Assembly (NCBI GenBank): GCA_937889595.1
Contig: CALAOR010000088.1
Coordinates: forward strand, 62,001 to 126,000
Direction: 5' to 3'
Source: an uncultured bacterium
GTDB taxonomy: Bacteria > Oederibacteriota > PGYV01 > Palsa-1178
DNA length: 64,000 nucleotides
The position numbers and the translations under genes are program-made. Below the pieces are notes generated by a model. The model was given only the letters and a program-made list of their open reading frames with translations, did no database searches and was not told the DNA's origin. Below, one piece after another: positions 1 to 64,000 of the stretch. Numbering within the stretch: position 1 is the first letter of the stretch; each line of letters begins with the position of its first letter.

Positions 1-2
1 GA

Positions 3-722
3 TTGAACTGCTCGGTAATAGACGGATGGTGGGCCGAGAAATCAAACGATGACAACGGCTGGAACATAGGCCACGGCGAGGAATATGAGGACGCGGAATA
101 CCGCGACAGCGTGGAAGCCGGACAGTTATATGACATACTTGAAAATGACATGATACCACTTTATTACAAACGCGGCAAAGACGGGCTCCCGCATGACTGG
201 GTGAACAAAATGAAGATTTCCATGCAGACGCTGTGCCCGGTTTTCAACACAAACAGGATGGTCATGGAATACTGTGAAAAGGCCTACAAACCCGGAGGCC
301 TGCAGTTTTTAAGCCTGTCTGCGGATAACTTTGCCAAGGCAAGGGCTCTGGCAAAATGGAAGGAAGAACTGCGCAAGAACTGGAACGGGGTAAAAGTAAA
401 CCAGATAACAGCGGAAACATCCGGCGATATAAAGGTCGGCGGCACCATAAAGATACAGGCCATGATAGACGGCTCATGGCTAAAGCAGGAAGACCTTCTC
501 GTCGAGATTTACTACGGCTACTCAAGGGGCAGAAAAGAACTTGAATCAACAGCCGCGGTAAAGATGGATTATAAGGGAAACAGGGACAAAGATTTCATTT
601 TTGAAGGCGTAATAAAGACGGAAGCGTCCGGGACCGTGAGCTATACCGTGAGGGTGTTGCCGAAAAACCCGGACTTAAACGTAAAGTTCCAGCCGGGTTT
701 GATAAAATGGAGCGAAGTGTAA
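3..722 (+). CDS. glgP: Alpha-glucan (glycogen) phosphorylase, C-terminal part; 5' end outside window
   Basis: The reading frame is open to the window edge, so only about the last 240 residues are present. The N-terminal end carries C-S-V-I-D-G-W-W, matching the S-V-L-D-G-W-W block of the Thermotoga-type GT35 alpha-glucan phosphorylases, followed by the N-G-W-x-I-G segment typical of that branch. The last ~90 residues look like the beta-rich C-terminal extension of these long phosphorylases. The family releases glucose-1-phosphate from storage or malto-glucans in the cytoplasm. The catalytic core and PLP site lie upstream and cannot be checked. The apparent first codon (TTG) is almost certainly internal. 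Confidence 0.78.
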   Translation: MNCSVIDGWWAEKSNDDNGWNIGHGEEYEDAEYRDSVEAGQLYDILENDMIPLYYKRGKDGLPHDWVNKMKISMQTLCPVFNTNRMVMEYCEKAYKPGGLQFLSLSADNFAKARALAKWKEELRKNWNGVKVNQITAETSGDIKVGGTIKIQAMIDGSWLKQEDLLVEIYYGYSRGRKELESTAAVKMDYKGNRDKDFIFEGVIKTEASGTVSYTVRVLPKNPDLNVKFQPGLIKWSEV

Positions 723-798
723 ACATTAAGTCAAGTAGCAGGAGTTGTGGAACCAGGGTTTTTTATTGTCAATAAAAAAATGTCGGAGGGAAAAACTT

Positions 799-1188
799 AT
801 GGCAATGCGCACGCCAAAAGAAATGAAACTGCATGAGACCATCATCAGGTCTGTCGCAGGGATCTATGACAGCCGGAAAATCGCCCACCAGCAGATCTTA
901 ACCAACCTGGAAAGACCGGACGCTGTTTTAAAGGGCATCACAGTGGACATAATCGTAAAAAACCCGATCACCCTGATCTTTAAAGTTGAAACAGAGACGT
1001 CAGTAACCGAGGGGGAAGCCATAGCCTGGAAAGCCATATCAGAACAGTTAGGCACTTTCTTTTTGCTTATACCCCACCCGCTGAAAGCCGATGCCATGAA
1101 AATAATCGCAAAGACAGGATTAAAGAACGTCCGCCTTTGCTACTACATGATAATGGACAACAAATTAAAGTTTATGTCGCTGCCGTAA
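799..1188 (+). CDS. Conserved hypothetical protein, possibly nuclease-fold
   Basis: Encodes 129 residues from the ATG at 799, preceded by GGAGGG at 785-790. An in-frame upstream start at 745 lacks a ribosome site and would add 18 unlikely residues. The middle reads as a strand-rich segment with D-I-I-V, then F-K-V-E-T-E-T, then a W-K-A-I helix. This spacing resembles the D...ExE core of PD-(D/E)xK-like small proteins, but that is only a pattern impression. No signal peptide or membrane segment is seen. It follows the phosphorylase gene on the same strand with a 76-base gap and may be co-transcribed. Function unknown. Confidence 0.6.
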   Translation: MAMRTPKEMKLHETIIRSVAGIYDSRKIAHQQILTNLERPDAVLKGITVDIIVKNPITLIFKVETETSVTEGEAIAWKAISEQLGTFFLLIPHPLKADAMKIIAKTGLKNVRLCYYMIMDNKLKFMSLP

Positions 1189-1288
1189 AAAAATCAAATA
1201 TGAATTACAGAGTTTGTCTTGATTGGTAATTAGTCATTTGTAATTAGTAATTAGCAGTTAACCCTTAACGCTTAATAACGGGTGTTTA

Positions 1289-4200
1289 TCACGACACCAG
1301 TTCCGTTATTTCTTTCCTCGTGGCGTAATCAAACTCGATCCTGTTCGGCAGGGGCTTATATATTTTTTTGTACTTTGCGGCGAGCTTCCTCATTATGTCC
1401 TGCGGAACAGCTTCATCCCATGTCATAGCCAGCCTGCTTTCCTTAACCGCAATCTCGTATAATTTCAGTTTGCGGCCCATTACCTTTAATTCCGCTACAT
1501 ATAATATGTTCTTCACTTCTTCAGGCATGGTGCCCCAGGCGTCCCTTAAATATTTTTCTATTTCTTTAATGTCTTCGTTGGACCTTGCGGCAAAAAGCCT
1601 CCTGTACACCCTGATCTTTTCACCTGAATCCCATATGTAGTCCTCGGGTATGAAAGCCTTGAAATCAACTTTTATCTTTGTATCCACTTCCTCTTCATAG
1701 TGCCCGTTCGAGAGTCTGGCCACCGCTTCTTCAAGCATTTTACAGTACAGTTCAAACCCGATTTTTTCCATGTTGCCGTGCTGCTTCGTGCCAAGCAGGT
1801 TTCCCGCGCCCCGAAGTTCCATGTCCTTCATGGCTATACGGAACCCGGCCCCGGGATCCACATAGCTTTCTATGGTCTTTAACCTTTCTTTCGCTATGCC
1901 TGTCAGGAATTTGGCGTCTTTGACCAGAAGGTAGGCGTATGCCTGTTTGTCGCGCCTGCCTACCCTGCCCCTGAGCTGGTACAGCTGCGACAGTCCGAAC
2001 CTGTCGGCTGAGCTTATGATTATCGTGTTGACGTCAGGCAGGTCAAGGCCCGATTCAACTATTGTCGTGGATATCAGCACGTCGAACTTGCGCTGAAGCA
2101 GGTCGCGCATTATTTTTTCAAGCTGCTCCTTTTTCATCCTGCCATGGGCCACCCTGAAACGTATTTCAGGCAGATTTTTTTCAAGGGTTTCCTTGAGTTT
2201 GAATATGGTCTGGATGTTATTATGTATATAAAATACCTGCCCCTTGCGCAGCACTTCCCTGAGTATTACCTCCTTTATGGTGGAAAGCCGCTCTTCAGCT
2301 ATGCATGTTTCTATAGAACGCTTTCCGGGCGGAGGCGTGTTTATGTTGCTTATGCTCCTGATGCCTGACATGGCAAAGTACAGGGTCCTTGGGATCGGCG
2401 TGGCTGTTAAGGTCAGTATATCGGTTTGCGGATGCTTGTCGCGCAAAAACTCCTTGTTTTTTACTCCAAAGTGCTGTTCTTCATCTATAATTACGAGCCC
2501 CAAGTCATGGAACCCGACCTTTTCGCCCAGTACCGCGCTCGTGCCTATTAATATATCCACCGCGCCTTTTTTATTTGCTTCTATTGTTCCTTTTTTATCC
2601 CTAGCCGAAACCAGCCTGGACAGCATTTCTATCCTTATGGGATAGTCTGCCATGCGCTCCTTGAACGTGAAATAGTGCTGCTGCGCGAGCAGGGTTGTTG
2701 CCGTCATAACCAGCACCTGGCGGCCCGCGTTAACGGCCTTAAAAGCCGCGCGCATGGCCACTTCAGTCTTTCCAAACCCGGCGTCCCCGCACACGAGCCT
2801 GTCCATGGGCTTTGCCTTCCCCATGTCTGCCTTTACTTCCGAGATGGCCCGGTCCTGGTCCTCTGTTTCCTCGTATATGAAAGCCTGCTCAAAAGCCTTT
2901 TGTTCTTCATCATCCGCCGGATACCGTATGCCGCCGGACGTCTCGCGCTTGGCATAAATATTTAAAAGTTCCGCGGCCATCATCTTCAGCTGATTTTCTA
3001 TTTCTTCCCTGGTTTTCTTCCATGAGCCGCCCCCGAGTTTTGAGAGTATCGGCGAACCTTCGCTCCCTACGTACTTGTCTATCATTGAAATCTTATATAT
3101 GGGGAGATACAGTTTATCGTCCCCCAGGTATCGTATATAAATAAAATCCGAGTTTATTCCGTCTATCTCCATGGCCTTTACGCCTTCAAAAACCCCTATG
3201 CCGTGTTCCCTGTGGACCACATGGTCTTTTTCCTTAAGTTCCATGTAATGCTTGACGGGTTTTAAAAACTTTTCCCTGCGCCGTCCCGTTACTTTTCCCT
3301 TGTACCTGGCGAATATTTCCCTGTTTGAGATGAATGACATTTTTATATCAGGCAGCACGCAGCCCGCGCTGTTATTGGCTGACAGAAATTTCGTGTTCTT
3401 AAAAAGATTTACCCTGTGTTCCACGTCATACTCTTCGAACATTTCCTTCAAATGTTTTGTCTCGGCGTCATTGTCTGATATTATATAGTTGAAGTAACCG
3501 TTGTCCTCAAGTTCTTTCATGTATTCAAAAAAAAGTTTGAGATCCCTGTTAAAAGGCGGGTTTGACCGTATCTTAAACTTGATCCCCGCATGGGTCTTTG
3601 ATATGGAGTAGGTTTTAAGCTTCTGAAACAGCGCGAGTTTCCTGTACACGGCCGGGAGTTTGAAGAGGTTATCCTTGATCTCGGCGTTTTCTATGTATTT
3701 TTCTATCTTTTTTATCTTTTCAAGTATTTCCCCCTTTATGGCGTCGGCGTCGTCTATGATTACCATGGTCTTATACGGCGCGAAATAATCTATGATGGAC
3801 CCTGTTTCCGCCTTGAATTTATTGCCCGGGTTGAAAAGAAGGAGTTCCACGCTTTCCAGGTGTTTTGTGGTGGAGTAGGTATCAAGCGAAAAAAAACGAA
3901 GGGATTCTATGGTGTCGCCGAAAAGTTCGATCCTGACCGGATAATCATAATCGGGGGAGAATATGTCTATAATACTTCCTCTGACAGAATACTCAAACAC
4001 GTTCTCAACCTTTAACACGCGTTCGTATTTATTTTCCGCCAGTACGTCCGTTATTTCTTCAGGCTTTAATTTCCCTTCTTTTTTCAGGGTGTAGAAAAAT
4101 TTCTTCACTTTTTCAGGCGGCGGGATCTTCTCGGCCAGGGCGTTTATGTCCGTTATTATTACTTTCCTGTCTTTTCTGAATATTTCCTCATATGCCTTGG

Positions 4201-4510
4201 CCCGCGCCTTGGATACTTCCCTGGAAGCCTGCAAAGACCCGTACATGAGGGAATCATCTTCGGGATAAAACAAAACCTCGGCCTTTATGCCGAATTCTTC
4301 CTTTAACCCGGAAATTTCAGCATACAGGGAATATAGGCTGTCGGAAGAGGTGATTATGAAGATATCTTTGTCAATTTCAGAGATTATTTTTGAGTAGAGT
4401 ATCCCCCTAAAGCAGTCGTTTAAAGATTCTGCCAGGATGTTTTTATGCCCTGATTTTATTAGGGATAAAATCTTCTGTATTTCAACTGATTTTGACAAAT
4501 GTTCTTTCAT
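1289..4510 (-). CDS. mfd: Transcription-repair coupling factor Mfd
   Basis: A 1073-residue protein of normal Mfd length. An N-terminal UvrB-homology region (~1-330) is followed by the CarD-like RNA-polymerase-interaction domain (~420-485, with V-V-H-R-E-H-G-I-G). The RecG-like translocase has Walker A G-D-A-G-F-G-K-T near residue 575, a D-E-E-Q box near 673 and motif VI Q-L-R-G-R-V-G-R. A C-terminal TRCF domain with the R-x-x-Y-R-R-L pattern follows. Mfd removes RNA polymerase stalled at DNA lesions and recruits UvrA. It starts the leftward gene run; the ATG at 4510 gives the usual N-terminus. No missing motif was noticed. Confidence 0.97.
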   Translation of the reverse strand: MKEHLSKSVEIQKILSLIKSGHKNILAESLNDCFRGILYSKIISEIDKDIFIITSSDSLYSLYAEISGLKEEFGIKAEVLFYPEDDSLMYGSLQASREVSKARAKAYEEIFRKDRKVIITDINALAEKIPPPEKVKKFFYTLKKEGKLKPEEITDVLAENKYERVLKVENVFEYSVRGSIIDIFSPDYDYPVRIELFGDTIESLRFFSLDTYSTTKHLESVELLLFNPGNKFKAETGSIIDYFAPYKTMVIIDDADAIKGEILEKIKKIEKYIENAEIKDNLFKLPAVYRKLALFQKLKTYSISKTHAGIKFKIRSNPPFNRDLKLFFEYMKELEDNGYFNYIISDNDAETKHLKEMFEEYDVEHRVNLFKNTKFLSANNSAGCVLPDIKMSFISNREIFARYKGKVTGRRREKFLKPVKHYMELKEKDHVVHREHGIGVFEGVKAMEIDGINSDFIYIRYLGDDKLYLPIYKISMIDKYVGSEGSPILSKLGGGSWKKTREEIENQLKMMAAELLNIYAKRETSGGIRYPADDEEQKAFEQAFIYEETEDQDRAISEVKADMGKAKPMDRLVCGDAGFGKTEVAMRAAFKAVNAGRQVLVMTATTLLAQQHYFTFKERMADYPIRIEMLSRLVSARDKKGTIEANKKGAVDILIGTSAVLGEKVGFHDLGLVIIDEEQHFGVKNKEFLRDKHPQTDILTLTATPIPRTLYFAMSGIRSISNINTPPPGKRSIETCIAEERLSTIKEVILREVLRKGQVFYIHNNIQTIFKLKETLEKNLPEIRFRVAHGRMKKEQLEKIMRDLLQRKFDVLISTTIVESGLDLPDVNTIIISSADRFGLSQLYQLRGRVGRRDKQAYAYLLVKDAKFLTGIAKERLKTIESYVDPGAGFRIAMKDMELRGAGNLLGTKQHGNMEKIGFELYCKMLEEAVARLSNGHYEEEVDTKIKVDFKAFIPEDYIWDSGEKIRVYRRLFAARSNEDIKEIEKYLRDAWGTMPEEVKNILYVAELKVMGRKLKLYEIAVKESRLAMTWDEAVPQDIMRKLAAKYKKIYKPLPNRIEFDYATRKEITELVS

Positions 4511-4531
4511 GATCTATAAGTGCTTATATAA

Positions 4532-5173
4532 TTAATTATTGTGCAGGAATCCCATAAGCTGGTCAATGGCCCTGCTGACCAGATACTCCTCATAATTTTT
4601 GAAGGCATATCCTTCACCGAAATCTGAATGCGTTCCGTCAAGGCGCTCTTTAAGCACAATAAGGTCCAGTTCGCATATTCTTGTCATGTCAGACTCATTA
4701 TAGAATACGACGTTTATCAGCAGGTTTGCCGTTTGCTCTTTGCTTGATACGGCAATATCGCCAAGATTAAACATATTGGAATAAACAGAACCGTCCAGGA
4801 TGACAAAATAATCATTCTCATTAAAATCAAATTTTTTGATCGTTACATCCATAAAGAGCTGGGCCCTGGGGCCTTTTTCATCATAATCATAAACTTTTGA
4901 GAATTTATTTTCAGACATAAGCCTGGATATCAGCATGGTCTTTACCATCTGTCTTTCTGCGGATGTTGCCTGGATGGTCTTATATCTCTTTTCGATCAAT
5001 ACCGCCAGTTTGTTTGTGCTAACGTTGTCGGTTACCAAAATGCCGGCGGTTGAGAATTTTCCGAATTTTATGCTTGGAGCCTGTATTATCCTTAACCCCG
5101 CTGTGGCGCATCCCGACATAAAAACGGCCAGCATCACAGCCACAAATATCTGCACCTTGTTTTTTTGCAGCAC
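4532..5173 (-). CDS. Putative lipoprotein, unknown function
   Basis: 213 residues. The start is GTG at 5173, chosen because GGAGG lies five bases upstream. A hydrophobic leader ends in a lipobox-like M-S-G-C near residue 22, so the mature protein is probably lipid-anchored in the envelope. The rest alternates strands and helices, with no motif I recognise. The overall pattern (small lipoprotein, repeated beta/alpha, V-F-Y-N-E-S-D) is reminiscent of LptE/GNA1162-type or CsgG-like envelope lipoproteins, but this is not supported by a diagnostic residue. It sits 21 bases upstream of mfd in the same direction. Confidence 0.7.
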   Translation of the reverse strand: MLQKNKVQIFVAVMLAVFMSGCATAGLRIIQAPSIKFGKFSTAGILVTDNVSTNKLAVLIEKRYKTIQATSAERQMVKTMLISRLMSENKFSKVYDYDEKGPRAQLFMDVTIKKFDFNENDYFVILDGSVYSNMFNLGDIAVSSKEQTANLLINVVFYNESDMTRICELDLIVLKERLDGTHSDFGEGYAFKNYEEYLVSRAIDQLMGFLHNN

Positions 5174-5206
5174 ATCACCCTCCTGTTTTTACAAAAACAA
5201 AACTCA

Positions 5207-5662
5207 TTACAGCATCTTAAAATGCACAAGCACGATCATAAGTATCCATCCGTAAACGCCCGATATGGCGTCGTCGATCATGATGCCGTTCCCGCCGCGC
5301 AGGACCTGGGACTGGTATGCGGGGAACGGCTTTATGATATCAAGCACCCTTGCAACCACGAAACCGATCATCATGCGCTTAAAGGAATACGGAATGAGGA
5401 ACATCGTTATTAAAAATCCCACGACCTCGTCTATAACGACTTCCGACGGGTCTGTTTTTTTAAGGATGGCTTCTACATAGTTGGACGCCCATACGCCCAC
5501 AAAGTACAGCGCTATGGTTATGCCCGCATATAATAACGGCGGCATATCCCTGAATAAAAAATAATAAAACGGCAGGAAGCAGGCCGTGGCAAACGTACCG
5601 GAACCTTTGGGAAAGTACCCTGTGTAAAAAAACGTTGCGATGGTCAAGTAAACATGTTTCAT
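5207..5662 (-). CDS. pgpA: Phosphatidylglycerophosphatase A
   Basis: 151 residues, the usual size for PgpA. The N-terminal G-S-G-T-F-A-T block and the central P-S-E-V-V-I-D-E-V-V-G block match the metal-binding signature of the family. Several hydrophobic segments indicate an inner-membrane protein. It dephosphorylates phosphatidylglycerol-phosphate to phosphatidylglycerol, the step directly after PgsA, whose gene lies 17 bases upstream. The two form a compact phospholipid module. GAGG lies just ahead of the ATG. Confidence 0.93.
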   Translation of the reverse strand: MKHVYLTIATFFYTGYFPKGSGTFATACFLPFYYFLFRDMPPLLYAGITIALYFVGVWASNYVEAILKKTDPSEVVIDEVVGFLITMFLIPYSFKRMMIGFVVARVLDIIKPFPAYQSQVLRGGNGIMIDDAISGVYGWILMIVLVHFKML

Positions 5663-5679
5663 ATAAAACCTCGGTTTCT

Positions 5680-6318
5680 TTATATCTCCTTGTCAAATAT
5701 CTTCTTGTTCCTGAAAAAGTAGTCCAGCCCTGAGACCAGGCTCATCACTGTTGCGGCGAACATCAGCCAGTACGGCGCACCGTAGGCGAACTGCACCAGT
5801 ATGTCGCCCCAGTTGCCCAATCGCATGAAAATCTGTTCCCAAGTCTGCGTCTCATTATAATATTCTATGGTATCCTGTATGACTTTTAAAAGAAGCACTG
5901 TGGTGATCGCTGTCATTTCAACAACGGTTTTTAATTTACCCAGGTTTGACGCCATGATTATCTTGCCTCCCTGCGCGGCCATCATGCGTATCCCCGATAT
6001 CATGAATTCCCTGCCGATTATTATCACGACCATCCATGCCGGCACCACCCCGAGCTGGACAAAGCATAAAAGCGTGGATACAACGAGTATTTTGTCCGCA
6101 AGCGGGTCCATGACCTTGCCGAAATCGCTGACTATATTATACTTCCTGGCGATATAACCGTCCAGCCAGTCGCTGATGCCGGCGATTGCAAAGAGGAACA
6201 GGGCTATGTAATTAAAAACCACATTGGACGCAAGCAAGGACGGTATAAAAACAATTACGATCAGCATCCTGAACATCGTTATCCTGTTTGGAAGCTTTTT
6301 TAGCCCTTCGCTTATCAA
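5680..6318 (-). CDS. pgsA: CDP-diacylglycerol-glycerol-3-phosphate 3-phosphatidyltransferase
   Basis: 212 residues with the complete CDP-alcohol phosphotransferase signature D-x2-D-G-x2-A-R-x8-G-x3-D-x3-D (beginning D-W-L-D-G-Y-I-A-R) and about five membrane segments. It makes phosphatidylglycerol-phosphate from CDP-diacylglycerol and glycerol-3-phosphate in the inner membrane, feeding PgpA encoded immediately downstream. Its ATG overlaps the rimO stop by four bases (6315-6318), so translation is probably coupled. PgsA consumes glycerol-3-phosphate, the product of GlpK encoded at 11 kb. Confidence 0.95.
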   Translation of the reverse strand: MISEGLKKLPNRITMFRMLIVIVFIPSLLASNVVFNYIALFLFAIAGISDWLDGYIARKYNIVSDFGKVMDPLADKILVVSTLLCFVQLGVVPAWMVVIIIGREFMISGIRMMAAQGGKIIMASNLGKLKTVVEMTAITTVLLLKVIQDTIEYYNETQTWEQIFMRLGNWGDILVQFAYGAPYWLMFAATVMSLVSGLDYFFRNKKIFDKEI

Positions 6319-7604
6319 ATCGCATCTCCTAAAAGGTCGAATTTTTCATATCCCGTGACCTTAACCCGCGCAAAATCCCCGGGCTTGAATAATTTCCCGC
6401 TGTTAAAGATTATGTAGTTGTCTATGTCGGGCGCGTTTTCCTCTGTCCTGCCCATATATATTCCTTTGGCGCGCTTTCCTATGACAAGCACTTTTTTAGT
6501 CTTCCCTGTTTCCATGGAGTTATTATAATAGCAAACCTTTGCCGATGCAAGGGCTAATCGTTTTTGCCTTTGTTTTATGACGCCGGGATTTATTTTTGGC
6601 TTAAGGGTATAAGCATGCGTGCCGGGTTCATCCGAGTACGCGAATATGCCGGCTTTTTCCACGTAACCAAAGCCTATGAAATCTTCAAGTTTTTTAAGAT
6701 CATCCTCCGTCTCACGGGGATATCCGGCAATAAAGGAAGTCCTTATATGCACCCCCGGCAGCGACGATTTTATATGTTCAATCACTTTTTCAATATGTTT
6801 TCCGGTATAGCCGCGCTTCATGCTTTTTAATACGCCGTCGGAAATATGCTGAAAAGGAATGTCCAGATACCTGCATACCCTTGTATCTTTTGCCATAACT
6901 TCAACTATGCCTTTTATAGCCGCAAGATCAGGGTAAAGATATAAAAGACGCAGCCAGAAGAATTTTTTTGTCCTTTTCAATATTTCTTTCATAAGCCGGC
7001 CTATCATGGGCCTGCCGTAATTATCCCTGCCGTAGCAGGTCAGATCCTGGCTGATCAGGTTTATTTCCGATACCCCGGAATCCACAAGCCCCTTTATTTC
7101 CCCCGCTATATCCCCTATCTTCCTTGACCTGTACTTTCCCTTGATGGACGGTATCACGCAGAAGGAACAGCGGTGGTTACAGCCGTCGGATATTTTCACA
7201 TATGCCGAGTATGGGTTGAGCAGGGTTACATGTTCCATGCCCTTATACACGCACGGCGCCGAGTCGGTATAAACTCCGCCTTGTTCCACGGCCTTCCTGA
7301 TATTTGAAATATCATTGACACCGACCCAGGCGTACACTTCTTTGAATTTTTTCCTCAATTTTTTGAGTTCCTTGGTCACAAAACAACCGGCAACTATTAC
7401 TTTGCATTTTCTATTTTTAAGCATATCGGAAATCGCCCTTGTGGATTCAATTCTGGAAGCCTTTAAAAATCCGCATGTATTTATAAGGATATAATCAGCG
7501 TCAGCCGGGTTTTTTGTTATGGTAAAATCACGGAGATATGACATCATGACTTCTGTGTCCACGGTGTTTTTCGGGCATCCGAGGTTGATAACGCCGAGTT
7601 TCAT
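6315..7604 (-). CDS. rimO: Ribosomal protein S12 methylthiotransferase RimO
   Basis: 429 residues from the ATG at 7604, chosen because family members begin right at this M-K-x-G-V-I-N-L-G-C-P-K-N block. An upstream ATG at 7667 would add 21 residues without similarity. The N-terminal MTTase domain has cysteines in L-G-C-P-K-N, N-T-C-G-F and A-G-C-F-V. The radical SAM cluster C-x3-C-x2-C (C-N-H-R-C-S-F-C) lies near residue 141, and a TRAM domain ends the protein. RimO adds a methylthio group to an aspartate of S12. No strong ribosome site is visible upstream of 7604. Confidence 0.94.
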   Translation of the reverse strand: MKLGVINLGCPKNTVDTEVMMSYLRDFTITKNPADADYILINTCGFLKASRIESTRAISDMLKNRKCKVIVAGCFVTKELKKLRKKFKEVYAWVGVNDISNIRKAVEQGGVYTDSAPCVYKGMEHVTLLNPYSAYVKISDGCNHRCSFCVIPSIKGKYRSRKIGDIAGEIKGLVDSGVSEINLISQDLTCYGRDNYGRPMIGRLMKEILKRTKKFFWLRLLYLYPDLAAIKGIVEVMAKDTRVCRYLDIPFQHISDGVLKSMKRGYTGKHIEKVIEHIKSSLPGVHIRTSFIAGYPRETEDDLKKLEDFIGFGYVEKAGIFAYSDEPGTHAYTLKPKINPGVIKQRQKRLALASAKVCYYNNSMETGKTKKVLVIGKRAKGIYMGRTEENAPDIDNYIIFNSGKLFKPGDFARVKVTGYEKFDLLGDAI

Positions 7605-7671
7605 TGTGGAGCCCTGATTGCGGACTGCGGATTTTGAGATCACAGCGGAAAGCCCGGCCTTTGGCATTGTA

Positions 7672-8172
7672 TCAACGATAGTTCGTAAACTGCATGTCTA
7701 TGCCGAAATCATGCCCTTTTAACAGCTGCATGACATCCTGCAGGTCGTCTTTTTTCGGGCTTGTAACCCTTATCACGTCTTTTTGTATTGAAGCCTGTAT
7801 TTTTTTCAGGTTCTGTTCCTTTATGAACTTCACTATTTCTTTGCCTTTTTCCTGCGGTATGCCGTCCTGCATCTTGATCTTCATGATCATTTTGTTCATG
7901 CCCGACTGCACCGCAGGTTCGCTGGTTAAAGCCTTAAGAGGCACCCCGCGTTTTACCATTTTGTTCCTTAACACTTCTTCCGATGCTTTTACCTTATAAT
8001 CATCGGTTGTGGTTATTATTATCTCCCGGTCTTCCTGTTTTAACTCGATTATTGTGTTGGTATCCCTGAAATCATACCTCGTCGAAATCTCCCTCATTGC
8101 CTGGTCTATGGCGTTGACCACTTCCTGCATGTCTATCTTTGAAACTACGTCAAATGAACTGTCTGATGCCAT
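7672..8172 (-). CDS. yajQ: YajQ family nucleotide-binding protein
   Basis: 166 residues starting M-A-S-D-S-S-F-D-V-V-S-K, the family's standard N-terminus. The ATG at 8172 has GGAGGTG seven to thirteen bases upstream, so an in-frame start at 8187 is rejected. The protein is two ferredoxin-like lobes with the typical T-R-Y-D-F-R-x-T block and ends Q-F-x-N-Y-R. Some YajQ homologues bind cyclic di-GMP and act as transcription co-regulators; others are reported to bind nucleotides or RNA. It lies between rodZ and rimO in the leftward run. Confidence 0.94.
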   Translation of the reverse strand: MASDSSFDVVSKIDMQEVVNAIDQAMREISTRYDFRDTNTIIELKQEDREIIITTTDDYKVKASEEVLRNKMVKRGVPLKALTSEPAVQSGMNKMIMKIKMQDGIPQEKGKEIVKFIKEQNLKKIQASIQKDVIRVTSPKKDDLQDVMQLLKGHDFGIDMQFTNYR

Positions 8173-8193
8173 AAAAAGCACCTCCAAATGTAA

Positions 8194-9066
8194 TTATTTT
8201 GCAGTCGTGGTCGCCGCAGCCGGTGTTGATGCCTGTACTGCCGTAGGTTCCGTTGTTGGTGCTTCCGCGGCCGGTTTCGGATTTTCCCTCTTGAAGCCCT
8301 GAGCCTTGTCTATGTACCAGTTCTTGCCTGTTTCAAATACAAGCCCGTTTATGACTTCGCCGGACTCGCCTATCACGCCTATTGCGTCCCCGTTAACCGT
8401 AAACTCCACTCCGCCCGCGTTGCCTACCATAAAAACTATCCTGTTTGTGTCCTTCCACTTTTTTTCCTCGCCTCTTTTAAGCATGAAATCTTCCTCTCCG
8501 CCTTCCAGGCGGGCCCTCATCCATACGTCTTCCTTCGCGCGTACGGAAACTTTCAGGCTTGTCGGCGCGTTTACAGTAGCCACATATATGTTGTTATTCG
8601 CGTTCTGGCCCGGTTTTCCTTTACCGGCAAAAATCATGATAAGGATGATAACAAGTATGAGCCCTGCCACGGCTCCGCCTATGATCATCATATTTTTCTG
8701 CGTCATTATGGTCAGGTCTATGCCTTTTGCGGTTTCCAGTTCGGAAGTCCCCGGTTCTTTTACAAAATCGCCGATAAACATCTTATGCCTGGGTTTTTCT
8801 TTTGTGTTTTTGTCGGATTCCTGAACCTCGGGAGAAAAATCATAAAGGGCTAGAACTTCTTTCACATCCACCTTTAAGTGCTTTGCATAGGTTTTTAAAA
8901 AGAACCTCATGTAAACATGTTTTTCAAAAGGCGCCACATTTTCCTCCTCCAGCGCCTTAAGATAAGCCGGGTCCATTTTCAGGACCTTCTGCAGTTCCAG
9001 GTGCGTAAGTTTCCTTGCTTCTCTTGCTTTTTTCAGTAATTCCCCGTATCCTTTTGTTGTGGTCAT
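8194..9066 (-). CDS. RodZ-like cytoskeletal/cell-shape protein
   Basis: 290 residues. An N-terminal Cro/C1-type helix-turn-helix (~6-70, G-E-L-L-K-K-A-R-E-A-R) is followed by a basic linker and one transmembrane helix (~128-150, I-I-G-G-A-V-A-G-L-I-L-V). The periplasmic part (~165-260) is a DUF4115-like beta domain with R-A-K-E-D-V-W-M-R and K-R-G-E-E-K-K-W. An alanine/threonine-rich tail ends the protein. This is the RodZ architecture, which links MreB to the envelope. No mreB is in the window. Its 3' end is 21 bases from yajQ. Confidence 0.85.
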   Translation of the reverse strand: MTTTKGYGELLKKAREARKLTHLELQKVLKMDPAYLKALEEENVAPFEKHVYMRFFLKTYAKHLKVDVKEVLALYDFSPEVQESDKNTKEKPRHKMFIGDFVKEPGTSELETAKGIDLTIMTQKNMMIIGGAVAGLILVIILIMIFAGKGKPGQNANNNIYVATVNAPTSLKVSVRAKEDVWMRARLEGGEEDFMLKRGEEKKWKDTNRIVFMVGNAGGVEFTVNGDAIGVIGESGEVINGLVFETGKNWYIDKAQGFKRENPKPAAEAPTTEPTAVQASTPAAATTTAK

Positions 9067-9102
9067 GCAACTCTCCTTTTGGATTATGCCTAACGGCTTT
9101 TT

Positions 9103-10110
9103 TTATTTGGTCAGGCCCTGCATAAGGTCGGCGGCCTCTATCTCTTCCACATCCGCCGGTTTTATAAACGTAAAATTTTTGTCAGCCAGTTCAGGCGCAT
9201 TTTTCGCTTCAGCTTCCGTATAATTCACAATGTCCGTGAAAGTAACTTCGGTCGCTGCGCCCTCATACTTGAACCCCATGAAAACCGGGACAAGCGTTTT
9301 TTTGTCTATCCTGGCGGTTATCTCGTCATACATTATATTTTTATCTTTTTCAGGCAGCATGACGAGGTTATAAGACATATCGTCTTCGGTCAGCGCCGCC
9401 TTGCTGTGCCGGGCAAAATGCGCTATGGAATTGCCCATGTCGGTGTATAATTTGACGTCAACATTCGCGCTTTTCACGGTCTGCTTTATAACCTGCTGCA
9501 TGGCCGGCGTGTAAACCCATATGGTCTTTCCGTTTGATATTATGAACTGTTCCTGCGGTTCGGTGTAATGAACCCTGAACTTGTCCTTTTTCTTTATTAC
9601 AGCGGTCCCTTTTACAATTTGGGGAGAGGCTCCCGAGTAAATGGTTTTTATCATCATATCCGCTTTTGTGGCCGCTTTATCAGCCTGCGCTTCATTCATT
9701 CTGTCTATCAGAGCATCTACCTGTTCATTTCCGGTCAAAGATTTTTTTACCGCAGCCGTGCCCGGCGTTTTTTTCGCTTTTGTCCTTGAAGCTGTTTTTA
9801 CGGATCTCTTTGCCGCTTCTTTTTCTTTTGGCTTGACAGCCGCGGGCTCCGCCTGTATTTTTTCTTCAGCGCTTTCTTCCTTTTTTATTTCCACTGTGGC
9901 TTCAACCTTTGGTTTTGCTTCTTCTTTTTGTACTTTTACAGCGCCTTCAGTTTTTATCCGGCCAACGGGTGTTTTGCCGCCTGAAACAACTGCTTCTGTT
10001 TTAACCTCTGCTTTTTCTTCCTTAATAACCTGGTTAGAAGCGCAGGAACACGCTAAAAACGCAGCGCCAAAACAGGCAATCACCGCATAAACCTTTATTT
10101 TACTGTACAT
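9103..10110 (-). CDS. LolA-like outer-membrane lipoprotein carrier with long linker
   Basis: 335 residues. The signal peptide ends near F-L-A-C-S-C-A-S, a possible lipobox, so the protein may itself be lipidated, unusual for LolA. Residues ~28-125 are a low-complexity Lys/Glu/Ala/Val linker. The remainder is a LolA/LolB-type half-barrel (D-A-L-I-D-R-M-N, then G-T-A-V-I-K-K-K-D-K-F-R-V, then S-N-G-K-T-I-W-V-Y-T-P). LolA shuttles lipoproteins across the periplasm. The long charged linker plus possible anchor suggests a tethered form, perhaps spanning toward the outer membrane. It lies 36 bases upstream of the rodZ-like gene. Confidence 0.82.
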   Translation of the reverse strand: MYSKIKVYAVIACFGAAFLACSCASNQVIKEEKAEVKTEAVVSGGKTPVGRIKTEGAVKVQKEEAKPKVEATVEIKKEESAEEKIQAEPAAVKPKEKEAAKRSVKTASRTKAKKTPGTAAVKKSLTGNEQVDALIDRMNEAQADKAATKADMMIKTIYSGASPQIVKGTAVIKKKDKFRVHYTEPQEQFIISNGKTIWVYTPAMQQVIKQTVKSANVDVKLYTDMGNSIAHFARHSKAALTEDDMSYNLVMLPEKDKNIMYDEITARIDKKTLVPVFMGFKYEGAATEVTFTDIVNYTEAEAKNAPELADKNFTFIKPADVEEIEAADLMQGLTK

Positions 10111-10261
10111 AATGCCTCCAGAAAATTTTTGAGTTTGCAGTTTTGCGCCCGTTTTTCTTCATTATAATACCCAAACTTCCATAAAACCCGTGCAAATCAA
10201 TATTGTATTAGAAATAGGGATAATTGCAAGGAAAAAAAACGGAAGTTTACTCCTGTTAAGG

Positions 10262-10822
10262 CTAAAAACTCCAGCTATAGCCGGCTGTTATCCCGGGTGT
10301 TTTGACCTTGTCGCCGGTCACCCCGAAATAGCCTGAATCATAGAAGAGGTACGAAACGTCAAAATAAATTGACGACCCGTCCCTGTCAGCCTGAAGCGGT
10401 ATGTCAACGCCCAGGCCCAGCAGGACGGAAAATGTCTTGGCCGCGCCGCTGAAGCCGCTCAAATACATCACCCTGGACATGATCTCGTGGGTAAAATACG
10501 GCCTTATATTTTCCATTGTGTTTAAGAAAACCCTGATGCCGAAACCGAACGCAACCGAGGACAATTTTGTCCCCGCGAAGTTTGTGCCATATGAACCGTC
10601 TATGGATATTTCGGTATTAACGGGGTGCTTGTTGTCTGACACTTGGAAAGCCGCAGCTATTTTTGCCTCTTCCGATAAATACTGTCCGCCGCTTAAACCG
10701 TTCACAAGGTCATAGCCGGTTGTAAGGCCTATCCTTATTTTATGTCCGGCATTTACAGTGCAAGGCACGCACATTGTCGCGGCCAATAAAACCGCAATAA
10801 ATGATATTTTTTTAATTTTCAT
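10262..10822 (-). CDS. Small outer-membrane beta-barrel candidate
   Basis: 186 residues with a clear signal peptide ending near V-N-A-G. The mature part is a series of alternating-hydrophobic strands with glycine turns and ends in G-Y-S-W-S-F. The terminal phenylalanine is the classical C-terminal signature for barrel insertion by BamA. Size fits an 8-stranded barrel of the OmpW/OmpA-transmembrane kind, but no family-specific motif was recognised. It is transcribed from its own promoter (10848-10875) divergently from glpK. Confidence 0.72.
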   Translation of the reverse strand: MKIKKISFIAVLLAATMCVPCTVNAGHKIRIGLTTGYDLVNGLSGGQYLSEEAKIAAAFQVSDNKHPVNTEISIDGSYGTNFAGTKLSSVAFGFGIRVFLNTMENIRPYFTHEIMSRVMYLSGFSGAAKTFSVLLGLGVDIPLQADRDGSSIYFDVSYLFYDSGYFGVTGDKVKTPGITAGYSWSF

Positions 10823-10847
10823 TCTCCTTTAAAAAGTTTATATACAA

Positions 10848-10875
10848 ATTATACCACGCCCTGCGTACCAGTCAA
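10848..10875 (-). promoter_or_regulatory. Sigma70-type promoter for the barrel gene
   Basis: On the minus strand TTGACT and TATAAT are separated by 16 bases, with the -10 hexamer ending about 25 bases before the ATG at 10822. It is back-to-back with the glpK promoter, 30 bases away. Confidence 0.72.
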
Positions 10876-10905
10876 CATTCAAACATTCTGCCGATAAATG
10901 CGCAT

Positions 10906-10934
10906 TTGACATTCCCCCAATTATGCTGTTTAAT
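10906..10934 (+). promoter_or_regulatory. Sigma70-type promoter for glpK
   Basis: TTGACA (10906-10911), a 17-base spacer and TTTAAT (10929-10934) lie 73 bases before the glpK start. No clear palindromic operator is seen between it and the gene. Confidence 0.75.
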
Positions 10935-11007
10935 GATAGTGCAAGGATAATTTCCGCCTTACGGCGCTCATAAAATAATTTTAACAAATTTTAATATGGG
11001 GGAACTC

Positions 11008-12510
11008 ATGCCTGTGAAAAAATATGTAGGTGCAGTGGACCAGGGCACCACATCCACCCGCTTTCTTTTATTCAACCATAATGGTGAGATCACAGCCGGC
11101 CACCAGATGGAACACAAACAAATCTACCCTAAAGCAGGTTATGTGGAACACGACGCCATGGAAATATGGGAAAACACCGCGCAGTGTATACGCCAGGTGT
11201 TAAAAAAATCAAAGATCAAGCCGTCGGAAATAGCTTCCATAGGCATAACCAATCAGAGGGAAACAACGGTCATTTGGGATAAAAAAACAGGCAAACCGCT
11301 TTATAATGCCATAGTGTGGCAGGACATGCGCACCGCGGATATCTGCAATAAGCTGGCTAAATCAGGAGGCAAGTACAGATTCCAAAAAACAACGGGCCTG
11401 CCGTTGGCAACATACTTTTCAGGTCCAAAAATCAAATGGTTAATAGACAACAAACCTGTTATCGCAAGGGCCGTCCGGGAAGGCAGAGCGCTTTTTGGGA
11501 CAATCGATACCTGGATAATTTGGAACTTAACAGGCGGCAGCCATGTGACTGATCCGACAAACGCGAGCCGCACCATGCTCATGAATCTGAAAACTTTAAG
11601 CTGGGATGATGGCATGCTCAAAGTTTTTAATATTCCAAAAAATATTTTACCTGAGATCAGGCCGTCAAGCGACCCTAAAGCATATGGCATGACGCCAAAA
11701 TCCGGCCCGTTTAAGGCTGAAATCCCTGTTATGGGGGATTTAGGCGACCAGCAGGCCGCGCTTTTCGGCCAGGCGTGTTTTGCCAAAGGCGCCGCGAAAA
11801 ACACATACGGAACAGGATGCTTTCTCCTTCTGAATACAGGCAGCAAACCCATAACATCAAAAAACGGCCTCATAACCACAGTCGGGTATAAAATAGGCGC
11901 CTCCCCAGCTGTTTACGCGCTTGAAGGCTCAATCGCCGTGGCTGGTTCGCTTGTCCAATGGGTCAGGGACAAACTGGGGATCGTAATATCAGCGCCGCAG
12001 ATTAATGACCTGGCCGAAAAAACAGAAGACAATGCCGGTGTATACTTTGTCCCGGCCTTTTCCGGGTTATTCGCCCCCTACTGGCGCTCTGACGCGCGCG
12101 GCCTGATAATAGGCCTCACGCATTACACAGGCAAAGAACACATAGCCCGCGCCGCTCTTGAAGCCACAGCTTACCAGGCGCGGGAACTCTTTGACGCCAT
12201 GGAAAAAGACTCGGGAATAAAACTTACATCGCTGAAAGTGGACGGCGGCATGACCGCCAGTGAGCTTTTGATGCAGTTCCAGGCTGATATATTGAACGTA
12301 AAAGTTTTGCGCCCAAAAGTCGCCGAGACAACAGCCTTAGGCGCGGCATATGCCGCGGGTTTGGCCGCCGGATTCTGGAAGGATATGGACGAGTTGAAGG
12401 AACACTGGGAAGTATCAAAAACATGGAAACCGAAAATGGCAAAGGCGAAACGCGAAAAATATTTCAAGGGCTGGAAAGAAGCGGTACAACGGTCTTTGAA
12501 CTGGGCGTAA
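11008..12510 (+). CDS. glpK: Glycerol kinase
   Basis: 500 residues. The ATG at 11008 is preferred over the one at 10996 because GGGGGA overlaps the earlier codon and lies five bases ahead of the later one. FGGY-kinase features are present: N-terminal D-Q-G-T-T-S-T-R, the I-T-N-Q-R-E-T block, [15 protein letters not shown] and the C-terminal D-G-G-M-T-A-S nucleotide motif. It phosphorylates glycerol to glycerol-3-phosphate. The likely next enzymes are encoded from 17.7 kb, after an island of toxin genes, and no glpF transporter is in the window. Confidence 0.97.
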
Positions 12511-12662
12511 ATTACGTTTCCAAAAGTTCTTGGTTATGTAGACGCGATCATCTAATCCTCCTGTTTTTTACATTCTATCAGGAGGCTGGGCCATACACAA
12601 CTCCTATCCCTGCTTTATTGACACCATCGCTAAATTTCCGCGTTATACGAACAAACACCCCA

Positions 12663-12702
12663 AATCTAATTTCGTATAAAATACTTTATACGAAATTAGA
12701 TT
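12663..12702. repeat. Perfect 18-bp-arm palindrome, lox-like geometry, at the end of the HEPN gene
   Basis: Arms 12663-12680 and 12685-12702 are exact reverse complements around a four-base loop. The inner part can be read as two 13-bp arms (CTAATTTCGTATA and its complement) around an 8-bp spacer. That is the geometry of tyrosine-recombinase sites such as loxP, with 11 of 13 arm bases shared with loxP. It abuts the HEPN stop codon, so a transcription terminator role is the plainer reading, though a long T-run is absent. Confidence 0.7.
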
Positions 12703-13109
12703 TATTCTTCTTTCAAATCCTTCTTTACCAGTGCCAAAAGTCCTTCAGCTTCCTGTACGGCCTTTTCCGCTTCTTTCTGCTTTACAAGCCGTTCTTCGTA
12801 CTCGGCCATATTCTTTATCCTGATAATGCTCATAAATTTCTTTGAAACTATAGTTTTGTTGGAAAACATGGTTGTTTCAATCAATTCTGCCGTGTCTTCA
12901 TGGTTGGATGATGAGCACCTTTTTGATAATCCAGACACGCAATAAGCGTCAGCTGCGGAGATTGCGGCATGTACCGCGCTCACAGCTGCTGCATTATATG
13001 CCCCATCGCCGAGTGCCTTTACTGCCTGCTTGCAATTCTCAACCGCTTTCACCAGGTAATTGGAATACATCACCTTGTCGACAAGTTTTGTGCTTATTTT
13101 CTTTGTCAT
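12702..13109 (-). CDS. HEPN-domain protein, probable RNase toxin of a MNT-HEPN pair
   Basis: 135 residues, almost all helical. The segment Y-N-A-A-A-V-S-A-V-H-A-A-I-S-A-A-D-A-Y is typical of HEPN bundles. The catalytic R-x4-6-H motif is visible as R-C-S-S-S-N-H (~64-70). The tyrosine that follows the histidine in RX4HXY-type toxins, and that MntA AMPylates, is absent here (H-E-D instead), so neutralisation may differ from the characterised type VII systems. A coiled, Glu/Lys-rich C-terminus follows. Its start overlaps the MNT stop by four bases, so the two are translationally coupled. Confidence 0.8.
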   Translation of the reverse strand: MTKKISTKLVDKVMYSNYLVKAVENCKQAVKALGDGAYNAAAVSAVHAAISAADAYCVSGLSKRCSSSNHEDTAELIETTMFSNKTIVSKKFMSIIRIKNMAEYEERLVKQKEAEKAVQEAEGLLALVKKDLKEE

Positions 13110-13690
13110 ATTAAAGTTATCCCCTTTTCAATATTCTTGATTACAGCGAGGTTTTTCCTTTTTGCCAGTTCGTTTTCGGTCAAAAGATAAAATCCCAGTA
13201 CGTTCCCGTATAATTTAATGCATTCAGATGAGAGATCTTCAAGCAGTTTTTCCATCTTTTTCTTTTCCTTCATTCCCTCAACCAGTACAAAAAGGTCAAT
13301 ATCACTTGAAAGCTTTTCAGTTTCTTTGGACACGGAACCAAATAGTATGGCCTTTTTTGTTATCTTTTTAGGCAATTTGTGGACAATCATTTTTCTAAGA
13401 TGTTCTAAAGGTATATATTCCTCTTTTTTACCGTATAATTTATTGCCTATTGAATACGCATAGCTGTCAATTTTCGGCTGCCAAATGACTGATTTACCGG
13501 CCCTGAAATTTGACACCAGGTTTATTGACATAAAATCCTTTAATATCATATCGGCCATGGTATGCGATATTCCGCAAAGCCGGCCAAGTTCCCTTCCGGT
13601 CATCCTAAAACCCGGATTTAGCACGTATTTGAGTGCTTTTACTTTTGCCTTTGATGAAAGTTGTTCAATAATGTTAATATGAAATTGCAT
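13106..13690 (-). CDS. MNT-type nucleotidyltransferase with N-terminal winged helix, probable antitoxin
   Basis: 194 residues. Residues ~1-75 form a winged helix (T-G-R-E-L-G-R-L-C-G-I-S-H-T). Residues ~105-190 are a minimal nucleotidyltransferase with G-S-x10-D-x-D (G-S-V-S-K-E-T then S-S-D-I-D). In type VII toxin-antitoxin systems such enzymes modify and silence the HEPN toxin. The fused DNA-binding domain suggests it also represses its own promoter, where two 11-bp direct repeats lie. AAGGAG precedes the ATG. Confidence 0.84.
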   Translation of the reverse strand: MQFHINIIEQLSSKAKVKALKYVLNPGFRMTGRELGRLCGISHTMADMILKDFMSINLVSNFRAGKSVIWQPKIDSYAYSIGNKLYGKKEEYIPLEHLRKMIVHKLPKKITKKAILFGSVSKETEKLSSDIDLFVLVEGMKEKKKMEKLLEDLSSECIKLYGNVLGFYLLTENELAKRKNLAVIKNIEKGITLI

Positions 13691-13717
13691 AGCGGCTCCT
13701 TTATTTTCTTAATAGTA

Positions 13718-13746
13718 ATTATAAATCATTACTTGCCATATGTCAA
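13718..13746 (-). promoter_or_regulatory. Consensus sigma70 promoter of the MNT-HEPN operon
   Basis: Minus-strand TTGACA (13741-13746) and TATAAT (13718-13723) are separated by exactly 17 bases, a full consensus match. The predicted start of transcription is about 20 bases before the MNT ATG. Confidence 0.85.
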
Positions 13747-13761
13747 TAAATACTTGCCATA
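13730..13761 (-). promoter_or_regulatory. Two direct repeats overlapping the MNT promoter, probable operator
   Basis: The 11-mer TATGGCAAGTA (minus strand) occurs at 13751-13761, just upstream of the -35, and again at 13730-13740 inside the spacer. Their spacing of 21 bp is two helical turns, placing both on one DNA face. Occupancy by the winged-helix domain of the MNT protein would block RNA polymerase. Autoregulation is an inference. Confidence 0.7.
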
Positions 13762-13793
13762 GATTGTATTTAGATTATTGTACGAAATCGTTC

Positions 13794-13995
13794 GCGGACA
13801 TCCGCCGTCCAAAATTATCATGCAGGCAGGCTTTAGTCCTGCGCTACCGATAGGTGACCTCTTTCAATTATTTTGTGATAATTAATTACCCATATGATGC
13901 CGTTTAAAACCATACCCTCTTTGTCTTAACCAGTTTTTTCGTAGTCGCACCCTCTACGCTTCACCGGGGTGCGCTTGCGGGCATTAAAAGTTGTT
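13794..13995 (+). repeat. Dispersed intergenic repeat modules A (13794-13856) and B (13922-13995)
   Basis: Both modules recur in the same orientation but opposite order at 25154-25294. Module B contains inverted CGCACCC/GGGTGCG and module A contains a GCAGG...CCTGC stem, so each could fold as a REP-like hairpin. They occupy most of the 330-base gap between the MNT gene and the next gene. No coding function is seen. Confidence 0.75.
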
Positions 13996-14022
13996 TTTTA
14001 ATTCCGCCTTCTCGACCCTTGA

Positions 14023-14430
14023 TCAATTCTCCCCCATCACCCTTCTATAATCCGCGTCTTTTTTGTCGTGTACCACCTTCATCCGTTTCGAAGAAAATTC
14101 CCCTGCAACAGCCGTCGAAGTCGAAGATAAATAAGCCGAAAACTCCCCGCGCTGAGCCGCGGGAACGTATATCTTAGCCAAAGCCTTGTTGCCGACAGTA
14201 GTGCAGGAAATCTCGATCAACGCGTCCGGAAAATCCTTCAATATGGTTTGTGTAACCATAGGCGAATCCTGGTAAGTCTCAAAATAAATAACAAAAGGAA
14301 CCTCCATCAAAAGAGCCTGCGGTGGACAAGGAGTAGCAGAACCCGCCGGCGAAGAAGACGCGCTGTAAACGTAAACCACAGATGTCAAAAACAAAAGTGT
14401 GGCCGCAGCAATTTTTTTAAGCATATACAA
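14023..14430 (-). CDS. Small secreted protein, unknown
   Basis: 135 residues with a signal peptide (Lys-Lys, then A-A-A-T-L-L-F-L-T-S-V-V) cleaved around S-A-S-S. The mature part has one cysteine near the N-terminus (P-C-P-P) and one centrally (I-S-C-T-T). Strand-helix alternation around F-P-D-A-L-I-E-I and A-A-Q-R-G-E-F-S-A-Y suggests a small ferredoxin-like fold; the C-terminus is charged. GGAGG precedes the ATG by six to seven bases. No family recognised. It lies at the edge of the RHS toxin island. Confidence 0.68.
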   Translation of the reverse strand: MYMLKKIAAATLLFLTSVVYVYSASSSPAGSATPCPPQALLMEVPFVIYFETYQDSPMVTQTILKDFPDALIEISCTTVGNKALAKIYVPAAQRGEFSAYLSSTSTAVAGEFSSKRMKVVHDKKDADYRRVMGEN

Positions 14431-14458
14431 AACCTCCGTTTATTTAATTTGCGTTCAA

Positions 14459-14512
14459 AATAACTTTATCTGGAATCAACTCTACTTTCGAGGTCCGACC
14501 CCTTTTCATTTT
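14459..14512. repeat. Short dispersed repeat shared with 27344-27398
   Basis: About 50 bases (AACTTTAT...GAATCAACT...TTTCGA..TC....CCTTTTC) recur at 27344-27398. On the minus strand it reads AAAAGGGGTCGGACC, close to the GGGGTCAGACCC element common in intergenic DNA of several phyla. Both copies sit at the downstream edge of an RHS/immunity cluster. Confidence 0.6.
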
Positions 14513-14549
14513 AAATTACAAATGTCACGAAACACAGATCAAAATATAT

Positions 14550-15674
14550 TTAAACACGATTTAAAATATTGCCAAAAACAATAATTTTCAATGGTAAGTG
14601 TTTTATTTGTGTCATTTTAATATCCTCAGCAAGAACCAAAACAAAATAATGTTCAGACAAAAATATATTGCAAACATCAAAACCATCAATACCGCAAACA
14701 AATTCAGTGTGGTTGTGCAAAAAATTATATTGATATATGTGTTTGTCTTTTAAATAGATAACTCTATTATTTATCATCCTTGCAAAAAGCCCATTAAAAA
14801 CAGAAACCGGATTACTATAATCATCTATGTCAAAGATCGTTGACTTTTTAAGCCCAATCAACAACTTTTTACCATTCTTCATTAAATAGCGTTCATCAGA
14901 AACTATAATTTTTGAGTCCGAAATGATTTTTCCGTTTTTCGCATTAAGCACAACCAATTTTGAATCACGTTCCGGTTTGGTCATTAAAAAAAATATATCA
15001 TGGTCAACTACTATATTTTCAGGATTATTAAATGATACATCCTTGAACATTTTCCGCCATAAGATGTTCTTATTTTTCGTACTTATGCAGTATATTATTA
15101 TGTCATTTTGCAATATTTTTTCATCCATCAAGGAAATATACATGTACGCATAGTCATCCCTTATGGCAAAATCAATAATTTCAGATGCCGCAAATGTCAT
15201 CACCTTCGTCATTTTGTTGTTTTTTAAATCAATCAAATTGAGCGAATCGTTTTCGCCTGTTTTCGTTATACAATAAATCAAATTTGAATTTACTCCAACA
15301 ATTTTTCTAACAGGTTCACCCACTGTATATTTAAGAGACTCTTTATTGTCTAAAACATTCCTTCTAAAAATCGTATTGTTTTTGATATCCTTTATAAAAT
15401 ATTCACCGCCCTCAATCATGCTAAAGCAATCTTTCGAGCTAAATCTCAATTTTTCAATCATTTTTCCATTTAACAAATTATATACTCGCACATCCCCTTC
15501 TTCATAAATGCACATCAACGAATCGCTGTCGTAAATTTTCACATCACAAAAGTCCTTGCCAGTTGACTTAAGGCTTAAGCTCCACTGTTCCAAATATATT
15601 GCTATTAAATTATTTTGCAAAATCAATAAAAATATAACAAAAAATATTTGTTTCAAAATCGTCATTGTCTTCAT
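14550..15674 (-). CDS. Secreted beta-propeller-like protein, candidate immunity protein for the RHS toxin
   Basis: 374 residues, AT-rich and isoleucine/lysine-rich compared with core genes. An N-terminal signal peptide (F-F-V-I-F-L-L-I-L) sends it across the inner membrane. The rest repeats a pattern of strand, D-x-x-N-N-K or N-A-K-N-G-K turn and strand roughly every 40 residues, like a PQQ/WD-type propeller. Its ATG overlaps the stop codon of the RHS-toxin gene by four bases. Position, coupling and periplasmic location are what one expects for an immunity protein against a peptidoglycan-targeting toxin. This role is inferred; known Tlde1 immunity proteins are not propellers to my knowledge. 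Confidence 0.66.
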   Translation of the reverse strand: MKTMTILKQIFFVIFLLILQNNLIAIYLEQWSLSLKSTGKDFCDVKIYDSDSLMCIYEEGDVRVYNLLNGKMIEKLRFSSKDCFSMIEGGEYFIKDIKNNTIFRRNVLDNKESLKYTVGEPVRKIVGVNSNLIYCITKTGENDSLNLIDLKNNKMTKVMTFAASEIIDFAIRDDYAYMYISLMDEKILQNDIIIYCISTKNKNILWRKMFKDVSFNNPENIVVDHDIFFLMTKPERDSKLVVLNAKNGKIISDSKIIVSDERYLMKNGKKLLIGLKKSTIFDIDDYSNPVSVFNGLFARMINNRVIYLKDKHIYQYNFLHNHTEFVCGIDGFDVCNIFLSEHYFVLVLAEDIKMTQIKHLPLKIIVFGNILNRV

Positions 15675-16723
15675 TTCTTTTTTACCGTCCTGTCTTTATC
15701 TTTTGTTGCATCAATAATTTCGAGAGTTCCAAACTTAGTTTGCGGCTCCCATGGCAGTATCCCCTTCACGAAAGGGTTCATGCTTTTATTTTTTACAAAT
15801 GACACACCTTTAGACGTTACATTTAGTTCTTTAGCAAATTTATTCGAACCTTTTTCGTCATACATCGAAACGCAACCAAAAGTACTTCCGCTACCTTTAG
15901 GGTGTATTCTAATAGTATAACCATCTGGCTGGCCTGGAAAATTTGCTTCATCATCTCCATAATTTCCATCAACAGCTTCCAACCTATTGTACGAACTCAA
16001 ATCAGATCCATCATGGCCTTTGACTCTATCTAATATATTATACTTACCAAATGGCGCATTGTTCGATTCTTTGTCACCAATACCTCCAGACCTGACATCC
16101 TTAACAATAAAACTTTGTCCCGTATCATCATTTCTCCCAACTATGAACCCTATTGCAGTCTGTCCACCAGCACCTGTTGGAACTATTTTTTGTACATAAA
16201 ATTTTAAAGTCACCATATTTCCATCAGGATCAACTAAGTTAAGTGGATTATTGTGTGAATAAATATATAAATTTATATTTGAAGAATTATATACCCCACC
16301 CATTCCTGGTAATTTCTCATCATCTTTACCAACTGTCGGCAAATAGGCATTTAGTGCTTGATCCTTACTTTGCCACAAGCTCGTCTGCGGGTCGTAATAC
16401 CTTGCTCCGAAATAATACAGGCCTGACGCGTCGAGTTCCTTGCTCGTGAACATATAATTCGGCATTATGATCTTTACGCCGTCCAGCATATCCTCATTTT
16501 CCCTCTCCATCCACGTCTCTCCCCACGGCGTGTACTCTATGTGCTCGCGGATGTTCCCTGCTTCGTCCGTCATGTAACCTGTGGAACCTAAGTGGTCGGT
16601 GTGGCTGGCCTGGCTGGCATGCTCAATGGTCAAAAGGTCAATTTTCAATAGTACATCGGTCAAAAGGGCAGCGTTATTGCGCTCAATGTTCAACGGTTCA
16701 ATGGTCAAACAGCTCGTGTTCAT
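15671..16723 (-). CDS. RHS-core C-terminal protein with Tlde1-like L,D-transpeptidase toxin domain
   Basis: 350 residues. Residues ~1-40 are encoded by simple word-like repeats. From ~43 the RHS-associated core begins (D-H-L-G-S-T-G, then E-Y-T-P-W-G-E, F-G-A-R-Y-Y-D-P) and ends at N-P-L-N-L-V-D-P-D-G-N (~170). The following ~180 residues are a different, AT-rich domain with P-F-G-K-Y-N-I-L-D-R and R-I-H-P-K-G-S-G-S-T-F-G-C-V-S-M. This agrees with the Tlde1/DUF2778 pattern (P-x-G-x-Y-x-I-x-D-R, R-L-H-P..S-x-G-C). His and Cys are the presumed catalytic pair acting on peptidoglycan peptides. The N-terminal RHS shell and secretion domains are missing, so this is an orphan toxin tip. AAGGAG lies ten bases upstream. 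Confidence 0.8.
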   Translation of the reverse strand: MNTSCLTIEPLNIERNNAALLTDVLLKIDLLTIEHASQASHTDHLGSTGYMTDEAGNIREHIEYTPWGETWMERENEDMLDGVKIIMPNYMFTSKELDASGLYYFGARYYDPQTSLWQSKDQALNAYLPTVGKDDEKLPGMGGVYNSSNINLYIYSHNNPLNLVDPDGNMVTLKFYVQKIVPTGAGGQTAIGFIVGRNDDTGQSFIVKDVRSGGIGDKESNNAPFGKYNILDRVKGHDGSDLSSYNRLEAVDGNYGDDEANFPGQPDGYTIRIHPKGSGSTFGCVSMYDEKGSNKFAKELNVTSKGVSFVKNKSMNPFVKGILPWEPQTKFGTLEIIDATKDKDRTVKKK

Positions 16724-16797
16724 TACCTTTTTGCTCCTTTATATCCGGACTCCTTATATATCCACAATTCCTCAAATCTTCCTTCATCCTTTTGCAT
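16723..16797 (-). pseudogene. 24-codon ORF, possible remnant of a four-helix-bundle (S23-like) protein
   Basis: GGAAGGG precedes the ATG at 16797. The frame reads M-Q-K-D-E-G-R-F-E-E-L-W-I-Y-K-E and stops in TAATG, overlapping the RHS start. The F-E-E-L-W-I-Y-K-E block resembles the N-terminus of 23S-rRNA-intervening-sequence four-helix proteins (F-x-x-L-x-V-W-x-x-A). Too short to be sure; it may simply serve to couple translation of the RHS protein. Confidence 0.35.
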
Positions 16798-16897
16798 TTA
16801 ATCCCTTCCTGTTTTTCGTATTTAACATTTTAACTCTTAAACGTATCAGTTTGAACATTGACCTATTGAACTTTTGAGCTGTTTTATGGTTTGTGCC

Positions 16898-17278
16898 CTA
16901 TAAATTTTTAAAAACCATAACATCCAGGTCTTTTATCTCCTTAAAGTCCTTATAATTTCCCGTGCATAAAACCATTTCCGTTTCAGCGGCCGTTGCGGCG
17001 ATTAAGGCGTCCGGCAATTTCATCCCGGTTTTTAATGCATACTCTTCGATATATATGCACGCCCTATGTCCTATGTTTTCGCTTAATGGAATAATGTTAA
17101 TTTTCAGGTCGCTCAAAAACTCTTTTATCAACTTTAAATCTTCCTTGTTTTTAGCTCCCTGTAAAAGTTCCATGTACGTTGCCGCTGATATGAGCAAAGA
17201 ATCGGCCAAATCAAGGGTTTTTGCTGCAGTTGCGCTTCCCCTCATTGCCCAAATTAACACGTCAGAATCAAAGATCAT
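16898..17278 (-). CDS. vapC: VapC-family PIN-domain toxin
   Basis: 126 residues of PIN fold. Acidic residues sit in the usual places: F-D-S-D-V-L-I-W near the N-terminus, Y-M-E-L-L-Q-G (~36-42), L-P-D-A-L-I-A-A-T-A (~88-97) and the late T-G-N-Y-K-D-F. VapC toxins are magnesium-dependent RNases that cleave tRNA or rRNA. The gene begins 11 bases inside the end of the antitoxin gene, so the two are co-translated. Confidence 0.92.
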   Translation of the reverse strand: MIFDSDVLIWAMRGSATAAKTLDLADSLLISAATYMELLQGAKNKEDLKLIKEFLSDLKINIIPLSENIGHRACIYIEEYALKTGMKLPDALIAATAAETEMVLCTGNYKDFKEIKDLDVMVFKNL

Positions 17279-17519
17279 GCCGCAGTTTCCTCCTCATATC
17301 ATGTATGTACTTCGTAGGATCTTTCATGTCTTCTCTGTCCTTCCACATGCCAAAGGCAGGATGGTCAAAAACAGACATTCTTTTCTTTTTACCCGCTGTT
17401 TCGGGAATTAAAACACCCTTTTTCTTCCCCCTATAATAAACCTCAACAGATTCATTTAATTCAAGAGCCTTTAAAATACCTTTCATGTTCTTCCTGAAAT
17501 CAAGAAAATTTGCTTTCAT
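17268..17519 (-). CDS. VapB/Phd-type antitoxin
   Basis: 83 residues from ATG 17519, chosen because GGAGG lies seven bases upstream and the preceding in-frame Met has none. The N-terminal M-K-A-N-F-L-D-F-R-K-N-M-K-G-I-L-K-A-L and V-E-V-Y-Y-R-G-K-K-K-G-V-L-I-P match the Phd/YefM DNA-binding fold. The C-terminal charged, probably unfolded part (~45-83) would wrap the VapC toxin. Likely represses its own promoter through the palindrome at 17533-17544. Confidence 0.85.
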   Translation of the reverse strand: MKANFLDFRKNMKGILKALELNESVEVYYRGKKKGVLIPETAGKKKRMSVFDHPAFGMWKDREDMKDPTKYIHDMRRKLRHDL

Positions 17520-17532
17520 ATGTCGCCTCCGT

Positions 17533-17575
17533 GAGTGTTCACTCCAACTATACACTGCATTAATAACAAAATCAA
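17533..17575 (-). promoter_or_regulatory. vapBC promoter with palindromic operator
   Basis: Minus-strand TTGATT (17570-17575), a 17-base spacer and TATAGT (17547-17552). Just downstream, 17533-17544 holds GAGTG..CACTC arms around two bases, a plausible VapB binding site between the -10 and the ribosome site. Confidence 0.62.
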
Positions 17576-17674
17576 GGTTATGTTTTTGAATTTTTTATGG
17601 TTTTATGCGATAATAAGAAAGGTGATCTTGTAGGCCTGCAAAATCAGCAACAAACATAAATAAAAAGGACAAAA

Positions 17675-19135
17675 ATGCAAAATAAATTTGACTTCATCAT
17701 AATCGGGTCCGGAATCGTCGGGTCCCTGCTTGCGCGGGAACTTTCGCGCTATGAAGTTTCCGTGTTGGTTGTCGAAAAAGAAATCGACGTGGGCATGTGC
17801 CCGAGTTCGGCTAATTCCGCCATAATACACGCGGGTTATGACCCAAAACCCGGGACCTTAAAAGCAAGGATGAATGCTGAAGGAAACAAGCTCTGGCATG
17901 AAATCGCGCCTGAACTTTGCATACAGTTTAAGGAAACCGGCAGTTATGTCGCGGCTATCGGGCCCGAAGAACTTCCTGATTTAAACCGGTTATACGAACA
18001 GGGTATTAAAAACTCCATTCCCGGCATCAATATCATAAACCGTGATGAAATGCTGAACCGTGAACCCCTTATAAACCCCGCTGTAAGCGGCGCTCTCTGG
18101 GCGCCGTCAGCCGCTGTTATAGACCCTTTTGGAGCCGTTCTTGCCGCTGCTGAAAATGCCGTTGTGAACGGGGTAAAATATATTTTCGAAACAAAGTTCC
18201 TTGACTTTATACTTGAAAATAATGCCATAATTGGAGTCAAGACCGGCAAAGGCGATTTTTACTGCGATTGGGCGATAAACTCGGCCGGGCTTTATTCCGA
18301 CGAAGTCGCGCATAAAGCCGGGGTCAGGAAAGATTTTGAGATCATGCCCCGCAAGGGCAGTTACATGGTATTTGACGCGGCAAAATTCTCGATAAATAAT
18401 GTTTTGTTCCAGGTCCCGACTGAAAAAGGCAAAGGCGTGCTTGTTTCAACCACAACTCACGGCAACGTCATGATAGGCCCTGACTCGCAGGCGTCTGAAA
18501 ATAAAGATGATTCAGCCACGACGCGCGAAGGCCTCCAAATGATCGAACTGGCCGCGAAAAAACTTATCCCTTCCATAGACGTAAAAAATTCCATAGTTAT
18601 GTATTCTGGGGTCAGGGCCGCAGGCAACGGCAATAAGGATTTTATCATAGAAATCCCAAAAGAAGTCAAAGGCCTCGTTAATTTACTCGGCATAGATTCC
18701 CCGGGTTTTGTATCGGCGCCTGCCATAGCAAAACGCGTCATGGAACTTTTAAAAGAAGCGGGCGTGAAGTTCATTGACAAAAAAACTTTCAGCCCGGTCA
18801 GGAAACCTTCCCCTCATTTTCATCTCATGTCATATAAAGAAAAGGCTGAACTGGTTAAAAAGAACCCGGCCTATGGCAGGATAGTGTGCCGCTGTGAGGA
18901 AGTTACAGAAGGCGAAATTTTGGACGCCATCCACTCCCCCATCCCCGCGCGCACTTACGACAGCATCAAACGCAGGACATGGCTTGGAACGGGCAGGTGC
19001 CAAGGCGCTTTTGATTATCCGAGAGTGATACAGATACTTGCGAAGGAACTTGGGATTTCTGAACCCGAAGTTACAAAAAAAGGCAGGGGCAGCGAGTTGG
19101 TTTTTAGAAAGACCAAGGAAGTAATTCATGAATAA
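17675..19135 (+). CDS. GlpA-like FAD-dependent oxidoreductase with BFD-type iron-sulfur domain
   Basis: 486 residues. An N-terminal FAD fold (I-I-G-S-G-I-V-G, ~6-13) belongs to the DAO/GlpA group that oxidises glycerol-3-phosphate or hydroxyacids. The C-terminal ~90 residues form a BFD-like domain: C-R-C-E-E-V-T (~409-411) and G-T-G-R-C-Q-G-A-F-D. The fourth ligand, normally Cys four residues after C-Q-G's Cys, is Asp here. The gene overlaps the next oxidoreductase by eight bases and precedes a DUF1667 gene, the conserved three-gene set thought to be an anaerobic glycerol-3-phosphate dehydrogenase-like complex. AAGGA precedes the ATG. Confidence 0.88.
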   Translation: MQNKFDFIIIGSGIVGSLLARELSRYEVSVLVVEKEIDVGMCPSSANSAIIHAGYDPKPGTLKARMNAEGNKLWHEIAPELCIQFKETGSYVAAIGPEELPDLNRLYEQGIKNSIPGINIINRDEMLNREPLINPAVSGALWAPSAAVIDPFGAVLAAAENAVVNGVKYIFETKFLDFILENNAIIGVKTGKGDFYCDWAINSAGLYSDEVAHKAGVRKDFEIMPRKGSYMVFDAAKFSINNVLFQVPTEKGKGVLVSTTTHGNVMIGPDSQASENKDDSATTREGLQMIELAAKKLIPSIDVKNSIVMYSGVRAAGNGNKDFIIEIPKEVKGLVNLLGIDSPGFVSAPAIAKRVMELLKEAGVKFIDKKTFSPVRKPSPHFHLMSYKEKAELVKKNPAYGRIVCRCEEVTEGEILDAIHSPIPARTYDSIKRRTWLGTGRCQGAFDYPRVIQILAKELGISEPEVTKKGRGSELVFRKTKEVIHE

Positions 19136-20435
19136 AACATGTGACGTTATAATAATCGGCGCCGGTCCGGCAGGGTTGGCCGCCGCCATAGAAGCCAAAA
19201 AAAACGGGGCAAAAAACGTTCTCATTATCGAACGCAACGATGAACCCGGAGGCATACTGCTCCAGTGCATCCATAACGGTTTTGGCTCGGTCCTGTTTAA
19301 AAAGGATCTTCCCGGCCCGGCTTATGCCTCAAACTTCATAGAAGAAGCCAAACAACTCGGCATTGAAATGCTCTTCGACACCATGGTGCTGGACATTACT
19401 CCCGGCAGAAAAATATACGCGACAAACAGCCGTGAGGGGTTCCTGGAATTTGACGCCGGATCAATAGTCCTTGCCATGGGCTGCAGGGAGAGGACGCGCG
19501 GCCAGATAAGGATACCGGGTACAAGACCCGCCGGGGTCTTTACCGCGGGCATGGTACAGCGGCTGGTGAACATAGACGGTTTAATGCCCGGAAACAACTT
19601 TGTAATCCTTGGTTCCGGCGATATTGGAATGATAATGGCAAGACGCTTAACGCTTGAAGGCGCCAAAGTCATTAAAGTGGTGGAACTTATGCCCTACTTA
19701 ACCGGTCTGCGGCGCAACTATGTGCAGTGCCTGCAGGACTTCAATATTCCCTTGAACCTGTCCACGACCATAAAAAGGATCATAGGAAAAGACAGGGTCG
19801 AAGCAGTCGAAACTATAAGGGTTGACGAATATCTGAATCCCATAACCGGGACCGAAGAAATGATTAAATGCGACAGTGTGCTGTTATCAGTCGGATTGAT
19901 ACCGGAAAACGAGCTTTCTAAAAAAGCCGGTGTCCTGCTTGACCCGCTCACAGGCGGGCCTATAGTGGACGAAAACATGGCGACAAGCGTTGAAGGCATA
20001 TATTCGGCAGGCAATGTTGTGACGATTTACGACCTGGTTGATTATGTTTCAAAGGCCGGTTTTATAGCCGGCAGGAACGCGGCCATGTACGCGGCGGGGC
20101 AGAGCCGCCCGGTTAAATACATGGAAGTCAAACCAGGGGAAGGCGTCCGGACGGTAATTCCCCAGAAGATAACGATTGAGGACGAAACCATTCGACAGGC
20201 TCATGGTGAAGATAGCCCCCTCTCTGCGGAAATCCTGTTTGAGTTGCGCGTTACAAAAGAATTCCCGGCAAGGATTTCCGTGGATATCATGGCCGGGGAT
20301 ACGGCGCTGTTTTCGCACAAGGAAAAATACGCGCGTCCGGCGGAAATGATAACCATGAAAGTTGATCGGGATGCATTAACGGCAAAACTGCCAAAAGACG
20401 CAAAAGAACTTGTTGTAAAGATTTCAAAGGCATAG
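19128..20435 (+). CDS. FAD/NAD(P)-dependent oxidoreductase, partner subunit of the GlpA-like protein
   Basis: 435 residues. FAD-binding G-A-G-P-A-G-L-A-A-A near the N-terminus and the second dinucleotide fold G-S-G-D-I-G-M (~165) define a class-II pyridine-nucleotide oxidoreductase. G-C-R-E-R-T-R-G and the late Y-S-A-G-N-V block are typical of the GlpB/HcnB-like partner proteins. Probably passes electrons between its partner and NAD(P) or quinone. Residues ~354-360 (T-I-R-Q-A-H-G) are encoded by an in-frame palindromic repeat unit (20187-20207) that looks inserted. Overlaps the upstream gene by eight bases. Confidence 0.88.
   Translation: MNKTCDVIIIGAGPAGLAAAIEAKKNGAKNVLIIERNDEPGGILLQCIHNGFGSVLFKKDLPGPAYASNFIEEAKQLGIEMLFDTMVLDITPGRKIYATNSREGFLEFDAGSIVLAMGCRERTRGQIRIPGTRPAGVFTAGMVQRLVNIDGLMPGNNFVILGSGDIGMIMARRLTLEGAKVIKVVELMPYLTGLRRNYVQCLQDFNIPLNLSTTIKRIIGKDRVEAVETIRVDEYLNPITGTEEMIKCDSVLLSVGLIPENELSKKAGVLLDPLTGGPIVDENMATSVEGIYSAGNVVTIYDLVDYVSKAGFIAGRNAAMYAAGQSRPVKYMEVKPGEGVRTVIPQKITIEDETIRQAHGEDSPLSAEILFELRVTKEFPARISVDIMAGDTALFSHKEKYARPAEMITMKVDRDALTAKLPKDAKELVVKISKA
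20187..20207. repeat. GAGCCTGTCGA-type palindromic repeat inserted inside a gene
   Basis: Arms ACCAT/ATGGT surround TCGACAGGCTC. The same core with other arms lies between genes at 41344-41364. Here it stays in frame, adding residues to the oxidoreductase. Confidence 0.6.
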
Positions 20436-20460
20436 GGAACGCTATAATAAAAGGAGCTTT

Positions 20461-20829
20461 ATGGAACGTAAATTCATCTGCATCCGGTGCCCTCAGGGCT
20501 GCGAAATTACCACAACGCTTGACGGCAATGGCGCCATTACGGAATTGACAGGCAGTTCATGCAAACTCGGGCCTGAGTATGTAAAACAGGAACTGTCGGA
20601 CCCAAGGCGCACTTTTACCACCACGGTCATGGTTGAAGGCGGCAGTCATCCCCTATGCCCTGTCTGGACGGAAAAACCCGTTCCAAAAGACAAGGTCATG
20701 GAACTTGCGATCGCGCTTCGCCATATAAAATTAAAAGCTCCGGTAAATACCGGCCAGATAGTGCTTGAAAATGCCCTAGGAACTGGTATAAATATAGTAA
20801 CGAGCCGTTCAATCCAGGGAGGTATATAA
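20461..20829 (+). CDS. DUF1667 cysteine-rich protein
   Basis: 122 residues. Cysteines lie in C-I-R-C-P-Q-G-C near the N-terminus, then G-S-S-C-K-L-G and L-C-P-V-W-T-E-K-P-V-P, matching DUF1667, which always accompanies the two FAD oxidoreductases encoded upstream. It probably binds an iron-sulfur cluster or zinc as the third subunit. AGGAG precedes the ATG, 25 bases after the upstream gene. Its 3' end contains the ribosome site of the response regulator. Confidence 0.88.
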   Translation: MERKFICIRCPQGCEITTTLDGNGAITELTGSSCKLGPEYVKQELSDPRRTFTTTVMVEGGSHPLCPVWTEKPVPKDKVMELAIALRHIKLKAPVNTGQIVLENALGTGINIVTSRSIQGGI

Positions 20830-20830
20830 A

Positions 20831-21238
20831 ATGGCTAAAAAACTCATACTGGCGGTTGATGATGAACCGTCGATATTATCCGCGTTAAAAGACTCTTTAG
20901 AGGATAAGTTTGATGTTATCACCGCAAAAAACGGAAAAGAAGCCCTTGCAATGATAGACAGCCACAATCCGGACCTGGTCATCATGGACGTCTCGATGCC
21001 GGAAATGGACGGTTTTGAGGCTGTAAGGATACTCCACACAAAAAGGGCGCCTTCAAACCCGCCTGTCATATTCCTGTCCGCAAAAACCGGGCTTGCAGAC
21101 ATAGAACAAGGGCTCAAGATTGGAGGATTTGAATACATGACGAAACCATTTTCCCCCTCAAAACTGGAAAAGAAGGTTGATGAACTTTTTGACAGAATGG
21201 AAATGCGCAGAAAAATGCAGCAACAGAAAAAAAAGTGA
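20831..21238 (+). CDS. Single-domain response regulator (CheY-like)
   Basis: 135 residues, receiver domain only. Acidic pair D-D-E near residue 10, phospho-acceptor Asp in V-I-M-D-V-S-M-P (~55), Thr/Ser at F-L-S-A-K and Lys in K-P-F (~108) are all present. A short Lys/Gln-rich tail replaces an output domain. It starts one base after the DUF1667 stop with GGAGG inside that gene, so it is made with the glycerol-3-phosphate oxidoreductases. No cognate kinase is in the window. Confidence 0.92.
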   Translation: MAKKLILAVDDEPSILSALKDSLEDKFDVITAKNGKEALAMIDSHNPDLVIMDVSMPEMDGFEAVRILHTKRAPSNPPVIFLSAKTGLADIEQGLKIGGFEYMTKPFSPSKLEKKVDELFDRMEMRRKMQQQKKK

Positions 21239-21259
21239 CAAAAAAAATGCGGGTTTAAA

Positions 21260-22078
21260 TTACGGCTTTTCTTTTCCCATCTTTTTCTCAATCCAACTGA
21301 AAATATCCTTAAAAACTTCCTTCCTGTTCTTCTCTATGGTCAGCGCGTGGTACGAACCCTCGTAGAGCTTATATTCCTTGTCAGTTTCCAGTTTGTTATA
21401 AAAATTCAGTGTGAACTTCGTGTCGCCCAGAAGGTCTTTGCCTGCCACCAGGAACAGGACCGGTATTTTAATTCCTTTTGGTTTTCCCAGGGCCCTTAAC
21501 TGGCTCAAAAGAATATTCAGCAGCAGCCCGGCTGATGCTATTTTAATTTCCCTTTTATCCTTGTTTAATCTTTTCACCACACCCAGGTCCCTTGACAGTT
21601 CCTCTGATTTAAACGGCATGAGAATTGGTTTTTCAGGGTTAAAAAGCGCAGACCCGGCTATGGCGGCCCTTTGCAGCAGGCTGATTTTCATGACGTCCTG
21701 GTACACGGGCACGATCTCCACGAGCCCGGCGTAATCTTTGTCATAATCCAGGATATTTATGTGGGATATGACGGCGCCCATGGATTCACCGAGCATAAAT
21801 ACAGGTTTACCCTTGTTTTCCGATTTGATTATTTCTTTAAGGGCGGCAATGTCTTCATGATAAAGTTTCATGGACTTCACATATCCGGGTTTCTGCGCCA
21901 ACTCGCCATAGCCGCGGAGCTCAATGGCATAAGTGGAAATACTTTTTGTTTTCAGGAATTTTGCCATGTCATCAAATCTCTCGGATTGCGCGCCCATGCC
22001 GTGAACGGCTAAAACCGCCGCTTTTGCCCTGCCTGCCGCCCATTTTCTGAAATAAATACCGTTTGTATTTATCATCAT
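21260..22078 (-). CDS. Alpha/beta hydrolase, monoacylglycerol-lipase-like
   Basis: 272 residues from ATG 22078; GGAGGTGG immediately upstream favours it over the ATG at 22099. The fold shows A-V-H-G-M-G-A-Q-S-E-R (oxyanion loop), nucleophile elbow G-E-S-M-G-A and late G-S-Y-H-A-L-T for the catalytic His, with a probable acid in A-G-K-D-L-L-G-D. This matches lysophospholipase/monoacylglycerol lipases, whose product glycerol would feed GlpK. It is convergent with the oxidoreductase operon. Confidence 0.85.
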   Translation of the reverse strand: MMINTNGIYFRKWAAGRAKAAVLAVHGMGAQSERFDDMAKFLKTKSISTYAIELRGYGELAQKPGYVKSMKLYHEDIAALKEIIKSENKGKPVFMLGESMGAVISHINILDYDKDYAGLVEIVPVYQDVMKISLLQRAAIAGSALFNPEKPILMPFKSEELSRDLGVVKRLNKDKREIKIASAGLLLNILLSQLRALGKPKGIKIPVLFLVAGKDLLGDTKFTLNFYNKLETDKEYKLYEGSYHALTIEKNRKEVFKDIFSWIEKKMGKEKP

Positions 22079-22178
22079 AACCCACCTCCGCTTTTTCATC
22101 TATGGTACGGGGGCTTTATCCCTTAAAATCATTATATCATTTTTCAGGACATGGTTCAACTTTAACGGTTCGTAAAAA

Positions 22179-22291
22179 GACACGATCTATCATTAAGGCC
22201 ATGTACCATCATGTACCATCATGTACCATTCGCAGTAGCTCAGGTACATGACACGGTTCGCAGTAGCTCAGGTACATGGCATGCTTTTCCG
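22179..22291 (+). repeat. Left inverted compound repeat (2 x 28 bp, 3 x 10 bp units)
   Basis: From GACAC to GCATGCTTTTCCG this 113-bp stretch holds three 10-mers (GTACCATCAT type) and two copies of a 28-bp unit containing GTAGCTCAGGTACATG. It is the reverse complement of 24944-25102, apart from unit copy number and a few substitutions. Confidence 0.92.
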
Positions 22292-22310
22292 ACAATATCT
22301 CTTTTATAAC

Positions 22311-22341
22311 AAAAAGGGCCGGCATCAAGCCGGCCCTTTTT
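22311..22341 (-). terminator. Strong intrinsic terminator of the PQQ-protein gene
   Basis: Thirteen-base arms (AAAAAGGGCCGGC and complement) around a five-base loop, with A/T runs on both sides, 13 bases after the stop of the leftward gene. It could also act on rightward transcription. Confidence 0.9.
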
Positions 22342-22353
22342 AATCCGCGCGCT

Positions 22354-24399
22354 TTATCTGATAACGCTTACTTTTTCTTTGGCCGTATAGTAATCACACT
22401 TTACGGTCACAATATATATCCCGCTGGCCACTTTTTGTCCCTGTTCATTTGTGCCGTCCCAGTAAACATAATACTCTCCGGCCTGCTTTGCCTCATTTGA
22501 AAGTAAAGTCTTAACCAGGGCGCCTGCCTTTGAATATACTTTTATCTCCAGCGTATCTCCGGCGTAGACTTTATAGTGGACCGTCGCGCGTTCGTTTAAG
22601 TCCGGGTTAAACACGTTCTTGAATATCTTCACATCCTGCCCCGGGATTGTTTCCTTATCAAAATCGCCGTTGCTTATACCCACGATCCCGCATAGATCCG
22701 TTCCCTTAACAACAATTTTGTCAATATCCCCGAATCCGGTCTGTTTGGGGTAAAGCACCCTGTACTTCATCGTTTCCGCGGGAATCAATACTGATTCAAA
22801 TTCAAGGACAGGCTTATTGGCACATATTCCGTGCGGATAGACCGTGATATGCGGCGGTGCGGTGAGCATGACATTGCTTGTTATCTCAAAAATAATATTA
22901 TTGGAATTCTCGGGGTCAAGGATCATCTTAACTGTAAATTTCGGAGGATTTATCCCGTCGCACGCTGTGGCTGTAAAAGTAGGCGAAGGAGTCGGGCTAA
23001 AACTGGCGGTTGACGTAATGGTCGGTGTTGCTGTGGCGGTAAAACTCGGGGTAAAGGTTGGTGAGGGGGTCTGCGTGTCTGTCGGAACCTCCGTTGATGT
23101 GCCCGTTGCCGTCTGTGTCGCTGTCTGTGTAACGGTAAATGTCGGCGTCACTGTAAAAGTCTGCGTGAAAGTCGGGGTCATGGTCGCTGAAAAAGTCCCG
23201 GTATAAGTTGGTGAAGGTGTGATTTTTGCCCCGTCACATGAACAAGGGCATGCTGCTTCACATTTCCCCACCGCGTACAGGTATCCGTCATTTGAAGTAA
23301 AAAGCAGGGTTCCGTTTGAGTATGAAATACTTGTAAAATTGGAGCCCTGGGTATTGCATGTGTAGTCCCAGCTGCCGGTATTCGCGTCCAGCGTCACCAG
23401 TTTATTCACGCATCCCAGGATGAAAACCCTGGCGCAAATCACTATGCATGACATCTTTGCAAAATTATCGCCGGTAAATGCACTTTTCCATTTTAAAATT
23501 CCCGTGACTGTATCAACCGCGTAAACCATCCTGTCATCGGATCCTATATAATAAACTCCGTTAGACAGGGCGCCTCCGCTGTTTGTCCAGCTCGTGGTAA
23601 GATATGTCCACATAACCGCGCCTGTTGCCTTGTTTAACCTGTATATTTTTCCCAGGCTTGACGCAAAATACACGCCGTTTGTATCCACTGACGCGGGCCC
23701 TAAAAGAGGGCATGTTATATAGCTTTTCCATTTCAGAGCCCCGGTAGTGCTGTTTACAGCGTAGAAATAACCGTCGTTTGAACCGACATAAAGAGTACCG
23801 TCCGTGTCAATCGCGGGCGACGCCACTATAATATCTGATGCCACCTGGAACTGGTTTTCCACATAACCCGTTGCCGAATCCAGTTTTATTATTTTTCCGG
23901 CCCTCGTCCCGATATATATTTTACCGTTTGCCAGGACAGGCGCCGGATCATTTACGTAATAATTCATAAGGTCGCTTGACATATTTGTGGCATAGGTCAT
24001 GCCGGGTATTATCTGTGTCCAAAGCAGGTTCCCTGTATTCCTGTCATAGGCATAAAATGTATAGGCATCATTTATGATTATCCTTGTGCCGTCAATCATA
24101 GGGGATGTATTGCTGTAACTGGCATATTTGGACCAGATCACCTGGCCCGATAATATCCCTACTTTCTGCAGCCTGCCTCCGCCTATGATATAGGTATAAC
24201 CTTCATCATCCGCGACCGGCACTGCGCCGTGCGTTGTAGAGCCTATATACGCCCTCCACTTAATGCAAAGAGGAAGGTCGATTGCCACATCGCACTCCCA
24301 GCCGCTATGACGCTCGTCTTTCTGATACTGTTTCCAGTCCGCAAACGCCGGCGGCGCCATGATTACGAGGCCAAGCATCAGGACAATGATTTTTTTCAT
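22354..24399 (-). CDS. Secreted PQQ-type beta-propeller protein with T/P linker and FlgD-like C-terminus
   Basis: 681 residues. A signal peptide ends at A-F-A-D. Residues ~25-385 contain repeated propeller blades (Y-V-G-S-N-D-G-Y-F-Y-A-V, then G-A-L-K-W-K-S). A Cys-rich hinge (C-P-C-S-C-D-G) leads to a Thr/Pro linker (~395-475), then a beta domain and a FlgD-like immunoglobulin module ending in K-V-S-V-I-R. The last module resembles sorting domains of type IX-like secreted proteins and occurs in three other large proteins here. Ligand unknown. It lies one base after the 150-residue gene, inside the inverted-repeat-flanked unit. Confidence 0.85.
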   Translation of the reverse strand: MKKIIVLMLGLVIMAPPAFADWKQYQKDERHSGWECDVAIDLPLCIKWRAYIGSTTHGAVPVADDEGYTYIIGGGRLQKVGILSGQVIWSKYASYSNTSPMIDGTRIIINDAYTFYAYDRNTGNLLWTQIIPGMTYATNMSSDLMNYYVNDPAPVLANGKIYIGTRAGKIIKLDSATGYVENQFQVASDIIVASPAIDTDGTLYVGSNDGYFYAVNSTTGALKWKSYITCPLLGPASVDTNGVYFASSLGKIYRLNKATGAVMWTYLTTSWTNSGGALSNGVYYIGSDDRMVYAVDTVTGILKWKSAFTGDNFAKMSCIVICARVFILGCVNKLVTLDANTGSWDYTCNTQGSNFTSISYSNGTLLFTSNDGYLYAVGKCEAACPCSCDGAKITPSPTYTGTFSATMTPTFTQTFTVTPTFTVTQTATQTATGTSTEVPTDTQTPSPTFTPSFTATATPTITSTASFSPTPSPTFTATACDGINPPKFTVKMILDPENSNNIIFEITSNVMLTAPPHITVYPHGICANKPVLEFESVLIPAETMKYRVLYPKQTGFGDIDKIVVKGTDLCGIVGISNGDFDKETIPGQDVKIFKNVFNPDLNERATVHYKVYAGDTLEIKVYSKAGALVKTLLSNEAKQAGEYYVYWDGTNEQGQKVASGIYIVTVKCDYYTAKEKVSVIR

Positions 24400-24400
24400 A

Positions 24401-24853
24401 TCAGCGCCCCCCTTTACTGCTGTAGGTAATATCGGCTTCCTGTTCTTTGCCTGATGTCATGGGGAATTTGATGTTGTTTGCGGCAATAGCAGCCTCAAAC
24501 TTGTCCGCGATTGCTGCGTAATCAAGGCCTAAAGCTTTGCACATATCGCCCCAGCATTTTCCTTCAGAACGCATCTTTATCAGGTCTGCCACAGGAACAG
24601 CCGCCTCCCTCGCTATAAACAACATCATCATGGAGAAAAATGAGCTGTAACCGGCGTCCTTTACAGCCTTAATATCGGTTTTTTTGAATTTTATTTTTGA
24701 TTCCATGTTCCCGTAAAAATTGTCCCTTTTGACTTTTGCATCTTTCTGCGCTAAAACAGCGTCATCCCCTTTTTTGTGGTCATCATTGGCGTAAACCGGC
24801 AATCCAAGCAATAAAGCCGAAAAAACAGTTAGAATTAGAATTTTGATTTTCAT
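24401..24853 (-). CDS. Small secreted protein, unknown
   Basis: 150 residues with a signal peptide ending at V-Y-A-N-D. The mature part is charged, then helical (F-S-M-M-M-L-F-I-A-R-E-A), and contains R-S-E-G-K-C-W-G-D-M-C-K-A-L-G-L. This G-K-x-W-G-D-x-x-K-x-L-G pattern recurs in small secreted proteins of several candidate phyla, without a known role. GGAGGG precedes the ATG. It is co-transcribed with the PQQ protein, whose gene starts one base after its stop, so the two probably work together at the cell surface. Confidence 0.72.
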   Translation of the reverse strand: MKIKILILTVFSALLLGLPVYANDDHKKGDDAVLAQKDAKVKRDNFYGNMESKIKFKKTDIKAVKDAGYSSFFSMMMLFIAREAAVPVADLIKMRSEGKCWGDMCKALGLDYAAIADKFEAAIAANNIKFPMTSGKEQEADITYSSKGGR

Positions 24854-24943
24854 TGTACCCTCCCTTGTTTGTTCTTATCTATCTGACATAATACGGCCAA
24901 ATAAAGTTCCATAAATATTACAAGATAAATTAAATGATGGCGG

Positions 24944-25102
24944 CGGAAAAGCATGCCATGTACCTGAGCTACTGCGAACCGTGTCATGTACCTGAGCTAC
25001 TGCGAACCGTGTCATGTACCTGAGCTAATGCGAACCGTGTCATGTACCTGAGCTACTGCGAATGGTACATGGTGGTACATGGCCTTAATGATAGGTTGTG
25101 TC
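24944..25102 (-). repeat. Right inverted compound repeat (4 x 28 bp, 2 x 10 bp units)
   Basis: Reverse-complement counterpart of 22179-22291, with the same outer ends (CGGAAAAGCATGC inside and GGCCTTAATGATAG outside) but four 28-bp units and two 10-mers. Length differs by exactly 46 bases as unit counts predict. The pair brackets a 2.65-kb, two-gene segment. Confidence 0.92.
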
Positions 25103-25153
25103 CGCCGCAGGCCTATTTTATGAACCGCAGCCCTGCGACTAAAAAGACTTTTT

Positions 25154-25294
25154 TGTGTCAACCAGTTTTTTCGTACTCGTACCCTCTCGCTTCATCGGGG
25201 TGCGCTTGATGGTATTAAAAGTTGTTGATTAGCGTACATCCGCCGTCCAAAATTATTATGCAGGCAAGCTTAAGTCCTACGCTGCCGATGGGTG
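25154..25294 (+). repeat. Second copy of intergenic modules B and A
   Basis: Module B at 25154-25225 and module A at 25232-25294 match 13922-13995 and 13794-13856 with about 85 percent identity by eye, in swapped order. The rest of the 580-base gap 24854-25434 holds the right compound repeat and no gene. Confidence 0.75.
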
Positions 25295-25434
25295 GCAGAA
25301 ACCGGATTATTCCGGGTTTCTATATATAAAAAAATGGACGGCCGAATAAGATTAACAGATGGTTTGGAACCGCTGACGTGATACGTGTATTTATTATTGA
25401 CAATCACTTAAATGGCTGACATGCTCTGCCCTAT

Positions 25435-25875
25435 TCAAGTCTTTTTTCTTACAATCCACTCCTCGTTTTCTGCAGCATTCGTGTTTTTAAAAAAATCAAT
25501 ATTCCTATCCCTCAAAACCCACATCATTTTTTCCAAAAAAACCGAGGCATCCTCTGGCGATATCAGAATTTCAAACTTGTAGAATGTTGACGTTTTTAAA
25601 AAAATAGGTTTCTTCCAAATTGAATATCTTAAATTAATCGCAACACGAGAAAGAGCCTTAAAAGCAGTATAAACTCCAAACGAAGTCAACTCATTAAAAT
25701 GGATTTTAATTAAAGTGAGTTTTTCAATAAATAGAGATACCTTAATGTCATTATCGCTAATTGTATAAATTAATACATGCTTGCCTAAATAATGAATTGC
25801 AATAAAACCCATCAAAACAAATAGCGGAAAAGGTAAAAAAATAAGAAAATTCAACAACGAATTTAATATATTCAC
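25435..25875 (-). CDS. Small membrane protein, candidate orphan immunity protein
   Basis: 146 residues from GTG 25875, whose G-T-G-A overlaps the stop of an RHS-like tail remnant; a TTG one codon earlier is an alternative. Two hydrophobic segments (~8-26 and possibly ~29-40) are followed by a cytoplasmic or periplasmic domain with no recognised motif. Strongly AT-rich codon use. Coupling to the RHS remnant is the typical arrangement of toxin-immunity pairs, so I infer a leftover immunity gene. Confidence 0.55.
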   Translation of the reverse strand: MNILNSLLNFLIFLPFPLFVLMGFIAIHYLGKHVLIYTISDNDIKVSLFIEKLTLIKIHFNELTSFGVYTAFKALSRVAINLRYSIWKKPIFLKTSTFYKFEILISPEDASVFLEKMMWVLRDRNIDFFKNTNAAENEEWIVRKKT

Positions 25876-25964
25876 CAACTTACCCCCGCGCCAAAAGTAT
25901 ATGTCCCGTATTTCCTCGCCCCCACCGACAATCCCGCTGAAAGTCCCAGTTCAATTTCATTCAA
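25872..25964 (-). pseudogene. RHS/surface-protein tail remnant
   Basis: A 30-codon open frame reads L-N-E-I-E-L-G-L-S-A-G-L-S-V-G-A-R-K-Y-G, then T-Y-T-F-G-A-G-V-S-W and stops. It is GC-rich unlike its AT-rich neighbours, overlaps the 3' end of the gene upstream and couples by four bases to the gene downstream. It looks like the final strands of a larger RHS-type or barrel protein left behind by recombination. Confidence 0.45.
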
Positions 25965-26587
25965 CTATGCAACAATTTTTTGATCTTGATTATTTTTCCC
26001 GTTGATCTTTCAATTACATTAATCTTTCGTTCCATTACAATTTTATCGAGAATCGCCATCAGTTCCGTTTCTTTACCTAGATTAAAAAAAGTTAAAATTT
26101 TTCCACTAAAACTCTCACCAATGGAATCAAAGCCAGTTCCTTTATATAAGTCATTAAAAAAATCTAATTTTTTAAAATAAACAGTAAAAGTACCGTCAGA
26201 ATTGCACTGAATTACAATATTTTCAACCTCGTTTAGATTCATAAAGAACACTCTATTTTTACCTATTTTAATAGATTCAATCAATCGCTTGTCTGTAATA
26301 AAGTAAGTTATATTTTTTCTTACAATATACGCAAGTTGATGACGGCCAATCAATTGGTAATATGGCACTATACAAAACAAGCATATGTAAAAAATATCAA
26401 CAACTAATTCATTTTTGTTAATCTCGGAGATATTGTAAAAATCAAAAAGCACTTTTATTCCATACATGTTAATTATAATCATCACTATTCCAACCGCATT
26501 CAAAAACCATTCAATCTCATTAAATAGCACAAAGGTTTTAGGACAACCTTTCCATAGAAGCTTTTCATCACGCATTAAAATTTTCAT
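25961..26587 (-). CDS. Membrane protein with PH-like domain, candidate immunity protein
   Basis: 208 residues. W-K-G-C-P-K-T at the N-terminus, two transmembrane helices (~27-50 and ~65-85) and I-T-D-K-R-L-I-E-S-I followed by V-F-F-M-N-L-N-E-V-E-N-I match the bacterial PH (bPH/YdbT-like) pattern, where a membrane hairpin precedes a PH fold. AT-rich. The 14 in-frame codons before the ATG, ending K-D-R-T-A-S-I, resemble the tail of the RHS-Tlde1 protein (K-D-R-T-V-K-K-K), suggesting it was once coupled to a similar toxin. Confidence 0.6.
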   Translation of the reverse strand: MKILMRDEKLLWKGCPKTFVLFNEIEWFLNAVGIVMIIINMYGIKVLFDFYNISEINKNELVVDIFYICLFCIVPYYQLIGRHQLAYIVRKNITYFITDKRLIESIKIGKNRVFFMNLNEVENIVIQCNSDGTFTVYFKKLDFFNDLYKGTGFDSIGESFSGKILTFFNLGKETELMAILDKIVMERKINVIERSTGKIIKIKKLLHS

Positions 26588-26695
26588 AATACTTGCCGTC
26601 CTATCTTTTATATTTTTCGTTATTGCACTTGCAAATTATCCACGTCACCTTTGCATAAATTTAGTACCTTCTCGCCGTACTTCCAGACATTCAGA

Positions 26696-27022
26696 TTATC
26701 TAGCATGATTCATTTGAAAAGCTGCCCCTCCAATTGTTAATATAAAATAACATGGGAGCGAACCAAAATATGGCTCGTTAGTTGTGCCTTGTATAAGCCA
26801 AGCAAAAAGAAAAAATCTAATTTTGTATGGTTTTATATCATCTCGTCCACCGGGATTATATCCGTTATCTTTTGCAAGCTGACGTTCAAAAATTCTAACT
26901 GCTCTATCTTCATTAATAAATAATCCTTCTTGAATATAATAATTATGTGAGATTCCAGAATATATTAAAAAAACCAGTATACACAATGTGAATCCAAGTA
27001 ACGCTTTATTTCTTTTGAGCAT
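26696..27022 (-). CDS. Small membrane-anchored protein, unknown
   Basis: 108 residues. An N-terminal hydrophobic helix (L-L-G-F-T-L-C-I-L-V-F-L-I) anchors a short soluble part with G-Y-N-P-G-G-R-D-D, and a second hydrophobic stretch lies near the C-terminus. AT-rich, no family recognised. Between it and the next gene leftward (26588-26695) a 28-codon frame reads M-L-D-N-L-N-V-W-K-Y-G-E-K-V, possibly another toxin-tail remnant. Part of the candidate immunity array. Confidence 0.5.
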   Translation of the reverse strand: MLKRNKALLGFTLCILVFLIYSGISHNYYIQEGLFINEDRAVRIFERQLAKDNGYNPGGRDDIKPYKIRFFLFAWLIQGTTNEPYFGSLPCYFILTIGGAAFQMNHAR

Positions 27023-27077
27023 CTTTTCACTCCTCGCCTTCTAACCTATATCGCCACCAAGTTTTCCACCGATAGTA

Positions 27078-27332
27078 TCATTCATCCATTTTTTTCAAAT
27101 CAAACACATAATCAATAAAAATAAAAAAAATAAAAGAAATAGCGCTTGACATCAACGAATAAAAAATATCTTTAAATATTTTCACGCTAATTTCAAAATC
27201 TTTAGACACAAACAACGATAATGAAAACACAAAAATAATAATAGTTTTTTTAAAACTGCTCATTATTGCTTTTTTTATGAACGAATATTTCTTTTCTGCT
27301 TTTTTTTGATCTAGATTGTTCATTGTATTCAC
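27078..27332 (-). CDS. Very small two-helix membrane protein
   Basis: 84 residues with two hydrophobic helices (~30-45, I-I-I-F-V-F-S-L-S-L-F-V and ~60-76, S-S-A-I-S-F-I-F-F-I-F-I) between charged ends. AGGAG lies upstream of the ATG. No family recognised; AT-rich. Such hairpin proteins are common immunity proteins or inhibitors, but nothing in the sequence proves it. Confidence 0.5.
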   Translation of the reverse strand: MNTMNNLDQKKAEKKYSFIKKAIMSSFKKTIIIFVFSLSLFVSKDFEISVKIFKDIFYSLMSSAISFIFFIFIDYVFDLKKMDE

Positions 27333-27343
27333 TCCTTCTTATA

Positions 27344-27398
27344 AGCAACTTTATTTGAAATCAACTGCATTTTCGACCTCTAGCACCTTTTCGTTTTT
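27344..27398. repeat. Second copy of the dispersed repeat at 14459-14512
   Basis: Shares AACTTTAT.TG.AATCAACT...TTTCGA..TC....CCTTTTC with the copy at 14.46 kb, in the same orientation and in a comparable place between accessory genes. Confidence 0.58.
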
Positions 27399-27399
27399 T

Positions 27400-27918
27400 T
27401 TATTTTATTATTGATATTTTTATTTCGTTTGATTTTACAGAGCCATTCCAACAATCCTTTATATTATTGCTTTCGCCAAAATAAGCATCGTCGCTATTAC
27501 TAACGTCATAAAAACCCCTTATTGAATAACTGCCACAACAATCAAAATCATAAAAGCTTGTTAAATCAATTTTCTTACCAAAAAAATTTTCCGATTGTAG
27601 CATAAAACTTTCTTTTGGCACAAAGCCCCATGGTACAAATCTTTGTTTTTCAGAAACCAGTTCATTTTTTTCGTTTCTTACTTCTATTCCTAAAAACTTA
27701 TATTTGACAATGAATCCGTTAGGAATTCTAATGTCATTGTTGCCAACATTGCAAATACTAATATTTAGGAACACTTTTTCATTTATTTTAAAGATATCTT
27801 TATCCGTTGCTATATGTAAACTGATTGTGTCTTCGTCATTCGATTTTGCGCAACAAAAACAACTTGCAAAAGAAAGTAAAGAAATAACTAAAATCACAAT
27901 GTATAGTCTTTTTTTCAT
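27400..27918 (-). CDS. Lipoprotein with immunoglobulin-like domain, candidate immunity protein
   Basis: 172 residues. The signal peptide ends in a lipobox F-A-S-C followed by F-C-C, so the protein is probably lipid-anchored. The mature part (I-S-L-H-I-A-T-D-K-D-I-F-K-I-N-E-K-V, then L-N-I-S-I-C-N-V-G-N-N-D-I) has the strand pattern of a BsuPI/Ig-like domain. AT-rich. Its ribosome site GGAGG is inside the end of the upstream toxin-like frame, so the two are coupled, as expected for toxin and periplasmic immunity lipoprotein. Confidence 0.65.
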   Translation of the reverse strand: MKKRLYIVILVISLLSFASCFCCAKSNDEDTISLHIATDKDIFKINEKVFLNISICNVGNNDIRIPNGFIVKYKFLGIEVRNEKNELVSEKQRFVPWGFVPKESFMLQSENFFGKKIDLTSFYDFDCCGSYSIRGFYDVSNSDDAYFGESNNIKDCWNGSVKSNEIKISIIK

Positions 27919-27919
27919 A

Positions 27920-28188
27920 TCAACCTCCCTGTTTTTTACCTTTAAATTTTTCTATGGTTTCTTTGAAGGCGCTGTCCGCTTTATCTATACCCTTATCCCC
28001 AATTGTTTTACGATTTGCCGTTTGCCCCTTGGTTTTAAATATACCTTTTCTACATTTATGTATTAGTTCTTGAATCCAATTGTTTGAATATTCGGAACTG
28101 TCGCAACGGCACAAAACTTTGGTTTTGAAATCGCCCCTTTATTATTTCCATCAGCAACTTTATTGCCTGCATTAATAACATCCGCGAC
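27920..28188 (-). pseudogene. Frameshifted RHS-like toxin tail
   Basis: Two frames together look like one lost protein. 28188 to about 28110 reads V-A-D-V-I-N-A-G-N-K-V-A-D-G-N, similar to the post-core segment of RHS/polymorphic toxins (A-D-x-x-N-A-G-x-x-x-A-x-G-N). The adjoining frame from about 28114 continues S-N-N-W-I-Q-E-L-I-H-K-C-R-K to K-G-K-K-Q-G-G and stops at 27920, two bases before the lipoprotein gene. Toxin family not recognised. The 5' edge is a stop codon beside a palindromic repeat. Confidence 0.42.
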
Positions 28189-28216
28189 TCAATCTGCCGA
28201 ATCAAATGCCTGCGGC

Positions 28217-28238
28217 GGGCGGACACATAGGTCCGCCC
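28217..28238. repeat. Intergenic palindrome GGGCGGAC..GTCCGCCC
   Basis: Eight-base arms around ACATAG, followed by CCTAC. It belongs to the TAGGGGCGGACC...TGTCCGCCC type of small mobile palindromes found between genes in many bacteria; relatives are at 42782-42854. Confidence 0.7.
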
Positions 28239-28270
28239 CTACATGAAATTATAATTGATAATCCGGTTAA

Positions 28271-30634
28271 TTACTCGCCCTTCCATTCCCTGGGTTTGTT
28301 GCCGTCGGCCTGGGTTATCAGGCCCTTGTCTTCCAGCGCGTCTATGATGCGGGCCGCTTTTGAGTATCCTATGCCCATCTTGCGCTGTAAAAATGACGTG
28401 GATATTTTTCCTTTGTCCTTTGCCAGGTCGCACGCGCGCTTGAATATGTCCGGGTCCACGCCTTCGTCGTCGGTAAAACCGTTTGATTTTGGCATGTCCT
28501 CTTCTTTTATGTTGAACTCGTCGGAGAATTCGGCCTTGCGCTGTTTTTTGATGTATGCGACTATCTTGGGGATCTCGTCGCGCACAAATGCGGCTTGTCC
28601 CCTGATGGGTTTTATCAAATTAGCGGGGTTGTATAGCATATCGCCCTTGCCTAAGAGCGCTTCTGCGCCTTTTGTGTCAAGTATGGTGCGTGAGTCTATC
28701 TGGGATTTTACCTTGAATGCTATCCTCGACGGAAAATTGGCTTTGATAATGCCGGTTATGACGTCAACCGACGGCCTTTGTGTGGCGAGTATGAGGTGTA
28801 TGCCCACGGCGCGCGCGAGCTGCGCCAGGCGCTGCAGGGACTCTTCCACGCTTTGCTTTGCCATGGTCATCAGGTCCGCGAGCTCATCTATGATAAGCAC
28901 TATGAACGGCAAAGATTTTTTGAAGTCTTCGGGCTGTACATCGGGGTCTTTTCTTATGTCCTCGTTAAACTCCATTATTTTTCTGTTGTATATTTCTATG
29001 TTCTGGGCGCCCTCGGCCGATAAAAGGTCGTACCTGCTTTTCATTTCAGCCACAAGGCGCTTTAATACATAAGCCGCGTGCTTGGGGTCGGTAATCACCG
29101 GCGCCATCAAATGCGGCATGTCATTATACTGGGTCAGCTCGACTTTTTTGGGGTCAACAAGCAGCATTTTTACCTCGTCGGGCGAGGCCTTGTATAATAT
29201 GGAAGTTATTATTGAATTGATGCAGACCGACTTGCCCGAACCTGTGGAACCCGCTATCAAAAGATGCGGCATTTCCTCAAGTTTTGCGATCACGGGCTTG
29301 CCCGAGAGATCCCTGCCGATCGCGAGGGTTAAAAGCGATGATGACCCGGTAAACAGATCGTCTTCTATGAGTTCTTTCAAATATATTGTCTTCTTGTCCA
29401 TCTTAGGCACTTCGATGCCGAGCAAAGACTTGCCCGGCACAGCCGCCACCCTGACCATCTCGACTTTCATAGCAAGCGCAATATCCGCAGCCAGGTTCTC
29501 GACCTTTGCCACTTTCACGCCCGTGGCCAGCTCCAGGTCAAAACGCGATATTACCGGCCCGTCCACCACATTGACAATCTCAGCCTCTATGCCGAAGTCT
29601 GACAGGGTTTTTTTGAGCCGCGCCGCGTCCGAAGTGTAATCATATTCCTTCTCATCTGCCGGGGCCTTTTCCGATTTTAACAGCGACGTCGGAGGCAGCG
29701 TGTAATCGCCTTTCATTATTACAGCCTGCGTGGCCCCTGTTTTCCTGGAGGGTTCCTGCTGTTTTGTTATTGTAAGTTTTTCTTTTTTTCTTGGTTTTTC
29801 TTCTTCGCTCGTTTCCTCATCCTTTTCCCCGTCTTCATCCTTGTTTTTAGCCTCTTCTTTTGTTTTCTTGTTGTCTTTTGGGGCCTTTGTTTTCTTATTG
29901 CCGTTGTCTTTATTATCATTTTCTGTTTTTGCCTTCACCTTCTCCGCCGTTTCCTTAAGCGACCCAAAGAGGACCGTTCCTGCGTATGCAAACGCCTTAT
30001 ATACCTGTTTTGCGCCTTCCGTGCCTATCTGCCACAGGGCGATTAAAAGTTTTTCCTTGCCAAGCAGTACGATTGACACAAGGATTATAACCACGGCTGT
30101 TATATAAGCTCCGACCGTGTTAAACCAACTGGACATGAACTTGGCAGACAGCTTGCCCAATATTCCGCCTGTGTAAAATACCGAATCCCTGTCGAATATC
30201 CTGAGCATTTCAGGCGTCCTGCCCCAGAATGCTGTCATTTCCTTTGAAGAATAAAAAATCCCGACTTTGGCCAGCTTAAAGACCTCGTTATCGGGCCTGT
30301 TAAACAATAGCGCGAGAAACATGGAAATACCGGCTCCAAGCATTATGAATCCGAGGAGTATACCTGCATCGTGGTTTTCCCTGTTTTTCTTGAGGATATT
30401 AAGGCCGAAAAAGCCTATTATGAAAGGAATTATATACGCTGTTTTGCCTATGAGGAAATACAGCGACCTTGATATGACCTCGCCGAATACGCCGAGCAGG
30501 TTTTTGTCGTTCACTGAAATAAAGGAAAGAAGTATAAGAAGGCCTATAATAAGGCAGCCAAAACCCGTGAAAACCTCGTTGTTGTTTTTAACCTCTTTTG
30601 TTTTGCCTTTTTTGACAGCGCTTTTTTTTGCCAT
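28271..30634 (-). CDS. ftsK: DNA translocase FtsK/SpoIIIE
   Basis: 787 residues. Four transmembrane helices (~20-190) are followed by a Lys/Glu-rich linker (~235-320) and the motor: Walker A G-S-T-G-S-G-K-S near 461, Walker B L-I-I-D-E-L-A-D-L and A-T-Q-R-P-S-V-D-V. The C-terminal gamma winged helix (S-T-S-F-L-Q-R-K-M-G-I-G-Y-S-K-A-A-R) reads KOPS-type sites. It pumps chromosomes through the closing septum and activates dimer resolution. The linker is shorter than in E. coli. The ATG at 30634 has an AAGGGAG site. Confidence 0.96.
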   Translation of the reverse strand: MAKKSAVKKGKTKEVKNNNEVFTGFGCLIIGLLILLSFISVNDKNLLGVFGEVISRSLYFLIGKTAYIIPFIIGFFGLNILKKNRENHDAGILLGFIMLGAGISMFLALLFNRPDNEVFKLAKVGIFYSSKEMTAFWGRTPEMLRIFDRDSVFYTGGILGKLSAKFMSSWFNTVGAYITAVVIILVSIVLLGKEKLLIALWQIGTEGAKQVYKAFAYAGTVLFGSLKETAEKVKAKTENDNKDNGNKKTKAPKDNKKTKEEAKNKDEDGEKDEETSEEEKPRKKEKLTITKQQEPSRKTGATQAVIMKGDYTLPPTSLLKSEKAPADEKEYDYTSDAARLKKTLSDFGIEAEIVNVVDGPVISRFDLELATGVKVAKVENLAADIALAMKVEMVRVAAVPGKSLLGIEVPKMDKKTIYLKELIEDDLFTGSSSLLTLAIGRDLSGKPVIAKLEEMPHLLIAGSTGSGKSVCINSIITSILYKASPDEVKMLLVDPKKVELTQYNDMPHLMAPVITDPKHAAYVLKRLVAEMKSRYDLLSAEGAQNIEIYNRKIMEFNEDIRKDPDVQPEDFKKSLPFIVLIIDELADLMTMAKQSVEESLQRLAQLARAVGIHLILATQRPSVDVITGIIKANFPSRIAFKVKSQIDSRTILDTKGAEALLGKGDMLYNPANLIKPIRGQAAFVRDEIPKIVAYIKKQRKAEFSDEFNIKEEDMPKSNGFTDDEGVDPDIFKRACDLAKDKGKISTSFLQRKMGIGYSKAARIIDALEDKGLITQADGNKPREWKGE

Positions 30635-30685
30635 ATAGAAACTCCCTTGGAAAATATAAGGACTTTACTTGCTTAAACCCTCAAG

Positions 30686-30714
30686 AGTTTAAACCCTGCA
30701 CTGTTGCATGTCAA
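30686..30714 (-). promoter_or_regulatory. Possible ftsK promoter
   Basis: Minus-strand TTGACA (30709-30714), 17 bases, then TAAACT (30686-30691), about 50 bases before the ftsK start. The -10 matches only four of six positions. Confidence 0.4.
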
Positions 30715-30805
30715 GACGGTAGTTTGCTTGTATCCGGTCCTTGGCGCTTTATTATAAGATACCGCTTGTCCCGTCGCAGTAGCTCCGGGACTTGAGCGGG
30801 TATAA

Positions 30806-30855
30806 GTGAGAGTAATACTTTTGTTCGCTCTGGCTCTCAAAAGTATAACTCTCAC
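30806..30855. repeat. Inverted repeat, 18-base arms with one mismatch
   Basis: Arms 30806-30823 and 30838-30855 (GTGAGAGTAATACTTTTG type) surround 14 bases. A weaker hairpin with GTCCCG/CGGGAC stem lies just before it (about 30756-30804). Function unknown; either a regulatory structure or part of a small RNA. Confidence 0.65.
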
Positions 30856-30860
30856 TAAAT

Positions 30861-30900
30861 AAAAACAACGTGGAACTTTTAAAAGCTCCACGTTGTTTTT
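30861..30900 (-). terminator. Intrinsic terminator of the Lys-rich micro-ORF transcript
   Basis: Fourteen-base perfect arms (AAAAACAACGTGGA and complement) around 12 bases, ending in a T-run on both strands. It lies 34 bases after the micro-ORF stop codon. Confidence 0.85.
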
Positions 30901-30934
30901 GATGTTACCCCTTTTGCTAGTTCCATGTAACGTC

Positions 30935-30973
30935 TTATTTTTTTTTCTTCTTTGCTGCTTTTTTCTTTGCCAT
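30935..30973 (-). CDS. 12-residue Lys/Ala-rich micro-ORF
   Basis: Reads M-A-K-K-K-A-A-K-K-K-K-K then stop, with GGAAGGGGTG upstream, inside a unit that has its own promoter (31066-31093) and terminator (30861-30900). Either a genuine tiny basic peptide, a frameshifted histone-H1-like gene truncated in its A-run, or a chance frame in a small RNA of about 200 nt. Confidence 0.45.
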   Translation of the reverse strand: MAKKKAAKKKKK

Positions 30974-31065
30974 GTGTCGATCACCCCTTCCAGTTCTAGA
31001 TTTTTTGGCTATAAAGCCTTATTTTCTGCCTCTTGTGTCTACCAAACCTTTCTGCAACTATATGT

Positions 31066-31093
31066 AGTATACGGGTTTTATTTTTTTTGTCAA
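31066..31093 (-). promoter_or_regulatory. Sigma70 promoter of the micro-ORF/sRNA unit
   Basis: Minus-strand TTGACA (31088-31093), 16 A-rich bases and TATACT (31066-31071). Transcripts would begin near 31059 and end at the 30861-30900 terminator, giving about 190 nt. Confidence 0.7.
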
Positions 31094-31219
31094 TGTTTTT
31101 ATACATTCAGATACCCGACTATGGCTGTTTTTGTTCTTTTTTTATCACTTTTTTTCATTTTTCGCGTGTTTTTATAAGTTTTTATTGACTTTTTTTCCAC
31201 ATATTATGCACAGTAAGTG

Positions 31220-31240
31220 TTAACTAACATTGTTAGTTAA
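31220..31240. promoter_or_regulatory. 21-bp near-perfect palindrome, operator-like
   Basis: TTAACTAACA, one T, then its exact complement. It lies in the 340-base gap 31094-31434, between the micro-ORF promoter and the phosphohexomutase 3' end. The rest of that gap is A/T-rich with word-like repeats of CTTAAG and CTTTGAA and no gene. Confidence 0.5.
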
Positions 31241-31434
31241 AACTTAAGGTTCCAGGAGTCAAGGCTGAGTTTAAGAGACTTAAGACTGAAGCTTAGAGTT
31301 AAATTCAAGACAAGGATCAAATACTAATACGTATAAAACAAAATATCCGCAGCCGGCTATTTAACCTTTGAACTTTGAATTCTTAAAACTCCATTCTCCA
31401 GTCTCTTATCTCTCTAATTCTTTGCGTACAATTC

Positions 31435-32862
31435 CTACTGTGTTACAAACTTTTCGCCTTCTGTCATTATATCATCAAGTGTTTTTTTATCTTTTGCTTC
31501 GCCGTACAGCCTCACTACCGGTTCTGTCCCGGAAAACCTTATCATGATCCAGATATCCTCGCCAAGCATGAATTTATACCCGTCAACGGTAATTGTATCA
31601 AGCACATCGTATTTTCCTATCTTTAATATTTTTTCGGTCTTCAATTTTCTGGATAACGCCGCCTTTTTTGCATCGCTGAGCGTGAAATTTTTCCGTGTAT
31701 TTACGAACGGGCCTGTCTTTTCTTCAAGCTCCTTTAGCAGGGTTTTCATGCTCTTTTTTGTTTTGGCCACCATTTCCGCCACCAAAAGACAAGCTATGAT
31801 ACCGTCCTTTTCCGGCACATGCCTGTATACTGTCAGGCCGTTTGATTCTTCCCCGCCTATAATGATATCTTCTTTTGTCATTATCTCGCCTATGTACTTA
31901 AAACCTACGGGCGTTTCATGCAATTTCAGATGGTGCAGTTTGGCGACTTTATCGATCATATGGGATGTTGCCACGGAACGCACCACGGAACCGTGCCAGG
32001 CAGGCCTTGATTTTACGAGATAATCCAGCAGCAGCGGCAGCACCTTATTTGCCGGCACATATGAACCGTCTGAATCTATTATGCCGTACCTGTCGGCGTC
32101 GCCGTCTGTGGCTGTTCCCAGCATGGCTTTTTCCTTTTTTACCATACTGATCAGATCCTGCAGGTTTTTTTCAGCCGGCTCAGGCGGGAACCCGCCGAAA
32201 AGAACGTCTTTTTTATCGTTTATAACCTTTATGTTTGCCCCTTCTTCGGATAAAAGCCGGTCCAGGTATCCGCGCCCCGTGGAAAAAAGAGGGTCGACTA
32301 TAATTTTAATCTTTGACTTTTTTATGACCTTAAAATCAACTATCTGCCTTATCCTGTCCAGATATTCCTGGGACGGATCAAAAACCCTGATCAAACCCTG
32401 CTTTTCCGCTGTTTCTTTTTCCATTATTTTCACAACTTTGACCTTTTTAATGTTTGCCTCTATCACGTCTGTTTCATCCGGTGTGGCCGGGCCTCCCCAT
32501 GAAGGGGAAAATTTCAGCCCGTTATATTCAGGAGGATTGTGTGAAGCCGTAAAATTAATGCCGCCGGCGGCTTTTTTTCTTAGTATCTGGTAGGCAATAA
32601 CCGGTGTGGGCGTGTCCCTGCCGCACAGAAGCGATTTTATCCCGTTTCCAGCCATGACTTCGGCGGCTGTCTGCGAAAACTTGTCGGATAAAAACCTCGA
32701 ATCCCCGCCTATAATGACCGGTTTTCCGTCAAGTTCTTTCTTTGATTTTATAAATACGGCTATGGCCTGGCATGTTGTTTTAACGTTATCAAAAGTGAAA
32801 TCATCGCTTATAATACCTCTCCAGCCTGATGTACCGAATTTAATATCCGCCTTGCTTGCCAT
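31435..32862 (-). CDS. Phosphoglucomutase/phosphomannomutase (alpha-D-phosphohexomutase)
   Basis: 475 residues with the four family loops: active-site Ser in T-A-S-H-N-P-P-E-Y (~104), the metal loop D-G-D-A-D-R-Y-G (~253), the sugar loop G-G-E-E-S-N-G (~335) and the phosphate loop R-F-S-G-T-E-P (~439). N-terminal F-G-T-S-G-W-R-G is typical of bacterial phosphoglucomutase/phosphomannomutase. It interconverts hexose 1- and 6-phosphates, linking glycogen breakdown (phosphorylase at the window start) to glycolysis or sugar nucleotides. Substrate preference cannot be read from sequence. Confidence 0.93.
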   Translation of the reverse strand: MASKADIKFGTSGWRGIISDDFTFDNVKTTCQAIAVFIKSKKELDGKPVIIGGDSRFLSDKFSQTAAEVMAGNGIKSLLCGRDTPTPVIAYQILRKKAAGGINFTASHNPPEYNGLKFSPSWGGPATPDETDVIEANIKKVKVVKIMEKETAEKQGLIRVFDPSQEYLDRIRQIVDFKVIKKSKIKIIVDPLFSTGRGYLDRLLSEEGANIKVINDKKDVLFGGFPPEPAEKNLQDLISMVKKEKAMLGTATDGDADRYGIIDSDGSYVPANKVLPLLLDYLVKSRPAWHGSVVRSVATSHMIDKVAKLHHLKLHETPVGFKYIGEIMTKEDIIIGGEESNGLTVYRHVPEKDGIIACLLVAEMVAKTKKSMKTLLKELEEKTGPFVNTRKNFTLSDAKKAALSRKLKTEKILKIGKYDVLDTITVDGYKFMLGEDIWIMIRFSGTEPVVRLYGEAKDKKTLDDIMTEGEKFVTQ

Positions 32863-32898
32863 GGAAAACCTCCTGAAAGTATTTAAAAATAACCGGTT

Positions 32899-33273
32899 TT
32901 ATCTGCGGTGCCTTCTGTTGCTTGGATTTTTGTCTTTTTTCTTTTTAAGCGCCTCTTTTAGATCAGCCACTTTGTCCATGCAATCCTGGCAAAGCGTGCC
33001 TTTTTTCAGGTCCTTTCCGCACATCCTGCATTTGTAGGGGTCCGGCGCGTCGGTTATGCGCAGGCTCCCTGACTTTACAAACCTCAATATCTGCATGGCG
33101 TCAACTCCCGTACGCGTAGCAACTTCCAGGATGCCCGCCAATGGATAATCGTGGAGGTATTCATTTATAATTTTTAAATCATTATGGTCCTTGGCAAGGC
33201 ACTCCGCGCATACGGGCGTATATGTATCCGGCAGGAATACTTTTCCGCACTTTGCACAGTTTGATATGGCCAA
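32899..33273 (-). CDS. Double zinc-ribbon protein, YvyF/flagellar-operon-like
   Basis: 124 residues if translation starts at TTG 33273, which has AAGGAG seven bases upstream; the ATG at 33312 has none and would add 13 basic residues. Two zinc ribbons, C-A-K-C-G..C-A-E-C (~6-26) and C-R-M-C-G..C-Q-D-C (~81-99), bracket a MerR-like helix-turn-helix (R-T-G-V-D-A-M-Q-I-L-R-F-V). This is the layout of the TIGR03826/YvyF family, often in flagellar operons, but no flagellar gene is here. A Lys/Arg tail may bind nucleic acid. Confidence 0.75.
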   Translation of the reverse strand: MAISNCAKCGKVFLPDTYTPVCAECLAKDHNDLKIINEYLHDYPLAGILEVATRTGVDAMQILRFVKSGSLRITDAPDPYKCRMCGKDLKKGTLCQDCMDKVADLKEALKKKKDKNPSNRRHRR

Positions 33274-33350
33274 ATTTTTTCTCCTTTTTTCAATTACAGC
33301 CTTAACCTGCATTATATCCGATAATTCCGGTTTTAAAAAGTTTTTTTAGC

Positions 33351-34316
33351 TTAAAGTTTCATTATTCTTTCCAGAACTTCTTTCAGCGTATGTTCCGCGT
33401 TTATCACGAATTCTTCTTTTATTTCCACCTCTGAATTGTCGGCTTTCATCACAGCTTCCGCTTTATATGTGCCCGGCATATTTACCTTTATCACAAGCGG
33501 CCCGAGCGTGAATGAGCTTTCAGGGCTTATAAAATCCATGGAGTACAGCACCGTGGCGGAATTTCCGGTCCTTATTATCGAGTAATACTGTTTGGGTGTT
33601 ATTATTACGGCTGGATCCATCTTTATGGCAAGCACCGCGTTTGTCGCCATAACTTTTCCAGGGTTTTTTATTTCCACCTGGAGCTCCCTCGCGTCGCCTG
33701 ATGAAATAACCAGCGGTGTAAAAGCCGATACCTGCGTGCCGTCAATAAGAAGTTTCAACTCCTTTATCCTGGCATGGGCGGGATTATCCGACAGCGCTTC
33801 CATGATCCTGACATTCATGGCTTTTGATTCCCTGTCAGCCAGGCGGCCCATTTCTATGACCACGTCAAACAGCCTGATGAGCACAAACACCGCGAAAGAA
33901 AACGCGATGAAGGCCAAAACGGCGGTTTCAATTTTGTATGCGGGGAGCACCATGAAATATATCAGCACTGCCGCCATGGAAACGGCAAGCGGCACAGCCA
34001 GTCCTACGGCCACTTTTCTCATGTCAAGATATGACATGCGGGAGTTTGCCGTGCGGCGGACCGTTTTTTCCCTGATCTCCAGTTCCTTGAGTTTCTTTTT
34101 AAAATCCTTGAATTCTTCTTTATGAACGCCGCCTGCAGTAAAGGCATCCAGAAGGTCTCGCCTGGCTTTTTCAGCCTCGGCTTTTTTGTTTTCATATTTA
34201 ATTTTTATCCTGTCTATACCCCCCTGATACACGGTAAATAACAACCCGAGTACAGGCACTACGAATCCCAAAAACGCTATTACCATATATCCGAAAAGTG
34301 TCATGCTTTGGTCCAT
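33351..34316 (-). CDS. Membrane protein with coiled coil and beta-sandwich, unknown
   Basis: 321 residues. One N-terminal helix (~9-29), a charged coiled coil (~35-90, K-K-A-E-A-E-K-A-R-R), two more helices (~103-125 and ~130-153), then a soluble domain (~185-300) with an Ig/CARDB-like strand pattern (L-Q-V-E-I-K-N-P-G-K, then P-G-T-Y-K-A-E-A-V). The beta domain probably lies outside the cytoplasm or in it depending on an odd helix count. No family recognised. It starts one base after the MFS gene stop, so the two form an operon. Confidence 0.7.
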   Translation of the reverse strand: MDQSMTLFGYMVIAFLGFVVPVLGLLFTVYQGGIDRIKIKYENKKAEAEKARRDLLDAFTAGGVHKEEFKDFKKKLKELEIREKTVRRTANSRMSYLDMRKVAVGLAVPLAVSMAAVLIYFMVLPAYKIETAVLAFIAFSFAVFVLIRLFDVVIEMGRLADRESKAMNVRIMEALSDNPAHARIKELKLLIDGTQVSAFTPLVISSGDARELQVEIKNPGKVMATNAVLAIKMDPAVIITPKQYYSIIRTGNSATVLYSMDFISPESSFTLGPLVIKVNMPGTYKAEAVMKADNSEVEIKEEFVINAEHTLKEVLERIMKL

Positions 34317-34317
34317 G

Positions 34318-35550
34318 TCAGGCTCCTTTTGCTTGTCTGCTGCTTATAAAATTAACAAGGCCGTACGCTACAAGGGAAAGACCGGAAATAAGCATGACTT
34401 TTTCCTCGTTTATAAACCTGATGAGAAACCCTGCAAGGCCCGCGGCTATAAGCGGCCCCGTGTTCCTGAAAACATAATAAGCGGAAAATATCCTTCCCCT
34501 CATGTTTTCCGGGGTTTCCTTCTGAACCGTTGTTTCCGCGATGCTCAGGACCATGACCCCGGCAATGCCGCCGAAAAAGGCGCACGCCAGCAAAAATAAA
34601 TAACTGGGGAAAAAATACAGCCCCGTTATCAGCAGCCCGAATATCGGGAATATGAATTTAATGAGCCTTTCTTCTTCCACCCTTTTGAGTATTTTTTCGG
34701 TCAATATGACCCCGGCAACCAGCCCGGCACCGAGTATGGCCTGCATGATGCAAAGCGCGATAATGGTCTCGATCTTTATGCCTTCTGTGGAAATCATGCG
34801 CTCCAGAACCCCTCCGGTCAGGCTTATGTAGAACACTATTACCGCTATCATCATGAAAAATACGCGCCGGGTCACAAATTTTATCTTACCGTGCCCGCGC
34901 ATAAAATTAAACCCGTCCCCCAGGTCGTCGGTAATGTGCTTGAAAGACTCTATCTGTTTTTTCTTATGGACCTGCCCGGATTTTATCAGCAATACAAGCA
35001 GCACAGCCGGCACATAAAGGCATGCCGAAATAAACATCACATTTTTTGGTCCAAACTTGGCGATCACAAACCCGGATACGGCGTAGGTGGTTATCTGGGT
35101 AATGATCATGGCTGTGGCGGAAAGCGAATTTGCGCGGACAAGCATATCCTTGTCATAAACAAGATCCGGCACAAAAGCGGATTTCGCGGGTGTGAAAAAC
35201 TGCGTGGAAAATGATTTCATGAACACGAAAAAATAGAGCAGGGGTATCAATTCCCTGTACTCCACGCACAAAAATATAAGGAATATAAACACGCCTTTGG
35301 CAAAGGTCGAGACGGCAAGCAGTGTTTTTTTACTAAACAGGTCAATTATGACCCCTGAAAACGGCCCAATGATGATGATAGGCAAACCGATCCAGAAAAG
35401 CAGTATTGTCATGTTCGCGGTTTTGGACCCGGCCTCCATGCCCATGACCCAAGCTATCAATGCCATGAGTATAAGGCTGTCCCCTATCTGTTCTACGGTC
35501 TGCACGAGCAGCAGCAGTGAGAAGTTTCTGTTAATAAAAGCGTTTTTCAT
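34318..35550 (-). CDS. MFS transporter, EntS/MFS_3-like
   Basis: 410 residues with about twelve transmembrane helices. The early N-R-N-F-S-L-L-L-L-V-Q-T start and the conserved loop G-V-I-I-D-L-F-S-K-K (~64-73) fit the MFS_3 exporter group, including enterobactin and macrolide exporters. The R-G-R-I-F-S segment before helix ten is also typical. Substrate unknown. It is followed directly by the coiled-coil membrane protein and diverges from the MprF-like gene. Confidence 0.88.
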   Translation of the reverse strand: MKNAFINRNFSLLLLVQTVEQIGDSLILMALIAWVMGMEAGSKTANMTILLFWIGLPIIIIGPFSGVIIDLFSKKTLLAVSTFAKGVFIFLIFLCVEYRELIPLLYFFVFMKSFSTQFFTPAKSAFVPDLVYDKDMLVRANSLSATAMIITQITTYAVSGFVIAKFGPKNVMFISACLYVPAVLLVLLIKSGQVHKKKQIESFKHITDDLGDGFNFMRGHGKIKFVTRRVFFMMIAVIVFYISLTGGVLERMISTEGIKIETIIALCIMQAILGAGLVAGVILTEKILKRVEEERLIKFIFPIFGLLITGLYFFPSYLFLLACAFFGGIAGVMVLSIAETTVQKETPENMRGRIFSAYYVFRNTGPLIAAGLAGFLIRFINEEKVMLISGLSLVAYGLVNFISSRQAKGA

Positions 35551-35749
35551 GCGTTTTCCTTCGGTTGCGGTTAGTTTAATCCAGATATTGATATTATCAC
35601 AGCCTGTAGGAATTTTCCATATCTAATGTTGGGTCCCGCAAAAAGTTATAGAGACGGGAGCCTGGAGTTGTTTTAAACGGTCTAAACCCCGGTTTTTCAA
35701 CGCACTTCCGGCTTTTGGACCCCGACTTTACCTGGGCCTCAAAATCCCC

Positions 35750-35778
35750 TTGCTTTACCCTCCCCTATTCTATATTAT
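35750..35778 (+). promoter_or_regulatory. Promoter giving a probably leaderless mprF-like transcript
   Basis: TTGCTT (35750-35755), 17 bases, TATTAT (35773-35778), placing the transcription start at or within a base or two of the ATG at 35785. No ribosome-binding sequence precedes this ATG. Confidence 0.5.
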
Positions 35779-35784
35779 TATTAT

Positions 35785-38289
35785 ATGGACACAAAACTAC
35801 TAAAACGTTTGGGAACCGCAGTTACAGTCATTTCATTTGCCGCGTCTTTTTTTGTCCTTGCAGGATTTTTTAAGGGACATGGGACACAGGGCATAATATC
35901 CGGGTTTTTTGCAATATCACCGGGCAACATAGCCATGTCTTTTGTTTTCACGGCTTTAAGTTACTTTTTTCTTATATTTTCCGATTATCTGGCCGTGCGT
36001 TACACGGGACATAAACTCCCGTTCAGGAAATACGCGGCTGTTTCCTTTACAGCCAATGCATTTGGAAATTCACTTGGCTTGTCCATCTTAAGCTCATCGG
36101 CCGTGCGATTGAGGCTTTACTCGCTGTGGGATTTCTCCGTGTCTGAAATAGGCCGCATAATCGCGTTCTGCGGGGTTTCGGAAATAACAGGCTTTGCAGC
36201 GCTGTCCGCAATACTGCTGGATTTAAACATATGGCCCGGGTCCTTCCATCCTTTTGTAAAGTACGCCTCCTTTGCCGCCGCGATAATACTGCTGCTTATA
36301 CTGCTCTCGTACCTGATATGGGCCTCTTTCTACAAAAAAACATACGCTGTTTTAGGCAACACCTTCCGCCCGCCGGGTGCTCCCCTGGCCGCGCTGCAGG
36401 TATTGGTTTCCGCCCTTGACTGGTTTTTTGCGGCAGCCGCCTTCTATGTGCTTATACAGGACCCTTCCCTGACTTTCACGTTGTTCTTTGCGTCCTACCT
36501 GGCTTCGGAAATACTCAGTATCATAAGCAATGTGCCGGGCGGCTTCGGGGTATTTGACGCCGCCGCCATATCTTTGATGTCCATGGATAAAAGCAGCGGC
36601 ACGGGGGTCATCAGCGCGGTAATATTTTTTCGTATAATATATTTTTTCATTCCGCTTGCCGTTTCATACATCGTGTACGGGCTGGCAGAGGCCGAATCTG
36701 CGCGCAAAAACATTTTTTCAAAAGCCGGGGAGATAAAGGACCTGCTCTCCTCCACGCCCGGATATATTTTCTCGTTTTTTGCCTTCATTACGGGTTCGGT
36801 AAGCCTTCTGATATGCTCCATTCCCGCACTGCAGCCCAGGGCTGCCATGATATCCGGCATCATGCCTTTATTCCTTTCCGAATCAGCGTCCCTGCTTGCC
36901 GCGCTTTGCTGCGCCGGTCTTATCATGCTTACCCGCGGCCTTCAGAAAAACATTTACTCCTCATATGTTTGGTCGCTCGCGCTTTTGGTTTCAATTGCGC
37001 TTTTTCTGCTTGTTCAAAGTTTCAGCTATGAAGCGTCTTTCCTGATCTTCCTGCTCTTCGGTATCATGCTTTTTTTCAGGGACAGTTTTTACAGGCGCAC
37101 CGGGCCTTTCACGGAAAAACCCACCACAGGGCTTTTATTTGTGACTGCCGCTGTCATGGCCTTTTGCGCACTGATCGCGTACCTGTCCGGCGGCCCGGAA
37201 AACATCTATGTTTCAAGGGGTGTGCGTTCCCTCGTGGTTTCCGGCATTGCGCTCGCTGCCTGGATCGTCATCAACATATTCAAACCGTACAAACCCATGC
37301 CCCACGCGTCCTCGGATTACGACATACATACCGCGTCAAAAATTGCGTTTAACGACCCTGACACCACGGCGCAACTCGCGCTTTCAGGCGACAAGAAAAT
37401 GATCTTTTCATGGTCCCGCCTGTCTTTTCTCATGTACGCCCAGTGCGGGGACCATTTTGTAGCGCTCGGCGACCCGGTTGGGCCGTATGTGGAGATGGAG
37501 GAACTTATATGGAAATTCAAGAAAATGGCCCTGCAGAACAAGGGCACTCCGGCTTTTTTTAATACCACGGACGACAACCTGCACTTTTATGATGATTCCG
37601 GGTTTAATTTTTACAAAATAGGCGAAGAGGCAAAGATCGCCCTTGAATCCTACCCGCAAAATAAAAAGAACGGCGATATGCTTGCGGGCTTAAGCTTAAG
37701 GATGCAGGCGCAGGGATTTTCTTTCAGGGTTTTTCCGAAAAGTTCCAATACGGCCGTCATAAAGGAAACCGCGCCGGTCTCATCAGAGTGGCTCAGGACC
37801 ATGAAAATAAAGGAACCGGGTTTTATCATAGGTTCTTACAGCCGGGATTACCTGAAAAATTTTTCCATCGCGGCCGTATATAAGAACAACAGGCTTTTCG
37901 CCTTCGCGAATATATTCGCGTCAAACGACAGGGATGAGTTCAGGATAGACATGCTCCGCCACTTAAAAGGCGCGCCTGATGATTTTGAGGAATACTTCAA
38001 CTGCATGCTGGTGCAGTGGGGCATGGAAAACCACTTTGCTTTCTTTAACCTGGGCCTGGCGCCCCTGGCCGGCCCCGAACTTAATTCTTTTTCGCCTTCA
38101 TGGAAGGACGCAGGCGCGGCCCTTTATAACCACGGCGCGAGGTTCCAAAGTTCAAAAGCGTTAAGGGATCAAAAAGAAAAATTGGGCCCGTCATGGCACC
38201 CGCGGTACCTTGTGTGCGCGAACTTCATGGACGTTCCTTCCATACTCTCTGAAATATCCCTGCTGACCACGGACAAAAAACAGTTTTGA
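35785..38289 (+). CDS. MprF-like lysyl/alanyl-phosphatidylglycerol synthase family protein
   Basis: 834 residues. The N-terminal flippase-type domain (~1-310, about eight helices; A-N-A-F-G-N-S-L-G, S-N-V-P-G-G-F-G-V-F-D) is followed by six or so more helices to ~510 and a cytoplasmic DUF2156 GNAT-like domain (~520-820; A-L-G-D-P-V-G, F-N-L-G-L-A-P-L-A-G). MprF uses aminoacyl-tRNA to add amino acids to phosphatidylglycerol and flips the product, lowering surface charge. pgsA and pgpA at 5-6 kb make the lipid substrate. The tRNA specificity cannot be deduced. No ribosome site is seen. Confidence 0.9.
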   Translation: MDTKLLKRLGTAVTVISFAASFFVLAGFFKGHGTQGIISGFFAISPGNIAMSFVFTALSYFFLIFSDYLAVRYTGHKLPFRKYAAVSFTANAFGNSLGLSILSSSAVRLRLYSLWDFSVSEIGRIIAFCGVSEITGFAALSAILLDLNIWPGSFHPFVKYASFAAAIILLLILLSYLIWASFYKKTYAVLGNTFRPPGAPLAALQVLVSALDWFFAAAAFYVLIQDPSLTFTLFFASYLASEILSIISNVPGGFGVFDAAAISLMSMDKSSGTGVISAVIFFRIIYFFIPLAVSYIVYGLAEAESARKNIFSKAGEIKDLLSSTPGYIFSFFAFITGSVSLLICSIPALQPRAAMISGIMPLFLSESASLLAALCCAGLIMLTRGLQKNIYSSYVWSLALLVSIALFLLVQSFSYEASFLIFLLFGIMLFFRDSFYRRTGPFTEKPTTGLLFVTAAVMAFCALIAYLSGGPENIYVSRGVRSLVVSGIALAAWIVINIFKPYKPMPHASSDYDIHTASKIAFNDPDTTAQLALSGDKKMIFSWSRLSFLMYAQCGDHFVALGDPVGPYVEMEELIWKFKKMALQNKGTPAFFNTTDDNLHFYDDSGFNFYKIGEEAKIALESYPQNKKNGDMLAGLSLRMQAQGFSFRVFPKSSNTAVIKETAPVSSEWLRTMKIKEPGFIIGSYSRDYLKNFSIAAVYKNNRLFAFANIFASNDRDEFRIDMLRHLKGAPDDFEEYFNCMLVQWGMENHFAFFNLGLAPLAGPELNSFSPSWKDAGAALYNHGARFQSSKALRDQKEKLGPSWHPRYLVCANFMDVPSILSEISLLTTDKKQF

Positions 38290-38362
38290 CCGCCCTGCGG
38301 CAAGCCGGGTATTAAGCAGTTTTCCGCATCCGTAGGTCTTTTCCATTTCTATGCGTATCTTT

Positions 38363-40195
38363 TTACCAGCCCAATTGCGCGGCTATATTCGCGTCGATCC
38401 AGGTTTTGAGCGCGAGCGCGATCTTTGTGTGCGCTGCAATCAGGGGATGGGTGTTGTCCCCCGCATATTCAGTTGTCAAAAGCGGGAAACCCGCTGCAGC
38501 CGGATTGTTTAAGGGTACGTAGAACATTTTTGCATCAGCTTTATTTGTCACTACCTGGCTTATGTACTGGCCTGCGGCAACGTTTACCCATGACGGCACG
38601 GGTTCGGTGCATAATATATATGCGTTTGGATAATCAGCCCTTACATCCGTCAGGAAACTTGAATATGCATCCTCAAAGGCTGTCTGGTCAGGCACGCCTG
38701 CGGAGAAATCATTTGTTCCGAGCGCCAATACCACAACATCGGCCTGCCACGATGAAAAATTCCATTTTTGCGATGAAACCGCAGGCGCTGCTTCAAAATT
38801 CATATTTGGATAAATTGCCGCAATAGTAGGCGGCGGATCACATCCCGGGCAGTTCCTATATACACCTATACCACCCCTTGATATTGTCCTGCCTTCCGCA
38901 TTATACATCCTCGCGAGCTGGGGGCCAAAAGCCATGTACCCGTTTTGGATACAACCGCCGTACGGATCCGAACAGGGGTTTGACCCAGCCCATTCATTCC
39001 ATGAGCCGCAGGTAATCGAGTCCCCTATGAATTCCATTTTTCTTGTTGTCTTAGGCGCGGGGCTGGATAATATCTTCCCCGGATCAAGGCCAAAACCGGT
39101 AAAACTGATTACGCCCGAGTTGCCTTCATTCCTGCGCACTATCATCAGAGTGTGGGTGGTATCAGCAAGTCCGATTATGATTAACGGAGTTGGAGAAGGC
39201 AGTGCATGATTTGAATTGTACTGGTCAAGCACCTCGAATTTCGTAAAACTTGCCTGGTTGTTAAAATCACCGTCTATGGCGTAGGCAAACCACACATCCC
39301 AGCCTGATAAGTTGAATTTTATGCTCGTACCGCTGAAATTTGTAATTATATAACTTGTGCCCCAGCCTGTCTTGGGGACAGTCGGGCTTGTGAGATCCCA
39401 CCTTCCGTAATACTGGATGGCGGCGTTATCTGCCGTGCCGTTTGTATACTGAAGCACCGGCGTATATGTATAAGTCGGAGTAATCGTGCTTGTCATGGTG
39501 ATAGTGCTTGTCATGGTCACGGTGTCGGGGGTTCCTCCCGGAGTTTTGGTCTGGGTAAAGGTCGGTGAAGCCGTGTTCGTAGCAGTAGGAGTCCCAAAAA
39601 CAGTTATATCAATCGAGTCGATATATATTGAACCCGTGTAAGCCGTGTTGGGGACATATTTAACGCCCAACCTTGTTACATTTGCTAGGTCTGTCGGGTT
39701 GGTCGAGTCCACGTAATCAGGATGCATTGGATCATAAATCAACGTGTTCCACGCGCCACCAACAAGAGTTACTGTCGGCCCGCTGGACCAGCCCCATCCT
39801 GTCGCGCCGGATTGCAGACTTTGCATATAGACCTGAGCCGTGCCTCCCGGAAAATCCGCAGGTACCCAGACCCTGATCGTAACATATTTTCCGGTAAAAT
39901 TTGTAACGCTTGGCGGGCTTATGGCGATGCCGTTCATCGCGGGAGTGGTAAATGAACCGGTAACTTTTAAAGAATGTGTCCCGTGATAGGCCCTGTCCGT
40001 GGAATTTGAAGAGAGCAGTATCCCTCCGATATCTACCCAGCTAGCCGTTGTCCCGTCCTCAAAAGAATAAGTGGCCGTGTCCGCAATAACAGCGGTGGCG
40101 GTTTCCCCAGGTGATAAATGCGATTGTTTTTTGCACGAAATGGCCGAGAATAACATTACAAACGAAATAAAAACCGCGAACAAAACTTTTTTCAT
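38363..40195 (-). CDS. Secreted CE2-like SGNH esterase with T/P linker
   Basis: 610 residues from ATG 40195 (GGGAGG upstream). Lipoprotein signal ending A-I-S-C-K-K. Residues ~40-205 form a carbohydrate-binding-like jelly roll (V-T-I-R-V-W-V-P-A-D), related to the separate protein at 58.4 kb. A Thr/Pro linker (~208-245) leads to a second beta-sandwich and an SGNH domain with catalytic G-D-S-I-T-C-G (~392), L-G-T-N-D-F-S (~500) and the late D-N-T-H-P. Beta-sandwich plus SGNH is the layout of carbohydrate esterase family 2, which deacetylates plant or other polysaccharides. It lacks a FlgD-like C-terminus. Confidence 0.86.
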   Translation of the reverse strand: MKKVLFAVFISFVMLFSAISCKKQSHLSPGETATAVIADTATYSFEDGTTASWVDIGGILLSSNSTDRAYHGTHSLKVTGSFTTPAMNGIAISPPSVTNFTGKYVTIRVWVPADFPGGTAQVYMQSLQSGATGWGWSSGPTVTLVGGAWNTLIYDPMHPDYVDSTNPTDLANVTRLGVKYVPNTAYTGSIYIDSIDITVFGTPTATNTASPTFTQTKTPGGTPDTVTMTSTITMTSTITPTYTYTPVLQYTNGTADNAAIQYYGRWDLTSPTVPKTGWGTSYIITNFSGTSIKFNLSGWDVWFAYAIDGDFNNQASFTKFEVLDQYNSNHALPSPTPLIIIGLADTTHTLMIVRRNEGNSGVISFTGFGLDPGKILSSPAPKTTRKMEFIGDSITCGSWNEWAGSNPCSDPYGGCIQNGYMAFGPQLARMYNAEGRTISRGGIGVYRNCPGCDPPPTIAAIYPNMNFEAAPAVSSQKWNFSSWQADVVVLALGTNDFSAGVPDQTAFEDAYSSFLTDVRADYPNAYILCTEPVPSWVNVAAGQYISQVVTNKADAKMFYVPLNNPAAAGFPLLTTEYAGDNTHPLIAAHTKIALALKTWIDANIAAQLGW

Positions 40196-40378
40196 TATCA
40201 AACCTCCCGAATTTATAAGCGCTTTCGTAAGCGCATTTTGATTTTTATGCCGGACAACTTCAAAGCTATTTTTTATGCGATTACCGATATATTATAATAC
40301 AAAATTTAAAATTTGCAATTTGAATTTTCACGTGTAAATTTTGGCTTGACCCTGACTTTTAATGTTGCCGGAGGTAAA

Positions 40379-41281
40379 TCACCTTACATACGCGCCGATA
40401 AGCAATGCCCCTGCTATGAAATGCGCCGCGAGCGTCAATGCGCAGGCCGGTCCCAGTTTTGAAGGTGTTTCATATTTTTTCCACAGTTCAAGGCATGCGG
40501 CCGCGGATAACAACCCTGCGCATCCAGCCAGCAGGCCTTTAGCAGGCATAATTCCCCAAAATATCCCGACAGGAATGGATGAAAAAGCCGCAGCTGTTAT
40601 TGCGGCGTATAAGATCCTTGACCTTTTTCTGCCGAGCCTTACAACAAGATTATTCTTCCCTGTTTCCCTGTCGGCATTATAATCCGGGAATTCCGCCATG
40701 ACAACAAAAGCAGCCGTAAGCAGGCCGAGCGGCAGGGAAATAATCATAGGTTCCAGGCTTGGCGCATTGGTTTGTGCGGTGTAAGACGCGAACGCGATCA
40801 ACGGCCCGAAATTCAGGAACACGAGGGCCTCGCCAAAACCGGTACGCGCTATTTTGAACGGGGGCGCCGAATAAAAGATGCCCGACGCCATGCCGAGCAT
40901 ACCCGATAAAAGTACAAAACCATTGGACTTTAAGGACGCGTAAGCCAGGCACGCGGCGGCAAGTACAAAAAATACGATTCCTTCGGCCCTAACCTCGATC
41001 AAAGTCAATACACTTGACTGCAGCAGCCTGCTTCCCCCGGTAAAAGGCCCTATAAACTCCTTATTAATATTGTCAGTGCCGTCTAAAGCGTCAAAATAAT
41101 CGTTTATGACATTTGTCCCGAGATGTATGAAAATAAAACCCAGAAGTACTGCCCAGAATATGCCGGGTTTGAGCGTACTGCCGCGATATGATGCAAGGAC
41201 GCTGCCGAGTATCACGGGAATAATTGTAGTGCTTAATATGCCCGCCCTGGTTTCCAGAACATAAGCCAATATTTTTTTCAT
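40379..41281 (-). CDS. UbiA-family prenyltransferase, MenA-like
   Basis: 300 residues, about eight or nine transmembrane helices. The two Asp-rich motifs are present: N-D-Y-F-D-A-L-D-G-T-D (~64) and D-Y-N-A-D-R-E-T-G-K (~203). The early R-A-G-I-L-S-T-T-I-I-P-V segment resembles 1,4-dihydroxy-2-naphthoate octaprenyltransferase, which makes menaquinone, the likely electron acceptor for the glycerol-3-phosphate oxidoreductases. No other men gene is in the window, so the acceptor is uncertain. GGAGG precedes the ATG. Confidence 0.88.
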   Translation of the reverse strand: MKKILAYVLETRAGILSTTIIPVILGSVLASYRGSTLKPGIFWAVLLGFIFIHLGTNVINDYFDALDGTDNINKEFIGPFTGGSRLLQSSVLTLIEVRAEGIVFFVLAAACLAYASLKSNGFVLLSGMLGMASGIFYSAPPFKIARTGFGEALVFLNFGPLIAFASYTAQTNAPSLEPMIISLPLGLLTAAFVVMAEFPDYNADRETGKNNLVVRLGRKRSRILYAAITAAAFSSIPVGIFWGIMPAKGLLAGCAGLLSAAACLELWKKYETPSKLGPACALTLAAHFIAGALLIGAYVR

Positions 41282-41325
41282 TTATATCCTCCGTTGTGTT
41301 AAAATTTATTATACCATAAAGCCAT

Positions 41326-41440
41326 GCGTAGAGAGGCTGCAGGAACATGAGCCTGTCGAATGTTGCTGCCTCTCTACCGGGGCGTTAGGAACAGAGCCGT
41401 TGTCAGAGAGGCAGCAAGCAACCGCCCCGCATTATCCGGC
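41326..41440. repeat. Compound intergenic repeat with GAGCCTGTCGA core
   Basis: Contains GAGAGGC-type arms and AGAGAGGCAGCAA, arranged as inverted copies around 41344-41364, the palindrome AACAT-GAGCCTGTCGA-ATGTT. The remainder of the 260-base gap holds no gene. Confidence 0.6.
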
Positions 41441-41542
41441 ATTGATTATAAGCGATTTTTTTGATACTATATATACTTGAAAAGCAATCCTAAAACAATT
41501 GACTGCAAATTTTTTAATTACATTAACCGGAGGTAAGCTGCC

Positions 41543-42094
41543 ATCAACATACTTATTTTAAACTTAAACCCCGACAAAAAGGACGATGAATTCGAAAAGT
41601 ACGCGCAGGAATTCAAAGCCGGACTTGAACACAAACTTCACAGCGTGGAATACGTGGTTGCCCGCGACATGGACATAAAACCCTGCATAGGATGCTGGGA
41701 CTGCTGGGCAAAAACCCCGGGAGTATGTGTCCTGCAGGATGATATGCACCTGATACTTAAGCACATCAATCACAATGACCTCCTGGTTTTTGCCGCGCCT
41801 TTTAGCATGGGATTCTTTCATTCTTTTGTCAAAACAGTGCAGGAACGCATGATCCCGCTGCTTTTGCCTTACTCGGAGCTTGTTATGGGAGAGATGCATC
41901 ATACGCTGCGCTACGGGACCTCGCCTGAACTTGCTTTCATTTATAAACCCGAACCCGACACTGATGAAGAAGACGTGCAGATTAACAGGGATGTTTTTGA
42001 CAGGTTTGCCCTGAATTTCAGCAGCACCGTGGTATTTTTCCACTCAATAAAAAAATCCGCAATGGAGATCATACATGAAACTGTCGATTTTTAA
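41543..42094 (+). CDS. Flavodoxin-fold NAD(P)H oxidoreductase, apparent ATC start
   Basis: 183 residues if read from ATC 41543. From there it reads I-N-I-L-I-L-N-L-N-P, the first strand and phosphate loop of flavodoxin-like FMN reductases, then C-I-G-C-W-D-C-W (~48). GGAGG (41529-41533) sits nine bases ahead. A stop codon occurs three codons upstream and no ATG, GTG or TTG lies between it and the first strand. The first in-frame ATG (41645) would delete the FMN loop. The C-x2-C-x2-C motif is common in iron-sulfur flavoprotein relatives. Overlaps the next gene by 20 bases. Confidence 0.75.
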   Translation: MNILILNLNPDKKDDEFEKYAQEFKAGLEHKLHSVEYVVARDMDIKPCIGCWDCWAKTPGVCVLQDDMHLILKHINHNDLLVFAAPFSMGFFHSFVKTVQERMIPLLLPYSELVMGEMHHTLRYGTSPELAFIYKPEPDTDEEDVQINRDVFDRFALNFSSTVVFFHSIKKSAMEIIHETVDF

Positions 42095-42737
42095 CGGTTC
42101 ACCCAGGTACAAGGCAGGCAACACAAAAATATTGCTTGAAAAATTCATTGCCGGATTCATGGAAACCCCGGGCAACTGCTTTGAACTTTCATACCTGGCC
42201 GCGAACAGCGACGCTGCCGAGTATAAAAAGTTATTCAGGGGATCCGAAGCTGTGATAATAGCCTTCCCTCTTTACGCAGATTCCATGCCCTCAAAAGTCA
42301 AGATGTTCATGGAATCGCTGAAAGAATTCAAGGGGAAGAAAGACAATCCGCAGCTCGGATTCATCGTGCAGTCCGGTTTTCCGGAAGGCGTACACAGTTC
42401 GTACGTGGAAAAATACCTGAAAAAACTCTGCGTAACGCTCGGATGTTTTTATCTTGGCACAATAATAAAAGGCGGGGTTGAAGGCATACAGATCATGCCG
42501 TCTTACATGACAAAAAAACTTTTTTCGGATTTTACCGCACTCGGCAGGATATTCGGCAGGACCGAGTACCTGGATAAACCCATAATTTCAAGGATGAAAC
42601 TCCCCTTCAGGTACAGCCCTTTGATGTACCCGCTGATATGGCTCATGAAAACGACGGGTTTGAACGACTGGTACTGGAACAGCTGGCTGAAACGGAATAA
42701 GGTTTTTGAAAAACGGTTTGATCAGCCGTACAAATAA
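42075..42737 (+). CDS. NADPH-dependent FMN reductase/flavodoxin-family protein
   Basis: 220 residues. M-K-L-S-I-F-N-G-S-P-R-Y-K-A-G-N-T is the FMN phosphate loop; A-F-P-L-Y-A-D-S-M-P (~76) is the second flavin loop, followed by a helix and V-Q-S-G-F-P. A C-terminal extension (~165-220) is aromatic and basic (L-N-D-W-Y-W-N-S-W) and may touch the membrane. It overlaps the preceding flavodoxin-like gene by 20 bases; together they may be two halves of one redox enzyme. Substrate unknown. Confidence 0.85.
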   Translation: MKLSIFNGSPRYKAGNTKILLEKFIAGFMETPGNCFELSYLAANSDAAEYKKLFRGSEAVIIAFPLYADSMPSKVKMFMESLKEFKGKKDNPQLGFIVQSGFPEGVHSSYVEKYLKKLCVTLGCFYLGTIIKGGVEGIQIMPSYMTKKLFSDFTALGRIFGRTEYLDKPIISRMKLPFRYSPLMYPLIWLMKTTGLNDWYWNSWLKRNKVFEKRFDQPYK

Positions 42738-42781
42738 TAATTAAATGATACTGCCTGAAAACCCTTAAAAACCATCGTTGT

Positions 42782-42854
42782 GGGCCGAATAATATTCGGC
42801 CCCTACAAATATCTGTCTGCACTTGTAGGGGCAGCATATCATGCTGCCCGCCCC
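42782..42854. repeat. Pair of TAGGGGC-type intergenic palindromes
   Basis: 42782-42802 is GGGCCGAATA, A, complement. 42828-42854 is GGGGCAGCAT..ATGCTGC..GCCCC. Both adjoin a CCCCTAC or GTAGGGG end, the signature of the same small-palindrome family as 28217-28238. Confidence 0.72.
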
Positions 42855-43000
42855 TTGCGGATTTTTCCGACCGCTTCCAAATATCATCCCAACACATGTC
42901 CAATAGAATACCACACGTTTGACTTGCTTTTTTTGTGTATAATCAGAGCATCCAATACCCTTCTACTATCTACTCTCTACTATCTCAAGCCCTTGATCTC

Positions 43001-43061
43001 AAAAAAAAGAATCCCCGGGAGCTATAAGGGGTTTGGGAGGGGTAGGGAAAACTCCCGGGGA
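43001..43061 (-). terminator. Terminator-like hairpin on the minus strand, 5' of rpmH
   Basis: Arms CCCCGGGAG (43013-43021) and CTCCCGGGG (43052-43060) surround 30 G/A-rich bases. Read on the minus strand, the hairpin is followed by ATTCTTTTTTTT, as for an intrinsic terminator. No minus-strand gene precedes it, so it may end a small RNA from about 43.15 kb. A second palindrome TAGGTgttaACCTA lies at 43063-43076. Nothing else recognisable was found in the 490-base gap apart from the repeats and the rpmH promoter. Confidence 0.5.
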
Positions 43062-43141
43062 ATAGGTGTTAACCTACGACAATTAGACGGTGCAGGCTTG
43101 GGGAAAGTTCCATTCGTTTAAGGGTGAGGCATTGTTTTTCC

Positions 43142-43170
43142 TTGACACTTCTCCCATTATCCCCTATAAT
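43142..43170 (+). promoter_or_regulatory. Full-consensus promoter for the rpmH operon
   Basis: TTGACA (43142-43147), 17-base spacer, TATAAT (43165-43170), 55 bases before the rpmH start. Consensus strength fits a ribosomal-protein operon. Confidence 0.88.
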
Positions 43171-43224
43171 TATGGACGATTTTTAAAAAAATCATATAAA
43201 ACTCAATGAAAACGGAGAAAAACA

Positions 43225-43368
43225 ATGCCAAAAAGGACTTTTCAGCCCAATAGAAGAAAAGCAAAAAAGAAACACGGCTTCAGAAAAAGGATGCTGACAA
43301 AGAACGGCAGAAGAGTCATCAATGCCAGGCGCCGCAAGGGCCGTAAAGCCCTGACAAGGCCAAAATAG
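43225..43368 (+). CDS. rpmH: 50S ribosomal protein L34
   Basis: 47 residues, typical of L34: [12 protein letters not shown], then H-G-F-R-K-R-M and [15 protein letters not shown] structural protein of the large ribosomal subunit. GGAGA precedes the ATG at 43225. It heads the conserved rpmH-rnpA-yidD-yidC-jag-mnmE block, which in many bacteria lies near the replication origin, though dnaA is not next to it here. Confidence 0.97.
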
Positions 43369-43417
43369 GACTAATTTTATTTACAATATATACTATATTT
43401 AACACGGGGTTACATAC

Positions 43418-43756
43418 ATCAGACGCCAGACTCCCAAGACAAAGGATATTAAATTCATCCTTAAAAACGGCATCAAAGAGGGCAATAACTGTTTTTCCGT
43501 TTACATGATAAAACCCGTGGATTCTAAAACAAACTTTTTTGTGGCCAATATTGCGAAAAAATCCGTAAAGCTCAGTGTGGATCGCAACCGGTATAAACGC
43601 TGGATCAGGGCGGCTTATCACAACCATAAAAGTTCTCTTACAGATTATACCGTGCTCATAATGCCCAGGCGGGGAATGCCCGCTTTAAAATCTTTTGCCG
43701 AGATCGACTCAAACCTGTCCGGCCTTTTTGAAGGGACAAAAAGAGGTTTTAAGTGA
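43418..43756 (+). CDS. rnpA: Ribonuclease P protein component, apparent ATC start
   Basis: 112 residues if read from ATC 43418, the normal RnpA length. From there: [17 protein letters not shown] (the R-x-x..F-x-x-V/I-x-x-x-G motif), then the RNR signature as [10 protein letters not shown]. The frame is closed by TAA eight codons before, and no ATG, GTG or TTG lies between. The internal ATG at 43505 would remove the first 29 residues, including conserved RNA-contacting ones. A weak GGGG lies ahead. RnpA assists the RNA of RNase P in tRNA 5' maturation. Confidence 0.88.
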
Positions 43757-43962
43757 AAAAAATACTTACAGCCTTGATCGTTCTTTATAAAAAAACCGTA
43801 TCTCCTTACCTGCCGCAATCATGCAGGTTTCACCCGACATGCTCGCAGTACAGCATACAAGCAATAGAAAAATACGGTTCCATAAAGGGAGGCTTTATGG
43901 CAATAAAAAGGATCCTGCGGTGCAATCCGTGGAACAAAGGCGGGTTTGACCCGTTGCTTTAG
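43753..43962 (+). CDS. yidD: Membrane protein insertion efficiency factor YidD
   Basis: 69 residues starting at GTG 43753, overlapping the rnpA stop by four bases. The family block [14 protein letters not shown] (~20-33) and the end [11 protein letters not shown] are intact. YidD associates with the inner membrane and aids YidC-dependent insertion; yidC follows. Confidence 0.96.
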
Positions 43963-44029
43963 ATCTATGTTCTATGTTCTGTGTTCTATGTTCTGTGAAC
44001 AGAGAACAGAGAACACAGAACAAAGATCT
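43961..44029. repeat. Long hairpin of TTCTATG/TTCTGTG words between yidD and yidC
   Basis: AGATCT ends bracket repeated heptamers on the left arm and their complements on the right (ACAGAGAAC.. ), giving about 30 near-paired bases each side. It lies inside the operon and could slow or attenuate transcription into yidC. Confidence 0.75.
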
Positions 44030-44054
44030 TAAATCTATCCGGAGGTTTTTTTAA

Positions 44055-45701
44055 ATGAACAACGATTCAACAAGGCTCATAGTATTCGTGCTGATTGCGG
44101 GCGCAATACTTTTTGGTTCTAATTACTTTTTTGGCCCCAAGCCGAATCCGCAGGGTTTAGCGCCGGCGGCGGCTGCACAGAACGCAGCCAAAGCCCGCTC
44201 CGCGGGTTCTGCCGCGCCCGCGCCGGATGGGACAGTACAAATGAAGCATTCCACGGTCAGGTCGGTGGAAGAAAAATTATATACCATGGAAAACAGCCTT
44301 GCGGTTATTTCCTTTTCAAACATAGGCGGTTCTCTTTCAGGCTTTAAACTTAAAAAATACAATGATATGAAAAACGGGAAAGATAAGCCGCTGGAAATGC
44401 TGCCGGCCAGATCAGTTGCCACGTACTTAAGCCTTTATTCCTCCGAATTAAACCTTACGGACTCAAGCTGGACAAATGACGGCGTAAGTTCGTTAAACGG
44501 CGCGAAAACTATTTCTTTTTCAAAACAGGTAAAACCCGGTATAAAGATAATAAAGGAATTCTCGGTCCCTGATGATTCTTATACGGTTAACGTAAAACTG
44601 AAATTTGTGAATAAATCCCAGGCACCTTACGCTTTCAAGGACCTTCAATATTCATGGGGTCCGAACGTGCACTATCTTCCGGGAGAATTAACCCTTGTAA
44701 AAAGCGGCACCGGCGGCGGATACAATAAGGTTGTTTACACTTACGACAAAACCTACAAGGTCATTACCACAAACTTAAAAAGCAAGGAAAACAAAATAAC
44801 GGCATTGGACGCGATTCCCGACTGGATAGCCGTAAAAGACCTGTACTTTGCCTCGGCTTTAAAACCGGTTTTAAAAGCGGACATAAAAAGCGCGGTAATT
44901 AAGGATGAAGCAGGGGGTTTTGTATATCTCGGCATGAATCTGCGCGACATACTGGTCAATGCCGGCTCCGAAGAAACAATCGCGATCGACTCATACATAG
45001 GCCCCGCGGAATATTACAGGCTTAAAAAACTCGGAATGGACAAAATAGTCGATCTGGGCGGCATAAGATTCCTGGGCGAATGGATGTTTTACGGGCTTGA
45101 TTTTATATATAAACTCACAAAAAATTACGGGGTGGCCATACTGCTCCTTACGCTTATAATCAGGCTTCTTTTGTGGATCCCCTCAAATTCCAGTTTTAAG
45201 CAGATGAAGGAAACACAGTCAAAAATGGCCGTCATCAAGCCCCGCATGGAAACCCTGAAAAAAATATACAAGGATGACGCGCAGAAACTGAATGAAGAAA
45301 CCATGAAACTTTACCAGGAATACAAAATAAACCCTTTTGGCGGCTGCCTGCCCATGCTCCTGCAGCTCCCGGTATTTATCGCGCTCTACGGCACCCTGAT
45401 CAACGTCGTGGAATTAAAAGGCGCTAATTTCGGTTTTTGGATCAAAGACCTTTCCAAACCCGACCCGTTCTACATACTTCCCGTATTCATGGGGTTAACC
45501 ATGCTTTTGCAGCAGAAGATGTCGGCGCAGCCTTCCATGAACACGGAAAACGACTCTACCCAGAAAATAATGATGTACGGCATGCCGATATTTCTTACAT
45601 ATATGGCATTTCAATGGCCTGCGGGGCTGATGTTGTACTGGAGCATATCAAACTTGCTCGGCATAGCGCAACAGCTTTTAGTCAACAAATCCAAAAAGTA
45701 A
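44055..45701 (+). CDS. yidC: Membrane protein insertase YidC
   Basis: 548 residues. An N-terminal helix (~7-23), an Ala-rich linker, a large periplasmic beta-supersandwich domain (~60-335) as in Gram-negative YidC, and the five-helix 60K insertase core (~345-545; L-L-W-I-P-S-N-S-S-F-K-Q-M, C-L-P-M-L-L-Q-L-P-V-F-I-A-L-Y). The first core segment carries an Arg in L-I-I-R-L-L-L at the usual hydrophilic-groove position. It inserts inner-membrane proteins with or without SecYEG. GGAGG precedes the ATG. Confidence 0.96.
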   Translation: MNNDSTRLIVFVLIAGAILFGSNYFFGPKPNPQGLAPAAAAQNAAKARSAGSAAPAPDGTVQMKHSTVRSVEEKLYTMENSLAVISFSNIGGSLSGFKLKKYNDMKNGKDKPLEMLPARSVATYLSLYSSELNLTDSSWTNDGVSSLNGAKTISFSKQVKPGIKIIKEFSVPDDSYTVNVKLKFVNKSQAPYAFKDLQYSWGPNVHYLPGELTLVKSGTGGGYNKVVYTYDKTYKVITTNLKSKENKITALDAIPDWIAVKDLYFASALKPVLKADIKSAVIKDEAGGFVYLGMNLRDILVNAGSEETIAIDSYIGPAEYYRLKKLGMDKIVDLGGIRFLGEWMFYGLDFIYKLTKNYGVAILLLTLIIRLLLWIPSNSSFKQMKETQSKMAVIKPRMETLKKIYKDDAQKLNEETMKLYQEYKINPFGGCLPMLLQLPVFIALYGTLINVVELKGANFGFWIKDLSKPDPFYILPVFMGLTMLLQQKMSAQPSMNTENDSTQKIMMYGMPIFLTYMAFQWPAGLMLYWSISNLLGIAQQLLVNKSKK

Positions 45702-45713
45702 TCACAAATCCCA

Positions 45714-45739
45714 TCCGCCTTCGCCAAGGGTTCGGCGGA
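45714..45739. repeat. TCCGCC..GGCGGA palindromic repeat
   Basis: 26-bp palindrome TCCGCCTTCGC....CGGCGGA between yidC and jag. A near-identical copy is at 53895-53920 (five or so differences in the loop). Confidence 0.65.
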
Positions 45740-45758
45740 CTGCATCAGGAGGTCATAT

Positions 45759-46409
45759 ATGAACAGCGTCAGAAAAACAGCCGCGACAGTATCTGACGCG
45801 GTTAAAGAATATCTTGACGAAACAAAAGCCCCCCTTGAGTCTGTTTCCTTAAATCTAGTATGTGAAAAAGTCTTCACGGATAAAAAAGAATACACCGTGG
45901 AATGCAGTTTAAGACCGGTTTTAAACGCAGTTTCAAGGCCCACGGTTATATCCGATGACGACGCGGCTTATGCCGGTGATATAGTGACAAAACTTTTAAC
46001 CCTCATGCGTTTTTCAGGATTTAAAATTGAAATCATAAAGAACAAGGACGCCGCCATACTGAAGATAACAACTCCGGGCAAAGACGGCCTTTTAATAGGC
46101 AAAAACGGACAGAATATCATAGCAATGCAGTACCTGCTGTCCTACGTGCTTGACAAGGACCTTCGCCGCCACTCCCAGGTCATCATAGACGTGGATTCCT
46201 ATGTCGACAAACGCGCAGCTTACCTAAGGGGTGTTGTCAGGACCATGGCTGAAAAGGCGGCCGCCGCGCAGTCCGAGGCTATCACGGATTTCCTGCCTTC
46301 CTACGAGAGAAAACTCATCCACGAAGAGATAAAGAACTTGGATAATATCAAAACATTTTCCATAGGCAGGGGTTCCTACAAGAAGGTAGTAATTACCTCG
46401 CTGCTATGA
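45759..46409 (+). CDS. jag: RNA-binding protein KhpB/Jag
   Basis: 216 residues. An N-terminal Jag_N-like segment (~10-60) is followed by a KH domain with G-K-N-G-Q-N-I (~116) and a C-terminal R3H domain (R-K-L-I-H-E, ~188). KhpB binds RNA with KhpA and affects cell division or elongation; its place between yidC and mnmE is conserved. AGGAGG precedes the ATG, and its stop overlaps the mnmE start by four bases. Confidence 0.93.
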   Translation: MNSVRKTAATVSDAVKEYLDETKAPLESVSLNLVCEKVFTDKKEYTVECSLRPVLNAVSRPTVISDDDAAYAGDIVTKLLTLMRFSGFKIEIIKNKDAAILKITTPGKDGLLIGKNGQNIIAMQYLLSYVLDKDLRRHSQVIIDVDSYVDKRAAYLRGVVRTMAEKAAAAQSEAITDFLPSYERKLIHEEIKNLDNIKTFSIGRGSYKKVVITSLL

Positions 46410-47794
46410 AGATACAAAACGCCACCATAGCCGCCATAGCAACCGGCACGGCGCGCACGCCTCTCGGCATAATACGCTTATCAGGCCCCATGACCTTTGA
46501 AATCATGTCAAAAATTTTTGAGTTTAAGAATAAATCCAGGAACATTACTAATGCCTTCACCGGATCGCTTTCATTGGGCTCAATTCACGGTGATTCGGGT
46601 ATAATAGACGAGGCCATACTTTCAATATTCAAATCCCCCGATTCATACACGGGAGAGGATATGGCCGAACTTTCCTGCCACGGCAACCCCCTGATACTGC
46701 GCAAAGTAATGGAAACGCTTGTCAAAAACGGGGCTTTACCTGCCGGGCCGGGTGATTTTACAAGGCGCGCTTATTTAAACGGAAAGATGGACCTTACAAA
46801 GGCGGAAGCAGTATCGGACATCATTGACGCGCGTACCGATGCCTCCCTGAAACTCTCCATCAGCCAGCTCTTTGGCGCGGAAAAAAAAGTCATAGAAGGG
46901 CTCCGCGAAGGCATTATCGGCCTTCTCGCGCTCCTTGAAGCTGATGTGGATTTTGAGCATGATGAAGATCCGTCAAACCAGGCTGATGTTGTTCCCGGTT
47001 TTGAATCAATAATAATCTTGATCGAAAAGCTCATCAAAAGCGCGGACTTGGGGTTGCTGATAAAAGAAGGCGCTATGGTTGCCATCACAGGACGCCCGAA
47101 TGCCGGAAAATCAAGCCTGCTTAACGCGATCACGGGCTTTAACCGGGCCATAGTAACCGACATCCCCGGTACAACCAGGGATACCATAGAAGAGTCCGTG
47201 GTTATGGACGGCATCCCGGTTTTATTGACAGATACGGCCGGCATAAGGCATTCGTCCAACCCTATAGAAATAGAAGGCATAAAACGGGCCAAAGCAGCCG
47301 TGAAAAGTTCTGATGCGGTTATTTTTACAGTGGACCTATCCTCGCCTTTTACAGAAGAAGATAAATCCCTTTACGCGGAATTGTCGGGCAAGCCCCATGT
47401 AATAGCTTTAAATAAGACCGATATGAAACACTCTTTTGAAGCGGCTTCCCTAGCCGGAGCGTTTCACCCCGGTGCGCCGGTCATATATATATCAGCGCTG
47501 AAAAACGATAACATCAGCAGCTTAACAAAAGCCGTTAAAGATATTATAATGAGTTCCAGAGGGTTAGACGACCCGGCTGAACCTGTGATATCGGCGCTGC
47601 GCCACAAAACAGCGCTGGAAACCGCGCTTCGTGAAATACGGGAAGGCCTGCTTTCCGTCAATCACTCGCTAAGTTATGAAATAGCAGCGGAACACGCAAA
47701 GGCGGCCGCAGCCGCCGTGTCGTCAATAACCGGTGAAATAGCCGTGGAAGATGTGCTGGAAAAAATATTTTCAAATTTTTGCATAGGAAAATGA
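46406..47794 (+). CDS. mnmE: tRNA modification GTPase MnmE
   Basis: 462 residues. The N-terminal tetrahydrofolate-binding domain, a helical domain, and the inserted G domain with G-R-P-N-A-G-K-S (~230), D-I-P-G-T-T-R-D (switch I), D-T-A-G-I-R and N-K-T-D are all present. The obligatory C-terminal F-C-I-G-K is intact. With MnmG it makes cmnm5U at the wobble position of certain tRNAs, among them the tRNA-Lys(UUU) type found at 54.8 kb. mnmG is not in the window. Confidence 0.97.
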   Translation: MKIQNATIAAIATGTARTPLGIIRLSGPMTFEIMSKIFEFKNKSRNITNAFTGSLSLGSIHGDSGIIDEAILSIFKSPDSYTGEDMAELSCHGNPLILRKVMETLVKNGALPAGPGDFTRRAYLNGKMDLTKAEAVSDIIDARTDASLKLSISQLFGAEKKVIEGLREGIIGLLALLEADVDFEHDEDPSNQADVVPGFESIIILIEKLIKSADLGLLIKEGAMVAITGRPNAGKSSLLNAITGFNRAIVTDIPGTTRDTIEESVVMDGIPVLLTDTAGIRHSSNPIEIEGIKRAKAAVKSSDAVIFTVDLSSPFTEEDKSLYAELSGKPHVIALNKTDMKHSFEAASLAGAFHPGAPVIYISALKNDNISSLTKAVKDIIMSSRGLDDPAEPVISALRHKTALETALREIREGLLSVNHSLSYEIAAEHAKAAAAAVSSITGEIAVEDVLEKIFSNFCIGK

Positions 47795-48318
47795 TGATGG
47801 ATAAAAAACCTATACTAATTTTACATTGCCTGGCCCTGCTGTTTATGTTCACAGCCGGCTTAAGGGAACCAGAGGATGCAATAAACAATAAAAACATTAT
47901 AAAGAACGGTTCTGGTTTTTCGGACTTCATCATAGGCATGAAGGAAAACACGGTTTACAGGCTGCGGGACCTTTTGGGCAGGCGTTTTATAGTTCTGGCC
48001 TTTTTAGACTCATCAGCCGCATCCGGCACGTTAACCGCACGGATCATAAAAAATATCGGTTCAATTATTGCCGTGAAACCCGGATTGCTCTGGCTCAACA
48101 TCACCATGGACAAACATCACGCTGAAATACACGAAATTACTTCCGTGCTGAAAATACGGTACCGGACGCTTTCTGAAAACATACCGCGAGGTTACTCATC
48201 CGGAACCCGGCCCGCCGTGTTTATTATGGACCCCAACGGCATAATACAGTTCATATATATCGGTTATTCCCCAACAATCATGAACGATATAAAAAACTGG
48301 CTAAGGGGGACGGTATAA
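47794..48318 (+). CDS. Thioredoxin-like fold envelope protein without C-x-x-C
   Basis: 174 residues. Three tandem ATGs (47791, 47794, 47797) follow AGGA; the middle is chosen on spacing, and all overlap or abut the mnmE stop. A signal peptide or anchor (I-L-I-L-H-C-L-A-L-L-F-M-F) precedes a TlpA/AhpC-like region: G-R-R-F-I-V-L-A-F-L-D-S-S-A-A-S, then P-A-V-F-I-M-D-P-N-G-I-I-Q-F-I-Y-I-G. The position of the catalytic cysteines holds S-S-A-A-S, so it is probably not redox-active. First of four coupled small envelope genes. Confidence 0.68.
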   Translation: MMDKKPILILHCLALLFMFTAGLREPEDAINNKNIIKNGSGFSDFIIGMKENTVYRLRDLLGRRFIVLAFLDSSAASGTLTARIIKNIGSIIAVKPGLLWLNITMDKHHAEIHEITSVLKIRYRTLSENIPRGYSSGTRPAVFIMDPNGIIQFIYIGYSPTIMNDIKNWLRGTV

Positions 48319-48677
48319 TGCGCAGGGAACTAAGCCCGCTTCACGCAGCACTTGCTTTATCAGCGCTGCTTGGGGCAGCCGGCTTATACCTGACAGTCGA
48401 CTCTTACAATACCAGGATGGCGCTGCTTGCCGCTGAAAACCAGCTTGAATTCCTGCGTTCCATACCCCAGATCGCGGGCAATTCAGCCGAACCCGTTAAA
48501 CTTCCGGCTTACAAGTCAAACATGATCCTTGAGCAGGATGAAAATCTAAAAGGCTGGCTGTACAGTTCCTACTACAAATCAATTTTTTCAGTGCGCCAGG
48601 CAGCCGTATCCGTAAAAAAAACCGGGTTTAGGCCTGTGGTCCTGGAAACGCTGCTTGACGCCAGGGAACGCAGGTAA
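48318..48677 (+). CDS. Small bitopic membrane protein, unknown
   Basis: 119 residues. A hydrophobic N-terminal helix (A-A-L-A-L-S-A-L-L-G-A-A-G-L-Y-L) is followed by an exported helical domain. The start shares one base with the preceding stop (TAATG at 48316-48320). No family recognised. The layout of short cytoplasmic end, single helix and small helical ectodomain resembles type IV or Tad-type minor pseudopilins, but no prepilin cleavage motif is clear. Confidence 0.6.
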   Translation: MRRELSPLHAALALSALLGAAGLYLTVDSYNTRMALLAAENQLEFLRSIPQIAGNSAEPVKLPAYKSNMILEQDENLKGWLYSSYYKSIFSVRQAAVSVKKTGFRPVVLETLLDARERR

Positions 48678-48682
48678 CTGCC

Positions 48683-49168
48683 GTGAAAAAAACAATATTT
48701 TTTATTTCATGCGCGGCTACTGCGGCTGTATTGGCTGTTTTTTTCTCATATGTCTCAAAGATAGCCGCCTATGACGGGTTTATGTCTGCCCGGTCCAAAA
48801 TATCTTCCGCTGCCGGACTTGCCTGCGCCTTCGAGGTTAATCTACAGGCCTTAAGCGCCAACGAAAGCACGGCTATAATAAAGATACCGTCCATAAATTC
48901 CGACGGCATGATAGTACCGGATTTTTTTGATTACTGCGCCGTCACTATGTCCAACCGCATACTGATGTTCTCGCTCATACCGTCGCCTTCAACCGCAAGG
49001 AAACACAAAACACTTTATTACAAGAACTTTCCCTCCTGCACTTTTAACACGTCCGGCAACATGCTGGAATTTACCTACTCTATCCACGGCGTTAATTTCC
49101 AGCATTACTCTTCGGTGATACCGGATTTTCTGCCAATACCCGAAAAGGGAACGGACATATTCCAGTGA
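48683..49168 (+). CDS. Small bitopic membrane protein, possible pseudopilin-like
   Basis: 161 residues from GTG 48683. One hydrophobic N-terminal helix (F-F-I-S-C-A-A-T-A-A-V-L-A-V), then a beta-rich ectodomain with two cysteines in the middle (Y-C-A-V-T and S-C-T-F-N) besides one in G-L-A-C-A-F. The segment after the helix, A-F-E-V-N-L-Q-A-L-S-A-N-E-S, looks pilin-like. No known family. It overlaps the next gene by four bases. Confidence 0.6.
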   Translation: MKKTIFFISCAATAAVLAVFFSYVSKIAAYDGFMSARSKISSAAGLACAFEVNLQALSANESTAIIKIPSINSDGMIVPDFFDYCAVTMSNRILMFSLIPSPSTARKHKTLYYKNFPSCTFNTSGNMLEFTYSIHGVNFQHYSSVIPDFLPIPEKGTDIFQ

Positions 49169-49491
49169 GAAAACTGCTGATATTTTTTACGAGCCTGCTT
49201 GTCATCACATTGAACCTTTTCATCTTCATTTACGGCGTCGCTTCAGAACTTTCAACCGGTGCTTACTATGATAATATCAAAGTCAAGTGGCTTTTAAACT
49301 CGGCGCTTACCCTTGCCGTGCATGACTACGAGGATACGGGCAGAAAACCTGAATTATCCGGTGAGGATGCACTCGGCCGGGACGTGCTGTACCATACCAT
49401 AAGCGAAATAGACAAGGACAGGATATACGTAAAACTCAGGATAAGGCATAATGGCAGGGATTATACGAAGGATTATGTTTGCAGGAAGTAA
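49165..49491 (+). CDS. Small bitopic membrane protein, TadE/F-like candidate
   Basis: 108 residues from GTG 49165. N-terminal helix (L-I-F-F-T-S-L-L-V-I-T-L-N-L-F-I-F), then V-K-W-L-L-N-S-A-L-T-L-A-V-H-D and a charged helix with A-L-G-R-D-V-L-Y-H-T-I. This order recalls Gram-positive TadE/F-type small membrane proteins, where the helix is followed by an A-x-x-A-A-x-x-D stretch and an A-x-x-x-F-x-x-x-L helix. The likeness is by eye. Last gene of the post-mnmE set; convergent with polX. Confidence 0.6.
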   Translation: MRKLLIFFTSLLVITLNLFIFIYGVASELSTGAYYDNIKVKWLLNSALTLAVHDYEDTGRKPELSGEDALGRDVLYHTISEIDKDRIYVKLRIRHNGRDYTKDYVCRK

Positions 49492-49525
49492 GAACCGGTA
49501 CATGTCCTAAAAGACCTGATCCGCA

Positions 49526-51256
49526 TTACTTTTTTTTATTTTCCATCCACTTTGTCATCTGTTTTAACGTCATTGTATTGAGTATATCGGCCCTTGTAGC
49601 CCAGCCGCGGCGGGCATTGCCTATGCCGTAGCGCATATGGCCAAGATCCTCTGCCGCGTGCGAATCTGTGCCTATACAGAGCTTGACGCCCATCCTCACC
49701 GCTTCCTTGACCCTTATGTCAATCAAGTCGAGCCTTTCCGGATTCGCGTTTATTTCTATCACCGTGCCTGTCTTTACGGCTTTCTTAAACACCTCTTCAT
49801 AATCCAGTTCATACGGGTCGCGGTGGTTTATAATCCTTCCGCTTATATGGCCTATGATGGTAAGGTATTTATTATCCATGGCGCGAAGCAGGCGTTTTGT
49901 CATTTCTTCCCTTGTCATGTTAAAATGACTGTGCACGGAACCAATGACCATATCCATTTTTTGCAGCACGCTTTCAGGATAGTCAAGCGACCCGTCTTCG
50001 AGTATGTCAACCTCGCTGCTTTTAAAGATTTTAAAACCCGTGCTTATTTCATTCAACGCGTCTATTTCCTTTTCCTGTTTTAAAAGAGCCTCAGGCGTCA
50101 ACCCCCGCGCCACCTTTAATGACTGCGAGTGGTCGGTGATGGATATGTATTCATAACCGCATTTTACCGCGGCCATTGCCATAATATCTATGGAGCTGTA
50201 ACCGTCTGAATAATTGGAATGGCAGTGAAGGTCCCCTTTTATATCCTTTAATTCCACAAGCACGGGTATTTTATTTTCCGCGGCCATCTTAATCTCATCA
50301 GAGCCTTCCCTTAGTTCAGGCGGTATGTACTGCAAACCTAGTTCGCGGTAAATATCAGCTTCGGTTTCTCCAGCAATAAGCTTGCCTGTTTTTGCCTTAT
50401 AAAGGCCGTATTCATTTAACTTTAAACCGGCTTTAACCGAAATCTCCCTGATGAAAACATTATGTTCCTTACAACCCGTAAAATATTGCAGGGCCGCTCC
50501 GTATGACTTTGTATCCACAAGCCTTAAATCAGCCTGCATGCCGTATACCGTATAAATGGAGGATTTTGTTTCTCCCTTTGCTATGACCGCGCTTACATCT
50601 TTTAAGGAGCAGAATGTGTCCATAACTGATTTGTCGTCTGAAGAGACGAGTATATCTATGTCTCCCACTGTTTCCTTCATGCGCCTTAAAGATCCGGCCG
50701 CTTCGATTTTCTCTATTTTATGCCTGGCTTTCAGTTCCTTAATCATGGCTTCTGCTATCGGGTAAGCGTAGCCGAGTAATTTTCTTTTCTCCCCGCGCTT
50801 GTGAATTTCTATTCCCTTCAATATTTTTTCCTCTGTTTTTTCGCCGAAACCTTTCAAATCTTTAAGTTTGTGCTCTTTTAAAGCTTCCTCAAGTTCTTCC
50901 ACAGTCTTAACTTTTAGCGTGTCAGCCACAAAAAACGCGGTCTTTGGCCCCATACCCGGGATTTCCAGGAATTTTTCCACCCCCGGCGGCAAACTGCTTT
51001 TAAGTTCATCCAGGTATTTTAATCTGCCCGTGTCTATCAACTCCGCTATCTTTCCGGCAATGCCTTCGCCCAGATTGGGAACTTCCACGAGGCCTTTAAT
51101 GCCGTCCTTTTTATATATATCCCCGAGTTCATGCTCATATCCTGACAGGAACTGGGATAATTTTACGTACGCGCGTATCTTGAATTTGTTCTCGTTTTTG
51201 AGTTCAAGCAGTTCGGATATCTGGTATAAAACTTCTATGATCTTGCGGTTTGTCAT
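49526..51256 (-). CDS. polX: DNA polymerase/3'-5' exonuclease PolX
   Basis: 576 residues of the usual PolX layout. Helix-hairpin-helix repeats (~50-150), a family X polymerase domain with G-S-L-R-R-M-K-E-T-V-G-D-I-D-I-L (~186-201) and a C-terminal PHP domain with H-C-H-S-N-Y-S-D-G (~344), D-H-S-Q-S (~376), H-S-H-F (~443) and G-T-D-S-H (~537). PolX fills short gaps in base-excision repair, and the PHP part has metal-dependent exonuclease activity. It lies 19 bases after proB in the same direction. Confidence 0.95.
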   Translation of the reverse strand: MTNRKIIEVLYQISELLELKNENKFKIRAYVKLSQFLSGYEHELGDIYKKDGIKGLVEVPNLGEGIAGKIAELIDTGRLKYLDELKSSLPPGVEKFLEIPGMGPKTAFFVADTLKVKTVEELEEALKEHKLKDLKGFGEKTEEKILKGIEIHKRGEKRKLLGYAYPIAEAMIKELKARHKIEKIEAAGSLRRMKETVGDIDILVSSDDKSVMDTFCSLKDVSAVIAKGETKSSIYTVYGMQADLRLVDTKSYGAALQYFTGCKEHNVFIREISVKAGLKLNEYGLYKAKTGKLIAGETEADIYRELGLQYIPPELREGSDEIKMAAENKIPVLVELKDIKGDLHCHSNYSDGYSSIDIMAMAAVKCGYEYISITDHSQSLKVARGLTPEALLKQEKEIDALNEISTGFKIFKSSEVDILEDGSLDYPESVLQKMDMVIGSVHSHFNMTREEMTKRLLRAMDNKYLTIIGHISGRIINHRDPYELDYEEVFKKAVKTGTVIEINANPERLDLIDIRVKEAVRMGVKLCIGTDSHAAEDLGHMRYGIGNARRGWATRADILNTMTLKQMTKWMENKKK

Positions 51257-51275
51257 AACGCGGTCCTTTGAGGAT

Positions 51276-52376
51276 TTATTTATATATAAACAAATTATCC
51301 CTGTTTATCACTTCTTCGTAGAATAGATCCCCGAGTTCTTTTTTTATGTCCGCGTTCCTTCTTCCCTTGATCGCGGTTATGTCTGCGGAAGAGTAGTTTG
51401 TAATTCCCTTGCCTATATTATTGCCGTCATCATCCACTATCTCCACCGCGTCACCGAAGTTAAAGTCACCGCTGACAGACTTAATGCCGACCGCAAGAAG
51501 GCTCTTTCCCGAGTGCAGCAGCGCTGTTTTGGCTCCTGCGTCCACTTTTATTTTTCCTTTTTCTTTCAACGACATAAGTATGTATGTTTTTTTTGGTCCG
51601 ACCTTTATATCTTTCTGCCTGACAATCGTGCCGCCGTTCTTTCCAGAGACGATATGTTCTATGACGCCTTCGGTGTTTCCGTTGGCGATCGCGAGCGGTA
51701 TGCCCACATAGTTAAGCTTCCGGGCCGCTTCAAGCTTGGTTATCATGCCTCCGATGCCCATGCTGGTAGTGCCGTCGGTATTTATATTTTTTATCGCGTC
51801 ATTTATGTCACTTATTTCTTTTATAATTTTCGCATCGGCGTGGATATCCGGATTCTTGTCATATATGCCGTCAACCGAGGTAAGTATGATAACCATATCG
51901 GCAGAAACCAGGCTTCCGACTATGCCGGCCAGAGTGTCATTATCCCCAAATTTTATCTCATCTGTCGCCACTGTGTCGTTTTCATTTATAACAGGTATTA
52001 CTTTCCACTCCAGAAGTTTATTCAGGGTGTTTCTGGCGTTTGCGTTTTTTGTTTTATTCTTTATGTCATCCTGACCGAGCAAAATCTGCGCCACTGATAT
52101 TGAATTCAGGCTGAAAGCAGCTTCATAGGCCTGCATCAGGACTATCTGGCCGACTGCTGCCACAGCCTGCTTTTCGGAAATTGCGGTGGGTTTTCTGTCC
52201 ATGCCCAGCTTTTTTATACCCACGCCTATAGCGCCTGATGACACAAGTATGACATCCTTGCCCTTGAAATGAAGGTTGGACAGCTGGTCAACTAAAGATT
52301 TCATAAAGGCTTTTTTAATGCCTTTCCCGTCTGTCAACAGATTCGTTCCGACTTTAACAACGATTCTTTTGTACAT
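51276..52376 (-). CDS. proB: Glutamate 5-kinase
   Basis: 366 residues. The amino-acid kinase fold shows V-K-V-G-T-N-L-L, V-S-S-G-A-I-G-V-G (~46) and N-E-N-D-T-V-A (~134), followed by T-G-G-M-like G-I-G-G-M-I-T-K-L (~206). A C-terminal PUA domain (~275-350) is present, as in E. coli ProB. It phosphorylates glutamate for proline synthesis. proA is not adjacent, so it is probably elsewhere. Confidence 0.95.
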   Translation of the reverse strand: MYKRIVVKVGTNLLTDGKGIKKAFMKSLVDQLSNLHFKGKDVILVSSGAIGVGIKKLGMDRKPTAISEKQAVAAVGQIVLMQAYEAAFSLNSISVAQILLGQDDIKNKTKNANARNTLNKLLEWKVIPVINENDTVATDEIKFGDNDTLAGIVGSLVSADMVIILTSVDGIYDKNPDIHADAKIIKEISDINDAIKNINTDGTTSMGIGGMITKLEAARKLNYVGIPLAIANGNTEGVIEHIVSGKNGGTIVRQKDIKVGPKKTYILMSLKEKGKIKVDAGAKTALLHSGKSLLAVGIKSVSGDFNFGDAVEIVDDDGNNIGKGITNYSSADITAIKGRRNADIKKELGDLFYEEVINRDNLFIYK

Positions 52377-52512
52377 GATGCGCTCCGTTAATTTATCGTT
52401 ATAACAAATTCCGCAACCCTATAGTCCGTAGAATACGGATAAAGGTTGCGGCTTTTGTACTAATGCGTTCTTGCTCTAATCACGAGTATTTCATTGTATT
52501 CCGGTATAAAAA

Positions 52513-53766
52513 CTATCCCTCTTCGTAAATAAATTCCTTATCCCCTATAACTATCGTGTCGCCTGCTACCACGCCATTTTTCCTGAAGAAATCATTTAAT
52601 CCCTCTTTTTCCAGGTATTTCCTGAAAACCAGCAGGGTTTCGTCTGATTTAAAATCAAGCATGGCCACATACCGCTCCACTTTATTACTCCTTAAAATAT
52701 ATACGCCCTCTTCTTCTTTTTCAAGCCTTAATTTATCCTGCACTTCCGGTATTACCTGCGGCTTTTCCTCAGGCAAAGGCTCCAGTTTTTTGAAAAGTTT
52801 GTAAACTTTGTGCAGCACCTTATCCAGGCCCACATTGTTCTTTGCGGAGATCATATCTATCTCGATCTTCTTTTTCTTAAAATCCGACTTTATCTGCTTT
52901 ATTTCCTTCGGGCTGAGCAGTTCCGTCTTATTGATTACAACTATCTGCGGCCTTTTCACAAGTTTTTTATCATATGCTTTCAATTCCTTATTGATCATCG
53001 TGTAATTTTTATACGCGCTGCCCTGCGTCGGGTCCACAACGTGTATGTACAGTCTGGTCCTTTCAATATGCCTCAAAAAGTCAAACCCAAGGCCTTTGCC
53101 ATGGGACGCGCCTTCTATCAGGCCCGGGATGTCCGCCACCACGAACGAATCCACATCCCCGTATTTCACTATCCCAAGCACGGGTGACAATGTCGTAAAA
53201 GGATAGTCGGCTATCTTGGGATGTGCGTTTGATATTTTTGACAGAAGAGTAGACTTGCCCGCGTTTGCCATGCCTATGATGCCGACATCGGCCATTATCT
53301 TAAGTTCCAGGCTGATTTCTTTTTCCTCAACCGGCTCGCCTTTTTCATAAAATGTCGGGGCCTGCCTTGTGGATGTCCTGAAATGCCAGTTCCCCTTGCC
53401 TCCGCGCCCGCCTTTCACAACGGTAAATAATTCCTTATGCGTAGTCATGTCCTTAATGAGCAGCCCTGTTCTTGTATCCTTTATCATTGTCCCGAGCGGG
53501 ACCTGCAGAACAATATCCTCCGCGTTCCTTCCGTGCATTTTGGAGCCAAATCCCTTGCCGCCTTCTTTGGCGCTAAACTGTTTGTTATTATGAAAATCAA
53601 TCAGGGTTGTTAAGTTCCTGTCGGCTTCAAATATGATATGCCCGCCCCTGCCGCCGTCGCCACCGTCAGGCCCGCCTTTAGGCGTGAATTTTTCATGACG
53701 GAACGTGTTTGCCCCGTCCCCGCCCCGGCCTGATGTAAGCTTTATCTTTACGTGATCTATGAACAT
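52513..53766 (-). CDS. obg: GTPase Obg/CgtA
   Basis: 417 residues. The glycine-rich Obg fold (~1-158; G-G-D-G-G-R-G-G-H) is followed by the G domain with G-M-A-N-A-G-K-S-T (~166), D-I-P-G-L-I-E-G-A (~212) and N-K-T-E (~283), and the C-terminal OCT domain (~340-410). The first G motif has M-A instead of the usual F-P. Obg aids late 50S assembly. Its grouping with rpmA and rplU is conserved in bacteria. Confidence 0.96.
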   Translation of the reverse strand: MFIDHVKIKLTSGRGGDGANTFRHEKFTPKGGPDGGDGGRGGHIIFEADRNLTTLIDFHNNKQFSAKEGGKGFGSKMHGRNAEDIVLQVPLGTMIKDTRTGLLIKDMTTHKELFTVVKGGRGGKGNWHFRTSTRQAPTFYEKGEPVEEKEISLELKIMADVGIIGMANAGKSTLLSKISNAHPKIADYPFTTLSPVLGIVKYGDVDSFVVADIPGLIEGASHGKGLGFDFLRHIERTRLYIHVVDPTQGSAYKNYTMINKELKAYDKKLVKRPQIVVINKTELLSPKEIKQIKSDFKKKKIEIDMISAKNNVGLDKVLHKVYKLFKKLEPLPEEKPQVIPEVQDKLRLEKEEEGVYILRSNKVERYVAMLDFKSDETLLVFRKYLEKEGLNDFFRKNGVVAGDTIVIGDKEFIYEEG

Positions 53767-53857
53767 AAGTTTTCTCCATTACGAATTTTGTAATATTATA
53801 CCATATTTTAACCGGCACGAAATGCATTGTTTTATATCCTAGGGACATAGGGACGGC

Positions 53858-53951
53858 GTAGTGGCCGAATAATCCTGTCAACACACTTTGTGTGTCCGCC
53901 TTCGCTAAAGCTCCGGCGGACTTGTTACCGGACTTCGTATCCGGCCACTAC
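53858..53951. repeat. Compound palindrome GTAGTGGCCG..CGGCCACTAC with inner TCCGCC palindrome
   Basis: Ten-base outer arms enclose the 26-bp TCCGCC..GGCGGA unit (53895-53920), also found at 45714-45739, and a CAAACACAC/TGTGTGT-like short stem. It is a nested pair of mobile palindromes in the obg-rpmA gap. Confidence 0.65.
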
Positions 53952-53963
53952 AAAAACACCAAT

Positions 53964-53992
53964 AAAAAAAGGCGGGCCGTAAGGCCCGCCTT
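53964..53992 (-). terminator. Intrinsic terminator after rpmA
   Basis: Arms AAGGCGGGCC and GGCCCGCCTT around GTAA (53969-53992), followed on the minus strand by a T7 run (53964-53970), 20 bases after the rpmA stop. Confidence 0.88.
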
Positions 53993-54012
53993 AATATATG
54001 AAAATAATTAAA

Positions 54013-54276
54013 TTATTGTGCCGGTGCTACTGGAAGAACGCTTACAAACTTTCCTTTTCCGGTCTTTTCGAACTTCACAATGCCGCTGATCTTCGCGAAA
54101 AGCGTGTGGTCTTTTCCCATCCCTACATTAATCCCGGCATTGATCTTTGTGCCTCTCTGCCTCACAATGATAGAGCCACTGGTAACCAGGTTCTCTCCGT
54201 ATGCTTTTACGCCCAGCCTCTGGCCGGCTGAATCCCTGCCGTTTCTTGAACTACCCTGTGCCTTCGTGTGTGCCAT
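54013..54276 (-). CDS. rpmA: 50S ribosomal protein L27
   Basis: 87 residues. [16 protein letters not shown] at the N-terminus is the mature E. coli-like form, without the cleavable Firmicute extension. [11 protein letters not shown] and G-x-x-H-T-L-F-A complete the signature. Its N-terminus reaches the peptidyl-transferase centre. It follows rplU by 39 bases. Confidence 0.97.
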
Positions 54277-54315
54277 TTGAACTTCACCATCCTGTCATAA
54301 ATTTTTAACTGTTGA

Positions 54316-54627
54316 TTACAGTTGTATTGATTTTACTTTTAAAACTGTGAACTTTCTCCTGTGGCCCATGCGTTTTTTGGAGTTCTTCCTGCGTCTCCAT
54401 TTGAAAACCATGAACTTCTCGCCTTTTACCTCGGCGTCCAAAACCTGGCAGACTATCTTGACATTTTCAAGTTTGGGCTTGCCGACCTTGATCTCGCCTT
54501 CTTTGGCTATCAAAAGCACACTGTCAAAAGTGACTTCTTTGCCGACTCCGATGATCTGTTCCACCTTAACTACCTGGCCTTCCGACATCTTATACTGCTT
54601 GCCGCTGATTTCAACAACTGCGTACAT
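54316..54627 (-). CDS. rplU: 50S ribosomal protein L21
   Basis: 103 residues. M-Y-A-V-V-E-I-S-G-K-Q-Y-K starts the protein as in all L21s, and K-W-R-R-R-K-N-S-K-K-R-M-G-H-R closes the signature. It binds 23S rRNA with L20. AGGAGG precedes the ATG, and it heads the rplU-rpmA-obg cluster. Confidence 0.97.
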   Translation of the reverse strand: MYAVVEISGKQYKMSEGQVVKVEQIIGVGKEVTFDSVLLIAKEGEIKVGKPKLENVKIVCQVLDAEVKGEKFMVFKWRRRKNSKKRMGHRRKFTVLKVKSIQL

Positions 54628-54686
54628 TGTAGATCCTCCTTGTGTATGTTACTTCATGCGTTTTACGGTTAATACAAAATCTGAAC

Positions 54687-54778
54687 CTGAGCAGATTGAA
54701 CAGGTGAGCAGTTTGACCGCAGGTTCGCCGTTGCCTTGATTGTCAACCTGCTCAACTGTTCAATCTGTTCACCTGCTC
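54687..54778. repeat. Word-like GAGCAG/GAACAG/ATTGA repeat, 3' side of tRNA-Lys
   Basis: Left half of a large repeat zone. Words GAGCAG, GAACAG, GTTGA and ATTGA appear on one arm, and their complements on the other, making an imperfect inverted repeat of about 40 bases per arm. Confidence 0.75.
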
Positions 54779-54779
54779 T

Positions 54780-54804
54780 GAAATTTTCGCGAAGCGAAAA
54801 TTTC
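54780..54804 (-). terminator. Hairpin directly after tRNA-Lys
   Basis: Arms GAAATTTTCGC and complement with a GAA loop, touching the tRNA CCA end. It may act as processing signal or terminator; no T-run follows. Confidence 0.6.
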
Positions 54805-54880
54805 TGGTGAGCCGGGCGAGAGTCGAACTCGCGACGCCCGCCTTAAAAGGGCGGTGCTCTACCAACTGAGCTACCGGCCC
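54805..54880 (-). tRNA. tRNA-Lys (anticodon TTT)
   Basis: 76 nt on the minus strand including an encoded CCA. The acceptor GGGCCGG pairs with CCGGCTC (one G-U). D arm GCTC..GAGC, anticodon stem CCGCC/GGCGG with loop CTTTTAA, T arm with GTTCGACTC loop. Anticodon TTT reads lysine codons AAA and AAG, abundant in these proteins. It is the only tRNA found and is framed by two AT-rich hairpins. Confidence 0.95.
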
Positions 54881-54884
54881 ACCT

Positions 54885-54911
54885 GTAAAATTTTGCCCAG
54901 CAAAATTTTAC
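54885..54911 (-). repeat. Hairpin directly before tRNA-Lys
   Basis: Arms GTAAAATTTTGC and complement with a CCA loop, five bases before the 5' end of the tRNA. Similar in size and AAATTTT content to the hairpin on the other side. Confidence 0.65.
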
Positions 54912-54912
54912 G

Positions 54913-55005
54913 GAGCAGATTGAGCAGGTTGAACAGTTGAGCAGGTTGACAACCCGGGCAAATGCTCAATCTGCGGTCAACCTGTTCAACCTGCTCAATC
55001 TGCTC
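54913..55005. repeat. 24-bp perfect inverted repeat of GAGCAG/ATTGA words, 5' side of tRNA-Lys
   Basis: Arms 54913-54936 and 54982-55005 are exact complements, with further partial pairing inside. Same words as 54687-54778. The rest of the gap up to 55255 is AT-rich without features. Confidence 0.85.
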
Positions 55006-55255
55006 AGGTTCTATGCTCCAAATCTGCTGTAAATTTCATTTTCAAATAACAAAATAAATAATAATGCTTGTTTTGTTTTGCTTTTAAATCAGGAAAACAA
55101 GGGATTACCTTAACTTCCATGATTCTACAGCTGTATCAAGACAGCAAGGCTACATTTTACACTTTTTATCCGTTATGTCAATATTATTTTGGGAATTAGA
55201 TACTGTTTTAATAGGTGTTTTTTGCCTTAAAAATATAGCCTTAATATTACTACGA

Positions 55256-57742
55256 CTATATGGACTTTCTGTTTACATATATTTTAATCTTTAAATTTCC
55301 CCTGTTGCCGCTGTTGGATGCTCCCTGCAGCACAGCTATATACAATCCGTTTGAAACCTGATTTCCCTTGGATGTCGTGATATCCCACATGGCCCTTCCT
55401 GTTTCAAGCTTTTCGTTAATAACGCGTACAAGTTCGCCCTTTATATTATATATACTTATCACCACGGTTCCCGTATCATTTGCGCCCCAGCGCAATTCAA
55501 TGCCATTCCCTGTGCCGTCGTACGGATTTGGCACGGCTTTAATGTCGCTTAAAAAACCGCCGTCCAGCTTCAATACGGTCACATTGCTTGACGCGACCGC
55601 TATCAGCATAGATTCTGTCTTAATAAGGATCTTCGCCACATAAACCCCGCTGGAAACTGCCATCCCACTGTTATTTTTTCCGTCCCATAACATGAAATCA
55701 TTAACCGGCGTCCCAAACCTGATCTGAACCGGAGCTGAAACGCCCTTATTTGACAATATGAGCGCGGGAACGTCCATACTCACTCCTGTGGCCGGCCCGG
55801 CCCCTGCAGGGAACACAAAATTATAATTAATTATTGACCTAACAAGTTCTCCGGCGCTGTTATATATATTCAGCTGAACATATGTTTCGTTCCTGATCAC
55901 TGTCACGGGTATTATCACTGCTGTGTCGCGGTGGTATGTGTCAATCTGGTCAATCCTGACAGTATACGCGCCTGAAGCGGCTAACTGCCCGCCGTCTGTC
56001 TTTGAGTCCCATGCTACGCTTAAAGCGGAACCGTCAAGCTCCACTCCGGGTATTGTTATATTCATCAAGTCGCCGTAACCGAGGGTTGTAACTGCCGGGT
56101 TGCCGTTAATATCGGTCACGACATTTCCCATCGGGTTATTCGTTCCCGCCACAATTATGGTGCGCACCACTTCACCCGCTGAATTGTAAACCCTTATTGT
56201 TATCATGAATTCGGGTTTTATCGGCGTATCTGTGATAGTAGGTGTCACGGTCATCGTGCAAGTTTCTGTAAAAGTAGGAGTGGCTGTATATGTAGGAGTA
56301 TATGTTTTTGTCGCGGTACTCGTAAATGTGGGAGTGTCAGTCACGGTAAATGTGGGCGTATCAGTGACGGTCCGGGTATACGTAAAAGTCGGCGTCGCTG
56401 TAAACGTAGGCGTTGCCGTAAACGTGGGAGTAAATGTGCGTGTATCTGTGAAAGTCGGCGTCGCTGTGTACGTGACTGTAAATGTGGGTGTATCGGTGAC
56501 TGTATAAGTAGGAGTAAATGTCGGCGTCGCTGTAAACGTTGGAGTGAACGTGCGTGTATCAGTGAAAGTCGGCGTTGCCGTAAACGTGGGCGTATCTGTA
56601 AATGTAGGCGTGAATGTGCGTGTATCAGTGAAAGTCGGCGTAGCTGTAAACGTAGGCGTGAATGTGCGCGTAAATGTGAAAGTCGGCGTCGGCGTAAATG
56701 TAGGCGTATCTGTAAACGTAGGCGTAAATGTGCGCGTAAAAGTGAAGGTCGGCGTGACCGTAAAGGTCGGCGTGAATGTTTTGCTTATTGTCACGGTTAC
56801 AGTGGGCGTCCTTGTCACTGTAATAGTCACGGTAACCGTGAAAGTAAATGTCGGGGTAAAAGTCTTTGTTGGGGTCACGGTAAAAGTCGGTGTAGGTGTT
56901 ACTGTAACCGTAAACGTCGGCGTACGCGTTATTGTTATTGTTTTCGTGAAAGTTTTGGTCGGCGTTAAGGTCTTCGTAACCGTCGGCGTGTTGCATGGAA
57001 GGAAATTCAGGTCGTCAAGATATGCGTAAGAAAAATGCTGCTGCTGGGCGCACTTGTTCGCTGTAAAAGAAATGACAATTGTCTGCCCGGCAAACGCAGA
57101 CAGGTTTATCAATATCCTGGTCCACGGCAGGAATTTGAACGGCCCTCCCGAAGACAATCCTGTTATCTGGTCCCCATCAACAAGCAGCGGCTTTAACGCA
57201 GGGTCGCCGAACCTGAATGTCTGTGAAAACAGGGTTGCCCCGCCTGTGGAATACACGTTGAATTCCACGTATGGGTCGTCAAGCGGCGCTCCTTGTGACA
57301 AATGATATCCGGGCAAAACCATGGCAAGCCATCCTTCCAGATAGCACATTCCCGGTGGGATGGTCACTGTCTGCGATATCCTTGCCCAATCAACCCGTCC
57401 ATCCTCTCCGTATCCGGAGAATAGCTTGGCCGCGTAAGAGCCGCCGTGAATCATGTTAAGCAGGGCCCCTGTCGCTGAATTATAGGAATACGGCGCGGTC
57501 CCCCCAGTTGTGGCAACTACGAATGGCATCTTGTCCAGAACGGAATTTTGGCTGAGCAGGGCCGCATTCACATAACCTAATGTAACGGTCCAGCCGGTAA
57601 GCCCGTTCTCAAAATTACCGTTTGTAATGCCAACTGCAGCTGAGGCTGCGGCCGGCAATAATAACAACAAAAACATGCAGCTAAATACAGCCCTCATGTT
57701 CGTCTTTGGTTTTTTTCCTGTATAATTCACATCCGCACTCAT
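55256..57742 (-). CDS. Giant secreted Thr/Pro-repeat protein with FlgD-like modules
   Basis: 828 residues. A signal peptide ([12 protein letters not shown], perhaps starting at the Met in N-M-R-A-V) precedes a carbohydrate-binding-like jelly roll (~40-255; [13 protein letters not shown]). A ~250-residue stretch of T-F-T-x-T-x-T-P repeats (~265-515) is followed by two FlgD-like domains and a third at the end (V-K-I..to I-Y-V-N-R). The repeat DNA is a degenerate minisatellite. Likely a stalked surface protein, possibly O-glycosylated on Thr. Its ATG overlaps the stop of an upstream small ORF. Confidence 0.85.
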
Positions 57743-57876
57743 ATAACCACCGTTTCAGAACCAGAATTTATCCGGAAAAAACAAGACTCACGGATAATTG
57801 AACTTAATATATTAGACAAAGAGATTACTATTATGTTTCGTTTAAACGTTATATTAAATACTACTATTAATTGCAT
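57739..57876 (-). CDS. 45-residue leader ORF coupled to the giant protein
   Basis: ATG 57876 has GGAGG seven bases upstream, a better site than that of the main gene. The frame ([13 protein letters not shown]) stops at TGA 57739-57741, overlapping the main ATG. It may control translation of the downstream gene by coupling. The coding sequence spans the CGTTTAAACG palindrome. No similarity recognised. Confidence 0.45.
57839..57848. promoter_or_regulatory. CGTTTAAACG palindrome, repeated at 57982
   Basis: Exact 10-bp palindrome; the half-matching TTTAAACGTTA recurs near 57982-57992. Palindromes with central TTTAAA/CG are typical of LacI-family operators. Both lie upstream of the giant secreted protein gene. 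Confidence 0.4.
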
Positions 57877-58049
57877 AAAAAAGCCTCCACACAATTTAAA
57901 GAAAGTCCGCCTGGTTAAAGCATAACATTTTTACAATTAAAGTCAAGTTTTTGCCAACTTACAAAATACTTACCCCCAATATTTAAACGTTAAAATAAGC
58001 TAAAATTGACGTGAAAATTTGTTTAACACACACCAAAATAGTGGGTATT

Positions 58050-58098
58050 GCTTAAGCGATTAATCAGCCCCTGTTATTTTCGCTTAAGCGATTAATCG
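58050..58098. promoter_or_regulatory. Tandem GCTTAAGCGATTAATC operator-like repeats
   Basis: The 16-mer occurs at 58050-58065 and 58082-58097, 32 bp apart (three helical turns). Each is two fused palindromes sharing CG. The surrounding 640-base gap 57877-58387 has no gene; it also holds a loose inverted repeat with AAATTTTCTGAT near 58290-58380. Confidence 0.5.
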
Positions 58099-58387
58099 AA
58101 AATAGGGAATGCGGTAAGCACTGTATCGCCGCATAATTAGGAAGTGCATTCCAATACACCGTTCCGTATACCGGTAAAAACACAGATTGGAAGAAATATT
58201 ATAAACCGATGCTATTGGAAATGTTGCTGATTTTTGCTGCGTAACGCAGCCGGGGTTTTGTTTCCTGCCTGTAAGGGTTAAAAATAATGAGGAAGAAATT
58301 TTTCTGATAATTTGAGGGTAGTCAACCGTTTTCCTTAATCCTCACCCTTACTCCTTACCCTCCCAAATTTTCATCAGAAAATTTGCC

Positions 58388-58990
58388 CTACCAGCTCAGC
58401 TCGTCAAAATATATGGCCCCTGACCATGGCGCCGGCAGCGTTGGGGAGGTGTTGTTTTCAATTGCAAAATACATAATACTAACGTCATGATAATCGTGTG
58501 TGCTGTTGTTTGTATCTGTGGAATAAGCAGGGATAACATATTTGACCTGGTTCCACCCTGCCGTATTAAGCGCAGGGCCGTAAAAGGTGTCCTGGTTTGT
58601 CATACTTGCCCTTTGAATAATAAGGTCCATATTATAACAACTGGGGGTAAGGGCCGCAAGATCTGCGGGCACATATACCCATATGGTAACGGTCCTGTTT
58701 GTCAGGTTCTGGTTGGAGCTGAATTGCTGGAAAAAAATCCCTATTTGTTGCGGGTTTGACGTTTCCGAAAGTGAACATGCACATTTTACGGAACCCGCTC
58801 CCGCCTCTATGTAAAGCGGATCTGTGTTGAAGAATGAGAGTGTTTCGTTGGTTGGGACCACATTGTCCCAGTATGCAAGTTCATTCGGCGCGTCAAAATG
58901 GAAAAAAACCGAGGCCGCTATAGGCTCGGCCTTGGGAGCCTTGCATGACGCAAATACAACCAGCAACGCCGCCATTAATATTTTTTTCAT
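58388..58990 (-). CDS. Lipoprotein with carbohydrate-binding-like jelly roll
   Basis: 200 residues. Lipobox V-F-A-S-C near residue 16. The mature protein is a single beta-sandwich with F-D-A-P-N-E-L-A-Y-W (N-terminal), V-T-I-W-V-Y-V-P-A-D-L (~100-110) and Y-F-D-E-L-S-W at the very end. The middle block matches the N-terminal domain of the esterase at 38.4-40.2 kb, so both probably bind the same class of ligand, likely polysaccharide. No linker or FlgD module. Confidence 0.75.
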   Translation of the reverse strand: MKKILMAALLVVFASCKAPKAEPIAASVFFHFDAPNELAYWDNVVPTNETLSFFNTDPLYIEAGAGSVKCACSLSETSNPQQIGIFFQQFSSNQNLTNRTVTIWVYVPADLAALTPSCYNMDLIIQRASMTNQDTFYGPALNTAGWNQVKYVIPAYSTDTNNSTHDYHDVSIMYFAIENNTSPTLPAPWSGAIYFDELSW

Positions 58991-59193
58991 GCCATACCCC
59001 GGGATAAATGACAGTATAAAACCGGAATAAAAGGATTGTTTTTTTGAAATACAGCCGTATTAATCAAGGTTTCACTTCCTTTTAAAGTTCAATTCTTTAA
59101 GCCTGTATAGAAGATATATCATAAATACAGGCATGTTTCAATGCCTATCGAACGGATTTTTTTCATCCCTTCCAGTGCGGATCATTCAAGCCG

Positions 59194-59952
59194 TCAAACA
59201 TATATCATTTTTTTTGTCATGCCGCCGTCCACGACATAATTCTGCCCCGTTATAAAACCCGCGTCCTCTGACGCAAGAAAAAGCGCGAGTTTTGCTATAT
59301 CGTAGGGCGTGCCTACCCTGCCTGCGGGATGCTGGGATTTGTCTTCCTCGGTGTGTAACGGCTTTTTGAAATCCTTTTTCTTTTTCCAGTCCGAGACCTC
59401 TATCCATCCCGGGCTTATGCAGTTTACCCGTATACCCGGCCCTAAGCTTACAGCCAGCGCGTGGGTCAGGGCTACAATACCGCCTTTGGTGGCTGAATAT
59501 GCTTCCGTGTTTTTTTCCGACATTATGGCCCTTGTAGAGGCTGTGTTAATTATAACACCGTTGGTTTTTTCAAGATATTTAGCGGTGTATTTGGCGCATA
59601 GGAACGTGCCGGTCAGGTTTACCCCTATAACGCGGTTCCACTCTTTCAGGGACAGGTCTGTGATTGGTTTGTTTATTCCTATACCGGCGTTATTTATGAG
59701 CACATCTATATCTTTAAACTTTTTGACCGCGGCTTCAATGAATTGTTCCACGGATCTTTCAGAGGATACGTCGCACGCGGAGTAAAACAGACTTTTACCC
59801 GCCTTTAATCCGGACATAAGTTCCCGCCCGGCTTCTTTATCAGGGTCGGCGCACGCAACGTTGTAACCGGCCTTTAGAAATTCCTTTACAAGACATAAAC
59901 CTATCCCCTGCGCGCCGCCTGTGATGACAGCGGTTTTTTTAGCGTTTGCCAT
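59194..59952 (-). CDS. SDR-family oxidoreductase
   Basis: 252 residues of a classical short-chain dehydrogenase. Cofactor loop T-G-G-A-Q-G-I-G (~11-18), N-N-A-G-I-G (~88), catalytic Ser in N-T-A-S-T-R (~138), Y-S-A-T-K (~152-156) and P-G-W-I-E-V (~185). The acidic residue after the second strand (A-D-P-D-K) suggests NAD rather than NADP. Substrate unknown; FabG-like, glucose- or acetoin-dehydrogenase-like enzymes share this pattern. Monocistronic. Confidence 0.9.
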   Translation of the reverse strand: MANAKKTAVITGGAQGIGLCLVKEFLKAGYNVACADPDKEAGRELMSGLKAGKSLFYSACDVSSERSVEQFIEAAVKKFKDIDVLINNAGIGINKPITDLSLKEWNRVIGVNLTGTFLCAKYTAKYLEKTNGVIINTASTRAIMSEKNTEAYSATKGGIVALTHALAVSLGPGIRVNCISPGWIEVSDWKKKKDFKKPLHTEEDKSQHPAGRVGTPYDIAKLALFLASEDAGFITGQNYVVDGGMTKKMIYV

Positions 59953-60187
59953 GTTTACTCCCTTATTATTGTTTTATAAAATATGATTGCTATTTTAACA
60001 CAATTATTGGTATTTTCGGAAATATTCGGCATCCGGAATTATTAAGTACTATTATAGGCATACCACGGGCCATCCCCGCCTCTACGAGGCCGGCTGTGAT
60101 GCATCATGCCTTTATGTCTTACTATAATTAAGAGCAACATAAACCCTTCTACTCTCTACTATCTACTCTCTGAAAGCCTTTGACCTT

Positions 60188-62914
60188 CTACTTCAAAACA
60201 TACACCTTCCTCACCACGCTGTTTCCTCCGCTCTTTATGTGCATGAAGTATAATCCCTGGCCCACTATTTTTCCAGCAGCGTTCTTCACATCCCAGTCAA
60301 ATTCATTCCATCCCGCCGCAGCGGCCCTGTATTTTATTTCCCTCAGGAATTCACCGGTTAGATTATATACCTTCAGCGTGACTTCAGCCCCCGCCGCCGA
60401 TACTTTCAGTTTTATCCCTACAGTTCCGCCTTCCAAAGGTTTAACATAATTTTTGTCAATGGCTATGTCGATATACGGCGTAGGCGTGGTGGTAAAGGTC
60501 TGCGTGATCGTGGATGTCATCGTAATGCTCGGGGTTGCGGTTATGGTGGAAGTGTCCGTGGGCAAAGGCGTGTCAGTGTTTGTCAGCGTTGCGGTTGCCG
60601 TGCCTGAGAGTGTCGCCGTAAGCGTATATGTAGCTGTTTCAGTAAATGTCGGCGTGAAGGTAGGCGTGCCTGACTGCGTGCGTGTGGGTGTGCAAGTCAA
60701 TGTGTCTGTTATTGTGATGGTAGGCGTGAATGTTATTGAAGGAGAAACTGAGTCTGTAGCGGTCGGCGTTTCCGTGCACGTAGGAGTATTTGTTACGCTT
60801 GGCGTATATGTCCCCGTAAACGTGCCTGTCGCGGTTTCAGTTATGGTCAATGTCCCGGTTTTTGTTGCAGTCTGTGTTATGGTTCCTGTTACTGTACGCG
60901 TTACGGTCGGCGTGACGGTCCGGGTAGCTGTCTTTGTCACAGTCCCGGTTACAGTCTGTGTAACGGTCGCAGTTACGGTTTGTGTTGTGGTCCGGGTTAT
61001 TGTCTGTGTGACACTTTGCGTAACTGTGGACGATATTACGGCAGTCTGCGTCCATGTCGCTGTTCCTGTAGGCGTCACAGTTTTTGTCACAGTCGCTATG
61101 TCCGTCGGTGTCACGCTTGATGTCTCAGTAATGATAGCTGTTTCAGCTACTGCGCAAACCGGCACTGCTATGGTATCCGTGTCCAAGCTGACTGTTCCGC
61201 CATAGGCTAACGCCCTTCCAGTCCACGAAACCGCATTGCCTACACTAATGCCTGCGTCATCAATAACAGTTCCTACGAACGTGCTGGTCGCGCCAAGCGT
61301 TGTGGCCCCTCCAAGAGTCCAGAATACATCGCATAACTCTGCGCCGCCCGTTAACGAAATTATTGAATTGGCTGTTGTATTTAAAGCGGCTGCGGACCTG
61401 AAAATATAGATTCCCTTTCCATTAAGGGTAATGTTTCCGACTATATTCATCGCGGCATCGGAGCAATACACTCCCGGTGTATAAACCCCGATACTGCCGT
61501 ATGGCGCAAAAGACGCTAAATCAACGGCTCCGGTCGGAAAAGTGTAAGTACATGCCATGTTATTCAACGAAAGAAGAGCAGCCGCCTGATCTGTTCCAGC
61601 CTGCGTAGGAGCGATGTGGTTTGTACCGGTGACCGTATGTAACCCGGATACGGTTGTATATCCGGCATCTCCTGTAATAGCCGATGTCCCTCCAATGCAA
61701 GTGAAGGTGCTTGAAAGAACGCCATAATTACCGGCAGTTCCAAGATCCCCTAAAGAAACCGGAGTGGGCGTTGGAAGGCACGGTGTGGGTTCCAGCCCGG
61801 TATTCGGGTCAATTGTTGAGCTGTTGTTCCACTCCTGCACGAGAACATTGTTATAATAAAGCACGGCCTGCCGTACGTCTGTAAATGCCGGAGAAATATT
61901 GTCCACCCGGGTGTAATCATCCGTATAATCCATGTTTGCCGAGTCGGACCTGCTAAAATATATTGAAGTGCCTGAGCCGCAGTTTAAGTATCCTCCACCC
62001 GGCGGTATCTGACTGGCATTTGAAGGGTTCATGACGCTGTTCATAAGCGTGTATGTAAAAAGCCGGTTCCCGAGCTGGGTTCCGCAGCCCGCGATATAAG
62101 TGAGGTTTGTCACTGAACAATCGGATAAAGTATTGCCGTTGCTGCACAGCCCGGTGCCGGAGGGCAAATACACATAGAACGGGTTCGTAGTCTGCATGAT
62201 AAAAGTGGTGGCGTTTTCATTGAACCAGTAATTGAATTTAAAAAGGGTTATCGGCGCCCCGGCTTCGCCGTTATTGTAAATCGTGTAGCGCATGTTGACC
62301 TTGTTGGGCAGTGTGCCGGAGTTGCTGAGCTTAAGGTCAAACTTGTACTGCGGTGTCCCTGAAATATTTACTGGCCTCACCAGCACCGCATCCTGGTTCG
62401 GAGCAAAGCTGCAGCTGGCGGTCAGGTTGGCGTTTTCTTTTGCAAGCACATAAATGTAATATAACCCGGAGAACTCCGGTGGTATATGGGTTATCACATC
62501 CACATTTTTCCAGCCCAAGCCGCTGCCGGCTGCCAGGCCAGTGCTTGGCCCCTGTATATCGGTGAAAAAAAGAGGCGTGGCTGTCTGCGAAACGCCCGCG
62601 AGCCAGTAAAAGGGCTGATTCTTATATATCCCGGTATCGTCGGCCAGCCAGTTATAACTAATTGCATTATTTATAAAAACCGGGTCCTGCCCGATCCCGA
62701 CGGCGAATTTAAGCGTTCCTGACGAACCCTGTACCTGAAAACTGACCGTTATATCCGACCCGTTGGAGGGCGTCGGTGGTGCGACGGTTAAGTTCTGCAG
62801 CTGCGCCAGCGCAAACAGGCAGTTCCCGAACAGGACGATTGCCGCGGCCGTAAGAAGTGTCTTTTTCAATGTTATTATTTTGTTTTTCCCCATATAGTTT
62901 CCGGTTTTATGCAT
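60188..62914 (-). CDS. Giant secreted protein with CBM3-like, DUF3494 ice-binding-like, T/P linker and FlgD-like domains
   Basis: 908 residues; ATG 62893 (M-G-K-N-K) is an alternative start. After the signal peptide (~1-35) come a beta domain (~38-185), a CBM3-like region (~188-375; L-K-L-S-N-S-G-T-L-P-N-K-V-N), and a DUF3494 region (~390-600; G-T-A-G-N-Y-G-V-L-S, G-D-A-G-Y, F-V-G-T-V-I-D-D-A-G-I-S-V-G). A Thr/Pro linker (~610-815) and a FlgD-like module ending R-K-V-Y-V-L-K follow. DUF3494 proteins bind ice or act as adhesins. CBM3 binds crystalline polysaccharide. The combination suggests surface attachment. Five cysteines in DUF3494 may form disulfides. Confidence 0.86.
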   Translation of the reverse strand: MHKTGNYMGKNKIITLKKTLLTAAAIVLFGNCLFALAQLQNLTVAPPTPSNGSDITVSFQVQGSSGTLKFAVGIGQDPVFINNAISYNWLADDTGIYKNQPFYWLAGVSQTATPLFFTDIQGPSTGLAAGSGLGWKNVDVITHIPPEFSGLYYIYVLAKENANLTASCSFAPNQDAVLVRPVNISGTPQYKFDLKLSNSGTLPNKVNMRYTIYNNGEAGAPITLFKFNYWFNENATTFIMQTTNPFYVYLPSGTGLCSNGNTLSDCSVTNLTYIAGCGTQLGNRLFTYTLMNSVMNPSNASQIPPGGGYLNCGSGTSIYFSRSDSANMDYTDDYTRVDNISPAFTDVRQAVLYYNNVLVQEWNNSSTIDPNTGLEPTPCLPTPTPVSLGDLGTAGNYGVLSSTFTCIGGTSAITGDAGYTTVSGLHTVTGTNHIAPTQAGTDQAAALLSLNNMACTYTFPTGAVDLASFAPYGSIGVYTPGVYCSDAAMNIVGNITLNGKGIYIFRSAAALNTTANSIISLTGGAELCDVFWTLGGATTLGATSTFVGTVIDDAGISVGNAVSWTGRALAYGGTVSLDTDTIAVPVCAVAETAIITETSSVTPTDIATVTKTVTPTGTATWTQTAVISSTVTQSVTQTITRTTTQTVTATVTQTVTGTVTKTATRTVTPTVTRTVTGTITQTATKTGTLTITETATGTFTGTYTPSVTNTPTCTETPTATDSVSPSITFTPTITITDTLTCTPTRTQSGTPTFTPTFTETATYTLTATLSGTATATLTNTDTPLPTDTSTITATPSITMTSTITQTFTTTPTPYIDIAIDKNYVKPLEGGTVGIKLKVSAAGAEVTLKVYNLTGEFLREIKYRAAAAGWNEFDWDVKNAAGKIVGQGLYFMHIKSGGNSVVRKVYVLK

Positions 62915-62982
62915 TGAAATATATACCTCTTTTGTTTCCCTTTGAACAACCCATCATTTTAGACCGCCTTTTTCACTCAGCA

Positions 62983-63999
62983 TCATTTGATCACAATGAT
63001 TTTCCTGATTGTCCTGCCGCCTGGCTGTGTGACCGCTATAAAATACACGCCTTTTCCGACTTTCGCTCCTGCTTTGTTTGTGCCGTCCCAGTATGCCTCG
63101 TAAGTACCGGGCGCGAGCGTAAGTTCGTAAAAACCCCTTATTTCTTCCCCGTTAAGATTATATATCCTTATATAACTCTTTCCATAAGACTCGACAGTGT
63201 ACATAATTTCCACTTTATCGCCCGCCGTAAGGTTTATGTAATTCCTGTCGGTCTTTACTTTTTCAGGAATTGCGGGTATTGGTGTAGGCGTAACAGGAGT
63301 CACGGTAACGCCCGGTGTTATTGGCTGTGTGATTACGGGCGTGGCCGACGTAGTGAAAGTTGCCGTAGGAATTACGGTTGTTGCGGCGGGTGATGGCGTA
63401 GGAGTATATGTGGGGGTAGGATCGGTAATGTTCACGTAATCCGTCCCTGTCGACTGGGATGTCACAACAAATGCGTTTTCCTGACCCCTGGCTTGCCCGG
63501 AAAAGTGCACTGTCCCCGCTGTCGTGCCTCTATATATCCAGGTGAACATTACGGTTGCTCCGGCGGCAAGGGAATTTACGGAATAAGGCGACGGGCTTAT
63601 GTACAAAAGCGCGTTGCCGCTGTCCGCTATAACCTGCGCAACCCCGCTTACATAGGCTGCAGATACGTTGCCTTCATTGGTTATGCCCATAACCAGGGTA
63701 ATATTCTGGTTTGTGACTATACTGGATGGAAAAGCCGATAAAGTTGCGGTAAGCCTGACGCCGGTCACCGGGATTTCTTTTTTTGCGTCCATTGAAATAA
63801 GGTTTGCTGTCGGATGGCTTGCCGATACGGAAGCGTAATTCACACAATTGTCGCCAAAATTTATAATGCCGGCGTTTGCTTTTGCCACTACAGTTATCCT
63901 GACCGCAGCCGACGATGAAAGAACGGTGCCGGGATTCCATGATAAGACATTGCCGTTCACGATAGCCGTAGGCGCTGAATAAAACAGCGACATGCCCTG
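62983..63999 (-). CDS. Secreted protein with CARDB-like repeats, T/P linker and FlgD-like end; 5' part outside window
   Basis: The last ~339 codons of a larger gene; the frame remains open at the window edge, so its first Met here is internal. Residues ~1-80 and ~82-190 are DUF11/CARDB-like beta domains (V-T-N-Q-N-I-T-L-V-M-G-I-T-N-E-G-N-V). A short Pro/Thr linker (~195-245) leads to a FlgD-like module (I-R-I-Y-N-L-N-G-E-E-I, Y-W-D-G-T-N-K-A-G) ending R-K-I-I-V-I-K. It lies 68 bases upstream of the DUF3494 protein gene, in the same direction. Confidence 0.82.
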   Translation of the reverse strand, partial: QGMSLFYSAPTAIVNGNVLSWNPGTVLSSSAAVRITVVAKANAGIINFGDNCVNYASVSASHPTANLISMDAKKEIPVTGVRLTATLSAFPSSIVTNQNITLVMGITNEGNVSAAYVSGVAQVIADSGNALLYISPSPYSVNSLAAGATVMFTWIYRGTTAGTVHFSGQARGQENAFVVTSQSTGTDYVNITDPTPTYTPTPSPAATTVIPTATFTTSATPVITQPITPGVTVTPVTPTPIPAIPEKVKTDRNYINLTAGDKVEIMYTVESYGKSYIRIYNLNGEEIRGFYELTLAPGTYEAYWDGTNKAGAKVGKGVYFIAVTQPGGRTIRKIIVIK

Positions 64000-64000
64000 C

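What the first reader, a model, noticed from the sequence alone, without database searches (positions are those of the whole stretch)
22179..25102. Two-gene segment bracketed by inverted compound tandem repeats with different copy numbers
Left (22179-22291) and right (24944-25102) flanks are reverse complements sharing both end sequences. The 28-bp unit is present 2x versus 4x, the 10-bp unit 3x versus 2x, and the length difference (46 bp) is fully explained by units. Between them lie a PQQ/FlgD surface protein gene and a small secreted protein gene, but no transposase. This looks like a non-autonomous mobile or invertible cassette, not a known IS.
Basis: seen in the sequence. Interest (0 to 1): 0.75.

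Follow-up and report, generated by a model that had tools for sequence, protein, structure and literature searches.

The report
Nested mobile hairpins flanking two genes
The two inverted repeats are chance neighbours from a large family of tiny transposase-less mobile elements in an uncultured bacterium, and each carries a palindromic hairpin that has apparently inserted into copies of itself; the genes between them are not a mobile cassette, but the hairpin, which elsewhere sits exactly on tRNA ends, is of moderate interest.

Summary
In detail: two inverted compound repeats at 22179-22299 (-) and 24936-25102 (+), with 28-bp units 2x/4x and 10-bp units 3x/2x. The cassette reading is not supported. 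Both flanks are 3'-truncated copies of a dispersed family (61 merged loci, 65 unit hits in the 3.42-Mb genome). Intact members are 51-313-bp MITEs with ~15-bp inverted ends (GATACTGTCGGAAAA) and 5-bp target duplications (18 of 52 pairs exact; 0.8 expected). Inside many MITEs sits a ~36-nt hairpin (here HP36). The arrays fit HP36 inserted into its own arm: each nesting adds one 28-bp and one 10-bp unit, and copies with 1+1, 2+2 and 3+3 units exist. The window copies (2+3, 4+2) then need later unit gain or loss. HP36 occurs in 20 of 45 genomes of the phylum, 0 of 34 outside. At 13 loci it overlaps exactly the NCCA end of a tRNA gene. In the congener G001 the site is empty, but the 6.03-kb difference starts at the left repeat's outer end and ends ~3.1 kb beyond the right repeat; a homologous gene pair sits elsewhere there without HP36. 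No driving transposase was found. Verdict: new variant of known kinds (MITE plus REP-like palindrome).

The parts
22179..22299 (-). Left repeat: 3'-truncated MITE copy holding a nested HP36 array (28-bp unit x2, 10-bp unit x3)
22285..22299 (-). 5' terminal inverted repeat of the left copy, GATATTGTCGGAAAA (1 mismatch to family consensus), facing the two genes
22218..22258 (-). Innermost HP36 hairpin of the left copy (covariance model R1, 56.6 bits)
22179..22198 (-). Remnant of the left arm of the MITE's internal long palindrome; the rest of the palindrome and the 3' inverted repeat are missing. Its outer edge coincides with the indel edge against G001
24936..25120 (+). Right repeat: 3'-truncated MITE copy with nested HP36 array (28-bp unit x4, 10-bp unit x2) and part of the internal palindrome arm
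24936..24950 (+). 5' terminal inverted repeat of the right copy, variant GATGGCGGCGGAAAA, facing the two genes
   Evidence: similar variants GATGGTGGCGGAAAA in L048, L063 and L128
25033..25073 (+). Innermost HP36 hairpin of the right copy (model R1, 56.9 bits)
22354..24399 (-). Gene for secreted PQQ-type beta-propeller/FlgD-Ig protein (681 aa); bystander
24401..24853 (-). Gene for small secreted protein (150 aa); its homologue also sits beside a PQQ/FlgD gene in G001 and G003
22179..28207 (.). 6.03-kb block absent from the congener G001 between the FtsK and hydrolase genes; includes both repeats, the gene pair and an AT-rich island
42747..42877 (+). Another MITE copy of the same inverted-repeat family (131 bp, flanks TAAAT/CAAAT)

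Best explanation
The bracketing repeats are two independent, truncated insertions of one MITE family that happen to lie in inverted orientation around an ordinary gene pair. The MITE moves by a cut-and-paste type transposase acting in trans on GATACTGTCGGAAAA ends and makes 5-bp target duplications (past mobility is shown by the duplications; the enzyme is inferred). Many MITEs have been invaded near their 5' end by a separate ~36-nt palindromic element, HP36. HP36 then inserts into copies of itself after ACCA in its own arm. Each such event adds one left-arm/loop/spacer (28 bp) and one right arm (10 bp), giving nested hairpins that look like compound tandem repeats. Later slippage or unequal recombination alters the two arrays independently, which would give 2+3 and 4+2 in the window (inferred). 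HP36 is most likely spread as single-stranded DNA by an IS200/IS605- or RAYT-like enzyme, by analogy with REPs (inferred only).
For: Family size: 65 unit hits in the genome, 0 with the reversed control pattern; 275 inverted-repeat hits against 95 control. 5-bp duplications: 18 of 52 exact, 0.77 expected, no excess at 2, 4 or 6-10 bp. MITEs with and without HP36 at two sites exist in the same genome. Array counts: (1,1) in 28 copies, (2,2) in 7, (3,3) in 1, and the inserted 38-mer fits between GCGAA and TGGTACATGG exactly; the 2+2 form folds as one hairpin inside another, z -4.95. The HP36 stem is supported by compensatory changes: 11 cells at 2 pairs, 0 of 500 shuffles as high, slid controls 0-1. 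HP36 lies outside these MITEs at tRNA ends and in CGTC-type repeats of relatives. Empty site.
Against: No transposase bearing these ends was found: the one DDE_Tnp_1 hit is an IS1182 with a similar but distinct end and 4-bp duplications, and the eight Y1 transposase hits carry no HP36. Both window copies have unequal unit numbers, so pure nesting does not explain them. Several contigs end inside such arrays, so copy numbers may be partly collapsed. HP36 insertion sites in MITEs and CGTC repeats (GC^TT) do not show the CCA target seen at tRNAs. Only one congener genome shows the empty site.
Confidence: 0.82

Rival explanations
1. Composite cassette: the two inverted MITE copies act together as ends and move the two-gene segment as a unit, as TIMEs do.
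For: Inverted arrangement; the locus is empty in G001; the left indel edge is exactly the left repeat's outer end; TIMEs are reported to mobilise intervening DNA (PMC4133298).
Against: The right indel edge lies ~3.1 kb past the right repeat. Both copies have lost their outer inverted repeats. A homologous pair elsewhere in G001 and G003 lacks HP36 and the unit. Close pairs are no commoner than chance, and two others I noted have the opposite orientation (C10 and C64).
Confidence: 0.06
2. Invertible segment: recombination between the inverted copies flips the two genes to switch expression.
For: Inverted repeats of 63 identical nt could support homologous recombination.
Against: No recombinase gene between the copies, no alternative orientation seen, family dispersed genome-wide. 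Not tested with reads.
Confidence: 0.04
3. The arrays are plain minisatellites that grew by slippage from a single hairpin, with no nested insertion; 28-bp and 10-bp arrays vary independently.
For: Unequal counts (2,3), (3,2), (4,2), (2,5); BrickBuilt MITEs carry a minisatellite (PMC4596501).
Against: Copies at 1+1 and 2+2 dominate the complete copies; the spacer CCGTG is absent from most single hairpins in MITEs; an equivalent unit occurs inside a different hairpin in L036.
Confidence: 0.2
4. Assembly artefact: repeat collapse in a draft assembly created the bracketed structure.
For: 93 contigs, several ending inside the arrays.
Against: Both window copies are internal to a 148-kb contig with different flanks, and family members with clean target duplications occur throughout.
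Confidence: 0.03

Closest known systems
Bacterial MITEs, including TIMEs (Tn3-derived; PMC4133298)
   Same: Small, transposase-less, terminal inverted repeats, 5-bp target duplications in AT-rich sites
   Different: Inverted repeats ~15 bp, GATACTGTCGGAAAA, not the 38-bp Tn3 ends; no autonomous partner found; interiors are mosaics of palindromic modules
BrickBuilt, a minisatellite inside a MITE of Porphyromonas gingivalis (PMC4596501)
   Same: Tandem short units inside a MITE with leader and tail
   Different: Here two unit types (28 and 10 bp) are coupled as the arms of nested hairpins
BOX elements of Streptococcus pneumoniae (PMC3049150)
   Same: Modular dispersed repeat with a variable number of internal modules
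   Different: boxB is one tandem module; here the arrays are the two halves of a hairpin, and target duplications are seen
REP palindromes, GTAG and CGTC super-families (PMC3733652)
   Same: 20-40-nt palindromes with an unpaired tag, high copy, sometimes inserted inside longer palindromes; HP36 shares the GAGC-n-GCGA core seen in local CGTC-type repeats
   Different: No GTAG or CGTC tag (CGTG/CATG/CTTG-like instead), longer stem, self-nesting, and exact placement on tRNA NCCA ends
IS1182-family insertion sequence in the same genome (L140)
   Same: Ends share GAG.CTGTC..AAAA with MITE end variants
   Different: 4-bp target duplication, four mismatches in the 15-nt end

Membership tests
MITE | Terminal inverted repeats | tested here: met
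   GATACTGTCGGAAAA pairs, 52 found in the loci taken
MITE | Target-site duplications | tested here: met
   5 bp, 18 of 52 exact against 0.77 expected
MITE | No transposase gene, small size | tested here: met
   Paired elements with exact duplications span 51-313 bp
MITE | Autonomous partner with the same ends | tested here: inconclusive
   Only DDE_Tnp_1 and Y1_Tnp were sought in the genome; none fits
TIME (Tn3-derived) | 38-bp Tn3-family inverted repeats | tested here: not met
   Inverted repeats ~15 bp and unlike GGGG-type Tn3 ends (Tn3 end from general knowledge)
REP (GTAG super-family) | Unpaired GTAG at one foot of the hairpin | tested here: not met
   HP36 alignment A1; true GTAG REPs exist separately in this genome
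REP (CGTC super-family) | Unpaired CGTC tag, 8-9-bp stem, 4-5-nt loop, CCA tail | tested here: not met
   Tag CGTG/CATG/CTTG, 10-bp outer stem; definition from PMC3733652
RAYT-mobilised REP | RAYT gene flanked by the repeat | tested here: not met
   RAYT-like genes L145/L146 (NF047646 hit below the curated cut-off) are flanked by GTAG palindromes, with no HP36 in those loci
Mobile gene cassette bounded by the repeats | Indel edges coincide with both repeats | tested here: not met
   Left edge yes, right edge ~3.1 kb beyond

The most novel reading that the evidence does not exclude
HP36 is a distinct class of self-nesting mobile hairpin, spread across a candidate phylum, that inserts 3' of NCCA. 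It uses tRNA 3' ends as safe sites (the tRNA's CCA is kept and a second GCCA closes the element), and re-inserts after ACCA in its own arm, so nested palindromes build up. It would work like a minimal IS200/IS605-type single-strand element mobilised in trans.
Probability: 0.25. Interest if true: 0.65.

Novelty: new variant of a known kind. Interest (0 to 1): 0.42.

Why it matters
It shows a simple route by which bacterial compound tandem repeats can arise: a palindrome inserted into itself adds the two arms as separate arrays. The exact placement of a phylum-wide hairpin on tRNA CCA ends gives a testable case for how REP-like palindromes choose targets, and for whether CGTC-type REPs, which lack a known transposase (PMC3733652), share a mobilising enzyme with it.

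Tried and rejected
IS1182 as the MITE driver: end similar but 4-bp duplications in three copies. An IS1182-like gene in G003 between GATAGTGTCGAAAAA and GATACCGTCGAAAAA (L173): no target duplication and it lies among other gene fragments; rejected as partner. L128, 1214 bp between inverted repeats with a near-match duplication: holds a 331-aa ORF that does not look like a transposase by eye (no profile search), not taken as autonomous. RAYT as the HP36 driver: flanked by a different REP. Rfam on the segment: only matches far below gathering scores. Exact HP36 pattern in GTDB contigs: only three stretches from one FCPU426 genome. Literature searches with tRNA terms gave no report of palindromic repeats at tRNA CCA ends (one search failed on syntax); the library is open-access only.

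Full report
CHECK OF THE OBSERVATION. The sequence, repeat finders and a pattern scan with shuffles confirm the inverted compound repeats, the unit counts (28-bp unit 2 and 4 times, 10-bp unit 3 and 2 times) and the 46-bp length arithmetic. The copies extend a little further inward than stated (to 22299 and from 24936), because each starts with a terminal inverted repeat that points towards the genes.

DISPERSED FAMILY. The 28-bp core occurs 65 times in the 3.42-Mb genome and the reversed control pattern 0 times. The end sequences add further loci, giving 61 merged loci as I counted them; not every weak end match was verified. Copies are often at contig ends, as expected of repeats that break an assembly. 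Read side by side, intact members show GATACTGTCGGAAAA at one end and TTTTCCGACAGTATC at the other, with a long palindrome between (GTCGTGTCCGG...CCGGACACGAT). Of 52 inverted-repeat pairs closer than 700 bp in the stretches taken, 18 are flanked by identical 5-mers, against 0.77 expected from mismatched pairs; no other length apart from a slight excess at 3 bp stands out. This is a MITE family. Both window copies are cut off inside the long palindrome and lack the 3' inverted repeat.

THE HAIRPIN INSIDE THE MITE. Many MITEs carry, just inside the 5' end, a hairpin NTGCCATGWACC-loop-GGTWCATGGC (here HP36); others lack it at the same place (L067, L085, L071, L066). A diverged copy in the opposite orientation sits at a second MITE site in 7 elements, and about 19 such sites are empty. 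Other copies lie in a CGTC-type repeat of the FCPU426 genome palsa_1178 and of G001 (GATTGC^TTCGTCG) and inside another hairpin (L036). The stem has compensatory changes at two pairs (T-A/A-T and T-A/C-G; 11 cells, 0 of 500 shuffles as high, slid controls 0-1). This set is small (14 sequences) and was picked by eye.

HOW THE 28- AND 10-BP ARRAYS ARISE. Placing one 38-nt hairpin (CCGTGTCATGTACC...GGTACATGA) after GCGAA in a resident hairpin gives exactly two 28-bp and two 10-bp units. Complete copies show (1,1) 28 times, (2,2) 7 times including two at contig edges, (3,3) once, and unequal counts in the rest. The (2,2) form folds as a hairpin within a hairpin. Nesting followed by gain or loss of units is the simplest reading. 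The two window copies, (2,3) and (4,2), need that second step, so nesting is inferred for them, not shown.

NOT A CASSETTE. In the congener G001 the FtsK and hydrolase genes are adjacent, with the region around them syntenic at 72-83% nucleotide identity. Against that empty site the window has 6.03 kb extra. The left junction (GTAAAAAG|ACACGATC, about 22179) is exactly the outer end of the left repeat; the right junction (about 28207) lies next to a GTAG palindrome, ~3.1 kb past the right repeat. The block is itself composite: the gene pair has 41-49% GC, the stretch from about 25.5 to 28.0 kb only 28-33%. Polarity is unresolved because in G002 and G003 the two neighbours were not found together. 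A homologous gene pair (37-49% protein identity) lies elsewhere in G001 and G003 without HP36 or the unit. Close pairs of copies are no commoner than random placement gives (5 against 3.0, P = 0.19).

HP36 AND tRNA ENDS. A covariance model finds HP36 in 20 of 79 genomes: all 20 are among the 45 of the same phylum (as labelled by the tool), none among 34 outside. In the 65 loci inspected with tRNA prediction, 13 hairpins overlap exactly the last four bases (NCCA) of a tRNA gene, always in one orientation. In most of these the element closes with a second GCCA about 35 nt on. One such site is in the window's own genome (L262, tRNA-Glu). The 65 loci were drawn from the better-scoring hits, several are homologous between related genomes (tRNA-Glu in G000 and G001, tRNA-Val in three genomes), and ARAGORN places gene ends on CCA where it can, so 13 is not a count of independent events. 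An inherited tRNA trailer, from which mobile copies later arose, remains possible.

DRIVERS. The only DDE_Tnp_1 gene in the genome is an IS1182 with ends GAGTCTGTCTCAAAA and a 4-bp duplication. Other DDE families were not searched. The Y1_Tnp search gave eight hits; two near-identical 184-aa proteins resemble RAYTs (NF047646, below cut-off) and are flanked by GTAG palindromes. No HP36 lies near any Y1 hit. The enzymes that move the MITE and HP36 are therefore unknown.

COMPARISON. MITEs with tandem units (BrickBuilt, PMC4596501), modular BOX elements (PMC3049150), TIMEs (PMC4133298) and REPs inserted in longer palindromes (PMC3733652) are all known. I found no report of a palindrome that nests in itself to give coupled arm arrays, or of REP-like palindromes placed on tRNA CCA ends, but only an open-access library was searched with few queries. 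I rate this a new variant of known kinds.

Noticed in passing
L196, L198, L199, L200, L203, L206, L208, L218, L231, L233, L235, L255, L262: HP36-type hairpins begin exactly at the NCCA end of tRNA genes (Asn, Val, Gln, Glu) and usually close with a second GCCA about 35 nt downstream.
   Followed up: partly
25435-28200: AT-rich island (28-33% GC against 40-50% around) with small ORFs of 84-208 aa, of which the two put to Pfam gave no hit above its curated cut-off; part of the 6-kb block absent from G001.
   Followed up: no
13791-13955 and 25152-25294: Another dispersed repeat: 66-nt and 36-nt stretches, 88-89% identical, in different order at the two places; the second lies just beyond the right MITE copy.
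   Followed up: no
28214-28242: GTAG-type REP palindrome (GTAGGGGCGGAC...GTCCGCCC) at the right edge of the 6-kb indel; several GTAG REP families occur in the genome.
   Followed up: partly
54694-54961: tRNA-Lys is followed by a different perfect hairpin (GAAATTTTCGCTTCGCGAAAATTTC) and by inverted and direct GAGCAGGTT-type repeats.
   Followed up: no
L145, L146: Two near-identical 184-aa RAYT-like transposase genes flanked by GTAG REPs, a probable REP-RAYT unit in this candidate phylum.
   Followed up: partly
L120:2364: Diverged HP36 with one stem mismatch inserted in GACGAAAGCC^...GGCAATC, a CGTC-type repeat context in the window's own genome.
   Followed up: no
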